21,984 bases of DNA, from positions 1 through 21,984 of the IMG/VR virus record IMGVR_UViG_3300025417_000099. One strand, given 5' to 3'. Position numbers and translations under genes: made by a program. This document shows positions 1 through 21,984 of the stretch, in pieces (the stretch's first letter is position 1; each line of letters starts with the position of its first letter). This stretch comes from a virus. The notes below the pieces were generated by a model, which saw only the letters and a program-made list of their open reading frames with translations, did no database searches and had not been told where the DNA came from.

Positions 1-39
1 CAAGGCCGTGCGCACGAGCGCTATAACAGAAGCATCCAC
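1..39 (-). CDS. possible start of a further downstream gene, cut by the window edge
   Basis: This is very weak. A GTG at 39-37 has GGGGAC about six bases upstream, the same SD form used by the scaffold-like gene (GGGGACACAAATG). The frame then stays open to base 1 and reads MDASVIALVRTAL, a hydrophobic start that could suit a membrane protein. Two other readings exist. One is an ATG at 70 that overlaps the previous stop as TAATG and reads [12 protein letters not shown] onwards to the edge. The other is an ATG at 80 or 77 that closes within 19 codons. The fragment is too short to choose between them or to assign any function. Confidence 0.25.
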   Translation of the reverse strand, partial: MDASVIALVRTAL

Positions 40-69
40 GATTTGTCCCCAACGGTTGTTGCGTCGGCA

Positions 70-270
70 TTAGACATCATCCTCTGTCAGAAAGCCAGAG
101 CCATAAGCTTCGTCAGACATTTTTTGTTTAATCTTTTCAAGGTTCATTGCGCGGTCAATGACTTTGAGTTTGATTTCCAGATCAACAGACGCGTCCGACA
201 TCACGGCCTTCAGGAGGTCGCTGACGGCCTTTTCGAGGTCAGGGTTGATGCCGCTCTGCTTCTTGCTCAC
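70..270 (-). CDS. small hypothetical phage protein (66 aa), GTG start
   Basis: A 66-residue protein of unknown function. It starts at GTG (270-268), which overlaps the TGA stop of the upstream 46-residue gene (GTGA), so translation is probably coupled. The N-terminus is basic (SKKQSG). The rest is predicted helical with alternating charged and hydrophobic residues ([14 protein letters not shown], then [20 protein letters not shown]), and the C-terminus is acidic (GFLTEDDV). There is no membrane segment or Cys motif. A small helical protein that works as an oligomer or partner-binding protein would fit, but that is only inference. It lies at the downstream end of the structural operon, where lysis or accessory genes are common. 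The good frame, coupling and lack of gaps support it being real. Confidence 0.7.
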
Positions 271-407
271 CGCTTGCCCTTCCGCTTGGCCTTGCGCGCT
301 GACGACAGGGCGATGGCGACCGCCTGCTTCTGAGGACGGCCTTCGCGCACCAGCTTGCTGATGTTCTTGGAGACCGTCTTCTTGCCGCTACCTTTCTTGA
401 TAGGCAT
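267..407 (-). CDS. 46-aa highly basic small phage protein
   Basis: Begins ATG at 407-405, one base after the stop of the 480-residue gene; AGAC/GGAGAC lies just upstream as an SD. The N-terminus is [20 protein letters not shown], followed by a helix with [17 protein letters not shown] and a Lys/Arg tail ending KRKGKR. The pattern KKG-S-KK-(T/V)[20 protein letters not shown] is one I recognise from short proteins in many tailed phages, usually left as hypothetical. No enzymatic motif is present. The strong positive charge suggests nucleic acid binding, which is inference. The C-terminal [10 protein letters not shown] resembles the 10-residue micropeptides at 17.5-17.6 kb. Its stop overlaps the GTG of the next gene. 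Confidence 0.8.
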
Positions 408-408
408 G

Positions 409-1851
409 TCAGTCTCCGAATATCTTGGTTATTTTGCTAACGGCAGGAGCGCCTAAGGCAGCAACACCGCCCCATTTAGCCAAGGTTTTAGCCAATTCAC
501 CACGGCTAGTTCCTTTAGCCAAGCTTTCAAGTTCTTGACGAATTTGAGGAAGTTCCTGAAGCCAATCGTAATTTTTGCTATTGTTTATGTAGTCGTAGAT
601 TTGCTTTGAGTCCTTCACATTGCGCAATTCCGTGGCGATGTGTTCACGCGCAATGTTTTGCACAAATTTTTCATCGCCAGAAAGCGCGCGCAGCTCGTTC
701 AACGATTGACGAGACTTAAAGAACTTTGACGGAATTTCGATATGATCAATTTTTGATATTTCAGGAAGATACTCATCAGCTTTTTGCGTGACCTTTTTAC
801 CAATGGCGGTATTGTAGCGATTGATAGGCGCGGAAAGCTCCGTATACGCTTTGTTGAACTCAGAAAATTCTTCAGGAATGCGATTTGAAATCACTCCTTC
901 AAGAAGGTTTGACATGTCACGAGCAAATTTAGCTTCAATAGCTTCCGCTCCCGTAGGCTTAATAAAGCCTTCAGCTATATCTGACAAATACCTACGTTCT
1001 TTTTCAATTGCTTTGAAACCTTTTTCAACTTGAGCGCCTTTTTGTGCGCCAAATTCAGCCGACGCGGGTTCCATACGACTGAAAAGGTTTTTGACCAAAG
1101 CTTCTTCATCTTTGCTCATGGTTGAAGCGTTTTCAAAATAAAATTTTGCAAGAGCCTTTTTGTAATCATCTCTGATTACGTCCTGAACCTTTTCACCTGC
1201 CGAAATGTAATTGTCAGCAATAGGCTTAAACTCTTTTTGACGAGTTTTAATCAAATTCTCCAACCTTCCTCCAAGTTGAAGTTCTATTTTTTTACCAACG
1301 TCGCTGACGCTAGTGGCAGGAGCCATGACCTTTTCAAGCTCTTTGCCGGGGCGAAGAACAAACGTAGATGTTTCCACTTCAGGCAAAATTTTAGATGGAA
1401 TTCTTGCAGCTTTCGTTAAAAAGCCGGGTGCGGTTGGAATTCCAAGAACCTCACCAGCGGTTCGCATTCCAGCGGCGACGTTACTGGTTGGCTTGCCAAA
1501 AATGGCCTCTGATGCTTCAGAAACGCCAATAGGAGCGCGAGGAACCTGAAAGCCAGCCATGCCCGCAACCGTACCCGGCAGATTGATAAATTCGCCTGGC
1601 AAGCCAACGGCTCCAGCAATAACGCCCTTGCCATATTCTTTGGCGTATCCAAATGGACCCTCACGGCGCTCAAACTCGCGAGTTTCTTTGGAAATAGGCG
1701 CTTTGGCTTCCGTATATCCTGTAACACCCCCCATAGGATCGTACATGGGCATTTGTTCAGTTGGCTTAGCAGGCGCAGCTTTAGGAGACGTTGAAACAAC
1801 GTCCCATTCGCTTTTAGGAGCTGTAGAAACCACATCCCATTCGCTTGCCAT
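409..1851 (-). CDS. putative internal virion / DNA-ejection protein (480 aa)
   Basis: The last of the large proteins in the internal-protein block. The N-terminus has two copies of SEWDVVST(A/S)PK (residues 3-24), then a Pro-rich linker and a Gly-rich hydrophobic stretch at about residues 70-105 ([18 protein letters not shown]) that could insert into or cross a membrane. The body is charged and mostly helical, with many KE/EK pairs. The C-terminus is another Gly/Ala-rich hydrophobic stretch ([14 protein letters not shown]). I see no lytic transglycosylase or other catalytic motif. The position after tail genes, large size, helix content and membrane-active ends match proteins that podophages eject ahead of their DNA. 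The function is inferred from context, not from a family match. SD AAGGTG sits four bases before ATG 1851, with a 9-base gap from the previous stop. Confidence 0.7.
1778..1848 (-). repeat. short in-frame duplication at the start of the 480-aa gene
   Basis: The codons for SEWDVVST(A/S)PK are present twice in tandem (residues 3-13 and 14-24). In DNA the segments read ACGTCCCATTCGCTTTTAGG and ACATCCCATTCGCTTGCCAT with a 33-base period. It is a small tandem repeat at the N-terminus of a virion protein. Confidence 0.85.
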
Positions 1852-1860
1852 ATTGCACCT

Positions 1861-3300
1861 TTATTCGTTTACACGAACTGGTTGACCGTTTTCCAAAGTC
1901 CAGCTTTGACCATTAGAAAATGTTGTAACCTGTCCTTCTTTTAATCTTTTAACAGCTTCAGTAGGCAAGCCTCCAGAAGGTGCTGCCGCCACGCCAACGC
2001 CAGCCTTGTTTTTAAGAATGTTAAGCGTTTCTGGAGGCATGTATTGACGAAGCGTTTCAATGTCACTTCGCGCAACGCTATCATACAGGTCAGCAGCAGA
2101 CTTCGGAGAAAGCCCTGCAATATCAAGTGCATCTTTCTGCATCCTAAGTTCGGACACAAGAAGACGGTTGCTGACCGCCTTGGCGCGGGCATTGATAACG
2201 TCGATGACTTTTTTCTGGATGATACGAGCAGCCGAGATTTGATCTTCTGGAATGCCCTTGAACAATTCTGGATCATTCTGCGCTGCTGTTTCAAGCCGCG
2301 TCGGATCGTATTGCGCATTGGCGTCGTATCTGGATGGGATAAATTTATCCAACCAAGATATAGTTCTACCCGCAATACCAGCCGCTTGCGGGTTTGCGCG
2401 AATAAGGTCGGCGAGGTCTTTTGTTTCTTTGGAAGACTCAACCTTAGAAGTAACAATCGGGATTTCGGTTGAGCCAATTTTTGACGCTGCGTCTTCCCCA
2501 ATCCAAGATTGAAGACGACCGTATTGACCAGAAACCGCTTCAACTTTTTTGGCGCGAGCAACAGCTTCTTGCCTTTGAGCAACTATGTCGCTTTGAGCAA
2601 GTTTGTCTTGAGCGGCCAGCACATGCTTGTTCGCCTCGTCCAACTTACCAAGCAAGAACGTTGCGCCATTCTGACGAACAATAGCAGCCGGTTCAGGCCC
2701 CATCTCAACCGCAGCCGCTTCGGCCTTTGCGACGCCAGCCTGATAGTTTGTTTTCATCAAGTCGATAGCGTCTGACAACTTTTGACGGGAAAGCTTGTAA
2801 TTGGCTTCCCATTCTTTCATGGCCGTATCGTACTTTTGCTTTTCAAAGTCGATGCGAGCCTTGTTGCCTTCTTGATAGCCCTTCATCACGCCGGTCATGG
2901 CGTTCATGGCATTCACGCCGCTCATCATGCCCTTGGAGCCAATGAGAATGCCCGCGATGGGGAGGATCGTTGCAAGACCCATCAGCCCTTCATGCGTATC
3001 AGGCGTAATGTTCATCTTTGGAGGAGGGGCCATCTTGTCCATTTCGGACATACGCGTCTGCATTCCTGCATAAAGTTGAGCCGCAGCATTTGCCTTGCCA
3101 GACGCAAGAGTTTTTTCCTGCTCACGTTTTGCCGTAGCGGCTTCTAAACCAGATTGCTGGCTCTGCTTGTACAAACGCTCAAAAGGATCGGCGATGGCCT
3201 TCATAGGCCCTGTTTTAATAGCCTGAAGAGCACCGGTCTCGTCAGCAGTCGGCGTGTATTGCGGCGGCGCAGGTTGGGTCTGAATGTCTGTTTCTGCCAT
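1861..3300 (-). CDS. putative internal virion protein (479 aa), helical
   Basis: A 479-residue protein. The N-terminal region is polar and Pro/Gln-rich. A hydrophobic Gly/Met-rich segment follows at roughly residues 105-140 (LMGLATILPIAGILIGSKGM), then long charged helices (about 145-260: KARIDFEKQKYDTAMKEWEA onwards) that look like coiled coil. The C-terminus carries EGQVTTFSNGQSWTLENGQP, a short Gly/Trp motif I associate with the ends of phage internal or structural proteins. No catalytic motif is seen. Membrane-active helix plus long coiled coil is typical of ejected core proteins, so a role in the internal core or the trans-envelope channel is inferred. SD AAGGTG is five bases before the ATG, and the gene sits 9 bases after the preceding stop. 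Confidence 0.7.
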   Translation of the reverse strand: MAETDIQTQPAPPQYTPTADETGALQAIKTGPMKAIADPFERLYKQSQQSGLEAATAKREQEKTLASGKANAAAQLYAGMQTRMSEMDKMAPPPKMNITPDTHEGLMGLATILPIAGILIGSKGMMSGVNAMNAMTGVMKGYQEGNKARIDFEKQKYDTAMKEWEANYKLSRQKLSDAIDLMKTNYQAGVAKAEAAAVEMGPEPAAIVRQNGATFLLGKLDEANKHVLAAQDKLAQSDIVAQRQEAVARAKKVEAVSGQYGRLQSWIGEDAASKIGSTEIPIVTSKVESSKETKDLADLIRANPQAAGIAGRTISWLDKFIPSRYDANAQYDPTRLETAAQNDPELFKGIPEDQISAARIIQKKVIDVINARAKAVSNRLLVSELRMQKDALDIAGLSPKSAADLYDSVARSDIETLRQYMPPETLNILKNKAGVGVAAAPSGGLPTEAVKRLKEGQVTTFSNGQSWTLENGQPVRVNE

Positions 3301-3309
3301 GTTTCACCT

Positions 3310-4542
3310 TTAGCCGCGACCGTAGAGGGAAGCCAACATACCGAGCATACCCGTAGCCGCCTGACCGGCCTGCTGCGAGAGGGCCATCTGAGTGTTGATG
3401 CCCGTCGTCGTACCGGCAAGCTGTTGACTGATAGCGTTGTTGATCAGAGGGGTGCCAGCTCCAAGCAGGGACAGCGCCATCTGTTGCTGGTTTGCAAGAA
3501 GCCTCTGACGCAGGTCTTCCACTGAACGCTGAGCCTGTTGAGCCGCAACGCCGCCAGATGCTGCTGCTTGCTGCGCTGCCTGAGCCTGTCCCGCCTGAAG
3601 CTGTTGTTGCTGAGCGGGAGAAAGGGCACCTGTAAGAGCCTGCGCAAGCTGTGTGCCGCCCTGCTGCATAAAGGGTTGAGCAAGCTGTGTCTGTTGCTGC
3701 GCAGCCGTGTTGTAAGCGTTCTGGAGCTGTTGAGCCGCGCTTTTGCCCTGCTGCTGCGCCCGCAGATAGTTCAGACCCAACCCGCCCACTCCGAGAGCGG
3801 CAATCAGGTCTTTGGTGGCGATGTTGCCAAACGGGGTTTGAACCGTTCCAGCGGCTTTCCCGGTTGTGTCCTGTTGCTTCACGGTCATATCGCCGCGAGC
3901 GCCCGCCTCTTCAGCGGCTACTTGATCGGCTGTTTTTCCTGCCGTGTCAGGCATAAAAGCCAGCGCGTTGGCAGGAATGGTTTCGCCAGGGGCAGCTGCC
4001 GCGATTGCACCTAAAGCGTCAGGGCGGGCAACTGGGTATGGAATTTCTCCGCCAGCAAACTGTTGCCCGACAAGATTTGTGTAGTAATCTTGCGGCGACC
4101 CAGACGTGAAATAGTTGCTCCACAGATCTTGGCCGGGCGCTGCACCAAACTGGGCTTGATTGCCAACTTGATAATTGTAATCAGCCTGGAGCCCAGACGC
4201 TATATCTCTCATTTCTGTCGGCGTCAGGGCCGGTGCAGATGTTGATGTTGGGAAAGGCTGGAACTGTTGATCTGTTGTAATTGGGCCGGTTGGCTGAAAC
4301 TGATCAGTTGAGCCAAGGGTAAAGTCAAACCCGGTATCAGCGCCTTCGAACTCCGGCAACCCGGTTTCAGGGTTGATCGTTCCAGCTCCACCGCGTGCCT
4401 TCAGCATGGCAGCTTCCTTGGGCGTTATGTGAGCCAGCACAGTGTCGCGGCCACGGCCCTTCTTGCGCAGCTCTTCAGCGGCCTTCCGCAGGGGCAGGCG
4501 AGAAATGTCGGTCTTCAGGACTTTCGCGAGGGTCTTTGCCAT
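3310..4542 (-). CDS. putative internal virion protein, Gln/Ala-rich (410 aa)
   Basis: The N-terminus is basic and conserved in style: about residues 28-65 contain KGRGRDTVLAHITPKEAAML, then GGAGTINPETGLPEFEG. This DTxLAHITPxEAxxL...GTxNPxTGLPEF module is one I recognise in many phage structural or ejection proteins. The middle is low-complexity, and the C-terminal half is extremely Gln/Ala-rich (QQQGKSAAQQLQNAYNTAAQ and similar), probably helical. It ends in a Met/Gly/Ala stretch. The start overlaps the previous stop (TAATG). The role as a virion-internal protein is inferred from composition and from its position between the Gly/Ala-rich protein and the two proteins of about 480 residues. The exact job is unknown. 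Confidence 0.7.
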   Translation of the reverse strand: MAKTLAKVLKTDISRLPLRKAAEELRKKGRGRDTVLAHITPKEAAMLKARGGAGTINPETGLPEFEGADTGFDFTLGSTDQFQPTGPITTDQQFQPFPTSTSAPALTPTEMRDIASGLQADYNYQVGNQAQFGAAPGQDLWSNYFTSGSPQDYYTNLVGQQFAGGEIPYPVARPDALGAIAAAAPGETIPANALAFMPDTAGKTADQVAAEEAGARGDMTVKQQDTTGKAAGTVQTPFGNIATKDLIAALGVGGLGLNYLRAQQQGKSAAQQLQNAYNTAAQQQTQLAQPFMQQGGTQLAQALTGALSPAQQQQLQAGQAQAAQQAAASGGVAAQQAQRSVEDLRQRLLANQQQMALSLLGAGTPLINNAISQQLAGTTTGINTQMALSQQAGQAATGMLGMLASLYGRG

Positions 4543-5297
4543 TACGTCACCGTGCTTCCGACATCTCTGAGGGACTTGTCAGTCTCGCTCCAAACGTTCT
4601 TGGGGGCCTTGTCTTCCGACGATCCGCCGAGAACAGGGCCACCGGGACTATAACTTAAACCAGGCGCGGCGAACAGAGCAGAGCCAAGGGCGCTTGGCGC
4701 TCCAGCCGCTTGGAACCCGCTGACGCCAGCTTGAGTTGGGTAGCTTACCGAGGTTGATCTTCCAGATGCCGGAAATGCTTGACCAAGGCCATAACTGACA
4801 GCACCGCCAAGAGCAGATGAGCCAAGTTTTCCCAACCCTAAAGCATCAGAAGCTGCGCCGCTTATGCCGCCAGATACGCCGCTCATAAGCCCCGTTCTCA
4901 AAGCAGAACTTAAGTTTGCGCCGCCCGCCAATGCACCAGCCGTGCCGCCGGCAAGGCCACCCAAACCCCTGACAGCTCCTGCTCCAGCGGCAGTAGACCC
5001 GCCAATGTTGGGCTGCATTGGCCCCTGCACATCGGCAGCAGGGCCGGAAAGAGCACCGCCAACAAGGTTGCTGACGCCTCCAGTAATACCCCCGCCCACA
5101 AGCCCGCTTTCAATACCCTTTACAACGTTCCCGCCTGTTATCTCAGCGCTGACGCCACCGCTAATGCCGCCAATAAGCGCCCCGCTGGCCGCAGAAGCAG
5201 CCGCGCCCGTAAGCCCAAGGTCAGCCACCGCTGCAGCAATAGCTCCGCCAGCAAGTTCTGAGATGCCAAATCCTATGATCGCGGGGAGTATCGGCAT
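4542..5297 (-). CDS. Gly/Ala-rich glycine-zipper-like virion protein (251 aa)
   Basis: Over most of its length this protein is Gly, Ala, Ser and Val with a repeated GxxxG-type spacing (for example GGISGGVSAEITGG and GLVGGGITGGVSNLVGG). The first 35 residues are hydrophobic (MPILPAIIGFGISELAGGAI), which could be a membrane-inserting helix. The C-terminal 60 residues are more polar and end DKSLRDVGSTVT. Glycine-zipper proteins tend to insert into membranes or form pores, and similar proteins occur among phage ejection proteins. A role in breaching the cell envelope during DNA entry is therefore a reasonable inference. It is coupled on both sides by TAATG overlaps. Confidence 0.7.
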   Translation of the reverse strand: MPILPAIIGFGISELAGGAIAAAVADLGLTGAAASAASGALIGGISGGVSAEITGGNVVKGIESGLVGGGITGGVSNLVGGALSGPAADVQGPMQPNIGGSTAAGAGAVRGLGGLAGGTAGALAGGANLSSALRTGLMSGVSGGISGAASDALGLGKLGSSALGGAVSYGLGQAFPASGRSTSVSYPTQAGVSGFQAAGAPSALGSALFAAPGLSYSPGGPVLGGSSEDKAPKNVWSETDKSLRDVGSTVT

Positions 5298-5791
5298 TAC
5301 AGGTCCAACTCATATTTGAAAGACGGAACCATTTGCCCGCCCATCATGCGTTGAGATTGGCTTATCTTAATCGGCAAGCCGGTTCTTTGCACCAGCCGAT
5401 TTACCGAAGGGTTTTCGGAATAGCTGATCATCTTTTTGAAACCCATCTGCTTGAGCGTGTTGGGCACTTTTTGCCACCGCTCAACCACTTGATCAGGCTG
5501 TTCAATCGTAGCTGTATGCAACTCAACCATTTGATTGGGCATCGGCTTGAGAACAAACACTGTATTGTGCATCTTCAGTAGCTTGACAATACCCTTTTTT
5601 TCCGCCACTGACAATTGAGCCGCGTACTGACGAGGGTCAACGCCTGGGTATTCCTTGCCAATCGACTGCATCACAATGTCGGCAATTGGCACTTCTTTGT
5701 TCTGAGGTTTTGCTTTGGGAGCGCCACGAGGCGTCAATCCAGTCTGAATGCTGGACGCCTTGATCGGGTTTGGAATAGCCGGTTCAGCCAT
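5297..5791 (-). CDS. GNAT-like phage protein (164 aa), putative virion-associated
   Basis: The start chosen is ATG 5791-5789, which overlaps the upstream stop as TGATG and has GGGAG eight bases upstream. A longer reading from 5851 would run through the neighbouring gene and is unlikely. After a Pro/Lys-rich N-terminal tail of about 30 residues, the order of elements resembles a GNAT acyltransferase: a hydrophobic strand with VFVLKPMPNQMVELHTAT, a helix with VVERWQKVPNTLKQMGFKKM, then ISYSENPSVNRLVQRTGLPI. That last part matches the usual 'strand, NP, helix, GF/TGL' end of the fold. The Gly-rich acetyl-CoA loop (Q/RxxGxG/A) is not clearly present, so catalysis is doubtful. GNAT-like proteins are known near internal-protein genes in some podophages. 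The fold is inferred from pattern alone. Confidence 0.6.
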   Translation of the reverse strand: MAEPAIPNPIKASSIQTGLTPRGAPKAKPQNKEVPIADIVMQSIGKEYPGVDPRQYAAQLSVAEKKGIVKLLKMHNTVFVLKPMPNQMVELHTATIEQPDQVVERWQKVPNTLKQMGFKKMISYSENPSVNRLVQRTGLPIKISQSQRMMGGQMVPSFKYELDL

Positions 5792-6132
5792 CAGGTTACT
5801 CCCAAAGAAGCCGCGATTTGCGTGTGTATCAGGTAATGCTGGCTGATCCACTCGTAAAAATCATCTTCTCGCCTAAAGTCCGCATCCAACATGTTGAACG
5901 GGTTGCTCAGGTCAAGAACGGCGGCAAAATACTGATGTTCATTTTGATGGTAAAGCAGCCAATCATCAAAATTGTCAAAATCTACGTCTGTAATTGGATA
6001 GCCAGGCGGTTTAGCGCCGCTTGCGATCAAAGTGTCTCTGAACAAGGTATGTTGCAACGAGTTCTCAAACAGGAAGTCCTTCATGGCTTCCTTGTCACCG
6101 AAGACAACGCTTGAGAGGTTGGCGAAGTTCAT
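5791..6132 (-). CDS. hypothetical acidic phage protein (113 aa)
   Basis: A 113-residue, acidic, aromatic-rich protein. Features are FLFENSLQHTLFRDTL at residues 20-35, then PGYPITDVDFDNFDDWLLYH, and then paired His/Tyr near the end (EWISQHYLIHTQIA). The spaced His residues (HQNEHQ, QHYLIH) and Asp clusters are suggestive of metal binding but match no catalytic motif I can name. I recognise the general pattern 'DxDxDNxDDWLLxHxxxH' as a phage protein of unknown function found among tail and internal-protein genes. Its ATG overlaps the previous stop by four bases (ATGA), and its own stop overlaps the next ATG. Possibly a virion or assembly factor; the function is unassigned. Confidence 0.7.
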   Translation of the reverse strand: MNFANLSSVVFGDKEAMKDFLFENSLQHTLFRDTLIASGAKPPGYPITDVDFDNFDDWLLYHQNEHQYFAAVLDLSNPFNMLDADFRREDDFYEWISQHYLIHTQIAASLGVT

Positions 6133-6362
6133 GCCTTGTCCGCCTTCCCATCAAGCTTGTTGAAGATTTGCTTGAGAATGTCTTTCATTTCCAAGATGTC
6201 AGCGCGGTAATCCGTTTTGTGGACATACTCGGTGTGCAGTTCTTTTTCTATCTCTTTCAAATCTTCCTGAAGGGCGCGCAGCGAGTCCCAGATGACCTTC
6301 AACACCCATCCAATGATGGCCCCAAAACAAGCAATGAAAAAATTGATTAGGTCTTGAGACAT
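6129..6362 (-). CDS. small membrane-anchored coiled-coil protein (77 aa)
   Basis: One N-terminal membrane segment is visible (residues about 4-24: DLINFFIACFGAIIGWVLKV). A charged heptad-like region follows (RALQEDLKEIEKELHTEY), then a second amphipathic helix with MKDILKQIFNKLDGK and a basic end. A single N-terminal membrane helix with a cytoplasmic or periplasmic coiled coil would suit a holin-like or spanin-like lysis protein, or a membrane-docking virion protein. Nothing in the sequence decides between these, and no lipobox or endolysin is present nearby. The start overlaps the S74 fibre stop (TAATG) with GGAGG seven bases upstream, and the end overlaps the next gene (ATGA). Confidence 0.75.
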   Translation of the reverse strand: MSQDLINFFIACFGAIIGWVLKVIWDSLRALQEDLKEIEKELHTEYVHKTDYRADILEMKDILKQIFNKLDGKADKA

Positions 6363-7282
6363 TATTTAGCCTCCAACGCAGCGATGCGAGCGGCAAGCTC
6401 GTCATTTTTAACGGAAAGTTCTTGAATAGCGGCGACCAAGTGCGGAATGACTTTTGTCATGTCGATGCCCTGCGGTTTGATAGAGCCGTCTTCGTTAACA
6501 GCATCTTTTTCACCAAACAGAGCAAGCGGGATCACGCTTCCAAGTTCGTGGGCAATGAAACCTTCGCCCGCTGATTGATCAATTTTCCATTTATATGAAA
6601 CAGCTTTCAAAGCAACGATGGTTGATAGGCCAGACGTGATTGGAGCGACTTCTTCTTTTAACCGATAGTCAGAAATGCCTACAAAACTGCTGGTTGTCCC
6701 AGAAACAGTTATGTACCCGGCCAAAGCATTGCCAGTTCCCAAGAAGACAACAGGAGTGTAGCCGCTTGGGATTGCAGAAGAATAATAAGTGGTGCAGTAA
6801 TTCGACCCGGCGTTCACAACAAGTTTGGCGGTGTATGTGCCATTTGGCTGGCTTGTTCCTCCCATCAGCAAATTGCCGCTGGAGTCCACTCTCATACGTT
6901 CGCCGTTATTGGTTCCAAAAATTATATTGTAGTTAGATTGGTTCCATACATATGTATCGCCACCAGAGGTAACCCCAATCAAAGTTCCAACACCAGAAGT
7001 AGACCCAGTCGTAGAGTTGGTATATTGCGTGAAAACCGATGATGCGGCATTTACTTGCATTGAAAAATTAGGAGAAGTTGTTCCAACGCCAATGTTTCCA
7101 CTGGAATTGATTGTTGTACTGCTGGGGAAAGATATGGTTCCGCTAAACGTAGGAGACGCAGACAAAACAACATTTCCTGTGCCCGTGCTGGTCGTGACAC
7201 CAGTGCCACCGTTTGTGACAGCCAACACTCCTGTTGCGTTAGCACCTTCAGCCAGAATGGAAAGATTGCGAGAGATGGTCAT
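6362..7282 (-). CDS. tail fibre with C-terminal peptidase S74 intramolecular chaperone
   Basis: A 306-residue fibre. The N-terminal part (1-60) is a Gly/Thr/Ser-rich shaft segment (AVTNGGTGVTTSTGTGNVVL). The middle (60-200) is a beta-rich region with GNIGVGTTSPNFSMQVN and SSGNLLMGGTS, a style common in fibres with S74 tails. From residue 202 the sequence GISDYRLKEEVAPI begins a peptidase S74 chaperone. Ser204 and Lys209 form the expected Ser-Lys self-cleavage dyad (pattern SDxRxK), GFIAHEL is at 241-247, and a coiled coil closes the protein (ELSVKNDELAARIAALEAK). In known members this domain trimerises the fibre and then cuts itself off N-terminal to the Ser. It likely binds the host receptor. 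ATG 7282 directly follows the previous stop. Confidence 0.9.
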   Translation of the reverse strand: MTISRNLSILAEGANATGVLAVTNGGTGVTTSTGTGNVVLSASPTFSGTISFPSSTTINSSGNIGVGTTSPNFSMQVNAASSVFTQYTNSTTGSTSGVGTLIGVTSGGDTYVWNQSNYNIIFGTNNGERMRVDSSGNLLMGGTSQPNGTYTAKLVVNAGSNYCTTYYSSAIPSGYTPVVFLGTGNALAGYITVSGTTSSFVGISDYRLKEEVAPITSGLSTIVALKAVSYKWKIDQSAGEGFIAHELGSVIPLALFGEKDAVNEDGSIKPQGIDMTKVIPHLVAAIQELSVKNDELAARIAALEAK

Positions 7283-7480
7283 TTATGAATTCCCACTAGC
7301 AAGCTGTTGTATTTGCGTTGTTAACGCCGCAAGCTGCGCCTGTAGCTCTTCAAGCGTCGGTTTTGGTTGTACAGGCTCCTGCACAGTAGCAGCATAGGCC
7401 AGCGCAGCCGCCTCTTCCTCTGGCGTGAATTGGATGACCTTTACTTCGCCGGTTTCGACGTTGACTTCAATTCTTTCCAT
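7283..7480 (-). CDS. small fibre-chaperone-like protein (65 aa)
   Basis: The start chosen is ATG 7480 (MERIEVNVETGEV), with GGGAG seven bases upstream and a 4-base gap after the fibre stop. A longer reading from 7567 would overlap the fibre C-terminus and is rejected. The N-terminal part is a short beta segment with the pattern E-VNVETGEVKVIQFTPEEEA, followed by a Pro-rich hinge and a coiled-coil helix (PTLEELQAQLAALTTQIQQL). The 'xxTGExxxxxxTxEE... PTLxELQAQLAALTxQIxxL' layout is one I recognise from short proteins encoded directly after tail fibre genes and thought to help fibre folding. Its position between two fibre genes agrees. The chaperone role is inferred from position and pattern. 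Confidence 0.75.
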   Translation of the reverse strand: MERIEVNVETGEVKVIQFTPEEEAAALAYAATVQEPVQPKPTLEELQAQLAALTTQIQQLASGNS

Positions 7481-7484
7481 GATG

Positions 7485-9038
7485 CTACTCCCAGAGAAGG
7501 TTGACGCTGCCTGCGTCGAATGTGTCGGTGCCGTTTGTTGTAAAAATTCGCACGTTGTCCAACACACCAGCCAATGAAACCGTGCCAGCAGTTTGGGCCG
7601 TAAAAACTAACCCCGCTGTGCTAGATAATACGCCAGAACAAATCCAAATGTTTCCAGATATATTGGTGACAACCAATAATCCGCTCATTACATAAGCAGC
7701 GTTGCCCATAGCTATAAGAAACCCAGCTGTCGAAGACGCTGCTCCAGCAGAACTAGCAAACGCAGTACTGGAAGATGAAACATAGCCAGTTGTTGTTGCC
7801 GTTCCACCAGTACCTATTTGCAAAAGTATATTTGCAGAACCGCTCAAGCTCACGCCATTATACATAACTGTTATGCGCTTGACCCAAGAAGGGATGCTAG
7901 TAAATGAGACGCTAGTGCCACTTGTTGTGGCCACCGATGTTCCGCGAACAATATTCGGCGCGGACGACCAGTTTGTCCCATCCGATGTAAACAGAACGTT
8001 GCCAGCGGTTGTAGGTGAGGCAATTCCTTGTACAGTCGTTGAATTTGTCCATGCAGCAATTTGTCCGCTGGTTGGAGTTCCGCTAACAGCCACGCCACTC
8101 ACAATAGAAACATAAAGCGCAATAACATCAACAAGGTCGCCCGCAGCCGCTGCTGTTGCCAACACAATGGCCGTTCCAGATGTGGCCGTATAATCAGCCG
8201 AGTTTAACAACACGCCGTTCAAATAAACTTGGACATAACCAACGGTGTAGGAAGCGGTAAAACTGGTTTGTCCGCCGGTTGCTGTGAACGTAGTGCGCGT
8301 GTAAGTTCCACCACCGCCACTAACCGGCGACCAAGAAGGCACGCCACTTGCCAACGTCAGCACATACCCATTGGTTCCTGCCGTAAGCTTCGACAGAGTG
8401 TTGGTTGCCGATGCGTAAAGAATGTCGCCAGTGGCGTAGGTGCTTTGTCCTGTTCCGCCGTTGGCCGCGCCAAGAGTGCCAGAAGTGATTGCAGACGCCG
8501 CGATGGCTATCGACGTGTTTGACGCCGCCGTAAGACGCCCCTGCGCGTCAACCGTGAAACTTCCGACGGTACTTGCATTGCCGTAGCTCCCTGCTGTAAC
8601 AGCCGTATTGGCGAGGTTGGCCGTAACGGCAGTGGAGCCGTTAAAAGACGTGCCTGTTAAACCAGTTCCTAATGTCAAAGTTCCGGTTGTTGACGCGGTA
8701 ACAGTTCCAGAACCTCCCAAACTGATAGCCGTTCCGTTAACCGTCACGCTAGAATTTGCGAGGCCAGAATTCGGAATAGTTGTGTTGATAGCTGAGGACG
8801 GGATGCTGATTGCTGCATTAGATGCAGAAGTAAGCTGTCCCTGCGCGTTAACTGTAAACGTTCCAACAGTGGCGGCGTTGCCGTAAGTTCCAGCCGTAAC
8901 TGCGGTATTGGCAAGTGAAATTGTGCCGCTAACCGTAATCGGTCCGCCTGTAAGCCCAGTTCCGGTTGAAACGTTAATGACAGTGCCAGAACCGCCGCCA
9001 CCGCCGCCGCCCGTTTGCGCTACTGTTTTAAGAGACAT
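7485..9038 (-). CDS. tail fibre protein (517 aa), repeat-containing
   Basis: A Gly/Thr/Ser/Ala-rich fibre. Residues 10-16 are seven Gly in a row. Residues 43-74 and 143-174 are near-identical modules (NTAVTAGTYGNAATVGTFTV / NTAVTAGSYGNASTVGSFTV, each then AQG(Q/R)LT(S/A)ASN). NGGTGQSTYATGDILYAS at 193-210 is a common fibre-shaft repeat. Residues 245-312 (TATGGQTSFTASYTVGYVQV, then YLNGVLLNSADY) match a beta domain widely found in phage fibres. The C-terminus, VRIFTTNGTDTFDAGSVNLL, is a conserved fibre ending seen in many phages. It should form a trimeric adhesion fibre. SD GGAG is eight bases before ATG 9038. The link to the baseplate or tail hub is probably through the N-terminus or the small protein just upstream. 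Confidence 0.85.
   Translation of the reverse strand: MSLKTVAQTGGGGGGGSGTVINVSTGTGLTGGPITVSGTISLANTAVTAGTYGNAATVGTFTVNAQGQLTSASNAAISIPSSAINTTIPNSGLANSSVTVNGTAISLGGSGTVTASTTGTLTLGTGLTGTSFNGSTAVTANLANTAVTAGSYGNASTVGSFTVDAQGRLTAASNTSIAIAASAITSGTLGAANGGTGQSTYATGDILYASATNTLSKLTAGTNGYVLTLASGVPSWSPVSGGGGTYTRTTFTATGGQTSFTASYTVGYVQVYLNGVLLNSADYTATSGTAIVLATAAAAGDLVDVIALYVSIVSGVAVSGTPTSGQIAAWTNSTTVQGIASPTTAGNVLFTSDGTNWSSAPNIVRGTSVATTSGTSVSFTSIPSWVKRITVMYNGVSLSGSANILLQIGTGGTATTTGYVSSSSTAFASSAGAASSTAGFLIAMGNAAYVMSGLLVVTNISGNIWICSGVLSSTAGLVFTAQTAGTVSLAGVLDNVRIFTTNGTDTFDAGSVNLLWE
8517..8912 (-). repeat. two-copy fibre module, 300 bp apart
   Basis: Two imperfect copies of about 96 bp, at 8817-8912 and 8517-8612, lie exactly 300 bases apart in the fibre gene. 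They encode residues 43-74 and 143-174, which differ at only six or so positions. Both DNA copies contain a shared core around CCCTGCGCGT...ACTGT/ACCGT. A tandem duplication followed by divergence would explain the pattern. Confidence 0.8.
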
Positions 9039-9040
9039 GA

Positions 9041-9379
9041 TTACACTCCATCGCCAGGAGTGATGAAGACCGATGTGCTACCAGCACTTGTTATGCCAGT
9101 AAAATACGCATTTGGCAAAAACGTCAAAATTTCATCAGTGCCGGGGAGCAAAGGCAAAGTGAAGGTGCTGCCCGAAATCACAACAGCATTTGTATTTGCA
9201 ATGGTAGAGCTAACGCCATAACCAAGATAAACCATCGTAACTGTTGCGCTGGCCGGGACAATAATTCGATATTGGTTTGACCCCAAGCCGTTAGATATGG
9301 CTTGCACCGGAGATGGCGCAGTCGTGTTGGCTGTAAAAACAACCGTGTTGCCAAGTTGGGTAAAAGCTTGAACGCCCAT
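9041..9379 (-). CDS. small beta-rich tail-region protein (112 aa)
   Basis: A 112-residue protein of alternating small and hydrophobic residues with no charged helices, predicted to be a beta sandwich. Recognisable stretches are AFTQLGNTVVFTANTTAP, then NQYRIIVPASATVTMVYLGY and FTLPLLPGTDEILTFLPNAY. It ends FITPGDGV. It lies between the tailspike and the fibre with a 2-base gap to the latter. Likely a virion component, such as a fibre adaptor or tail decoration, but I know no characterised family to place it in. AAGGAA about seven bases upstream of ATG 9379 serves as SD. Confidence 0.7.
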   Translation of the reverse strand: MGVQAFTQLGNTVVFTANTTAPSPVQAISNGLGSNQYRIIVPASATVTMVYLGYGVSSTIANTNAVVISGSTFTLPLLPGTDEILTFLPNAYFTGITSAGSTSVFITPGDGV

Positions 9380-9402
9380 GTCAGGTTCCTTCTACGTCTA
9401 TT

Positions 9403-11022
9403 TTAGGAGATGATTGTTAACCATTGTCCCTGCATACGCCAAGCAATACAACCAGAGCCTCCAGCTGTAACTGTAAAGTTAAAAGAACCGACATTTGGAG
9501 CGTGACCGTTCGATACCAAAATTTGCGAACCATTAGCCCATGAACCCAAACTGGAGTATGGGAGATTGGTTGTAAGGTCGCGCACAACTGGAGTTACGGC
9601 TGAAATTAAATACTGATTTCCAGAAGTGAACCCAATCATGGAGTTGTCTAAAAAGCTTGATGGTGCAGTCAATTGATTGCCAGCAACAATCCCCAGCGCA
9701 GAACCAGAGCTGTTGTTGTTGATTGTGTTATTGTTGACTGTTACGTTTTGCCCAGCTTGCAGATTTATATAAGACGAGCTTCCAAGAGTAAAAAATGAAT
9801 TGAAGGTATTGTTGGAAATGTTTACGTCCGTGATCCAATTGCTAGACCCGGCATTGATAGATATGTGAGCTTGGAAAGAAGATATTTGCGTGATGTTTGA
9901 AAATTCGTTGTCTGTGATGACAACGGATACTTCTGTTGTATTAGACTGAGAAATAGAGATGCTTTTGATGGTGTTTTCTTCCATTACATTTTCTGTAATG
10001 AAAACAGCGGCGTTGGGAACGCCGAGTTTTGCAGCAACTGAAATACCGGTTTGCGCCCCAATAAACCAATTATTGTAAATCTGGGTATAACCAGACGACA
10101 ACAAGATTGCGTAGGGCTGGGCAGTTCCGCCTATGTTGCCAAAGAAAAAGCATTGCGTAACCCATCCACCAGAAGACTCAACACCGCTAAAAGCGTCTGT
10201 CTCATACGCGCTATTTGCCCAAGCAAGGAAATAACAGCCTTGCACTAAACAATTGGTGATGCCATACAAATAAATGCAATCATATTGGTTAAGAAACGCG
10301 CAATTAATAATACGGCTGTTTCCGTTTACGTTAGGGTTTACGCCTGAAATAAAAATTGCTTGCCCAGAGGTTCTCGGAGCCGTGAGAGAATTGAATTGTA
10401 AGCTTTCAAAAGTCACGCCGCCCAATAGCGTTGCTTGGAACATTATTCCCGTTGAGAACGAGGCGGCGGCAATAATCATGGACGCGTTTTCTTGCGTTCC
10501 AGGGCCAACACCCATTCCAACTCCACGCAAGGTTACTGGATAGGATATGGTGATGGTTGCTGATATTTTTGTTACACCAGGCGGGAACAAAACAATTCCG
10601 GCTGTTGTCGAGGTACTAACTGCATTGATGGTGTTTTGAATTGCCGCTGTGTCGTCGGTCGATCCATCCACTTTTGCTCCAAACCATTTGATTGAAGCAC
10701 CAGTTGCAGCATCCCAAACTCGATACCAGCGCCTGCCGCTGGCGTCCACGATGATGGTCCCACCATTGTCAGAAGAAGTTGTGTCAGTAGACACATAAAC
10801 AAATTGACCACCGCCGCCATCGCCTGCTGCGTAGTACCCTGAAACAACTGCGTTTGTTCCTGGATAAGAAGTCGTTGTCACGGCTCTTAAACCAGAGATG
10901 ATGAAAGTCGCGCTTGAGATATTGTTGATCGCGTTGGCAACCGTTGTGAAGTTGGTGTCCAACTCAGACAGCGGGATAGGGCTCGTTGCAGTAGCGAACG
11001 TGTACGGAATTGAAACTGTCAT
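9403..11022 (-). CDS. tailspike with pectate-lyase-type beta-helix (539 aa)
   Basis: The N-terminus PYTFATATSPIPLSELDTNF (6-25) is the usual attachment start of phage tail appendages. Residues 113-150 contain WFGAKVDGSTDDTAAIQNTI followed by GIVLFPPGVTKIS. This is the hallmark of the pectate_lyase_3 / right-handed beta-helix family: G-A-D-G-x-x-D-D-T-x-A-I-Q, then a strand with F-P-x-G. Residues 160-480 have beta-helix character with Asn-rich turns (NNTFNSFF, NVTVNNNTINNNSSGSALGI). The C-terminus is a short beta cap. It probably binds or cuts host surface polysaccharide as a trimer; a catalytic site cannot be identified from sequence. Its ATG overlaps the nozzle stop (TGATG) with GAGGT just upstream. 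Confidence 0.85.
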   Translation of the reverse strand: MTVSIPYTFATATSPIPLSELDTNFTTVANAINNISSATFIISGLRAVTTTSYPGTNAVVSGYYAAGDGGGGQFVYVSTDTTSSDNGGTIIVDASGRRWYRVWDAATGASIKWFGAKVDGSTDDTAAIQNTINAVSTSTTAGIVLFPPGVTKISATITISYPVTLRGVGMGVGPGTQENASMIIAAASFSTGIMFQATLLGGVTFESLQFNSLTAPRTSGQAIFISGVNPNVNGNSRIINCAFLNQYDCIYLYGITNCLVQGCYFLAWANSAYETDAFSGVESSGGWVTQCFFFGNIGGTAQPYAILLSSGYTQIYNNWFIGAQTGISVAAKLGVPNAAVFITENVMEENTIKSISISQSNTTEVSVVITDNEFSNITQISSFQAHISINAGSSNWITDVNISNNTFNSFFTLGSSSYINLQAGQNVTVNNNTINNNSSGSALGIVAGNQLTAPSSFLDNSMIGFTSGNQYLISAVTPVVRDLTTNLPYSSLGSWANGSQILVSNGHAPNVGSFNFTVTAGGSGCIAWRMQGQWLTIIS

Positions 11023-13238
11023 CAGAACCTCACCCTGAGTTCGTATTCCATCTCAATCGTGTTCAAGGTAAACGATGGAGAGGAAGATGTGATTGTAAGA
11101 CCGAGATATTTTCCGTATTGCTGCGCGTCAGATTTGTACAGTTGATAACCTGAGCCACCTGTCCACCCGATAACTTGGGAAGAATTGTTTGTCCAATTAA
11201 TCAAATTTCCGAGCTGGTTTGCCCAATAAATTTGATTTCCAAGAACATAAACCGGACTTGTGTTAGTTTCACTGTCAACGGTTATGTTCAAAACAATTGC
11301 TGTATTGGACGTGGCTTCAGTCGCAAATTTGAGCGCCTGTTTTGTTCGAATAGTGTCTTGCATCGGCCACAAGGCACTTTTCATTGTTGAGTTGATTGCA
11401 GACGAACTGTCTGAATACAACGACAAAAGATTGGTTCCTCCAGTTCCGTAGAGGTACAATTTTTTAGCCGTTGTTACTGGAAAAGCGTGCTTAATTGTTC
11501 CTTGGCTGGTCACGAACCATTTTTTATCAAAGAACACAAGCTGGATGGGACGCGTGCCCTGCACGGGGTCATTGTAGTAAACGTTGAACGCCGCGCACAG
11601 AATGTTGTTGACGAGAACTTGCCCGCCAGAAATCGGCTGGGTGAAGTCGATGAGGGGGAATACGCCATCAAGCGCATCTGAAATTTTGCTGACAGTCGCG
11701 CCAACCAGGGCAAACACACCGTAATCGTTGATGAAGAGCAGCGAACGGAAATACGGGAATATCCCGTCATAGTAGACAGAACCCGTCGATGCTGAGACGT
11801 TTGTGTTGGTGAACAACGTGTTTCCGGTTGTTGTCACGCGCACGTCCGAAAATACGTTGATGCTGTCATCGCCAAAAACGTACAAAAAGTTGTTGGCTGA
11901 GATGAGAGCAGAGATGTTGCTGTGCAACGTGTCGTCAGTGATCTGAACGAGACCAGCTGATACGCTTACAAAGTCATTGTACTGCCCTGCGGCGCTGTAG
12001 AAGACTGTGCGCCCTTGGGAAATCCATACGCGGCCCTGAAAGCTGGCAACGTCAGACGTTGTGTTGCTGGTTAACAGAGCGTTCGCGGTAGCTGCCGTCG
12101 TTGGCGTGCCGCCGCTAAAGCTGACGGCTGGAGCAGAGGTGTAGCCCGCACCAGGATCGGTCACAATGATCTGCGTGACTTGCCCGCCAAACACAATAGC
12201 CGTTGCCTGTGCAATACGACTATATCCGCCACCAGTAAATACTACCGTCGGCGCTGACGCGTATCCTGTGCCGCCGCTCGTGACAACTACGCCAACGGTT
12301 CCCGTGGCAAATGTAAGAGGTCCAGCTACCGCAGCAGCCCCAGAACATCCACCGCCAGTAAACGTCAAAGTAGGGGCGGATGTGTATCCAGATCCAGCGT
12401 TGGTTACGGTAAGAGATGATACTAAACCTGAACCAACAACCGCAGTGGCCGCAGCAGCGCCACTGGAAAACGTCACGCTTGGAGCAGTGGTGTATCCATA
12501 CCCAGGGTTTGTAATTTGGATAGACGAAATAGCCCCGCTGGTAATGCTGGTAACAACTGCTTGCGCCTGCACGCCATATGGATTACTGGGCGGCGCGATA
12601 GTGACGGTTGGAAAACTTGTGTACCCAGTGCCGCCGCTAGTGATTGAGATATTAGTGATCGTGCTGGCGGCGTTAGAAATTGACGCGACGACGGTCGCTT
12701 GGACGCCATTGGATTGATTGGGCGCGCTTACAGTCACTGTTGGGGGTGTAGTGTAGCCAGAACCTGTGTTAGTGATGCCAACAGACCCAATAGACCCAAC
12801 AGAAATTAGGTCTACCGAGTCCCAAGTAAAATAACCCTTGGTAGGGTCAGATATAATTGCGCGCTCGTTTTTCCACTGTTTCATGCGAACGCCGGTTGCG
12901 CTAAATGTGCCCGCGCCAGCCAATGTTCCTTTGGTGTTATTGCTTAGTTTTAGGTATTCAGCTCTGCCATCAGCTTCAAACGCAACGATGTAATCAACAT
13001 TGTTGATGTTGCAGCTGTAAATTGAGGAAACAGTATTTGCCCAAGCGAGCGCAGACCCGCTGGCCTGAACCGTAGACGAGGTTCCAACAACTTTCAGATT
13101 GCCAAAGCCGATTGGCTGAACGTTTTCAAGCCAAGCAAACTCTTCATCATCAAGCGCGGTTCTGTTGGGCCTTGTGTTGAGACCCTTGAAGGCTTTGACG
13201 ACCTGATAGTTTTTTTTCTGTTCAGGTGACGCCGCCAT
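11022..13238 (-). CDS. tail nozzle / tail hub-like protein with GxGYT repeats (738 aa)
   Basis: This follows the adaptor gene directly, where podophages encode the tail nozzle (T7 gp12-like or P22 gp10-like). The N-terminus, AFKGLNTRPNRTALDDEEFA then LENVQPIGFGNLKV, matches the start of such hub proteins. Beta-propeller-like strands follow: SIYSCNINNVDYIVAFEADG and, after the insert, FQGRVWISQGRTVFYSAAGQ and NNFLYVFGDDSINVFSD. Residues about 155-385 are an insert of six repeats (xTxxGxGY(T/A)xxPxVxF). The C-terminal 300 residues are more regular beta structure. The assignment as nozzle rests on order, length and N-terminal pattern, not on a definite family hit. AGGTG precedes ATG 13238, and one base separates it from the adaptor stop. 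Confidence 0.75.
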   Translation of the reverse strand: MAASPEQKKNYQVVKAFKGLNTRPNRTALDDEEFAWLENVQPIGFGNLKVVGTSSTVQASGSALAWANTVSSIYSCNINNVDYIVAFEADGRAEYLKLSNNTKGTLAGAGTFSATGVRMKQWKNERAIISDPTKGYFTWDSVDLISVGSIGSVGITNTGSGYTTPPTVTVSAPNQSNGVQATVVASISNAASTITNISITSGGTGYTSFPTVTIAPPSNPYGVQAQAVVTSITSGAISSIQITNPGYGYTTAPSVTFSSGAAAATAVVGSGLVSSLTVTNAGSGYTSAPTLTFTGGGCSGAAAVAGPLTFATGTVGVVVTSGGTGYASAPTVVFTGGGYSRIAQATAIVFGGQVTQIIVTDPGAGYTSAPAVSFSGGTPTTAATANALLTSNTTSDVASFQGRVWISQGRTVFYSAAGQYNDFVSVSAGLVQITDDTLHSNISALISANNFLYVFGDDSINVFSDVRVTTTGNTLFTNTNVSASTGSVYYDGIFPYFRSLLFINDYGVFALVGATVSKISDALDGVFPLIDFTQPISGGQVLVNNILCAAFNVYYNDPVQGTRPIQLVFFDKKWFVTSQGTIKHAFPVTTAKKLYLYGTGGTNLLSLYSDSSSAINSTMKSALWPMQDTIRTKQALKFATEATSNTAIVLNITVDSETNTSPVYVLGNQIYWANQLGNLINWTNNSSQVIGWTGGSGYQLYKSDAQQYGKYLGLTITSSSPSFTLNTIEMEYELRVRF
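12085..12776 (-). repeat. six-copy GxGYT protein repeat inside the nozzle gene
   Basis: Six degenerate repeats of the form (I/V)T-x-x-G-x-G-Y-(T/A)-(T/S)-x-P-x-(V/L)-x-(V/I/F). The GY(T/A) positions fall near residues 161, 206, 249, 284, 326 and 365, so spacing is 35-45 residues. Copies include TNTGSGYTTPPTVTV, TSGGTGYTSFPTVTI, TNPGYGYTTAPSVTF, TNAGSGYTSAPTLTF, TSGGTGYASAPTVVF and TDPGAGYTSAPAVSF. The DNA is less conserved than the protein. Such repeats are known in phage virion proteins and look like stacked beta modules. Confidence 0.9.
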
Positions 13239-13239
13239 G

Positions 13240-13875
13240 TCAGTACACCTGACTGTAGACGTCCGGTATCCGGCGCTGGAACGACGTTGCCAGAACGTTT
13301 TGAACCTTCTTCAGGTACTCTTGCTTGAAGATTTCTGCTTCGCCATAGCTCTGCTCTTTGTACTTGGCTGTGCCAGCCGCGTAGTACGGAACAGGGTCGG
13401 TGTAGGGAAGCGGGATTGTCTCAACGTCAGAAAGCGCAACCAGATCAACTGGCTGCACAACAGTGTCAAGCTCGATCTGATATGTCTGATCCGGCACAGG
13501 CCCAACGTAGAAACTCTGGCTGCCGTAGATCGAATAACAGATGGGGCGGCCTATGTAGTTCTGCCAATAACGCAATTGGCTGTTGAATTGCGTCCACGGT
13601 TGATAGCGAAGCGGGACGCGAGAGTTGCCCCAGTAAAGATTGAAGTTCACGATGTCGAGCGTGAGAGAGCCGCGCGGCAAAGACGAGAAGGTGTAGACCT
13701 CCTGGTTCTGATACACGTTGCTGCTCTGAATAACCCTGTTGACGCCGGTATCACGAACGAGCCTGTTGCGGGCGTCGTTGATGTAATCCGTCAACTCCTG
13801 GTCAGTCCAGAAGTTTGCATTAGCGTCGTGCAGCAACCGGCGGGTTGTTGTGATGTAGCTCTGTAGCGTGGTCAT
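13240..13875 (-). CDS. head-tail adaptor (tail tubular protein A-like, 211 aa)
   Basis: A 211-residue protein just before the nozzle gene, the usual place of the T7 gp11 / P22 gp4 type adaptor that joins the portal to the tail. The N-terminus TTLQSYITTTRRLLHDANAN, then FWTDQELTDYINDARNRLVR (residues 22-41), is the characteristic helical start of this group: a helix, 'D....f.sd.el..yiN.A...l'. Then come beta segments with VYTFSSLPRG and PICYSIYGSQSFYVGPVPDQ, the latter typical of 'y...g..i.l.P.P' in these adaptors. The C-terminal helix contains AAGTAKYKEQSYGEAEIFKQ. The length is close to family norms. GGGG lies six bases upstream of ATG 13875. Confidence 0.8.
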   Translation of the reverse strand: MTTLQSYITTTRRLLHDANANFWTDQELTDYINDARNRLVRDTGVNRVIQSSNVYQNQEVYTFSSLPRGSLTLDIVNFNLYWGNSRVPLRYQPWTQFNSQLRYWQNYIGRPICYSIYGSQSFYVGPVPDQTYQIELDTVVQPVDLVALSDVETIPLPYTDPVPYYAAGTAKYKEQSYGEAEIFKQEYLKKVQNVLATSFQRRIPDVYSQVY

Positions 13876-13887
13876 GTACGCCCCACA

Positions 13888-14229
13888 TCATGCGGCTGCC
13901 TGCGTCCCTTTTCCCCGCTCCCGTTTTTCAAGAACAGGGGCGGGGAACCGGCCTACCGCTGGGGACGTTGCGCGATAGTCGTCTGGCCGCTCTTCGGTGA
14001 TCTCGAACTTTGAAAGTCGTTCAAGAGCCTGCGGCAAATCATTCGAGTCTTTTGTCCAGCCGAAGCGAACTACAAACTCAAACTTGTTGTCTAGGCGATA
14101 CCCAAAAAGGTTTTGAGCAACATCATATGGCACTTCCACCGGCTTGGATGGGGGGAAGCTGTAAGACTTCCCATGCCATTGACTTGTTAGCTCTGCGTCC
14201 GTTTTGTTTACCACCCAGACATTGTTCAT
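13888..14229 (-). CDS. hypothetical protein (113 aa) before the adaptor
   Basis: The start chosen is ATG 14229, which overlaps the preceding stop (TGATG). The reading from 14268 would overlap that gene and adds an odd Cys/Arg-rich tail. The protein starts MNNVWVVNKTDAELTSQWHG and continues YSFPPSKPVEVPYDVAQNLF, a small beta barrel-like pattern with 'F.P..pveVP...a..lFG'. Then comes NKFEFVVRFGWTKDSNDLPQ and a disordered basic end (VLEKRERGKGTQAAA). I recognise the 'F.pg..v.vp...A..lfg' pattern from small head-tail or head-completion proteins in phages of this type, but it has no named function. Probably virion-associated. Confidence 0.7.
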   Translation of the reverse strand: MNNVWVVNKTDAELTSQWHGKSYSFPPSKPVEVPYDVAQNLFGYRLDNKFEFVVRFGWTKDSNDLPQALERLSKFEITEERPDDYRATSPAVGRFPAPVLEKRERGKGTQAAA

Positions 14230-14684
14230 CAGAAGCTCACAACGTCGCCGTAAACATTGACCTGGCAAGCAGCGTTCGCCACGTTGGCCGTCACGTTCAC
14301 AAAGAGCGCGTTGGCCTGAAAGACGATGGCGGCAGTGTTTGCGTTCAGACCGGAACCGGGCGTCATATCGACGTAGCTGGTGCCGTTCGTGAGGTTGGTC
14401 AGTGTCACCGTGCCCGTCACCAGATTAGCGCCGTCGTTAGACGTGCCGATGGTGATGTTCGCGGTTGCAGCGTTGGGAGCCGTGCCGCCAGCCGTATTGT
14501 AGAGGTTGGAAACTACAATACGACGGAGGATGTAGCCACCAGAACCGGCCATTCCGCCGCTGAGAATTGGCATGATGCCAACAGCGTTAGCCGTAGCTGA
14601 CAAAAGGACGTTCTGAGCCCTGGCAATGCGATAATTGCCAAAGCTGTCTTGTGTATTTTGGCCTACTGAGTCAGGACTAGCCAT
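14229..14684 (-). CDS. putative head decoration-type beta protein (151 aa)
   Basis: A beta-rich 151-residue protein with few charges: NVLLSATANAVGIMPILSGG, GYILRRIVVSNLYNTAGGTA, TANITIGTSNDGANLVTGTV and a final AACQVNVYGDVVSF. It lies with a second small beta protein (14693-15055) between the capsid and tail genes. The pattern resembles proteins that coat the capsid or form spikes on it, but no defined family motif is visible. GAGGTGACAC lies before the neighbouring gene's coding end, and the start ATG 14684 is 8 bases after the previous stop. A tail or connector role is also possible. Confidence 0.7.
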   Translation of the reverse strand: MASPDSVGQNTQDSFGNYRIARAQNVLLSATANAVGIMPILSGGMAGSGGYILRRIVVSNLYNTAGGTAPNAATANITIGTSNDGANLVTGTVTLTNLTNGTSYVDMTPGSGLNANTAAIVFQANALFVNVTANVANAACQVNVYGDVVSF

Positions 14685-14692
14685 GTGTCACC

Positions 14693-15055
14693 TCAAGAAG
14701 CGTTGTAGGTGCCCGAAGCTGCCTGACCACCGTTGACCGTGTACAGCGTGACCGTCTGAGTGCCCGTGGAGGCATTCGCACGAACGTTGTAGCCGTCCGA
14801 AACCAGAACGGGCGCAACGGTGTTCGCCGCAACAAGCGTGACCCAAGAGTTCGCAGTACCAGTGTACTGGTTGAACTCAATGACCACGTTGGCCGTGGAG
14901 GGGTAAACGTACAGACCGGCAGGGATGAACTGCGAGGTGAGCATCGCAGTCGAGTTGCCGGAGCCGACGTTGGAAACCACGACGGGCTCAAAGTACGCAC
15001 CGGGGGTGTTGGCCGAAGCGTTAGCAAGGATGATCTTTTGAAGAGCAAGTGCCAT
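14693..15055 (-). CDS. putative capsid decoration-type protein (120 aa)
   Basis: The first gene after the major capsid protein. It is beta-rich with N-terminal ALQKIILANASANTPGAYFE, then VVVSNVGSGNSTAMLTSQFI, PAGLYVYPSTANVVIEFNQY and SWVTLVAANTVAPVLVSDGY. It ends TVNGGQAASGTYNAS. Many phages encode a decoration or head-stabilising protein here, and the all-beta, low-charge makeup suits that. The pattern 'PAGLYVY...NVVIE......W.tl' is one I have seen only in unannotated phage proteins. SD AGGAG is eight bases upstream of ATG 15055. It is not obviously similar to its neighbour at 14229-14684, although both share the style. Confidence 0.7.
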   Translation of the reverse strand: MALALQKIILANASANTPGAYFEPVVVSNVGSGNSTAMLTSQFIPAGLYVYPSTANVVIEFNQYTGTANSWVTLVAANTVAPVLVSDGYNVRANASTGTQTVTLYTVNGGQAASGTYNAS

Positions 15056-15067
15056 GGGGCGATCTCC

Positions 15068-16084
15068 TTAGAGGCTGAGAGAATTGTAGCCCGTCACCTT
15101 AGTCATGGACTTAGGCTTCGTGCTGACAAGCTCTGCAATGTTGATGACCGCGCCGACGTAGCCAATCTGCCAGTTGGGCAGGGTGGACTCAAAGCCGGTG
15201 AACACAAACTGGCCCTGCTCATGGATGTAGAGCGACAGGTAGTTGGTGTTGAGGAGGTACAGAGTACCTTCGGGGCAGTACGGATCGGGGTAGATCGGAA
15301 CGCCAGCGACCATGAGGGCGCGGAACGCGGCCTGCGGGCCGTTCGCATCGCCATCGAACCCGTGACCGGGGGTGATGACATACTGTTCCTGACCAACGTA
15401 GTCCTGCGCAAGCAGGGTCCAGGTGCCAAAGCCGCAGACGCCAAACGTGGGCACTTCCGCGCCGTACTTGACGGTGCCGGAGATGTACTGAAGGACGTTC
15501 TGACGGGTCGGGTTGACCGAACCAGCAGCGTAGACCTTTGAGCGCCACCAAGGGTTCGTGGTCGAGGAACGGGTAATGTTGCCGTAGGTGGCAGTGCCCG
15601 TGCCGTCGTCCACGGCAGCCGGGAGGCCGGTGAACTGCTGGGTGTTCGTGGTGTTGGTGTAGAGGGCCGTCGCCATCGCGTCCATCATCACGTTGGTCGC
15701 ATCGTTCATGCGAGCTTCGATGAGGGGGATGATAGCGTGGTCCTGCTGAACGGCGCCTTCCATACCGAGGAACGGCACGGGGGCGATCATCAGCTTCAGG
15801 GTGAACTCAGCGTTGTAAGCACCCTGCTGGACGGACGGCTGCTGGAAGGAGCCGCTGTAATCCGACCACTGAGCGTTTACGAACTGCGCGCCCTGAACGG
15901 GAACCGTCACGGAGGACACACCGCCCGTAGCCGTCTGGCTATTGGCAATGAGCGCCGCCATGAGCGGTGTCGAGTTGTAAATCTGCACGACCATCTTGGG
16001 GATGAACGCGCGGCGGGTAACGTAAGTCAGTTCTGTAAACTGGCTACTACCCGTAGACGGGAGAATGCCGCCACCGATTGCCAT
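15068..16084 (-). CDS. major capsid protein (338 aa)
   Basis: Position (after a scaffold-like gene, before decoration-type genes), length and sequence all fit the major head protein. The N-terminal part TELTYVTRRAFIPKMVVQIY, then NSTPLMAALIANSQ, is the typical start of a group of phage coat proteins ('...rrafvp.lv.qi...sPl...l'). The central region has AEFTLKLMIAPVPFLGMEGA and a helix with IPLIEARMNDATNVMMDAMA, the latter resembling the spine helix. Further on are DANGPQAAFRALMVAGVPIY and PEGTLYLLNTNYLSLYIHEQ, the latter matching a beta strand in the P-domain. HK97 fold is assumed from the role, not shown. GAGGT five bases before ATG 16084 is a strong start. Confidence 0.88.
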   Translation of the reverse strand: MAIGGGILPSTGSSQFTELTYVTRRAFIPKMVVQIYNSTPLMAALIANSQTATGGVSSVTVPVQGAQFVNAQWSDYSGSFQQPSVQQGAYNAEFTLKLMIAPVPFLGMEGAVQQDHAIIPLIEARMNDATNVMMDAMATALYTNTTNTQQFTGLPAAVDDGTGTATYGNITRSSTTNPWWRSKVYAAGSVNPTRQNVLQYISGTVKYGAEVPTFGVCGFGTWTLLAQDYVGQEQYVITPGHGFDGDANGPQAAFRALMVAGVPIYPDPYCPEGTLYLLNTNYLSLYIHEQGQFVFTGFESTLPNWQIGYVGAVINIAELVSTKPKSMTKVTGYNSLSL

Positions 16085-16129
16085 ATCTTACCTCATCGTT
16101 TCTAAGTGACACTCGTCCCCGTCACACGC

Positions 16130-16675
16130 TCAAAGACCGATTGGCCTTGGATTTTTGCGAAGTTCATTCAGCGCTTCCGCCGCAACTTCACGCGCAGCCC
16201 TCACATGATTGCCGCCCATAAACCTCTTCAGAGTGTTATGAGCAGTCTCGTCAATCACATTCCGACTGAACACCTTTGGAGCGGTAGGCGTTGCCGCCTG
16301 ACGCATCCAATTGTAGTAGTCTGCGGCTGCTTCATGAGACGTAATGCCCTTCTCAAGCATCAGCTTCTCAATCTCCGCAATATCATCCTCTTTCACGCCC
16401 TTGCTGCGAACAAGCGTTCTGCGACGGCGTTCCAGTTCTTCCAACGCTTCCTTCTCGCGAAGCTTGCCCTCAAGCTGCTCCATGCGAGACTGTTGCTGCT
16501 CAAACCGAGAAGCCATGTCATCCTTCAAATCAATCTCACCGATTGGCATGTTAGGACGAGCGGCCTTGGTCAGGCGAAGGAAAGACTCGCGGGTGTTGGG
16601 ATTGTCAGCCAATTCCCGCGCGAGGGCCGCGAGTTCGTCGCGGGCTTCAGGTGTAAGATCTTCGAGCGAAGCCAT
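16130..16675 (-). CDS. putative capsid scaffolding protein (181 aa)
   Basis: A charged, nearly all-helical protein just upstream of the capsid gene, the usual place for the scaffold. Residues 54-108 form a strong coiled coil (MASRFEQQQSRMEQLEGKLR, then EKEALEELERRRRTLVRSKG). The N-terminal part is acidic (MASLEDLTPEARDELAALAR). The C-terminus is basic and helical (HVRAAREVAAEALNELRKNP), resembling the charged C-terminal helix that binds coat proteins in known scaffolds. There is no protease motif. SD AAGGGG is seven bases upstream of ATG 16675. A 45-base gap to the capsid gene holds nothing clear except a weak 5-bp inverted repeat. Confidence 0.75.
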   Translation of the reverse strand: MASLEDLTPEARDELAALARELADNPNTRESFLRLTKAARPNMPIGEIDLKDDMASRFEQQQSRMEQLEGKLREKEALEELERRRRTLVRSKGVKEDDIAEIEKLMLEKGITSHEAAADYYNWMRQAATPTAPKVFSRNVIDETAHNTLKRFMGGNHVRAAREVAAEALNELRKNPRPIGL

Positions 16676-16693
16676 TTGTGTCCCCTTTTAGCT

Positions 16694-16879
16694 TCAGATG
16701 ACCTTGCGGCCATCACCCGGCGGCTTGATGCCGTACTGGTTCTTGGAACCAATCTTGGACGCGCCAGACAGGCCGCCAAGGTGCGCAAAACGCGGGGTGT
16801 TGGTGATCTGACCATTCTGCTGCTGGTCAGTGGTGGGATTGCGGGGCTTGGAAGCGCCGCGAGGCTTAAACACGTCCAT
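16694..16879 (-). CDS. small hypothetical protein (61 aa), basic and disordered
   Basis: The start chosen is ATG 16879, preceded by AAGGAG at six bases; a longer reading from 17047 runs through the Pro-rich gene and is rejected. It starts MDVFKPRGASKPRNPTTDQQ, has NTPRFAHLGGLSGASKIGSK in the middle and ends KPPGDGRKVI. It is rich in Gly, Lys, Pro and Asn and probably lacks a fixed fold. The makeup suggests an assembly peptide or capsid-associated protein. No known family is recognised. It sits between the Pro-rich protein and the scaffold. Confidence 0.75.
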   Translation of the reverse strand: MDVFKPRGASKPRNPTTDQQQNGQITNTPRFAHLGGLSGASKIGSKNQYGIKPPGDGRKVI

Positions 16880-16889
16880 GTTAGTCTCC

Positions 16890-17387
16890 TTACATCGGTG
16901 ACGGTGCACCGCCGGGTGGCATACCCGGTGGCATTGCGGGAGGCCCGCCCGCCGGGGCACCGCCCGGCGCAGCAGCGGGAGGCTGCGGACCCATAAGGCC
17001 AAGGTTCGGGGGCCCACCGGCAATCGCGCGCGACACCGGGGTTCCACCGCCCGCTTGGGGCAAATTCTGAAGGAGCTGAAGGATTTCGGCGCTCTGAAGC
17101 TCGTTGGTCTTCTGCTTCTTGGGGCCGAGCACGGAAGAGAGCTTGGAGAGGGCGGCCATCAGGCTCTGACCCTCAGGGGTCTCAGAACCAATGGCGGGGA
17201 GGGACTGTTCGATCAGATCAAGAGCCATGCTCACATTGATCATCGCTGCTTCCCGCTGGCCCTGTTTCGGTTCGGGCGTGGACATCGGGGAAGGCATGGG
17301 GGGAGGCGTCATAGCCGGACCAGCCCCAGGAGGCGGTGCGCCGTCCTGCTGGCTTTGCATCAGAGCCATAATGTCCTGGTCTGCCAT
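16890..17387 (-). CDS. Pro/Gly-rich hypothetical protein (165 aa)
   Basis: It starts MADQDIMALMQSQQDGAPPP, with a disordered Pro-rich tail to about residue 40. Residues 45-105 are a helical core (REAAMINVSMALDLIEQSLP, ETPEGQSLMAALSKLSSVLG and ELQSAEILQLLQNLP). The last 45 residues are Pro/Gly/Ala-rich (PGGAPAGGPPAMPPGMPPGG). Proteins with this design lie between portal and scaffold genes in many uncharacterised podophages; their function is not known to me. SD GAGGT lies seven bases upstream of ATG 17387. The upstream 120 bases contain two stem-loops and no clear sigma70 promoter. Confidence 0.75.
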   Translation of the reverse strand: MADQDIMALMQSQQDGAPPPGAGPAMTPPPMPSPMSTPEPKQGQREAAMINVSMALDLIEQSLPAIGSETPEGQSLMAALSKLSSVLGPKKQKTNELQSAEILQLLQNLPQAGGGTPVSRAIAGGPPNLGLMGPQPPAAAPGGAPAGGPPAMPPGMPPGGAPSPM

Positions 17388-17440
17388 GTGGTTTACCTCA
17401 ATTTACACATGATTGCCGTACAATGCGGGCAAATGTCAAG

Positions 17441-17470
17441 GGAGGGGTATGTTTTAAGTTCCGCCCCTCC
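17441..17470 (-). other. GC-rich stem-loop upstream of the Pro-rich gene
   Basis: Inverted repeat GGAGGGG (17441-17447) / CCCCTCC (17464-17470), a 7-bp stem with a 16-base loop. On the coding (minus) strand the 5' arm GGAGGGG looks like an SD, but it has no start codon after it within normal distance. No T-run follows on the minus strand, so it is not a standard Rho-independent terminator. It may be an RNA-stability or attenuation element. Confidence 0.55.
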
Positions 17471-17491
17471 TCGGAACGACTCATGGTCGCG

Positions 17492-17510
17492 ATACGGGAC
17501 TAACCCGTAT
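17492..17510 (-). other. perfect stem-loop just after the third micropeptide
   Basis: ATACGGG (17492-17498) pairs with CCCGTAT (17504-17510), a perfect 7-bp stem with a 5-base loop. On the minus strand it begins 5 bases after the TAA of the 10-residue MRRKGRKARR gene. There is no U-run after it, so it does not look like an intrinsic terminator. Position and perfection suggest a role in mRNA stability, termination or stop-codon behaviour. Confidence 0.6.
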
Positions 17511-17515
17511 GTTAG

Positions 17516-17548
17516 TTAGCGACGAGCCTTACGACCCTTGCGACGCAT
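17516..17548 (-). CDS. micropeptide MRRKGRKARR (10 aa)
   Basis: A 10-codon frame, ATG 17548-17546 to TAA 17516-17518, encoding MRRKGRKARR with seven Arg/Lys. GGAGG (17553-17557 on the minus strand) lies five bases upstream of the ATG, a near-ideal SD. An in-frame ATG four codons earlier (17560) would place the SD inside the peptide, so the nearer start is preferred. All Arg codons are CGT/CGC, the preferred type. A peptide this basic should bind nucleic acid or acidic protein surfaces. It lies in a run of three such genes between portal and capsid genes. A chance ORF of this size is common, so the case rests on the SD and on the repeated pattern. Confidence 0.6.
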   Translation of the reverse strand: MRRKGRKARR

Positions 17549-17594
17549 GTGCGCCTCCATAGCTGGAAGTTGCGGGACGGGTGAAAAGCGCCAA

Positions 17595-17627
17595 TTAGCG
17601 CTTGTGCTTACGAGCCTTGCGAGCCAT
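17595..17627 (-). CDS. micropeptide MARKARKHKR (10 aa)
   Basis: A 10-codon frame, ATG 17627-17625 to TAA 17595-17597, encoding MARKARKHKR: six Arg/Lys plus one His. AGGAGG (minus strand, 17634-17639) is a full-strength SD six bases upstream of the ATG. It has the same length, similar makeup and the same start signal quality as the next frame at 17516, and the two peptides share the RKxRKxxR style. It also resembles the end of the 46-residue basic protein at 267-407 ([10 protein letters not shown]). A nucleic-acid- or capsid-binding peptide is inferred. It is too short for normal gene callers and homology searches. Confidence 0.6.
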   Translation of the reverse strand: MARKARKHKR

Positions 17628-17668
17628 TGATGGCCTCCTGCTGCTAGTGTGATCGTCCCCAAAACTCT

Positions 17669-17713
17669 TTACTTCCGGCGGCTACGACGAGACCGCTTTA
17701 CGGACTTGTACAT
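17669..17713 (-). CDS. micropeptide MYKSVKRSRRSRRK (14 aa)
   Basis: A 14-codon frame, ATG 17713-17711 to TAA 17669-17671, encoding MYKSVKRSRRSRRK with eight Arg/Lys. GAGGAG (minus strand, 17720-17725) lies six bases upstream. Its ATG overlaps the stop of the 33-codon frame (TAATG), the same coupling used by several certain genes of this phage (for example at 4542, 5297 and 6362). The SRRSRR pattern resembles protamine-like or small DNA-condensing peptides, but that is only similarity of composition. The coupling and SD make it the best-supported of the micropeptides. Confidence 0.65.
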   Translation of the reverse strand: MYKSVKRSRRSRRK

Positions 17714-17814
17714 TACGCTCTCCTCATAGTTCTATCGGGGCGCGTCATGGGACGGCCCGCTAGATTTCTAACATTAGAGACGCGGTATTGTATAGATGCG
17801 GGCTTTTCAGCCAT
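17713..17814 (-). CDS. small Arg-rich protein (33 aa) at the head of the micropeptide run
   Basis: A 33-codon frame from ATG 17814. It starts MAEKPASIQYRVSNVRNLAG and ends MTRPDRTMRRA. Eight Arg/Lys against two acidic residues make it basic. The end of the frame contains the SD of the next micropeptide, and the stop overlaps its ATG, so translation is likely coupled. The SD for its own start is poor; the nearest G-rich run (CGGGGC) is the 3' arm of a stem-loop ending 12 bases upstream. That may mean controlled translation or a wrong start. A shorter start at M23 is possible. No known family. Confidence 0.5.
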   Translation of the reverse strand: MAEKPASIQYRVSNVRNLAGRPMTRPDRTMRRA

Positions 17815-17821
17815 AGAGACA

Positions 17822-17846
17822 TCACGCCCCGTAGCGCGGGGCTGAT
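17822..17846 (-). other. stem-loop between portal and micropeptide genes
   Basis: GCCCCG (17826-17831) pairs with CGGGGC (17837-17842), a perfect 6-bp stem with the 5-base loop TAGCG. The stem can be extended by ATCA/TGAT with one bulged base. It is located between the portal stop (17870) and the ATG at 17814. On the minus strand the stem is followed by GTGATGTCTCT, not a U-run. It is a possible RNA-processing or partial terminator site setting different levels of the portal and the downstream genes. Confidence 0.6.
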
Positions 17847-17869
17847 CACCAACTCTGACTTGGCCTTGA

Positions 17870-19483
17870 TTAGCCATTGGCCTTTTTCCCTTGCGGAGGC
17901 GGAGCGGGCGGCTGAAGGGCCTTCATCTGTTCGGCCTTTTTCAGCTTTTCCTTGAGCATCTGCTTCATTGGTGGATCGAGCATATCGATCAATGACTCTT
18001 TGTCAATAGCCTGCGCCTTAAACAGGTTAAAGGCCAAAGACCTCAGGTCTTCCATGAAGATTGGGCTATTCGAGTGGGCGTCCACCTTCACTACGAAATT
18101 CCTAGTAAACTGCTCGGCTATGAACTTCTGCCCTTCAATGTCCTTGAAGTGCGTGGGGTCATACGCCTGCATCAGTTTCAGGTAGAGGGTCGCCAGCTTC
18201 TCCAGCGAGTTCTCAACGATAAGAGCACGCTTCTTTGCGCGAGACGAACCAAGGCGGGCAAGCTGCGATGCGTGGCCCGCAGAACGAACGCCTTGTTCAC
18301 CGCGACCAGACAAAACTTCCGAAATGCCAGACGCCTCGGCAAACATTGCGTCGATCTCACGAAGCTGCTCGTAAAGGCTCTCAGGAAGATCAGGCGCAAG
18401 GCGCTCGACCTTGGTGTTGGGCATATCGGTCGCCAGCAAACCGCCAGCGCGGTTCAGGGCAAAGTTCTTCTCGTCCAGAATGCCGGTAAAGCCCGTAAGG
18501 GCGGTCGGCGGGTTCACTTGTTTGGAAAGAAGATCGAGGATTTCGTTCATGCGCTTGTTGCGCATTTCCTGAAGGAACATCAGGCGCGAAACTTCCGACT
18601 GACCCCAATAGTAATCGGGCATCGGGTTCGGCGCGACTTGGATGAACGGGCTTTCCCCTTTGAGGAACATCTTCTCGTTTTCGCGGTCGTAAATGATTAC
18701 GTCTGGGTCGGCGCGCGTGACGACTTGATAGTCTTGCGTCTCGTCGTTCCAGACGTACAACTCCGTCATCTCGATGGTGTCTTCTTCGACTTCCGGCTTC
18801 ATCCGGTTCTGGCCGTAAAGATTGAGATTGACGTTGCCGTACATGGTCGGATCGACCTGGCTCAGGATGATGCGGTCAACGCCGTTCGGCGTGTAGGACT
18901 CAACATGCTGAGAGGTCGTGACGCGCTGCACAATGCTTTCGCGCTTGGGGTGCGCGTAAAGCCGAGCATACAGGTCGGATTTAGTTATGTAGTAGGTCTG
19001 GACGAAAGCTTCCTGCCGATCGAGGTAGGGAATGTCTTCTCTCAGGACGCCGAAGTTGTTTGGATCAATAAAGTAAGGATGGATAGCTCCGTTGGAGACA
19101 ACGAGCTTGATAAAACCGGAATTGTAGACCATCGCCCAAGTGAGCGCGGTGTTAAACACCTGATCAGCGTTTGAATTGTTCCACTCATCGTTCAGGGCCT
19201 GTTCCAGACGCGGGATGTAGCGGTATTGATCTTCGTGGGCCGACGCGCCAAGGTTGATCGAGAAGCGCGTGGTGTCCGCCGAGTACAAGAAGCTCACGAG
19301 CTGGTCGATGTGAGGAAAAATCTTGTTGTACTGCGCGGGGCTCTCCTCGGGCGCGGACCCGAAGAGATAGTAGGACTTTAGAGCGGAATAATCCGCCCGG
19401 CGGCTCTCGCGAGACACCAGGCACTTGCGGATCAGGTCTTGGTAGAAGAACTCCCGCTCTTCAGCTTCCTTTGGAATGATCAT
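17870..19483 (-). CDS. portal protein (537 aa)
   Basis: A 537-residue protein two genes after the large terminase with portal-type sequence. It forms the dodecameric ring at one capsid vertex through which DNA is packaged and ejected. Residues 51-74 (QYNKIFPHIDQLVSFLYSAD, then TTRF) are a helical N-terminal piece. Residues about 130-165 (SNGAIHPYFIDPNNFGVLRE, then DIPYLDRQEAFV) match the 'dP..fgv.re....ldr..a' region of podophage portals. Residues 345-400 have the long helical part with the 'G..FALNRAGGLL' segment, and further on EVLSGRGEQGVRSAGHASQL resembles the 'G....g.RsA....q' turn. The C-terminus is helical and ends Pro/Lys-rich. Its ATG overlaps the previous stop by four bases (ATGA). 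Confidence 0.88.
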   Translation of the reverse strand: MIIPKEAEEREFFYQDLIRKCLVSRESRRADYSALKSYYLFGSAPEESPAQYNKIFPHIDQLVSFLYSADTTRFSINLGASAHEDQYRYIPRLEQALNDEWNNSNADQVFNTALTWAMVYNSGFIKLVVSNGAIHPYFIDPNNFGVLREDIPYLDRQEAFVQTYYITKSDLYARLYAHPKRESIVQRVTTSQHVESYTPNGVDRIILSQVDPTMYGNVNLNLYGQNRMKPEVEEDTIEMTELYVWNDETQDYQVVTRADPDVIIYDRENEKMFLKGESPFIQVAPNPMPDYYWGQSEVSRLMFLQEMRNKRMNEILDLLSKQVNPPTALTGFTGILDEKNFALNRAGGLLATDMPNTKVERLAPDLPESLYEQLREIDAMFAEASGISEVLSGRGEQGVRSAGHASQLARLGSSRAKKRALIVENSLEKLATLYLKLMQAYDPTHFKDIEGQKFIAEQFTRNFVVKVDAHSNSPIFMEDLRSLAFNLFKAQAIDKESLIDMLDPPMKQMLKEKLKKAEQMKALQPPAPPPQGKKANG

Positions 19484-19947
19484 TTGTCAAGCTTCAGGTT
19501 GTCTTGGTCAGCGTAGTAGCTGGCCGCGATTGGTCCGCGCGTGAGATTAGCATCTTTCGGCGAAAAGCCAACTTGCTCGTCTTTCACGGGCTTGATCATG
19601 CCATTTAACATTCCCTGCATGTTAAATCTGCCCGCATCCCCCCACATCACGGCGTTGCCGGGCCGGTCAGCGTTGGGCTGTTCGGGCACCGGGGCGTTGT
19701 TGCGGGTCAGGTAGCCAGCTTGAGCCTCACCTTCCTTGACAGACTTGATGTCGGTCATGTCGAAGTCTTTGGCAAGCTGTTTCAGGTTCGTGTCGTTGCG
19801 CTTGGAGCGGCCACCGATCACCGAGTCCCGCATGGTCGGGGCTCTGAGGATCACCTGAGCCACATCCTCGCAGCCTTCGTGGCATACGGGTTCCCAAGCG
19901 GTGAAGTATCCGTGCCGTGGGCACTTGTAGTCTCGCATTACAGCCAT
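19480..19947 (-). CDS. small zinc-ribbon-like protein (155 aa)
   Basis: The start chosen is ATG 19947 (MAVMRDYKCPRHG), with AGGGG six bases upstream; a reading from 19980 would overlap the previous gene and adds an unlikely Ser/Thr-rich tail. Cys9, His12, Cys22 and Cys26 (CPRHGYFTAWEPVCHEGC) form a compact metal-site pattern resembling the FmdB-type zinc ribbons seen in phage and bacterial proteins. The rest is Asn/Gly-rich with a middle helix (DTNLKQLAKDFDMTDIKSVK) and GNAVMWGDAGRFNMQGMLNG. The function is not known. The placement between packaging genes and the portal suggests a role in packaging or head assembly, or DNA binding. The stop overlaps the portal ATG (ATGA). Confidence 0.75.
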   Translation of the reverse strand: MAVMRDYKCPRHGYFTAWEPVCHEGCEDVAQVILRAPTMRDSVIGGRSKRNDTNLKQLAKDFDMTDIKSVKEGEAQAGYLTRNNAPVPEQPNADRPGNAVMWGDAGRFNMQGMLNGMIKPVKDEQVGFSPKDANLTRGPIAASYYADQDNLKLDK

Positions 19948-19957
19948 GTACGTCCCC

Positions 19958-20350
19958 TTACTTGTTGAACTGCTCGTCAAAGCCGGGCTTGGAGTAGTCC
20001 GACTTATTTTTTATCCCCACTTTCAGGGCGATCTTCCCGCCGTCGACGGTGAGGTTCATACTTTTGGCTAATCTGGGCTTTGGTTCCTGCCGGTAGATCA
20101 GCCTGCGTTTGTTTCCTTTATCATAGACCATCACCACGTCGCCACGGGTCATACGCTCCAGCGCACGGCTCACGGCGATCTGTGTGTGTTCGGTCATATC
20201 CATATCTTTGACGTAGAAGACCCGTGTAAGAAGCGACTGGCTTAGGCCGGACAGTTCTGCGAACATCCTTATGCTCAGGGTCTTGTCGGTGTCTTTCCAG
20301 AACCGATCCATCTGGCGGTAGATTTCCGCCTTGGTCATGATTTTCATCAT
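19958..20350 (-). CDS. helix-turn-helix protein, possible small terminase or regulator (130 aa)
   Basis: It overlaps the large terminase stop by four bases (ATGA). Residues 7-20 are helical (KAEIYRQMDRFWKD). Residues 25-47 read LSIRMFAELSGLSQSLLTRV and onwards, a likely helix-turn-helix (FAELSGLSQSLLTRVF), followed by a third helix with HTQIAVSRALERM. The rest is beta-rich and basic (KRRLIYRQEPKPRLAKSMNL), then GKIALKVGIKNKSDYSKPGF. I recognise the 'fa.laGlS...l..vf' and 'IKNKxDYSxPxFDEQ' patterns from phage proteins next to terminase genes. A small terminase subunit that binds the packaging site is possible, but small terminases usually precede the large one; a late regulator is an alternative. 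Confidence 0.7.
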   Translation of the reverse strand: MMKIMTKAEIYRQMDRFWKDTDKTLSIRMFAELSGLSQSLLTRVFYVKDMDMTEHTQIAVSRALERMTRGDVVMVYDKGNKRRLIYRQEPKPRLAKSMNLTVDGGKIALKVGIKNKSDYSKPGFDEQFNK

Positions 20351-21984
20351 TGCCCATAAATCCCGATCTTCTTGAGATAAGTGGATACGTTTCTACCGAC
20401 GGATAATTCTTCCGGTGTGATGGCTTCCTGCGCACTGGACACCTGACGGGTTAGCCGCTCCATCAGCAGCCGGGGCTGGAGCTGTTCAGCGTAGGCCGCG
20501 CAAGCCAGAGCCATCGCGATCACGCGATCGTCCTTGCCCCTGCCGGGGGCGTGGATGGACCCACCCTCGCGGACGATGCCCTTCATTTCTTCCAAGGTGT
20601 CCATCGAGAGGATGTTCATCATCTGCCGCTCGAAGTAATCCTTGGTGTAGTTCATCATGCGCTCTTTCGAGCCCTGCGTGGTGAGCCAGCCAATAGAATT
20701 CGAGATGCCGCCGAGCGTATCGTTCTTGCGCCAGATGTAATTGGTCATCGAGCCCAGAACGTGCATGAGGCCCTTGCCGGTTGCGCCGCCCATTGAAACG
20801 GCATGGCGCTTCAGGTTTCTGAGTTCGTTGATGACGGCCTGCCCTGGGCCATTAACTTCCAGATTAAGCGTAGAATTTTTATACGCACCCGCCAAGTGGG
20901 CAATGACCCAGGCAAATTGATAAGTATTGAGTTCACTTGTGGCGAACTCAGCGACTTGATCGAGGCCGTCAGCGTAGCATCGGAAGATTTGAATGCAAAA
21001 ACGATCTGCCCAATCGGAGCTTCCGTAAGCAGGGTCTGCCCCAATGACATAGTAAGCGGTGTCGATGGGCTCTTCCCAGATTTTGAGCGTGGCGAGCTTG
21101 TCCGAGCTTTTGAGGACTTCGGTGTCTTGAAAGTTTGATCCGAAGGAGTATCGGTAGGCGTCAAACTTTTTGTTCTTGGCGACACGGGCGGCCTCAGAGC
21201 ATCTGGAGTTGGAGAAAAACGAAGAACCCGTCATCACGAAAGCATAGTCTTCCGTGGGCGGAAATTCCTGATACATCAGCGCGTCGTCTTTGATCCCTTC
21301 CGCCAGCTTCCACCGCCACCAAGCGATCTGCCGCGAGTTGAGTTCAAAGTTGTACATCTTCTTGATGTCGCGGTTCCATTCCTTCTCTTCGCCGGTCAGC
21401 CGCCCATCCCAATAAGTTTTGTAAACGGAGGACTCAGGATCAGCCGAATAGAATTCGTTGCGCCACCATCCGCAAAAGATAGCGCGCTGGGTGCGGGCCT
21501 TCTTTGCGGTCACATACATATCGTGGAACATGTTGAAGCCGCGCGCCGTGCTCTCAAACATGTAGAGGCGGTCGGGGTTGGTCTCTGCAAGAGACGCCAA
21601 CAGGGACGCCAAGCCCTCCTCGTCGCCCCAGGAACTTGTTTCAGTGCCGTGGAGGAAGGTGATAGCCTTACCGCGTCCAAGGCTGCCCTTGGCCCTTAAA
21701 CCGGCCACCTGATAGAACAAGCGAGACCGATTGCGCAGGGACAACGAGTTACGGTTGTGCGTCACCTGAGGGATTTTGAATTCTTTCGGAAGACCGTCCA
21801 TGTACATCGCAAGCGTCGTGCGAAACATGTCCCGATTTTCTTCAGTGTCTGTGGTGAGAGTAGCTTGCAGACCAGGATGGGTAAATGTCCAATAAAGATC
21901 AAGAGCCAGACTAATGGTAGTGATGCCCAGCTGGCGGCCTTTAAGAATAACGTAAAAATGGCAGTCATCCTCCAGCCCGCGAGC
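20347..21984 (-). CDS. terminase large subunit (TerL), partial: N-terminus outside window
   Basis: The frame is open from the right edge; an internal ATG at 21828 is not the true start. The ATPase motif lies in the first residues visible: ILKGRQLGITTISLAL (residues 13-28 of the partial protein) is the Walker A-like P-loop. Further on come FLHGTETSSWGDEEGLASL (about 110-128), the Walker B area, and YMFESTARGFNMFHDMY, the C-motif region. The nuclease domain shows GADPAYGSSDWADRFC with Asp317, LEVNGPG with Glu376 and KDDRVIAMALACA with Asp486, the acidic triad expected of a RuvC-like nuclease. TerL pumps DNA into the procapsid at the portal and cuts concatemers. It lacks only about the first 50-100 residues. 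The stop overlaps the next ATG. Confidence 0.9.
   Translation of the reverse strand, partial: ARGLEDDCHFYVILKGRQLGITTISLALDLYWTFTHPGLQATLTTDTEENRDMFRTTLAMYMDGLPKEFKIPQVTHNRNSLSLRNRSRLFYQVAGLRAKGSLGRGKAITFLHGTETSSWGDEEGLASLLASLAETNPDRLYMFESTARGFNMFHDMYVTAKKARTQRAIFCGWWRNEFYSADPESSVYKTYWDGRLTGEEKEWNRDIKKMYNFELNSRQIAWWRWKLAEGIKDDALMYQEFPPTEDYAFVMTGSSFFSNSRCSEAARVAKNKKFDAYRYSFGSNFQDTEVLKSSDKLATLKIWEEPIDTAYYVIGADPAYGSSDWADRFCIQIFRCYADGLDQVAEFATSELNTYQFAWVIAHLAGAYKNSTLNLEVNGPGQAVINELRNLKRHAVSMGGATGKGLMHVLGSMTNYIWRKNDTLGGISNSIGWLTTQGSKERMMNYTKDYFERQMMNILSMDTLEEMKGIVREGGSIHAPGRGKDDRVIAMALACAAYAEQLQPRLLMERLTRQVSSAQEAITPEELSVGRNVSTYLKKIGIYGQ

Follow-up and report, generated by a model that had tools for sequence, protein, structure and literature searches.

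The window analysed here, the whole 21,984-b virus record from IMG/VR, carries between its portal gene and the next head-region gene three micro-ORFs that are almost certainly real, conserved protein-coding genes. They represent two classes of very small, Lys/Arg-rich peptides. As judged from codon-level comparison of relatives, genes of only 9-15 codons have been shown to be conserved under protein-level purifying selection across an extensive clade of uncultured phages whose portals are of SU10 type. Our best overall explanation, to which we assign a probability of about 0.45, is that both classes are translated, bind nucleic acid in trans and are put to use in the head or in packaging.

The gap is bounded upstream by the portal gene (17870..19483, minus strand), whose product matches Pfam SU10_portal, and downstream by a gene for a 165-aa protein (16890..17387, minus strand). 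The latter, the 3' anchor of the gap, is termed scaffold-like by position only, and its product has no family match. The adaptor of this phage group matches Pfam SU10_adaptor. The spacing of 482 b between the annotated genes, given by an earlier sequence-only reading of this DNA, is correct (17388-17869), and the three frames, SDs and stops agree with its description, all on the minus strand. No known RNA or tRNA was found in the gap. Micro-ORF 1 (17669..17713, minus strand) encodes the 14-aa class 1 peptide MYKSVKRSRRSRRK and starts within a TAATG overlap with a 54-codon gene; its SD, AGGAG (17720..17724, minus strand), is invariant in the close clade. Micro-ORF 2 (17595..17627, minus strand) encodes MARKARKHKR and micro-ORF 3 (17516..17548, minus strand) its paralogue MRRKGRKARR, both class 2 peptides of 10 aa that are conserved in relatives. 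Micro-ORF 2 is preceded by the SD AGGAGG (17634..17639, minus strand) and micro-ORF 3 by GGAGG (17554..17558, minus strand), which is conserved in close relatives. In the order of the micro-ORFs the SDs sit 6, 6 and 5 bases before ATG, as had been noted.

The class 1 consensus is about M-Y-[KR]-x-x-K-R-G-R-K-T-R-R, and Tyr2 was present in 78 of the 78 class 1 matches examined among the matches listed, using a pattern that left positions 2-6 free. Counterparts of micro-ORF 1 in relatives include MYKKMKRGRKTRR and MYRAMRKARKTRR. Class 2 follows about M-[AR]-R-K-x-R-K-G-R-K-x-R-K and is duplicated in some clades. When distinct micropeptides are pooled, R makes up 31% and K 26% of residues (57% Arg+Lys), acidic residues are nearly absent, [RK][RK]-small repeats are seen, and the last two residues are nearly always R/K, occasionally C. 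Cys recurs in the micropeptides of relatives only at the last three positions, mostly the penultimate one, and usually replaces Arg; a role as a disulfide-paired residue was dropped because the partner peptide has no Cys in most of the examples inspected. Between micro-ORFs 1 and 2 (about 17668-17640, minus strand), many members share a short conserved TTGGGGACGTTYACTCTAAC-like motif, instead of which other clades have GGTATGGCTGC...AAGTGGCCGC.

Relatives were gathered from portal searches of IMG/VR, two pattern scans, two GenBank phages and two MAG contigs. The gap could be read in 321 of the loci, of which 258 are distinct, and their portals are 65-100% identical. Counting ORFs of 9-18 codons that are preceded by an SD and have at least 45% K/R, we found one to three such Lys/Arg-rich ORFs, in the same places, in 248 of the 258 distinct portal-to-scaffold gaps: two in 189, three in 51 and one in 8. 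The earlier description of three in a row is true of the window's own clade, but most relatives have two. For a set of 126 gaps we counted 287 such ORFs in the gap, whereas the 1.86 Mb of strand sequence outside it contained only 2. Seven long relative genomes (33-38 kb) have no recognisable members apart from the in-gap peptides; the few other basic ORFs in them are isolated and unlike the gap peptides. All 26 stretches returned by a first unanchored pattern scan of IMG/VR are at the portal-gap locus. Among the matches listed from a second scan, in which residues 2-6 were left free, 75 of the 78 examined lie directly downstream of a portal gene, and the remaining 3 are on contig ends without a portal but with the downstream genes present. 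As for dispersal to other phage groups, neither of these whole-collection scans gave another locus among the matches listed. Two MAG bins provide a weak hint of a betaproteobacterial host. In one relative (L121) the micro-ORF MARKGRKSRKMCK begins with ATA instead of ATG and is possibly a dying copy or one with a non-standard start.

That the frames arose by chance, or from a DNA or RNA motif that can by coincidence be translated into basic peptides, is extremely improbable. Arg and Lys codons and GGAGG-like purine runs may co-arise in such sequence, but among 5,000 dinucleotide shuffles of the gap, scored for ORFs with ATG, an SD of at least 5, 9-16 aa and at least 50% K/R, 4,999 had no such ORF, one had a single ORF and none had three. 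These shuffles and the in-gap versus outside counts bear out the earlier argument that three basic, SD-led ORFs in one gap are unlikely by chance. The excess of synonymous change, the frame-preserving indels and the conserved SD spacing speak against chance as well. Among pairs of micro-ORFs that differ by one base, 77 of 88 differences are synonymous versus 27% expected, although the pairs are not fully independent and the p-value is descriptive only; the synonymous shifts include those of Ser between AGC and TCN and of Arg between CGN and AGA. The pN/pS ratio was 0.31 and 0.08 in two micro-ORF 1 groups and 0.36 and 0.07 in micro-ORF 3 groups, and was weaker (0.70-0.84) in pooled micro-ORF 2 groups, probably due to the mixing of paralogous variants. 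In 20 close relatives, micro-ORF 3 differs at third positions only, all of the changes being synonymous; the preceding spacer, by contrast, is freely variable and has indels. Frame and charge are also kept in a relative with one 3-nt in-frame deletion in micro-ORF 1 (L024), and in another, L022, where ORF1 and ORF3 are naturally fused in frame (MYKSMMRMKGRKARR).

Of 539 ORFs in relatives with 4-8 matched SD bases, the SD having been a selection criterion, 529 start with ATG, and TAA is the stop codon of 255 of 290 distinct ORFs. CGT/CGC predominate among the Arg codons and AAG among the Lys codons, which is like the capsid gene and unlike the window's average gene, and the SDs rank among the strongest in the window. 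The alignment of relatives for frameshifts, lost SDs and codon-level conservation, which the sequence-only reading had proposed as its check, was run and left the micro-ORFs standing; its view that these are real genes missed by annotation is upheld by the conservation of frames and SDs with synonymous change. Indeed, no gene is annotated for the micro-ORF frames in the deposited relatives MW202825 and MW202753. Hypothetical ORFs have been called on the opposite strand in the gap of both (MW202753.1 4740-5038 and MW202825.1 25683-25943).

At least nine phages that make up one clade (L141, L186-L195 and L204) have a short, clean gap without micro-ORFs or the pseudoknot described below. No micropeptides were found elsewhere in two long genomes of this clade. 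Because they are absent both from the gap and from elsewhere in these two genomes, the micropeptides are dispensable in this clade, which forms a natural comparison group. A 15-codon basic ORF, MDKKAQGRPARKMRR, considered as a relocated micropeptide in this clade, was rejected because it is only the C-terminal portion, read from an internal Met, of a 57-codon gene, and no basis was found for functional replacement by that gene. The window itself has a 46-codon basic ORF (267-407, minus strand) whose product is related to one of 57 aa found in other members of the phage group.

Upstream of micro-ORF 1 lies a conserved 54-codon gene (17713..17877, minus strand; MANQGQVRVGDQPRATGRDVSMAEKP...MRRA) with the motif DQPR...QYRV and a basic C-terminus, whose ATG shares bases with the stop codon of the portal gene (overlap ATGGCTAA). 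The sequence-only reading had placed a 33-codon leader frame here, coupled to the first micro-ORF. The TAATG overlap with micro-ORF 1 stands, but the 33-codon frame is the C-terminal part of the 54-codon ORF, read from an internal Met, and the DQPR motif, which is upstream of the start of the shorter frame, is kept in nearly all relatives. Counterparts of the 54-codon gene have 47-60 codons and overlap or abut the portal stop in most relatives; the gene gave no match to Pfam or PHROGs. In one relative (L014), an insertion of ~860 b between the portal gene and micro-ORF 1 takes the place of the 54-codon gene. The protein encoded by the insertion has nearly 290 aa and an HESLH (HExxH-like) motif, and the micro-ORFs are kept downstream.

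The gap also contains predicted RNA structures. A hairpin (ATACGGG-ttagt-CCCGTAT; 17492..17510, minus strand) lies a few bases past the stop of micro-ORF 3 and shows a compensatory T-A to A-T change in relatives; stop codons of micro-ORFs are often 0-4 nt before the start of a hairpin. Farther downstream (17441..17477, minus strand), covariation points to an H-type pseudoknot with stem S1 GTTCCG/CGGAAC, loop L1 A, stem S2 GGAGGGG/CCCCTCC and the A-rich loop L3 TTAAAACATA. In a search for this pseudoknot, 167 of 246 tails exceeded the threshold, compared with only 2 of 180 shuffles. The matches comprise 65 different stem combinations of one topology, and some of them are alternative registers. 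When 4-bp first stems are allowed, most of the remaining tails also fit. Stem sequences are wholly replaced together with matching partners (GTTCCG/GGAGGGG, TTTCCC/GAAGGGG, ATCATT/GGCGGTT and CGACAT/TGGCAGT), and the A-rich third loop persists despite the change of stems. The covariance models of Rfam 15 gave no relevant match. The predicted pseudoknot is thus a new, strongly covarying RNA motif that is kept in most relatives. The sequence-only reading had mentioned neither this motif nor the hairpins or the promoter-like element described next.

Next to the pseudoknot and upstream of the 165-aa gene is a -35-like TTGACA (17434..17439, minus strand), which in many relatives is followed 16-18 nt on by a -10-like hexamer; at least 4 of the 6 positions of TATAAT are matched in 38 of 68 distinct segments, compared with 1 of 68 in a shifted control. 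The -10 is weak in the window and its own clade, and TTGACA is absent from some clades. In relatives, TTGACA often occurs together with a dyad (GTTTGTAA...TTACAAAC) that spans the spacer, and with TACAAA as the -10-like sequence. In many relatives this element probably serves the head genes as a regulated promoter. In that case, the micro-ORFs would be located in the 3' end of the terminase-portal transcript, and not in the leader of the capsid transcript.

Several known systems resemble parts of this locus. Bacterial genes of 7-16 codons exist, such as the attenuator leaders trpL and hisL and MccA of microcin C7. Attenuator leaders are cis-acting and rich in codons for the regulated amino acid, and MccA is matured by enzymes; neither is an Arg/Lys-rich tandem family. 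The N peptides of lambda and P22 share Arg/Lys-rich stretches of 10-20 residues and nearby RNA hairpins with this locus, but they are domains of larger proteins acting on a short boxB hairpin, whereas here the whole product is 9-15 aa and the structure is a pseudoknot. The pseudoknot of T4 gene 32 mRNA is likewise of H-type, with a short L1 and an A-rich L3, upstream of a phage gene; the one described here is 3' of the micropeptide genes and often precedes the promoter-like element. With SU10/phiEco32-type phages (Kuravirus) the group has in common the portal and adaptor families and a like order of portal, small gene, scaffold and capsid. In phiEco32, a distant cultured relative, the portal gene is followed at once by a gene of 79-aa size and the scaffold gene, with no micro-ORF gap.

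The closest functional parallel is with J of the microviruses phiX174 and alpha3 and VP8 of the gokushoviruses, which are also very small and Arg/Lys-rich and whose genes likewise lie among structural genes. J/VP8 has an important part in packaging and binds the DNA of the genome (PMC11281519); VP8 of SpV4 has 38 aa and a hydrophobic, capsid-buried C-terminus ending in Phe38 (PMC11281519). The micropeptides are shorter (9-15 aa), end in RR, RK or KR without a hydrophobic anchor, and are tandem paralogues in tailed dsDNA phages. The comparison drawn by the sequence-only reading is therefore borne out in charge and in position among the head genes, but not in the C-terminal hydrophobic capsid anchor (PMC11281519). 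As far as their sequences tell, the micropeptides are not members of the J/VP8 family, because this hydrophobic, capsid-buried C-terminus is absent; they may nevertheless work like the J/VP8 basic arm.

With respect to function, capsid-like codons, strong SDs and mostly TAA stops suggest that the micropeptides are highly expressed. The content of 57% Arg+Lys, the scarcity of acidic residues and the [RK][RK]-small repeats point to nucleic-acid binding, and we consider trans-acting binding of this kind rather probable. A role in the head or in packaging is proposed more tentatively; it is the likeliest use because of the fixed place between the portal and the head/capsid genes. Under our preferred explanation, each micropeptide would be made in quantity as a finished, unfolded and strongly cationic product and would bind nucleic acid in trans, in a pattern that fits an extended, non-specific binder. 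The micropeptides would bind DNA during packaging, or DNA or RNA in the prohead, much as the J/VP8 basic arm does. The lack of a capsid-binding anchor in the micropeptides counts against this explanation, as do the clade that has no micropeptides, the higher pN/pS of the pooled micro-ORF 2 groups and the gapless phiEco32.

The arginine-rich motif of lambda N binds boxB and T4 gp32 binds the pseudoknot of its own mRNA, and the micropeptides might similarly be arginine-rich-motif regulators: they would bind the hairpins or pseudoknot of the transcript that encodes them and govern the expression, stability or transcription of head genes. We regard this as unlikely. In its favour, the covarying pseudoknot and post-stop hairpins share the gap with the micro-ORFs, and the length and composition of the peptides resemble arginine-rich RNA-binding motifs. 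Among 239 portals, the pseudoknot and at least two micro-ORFs go together (both in 209, neither in 21 and mixed in 9). But when corrected for relatedness, this co-occurrence comes down to ~3 informative independent pairs, in one direction, and is not significant (p about 0.25), so that co-loss of peptides and pseudoknot is no more than suggested by this under-powered comparison. Moreover, the stems change wholesale while the peptides are near constant, so that recognition would have to be of shape, and the pseudoknot's own role may lie in RNA stability or at the 3' end of the upstream message, with no part for the peptides. A control cassette, in which the tandem arginine-rich peptides of 10-14 residues, all of them whole gene products, would bind the adjoining conserved pseudoknot and hairpins and gate the head genes or mark RNA for assembly or packaging, appears doubtful.

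Action in cis, through basic nascent chains that slow or stall ribosomes, alter access to the hairpins and thus control the head genes, would agree with micro-ORFs that precede structured RNA, with hairpins often 0-4 nt past their stops. We nonetheless think it quite improbable, as the codons are preferred ones instead of rare AGA/AGG, the stops are mostly TAA, there are two to three tandem copies with a natural fusion tolerated, and in many relatives a promoter-like element separates the micro-ORFs from the next gene; a terminator-like site with a T run was looked for in the gap and not found. Much the same low probability is given to cationic peptides that inhibit a host target, e.g., ribosomes, nucleoid or membrane. 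Host-directed phage genes usually turn over, which is in contrast to the high conservation seen here across portals 65-100% identical. The micropeptides have one fixed place in the head block, with no further member in the genomes scanned, and no hydrophobic or amphipathic face. On the other side, their composition is like that of cationic antimicrobial peptides, and small phage proteins often target the host (PMC11323111).

Small phage proteins are an already known kind, and the Fremin et al. 2022 catalogue, which reportedly covers small phage genes, stood outside our comparison; the micropeptide sequences were not found in the literature searched. To our knowledge, the tandem ten-residue format with an adjoining covarying pseudoknot is new. 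Across hundreds of sequences, genes of 9-15 codons can thus be conserved in a phage lineage and be invisible to gene callers, and structural operons merit a search for SD-led, charge-biased micro-ORFs, for which this locus provides a precise test case. If the micropeptides bind the adjoining RNA, they would constitute with it an exceptionally small gene-encoded peptide-RNA regulatory pair. If instead they enter the virion, tailed dsDNA phages would have gene-encoded, protamine-like or J-like basic peptides.
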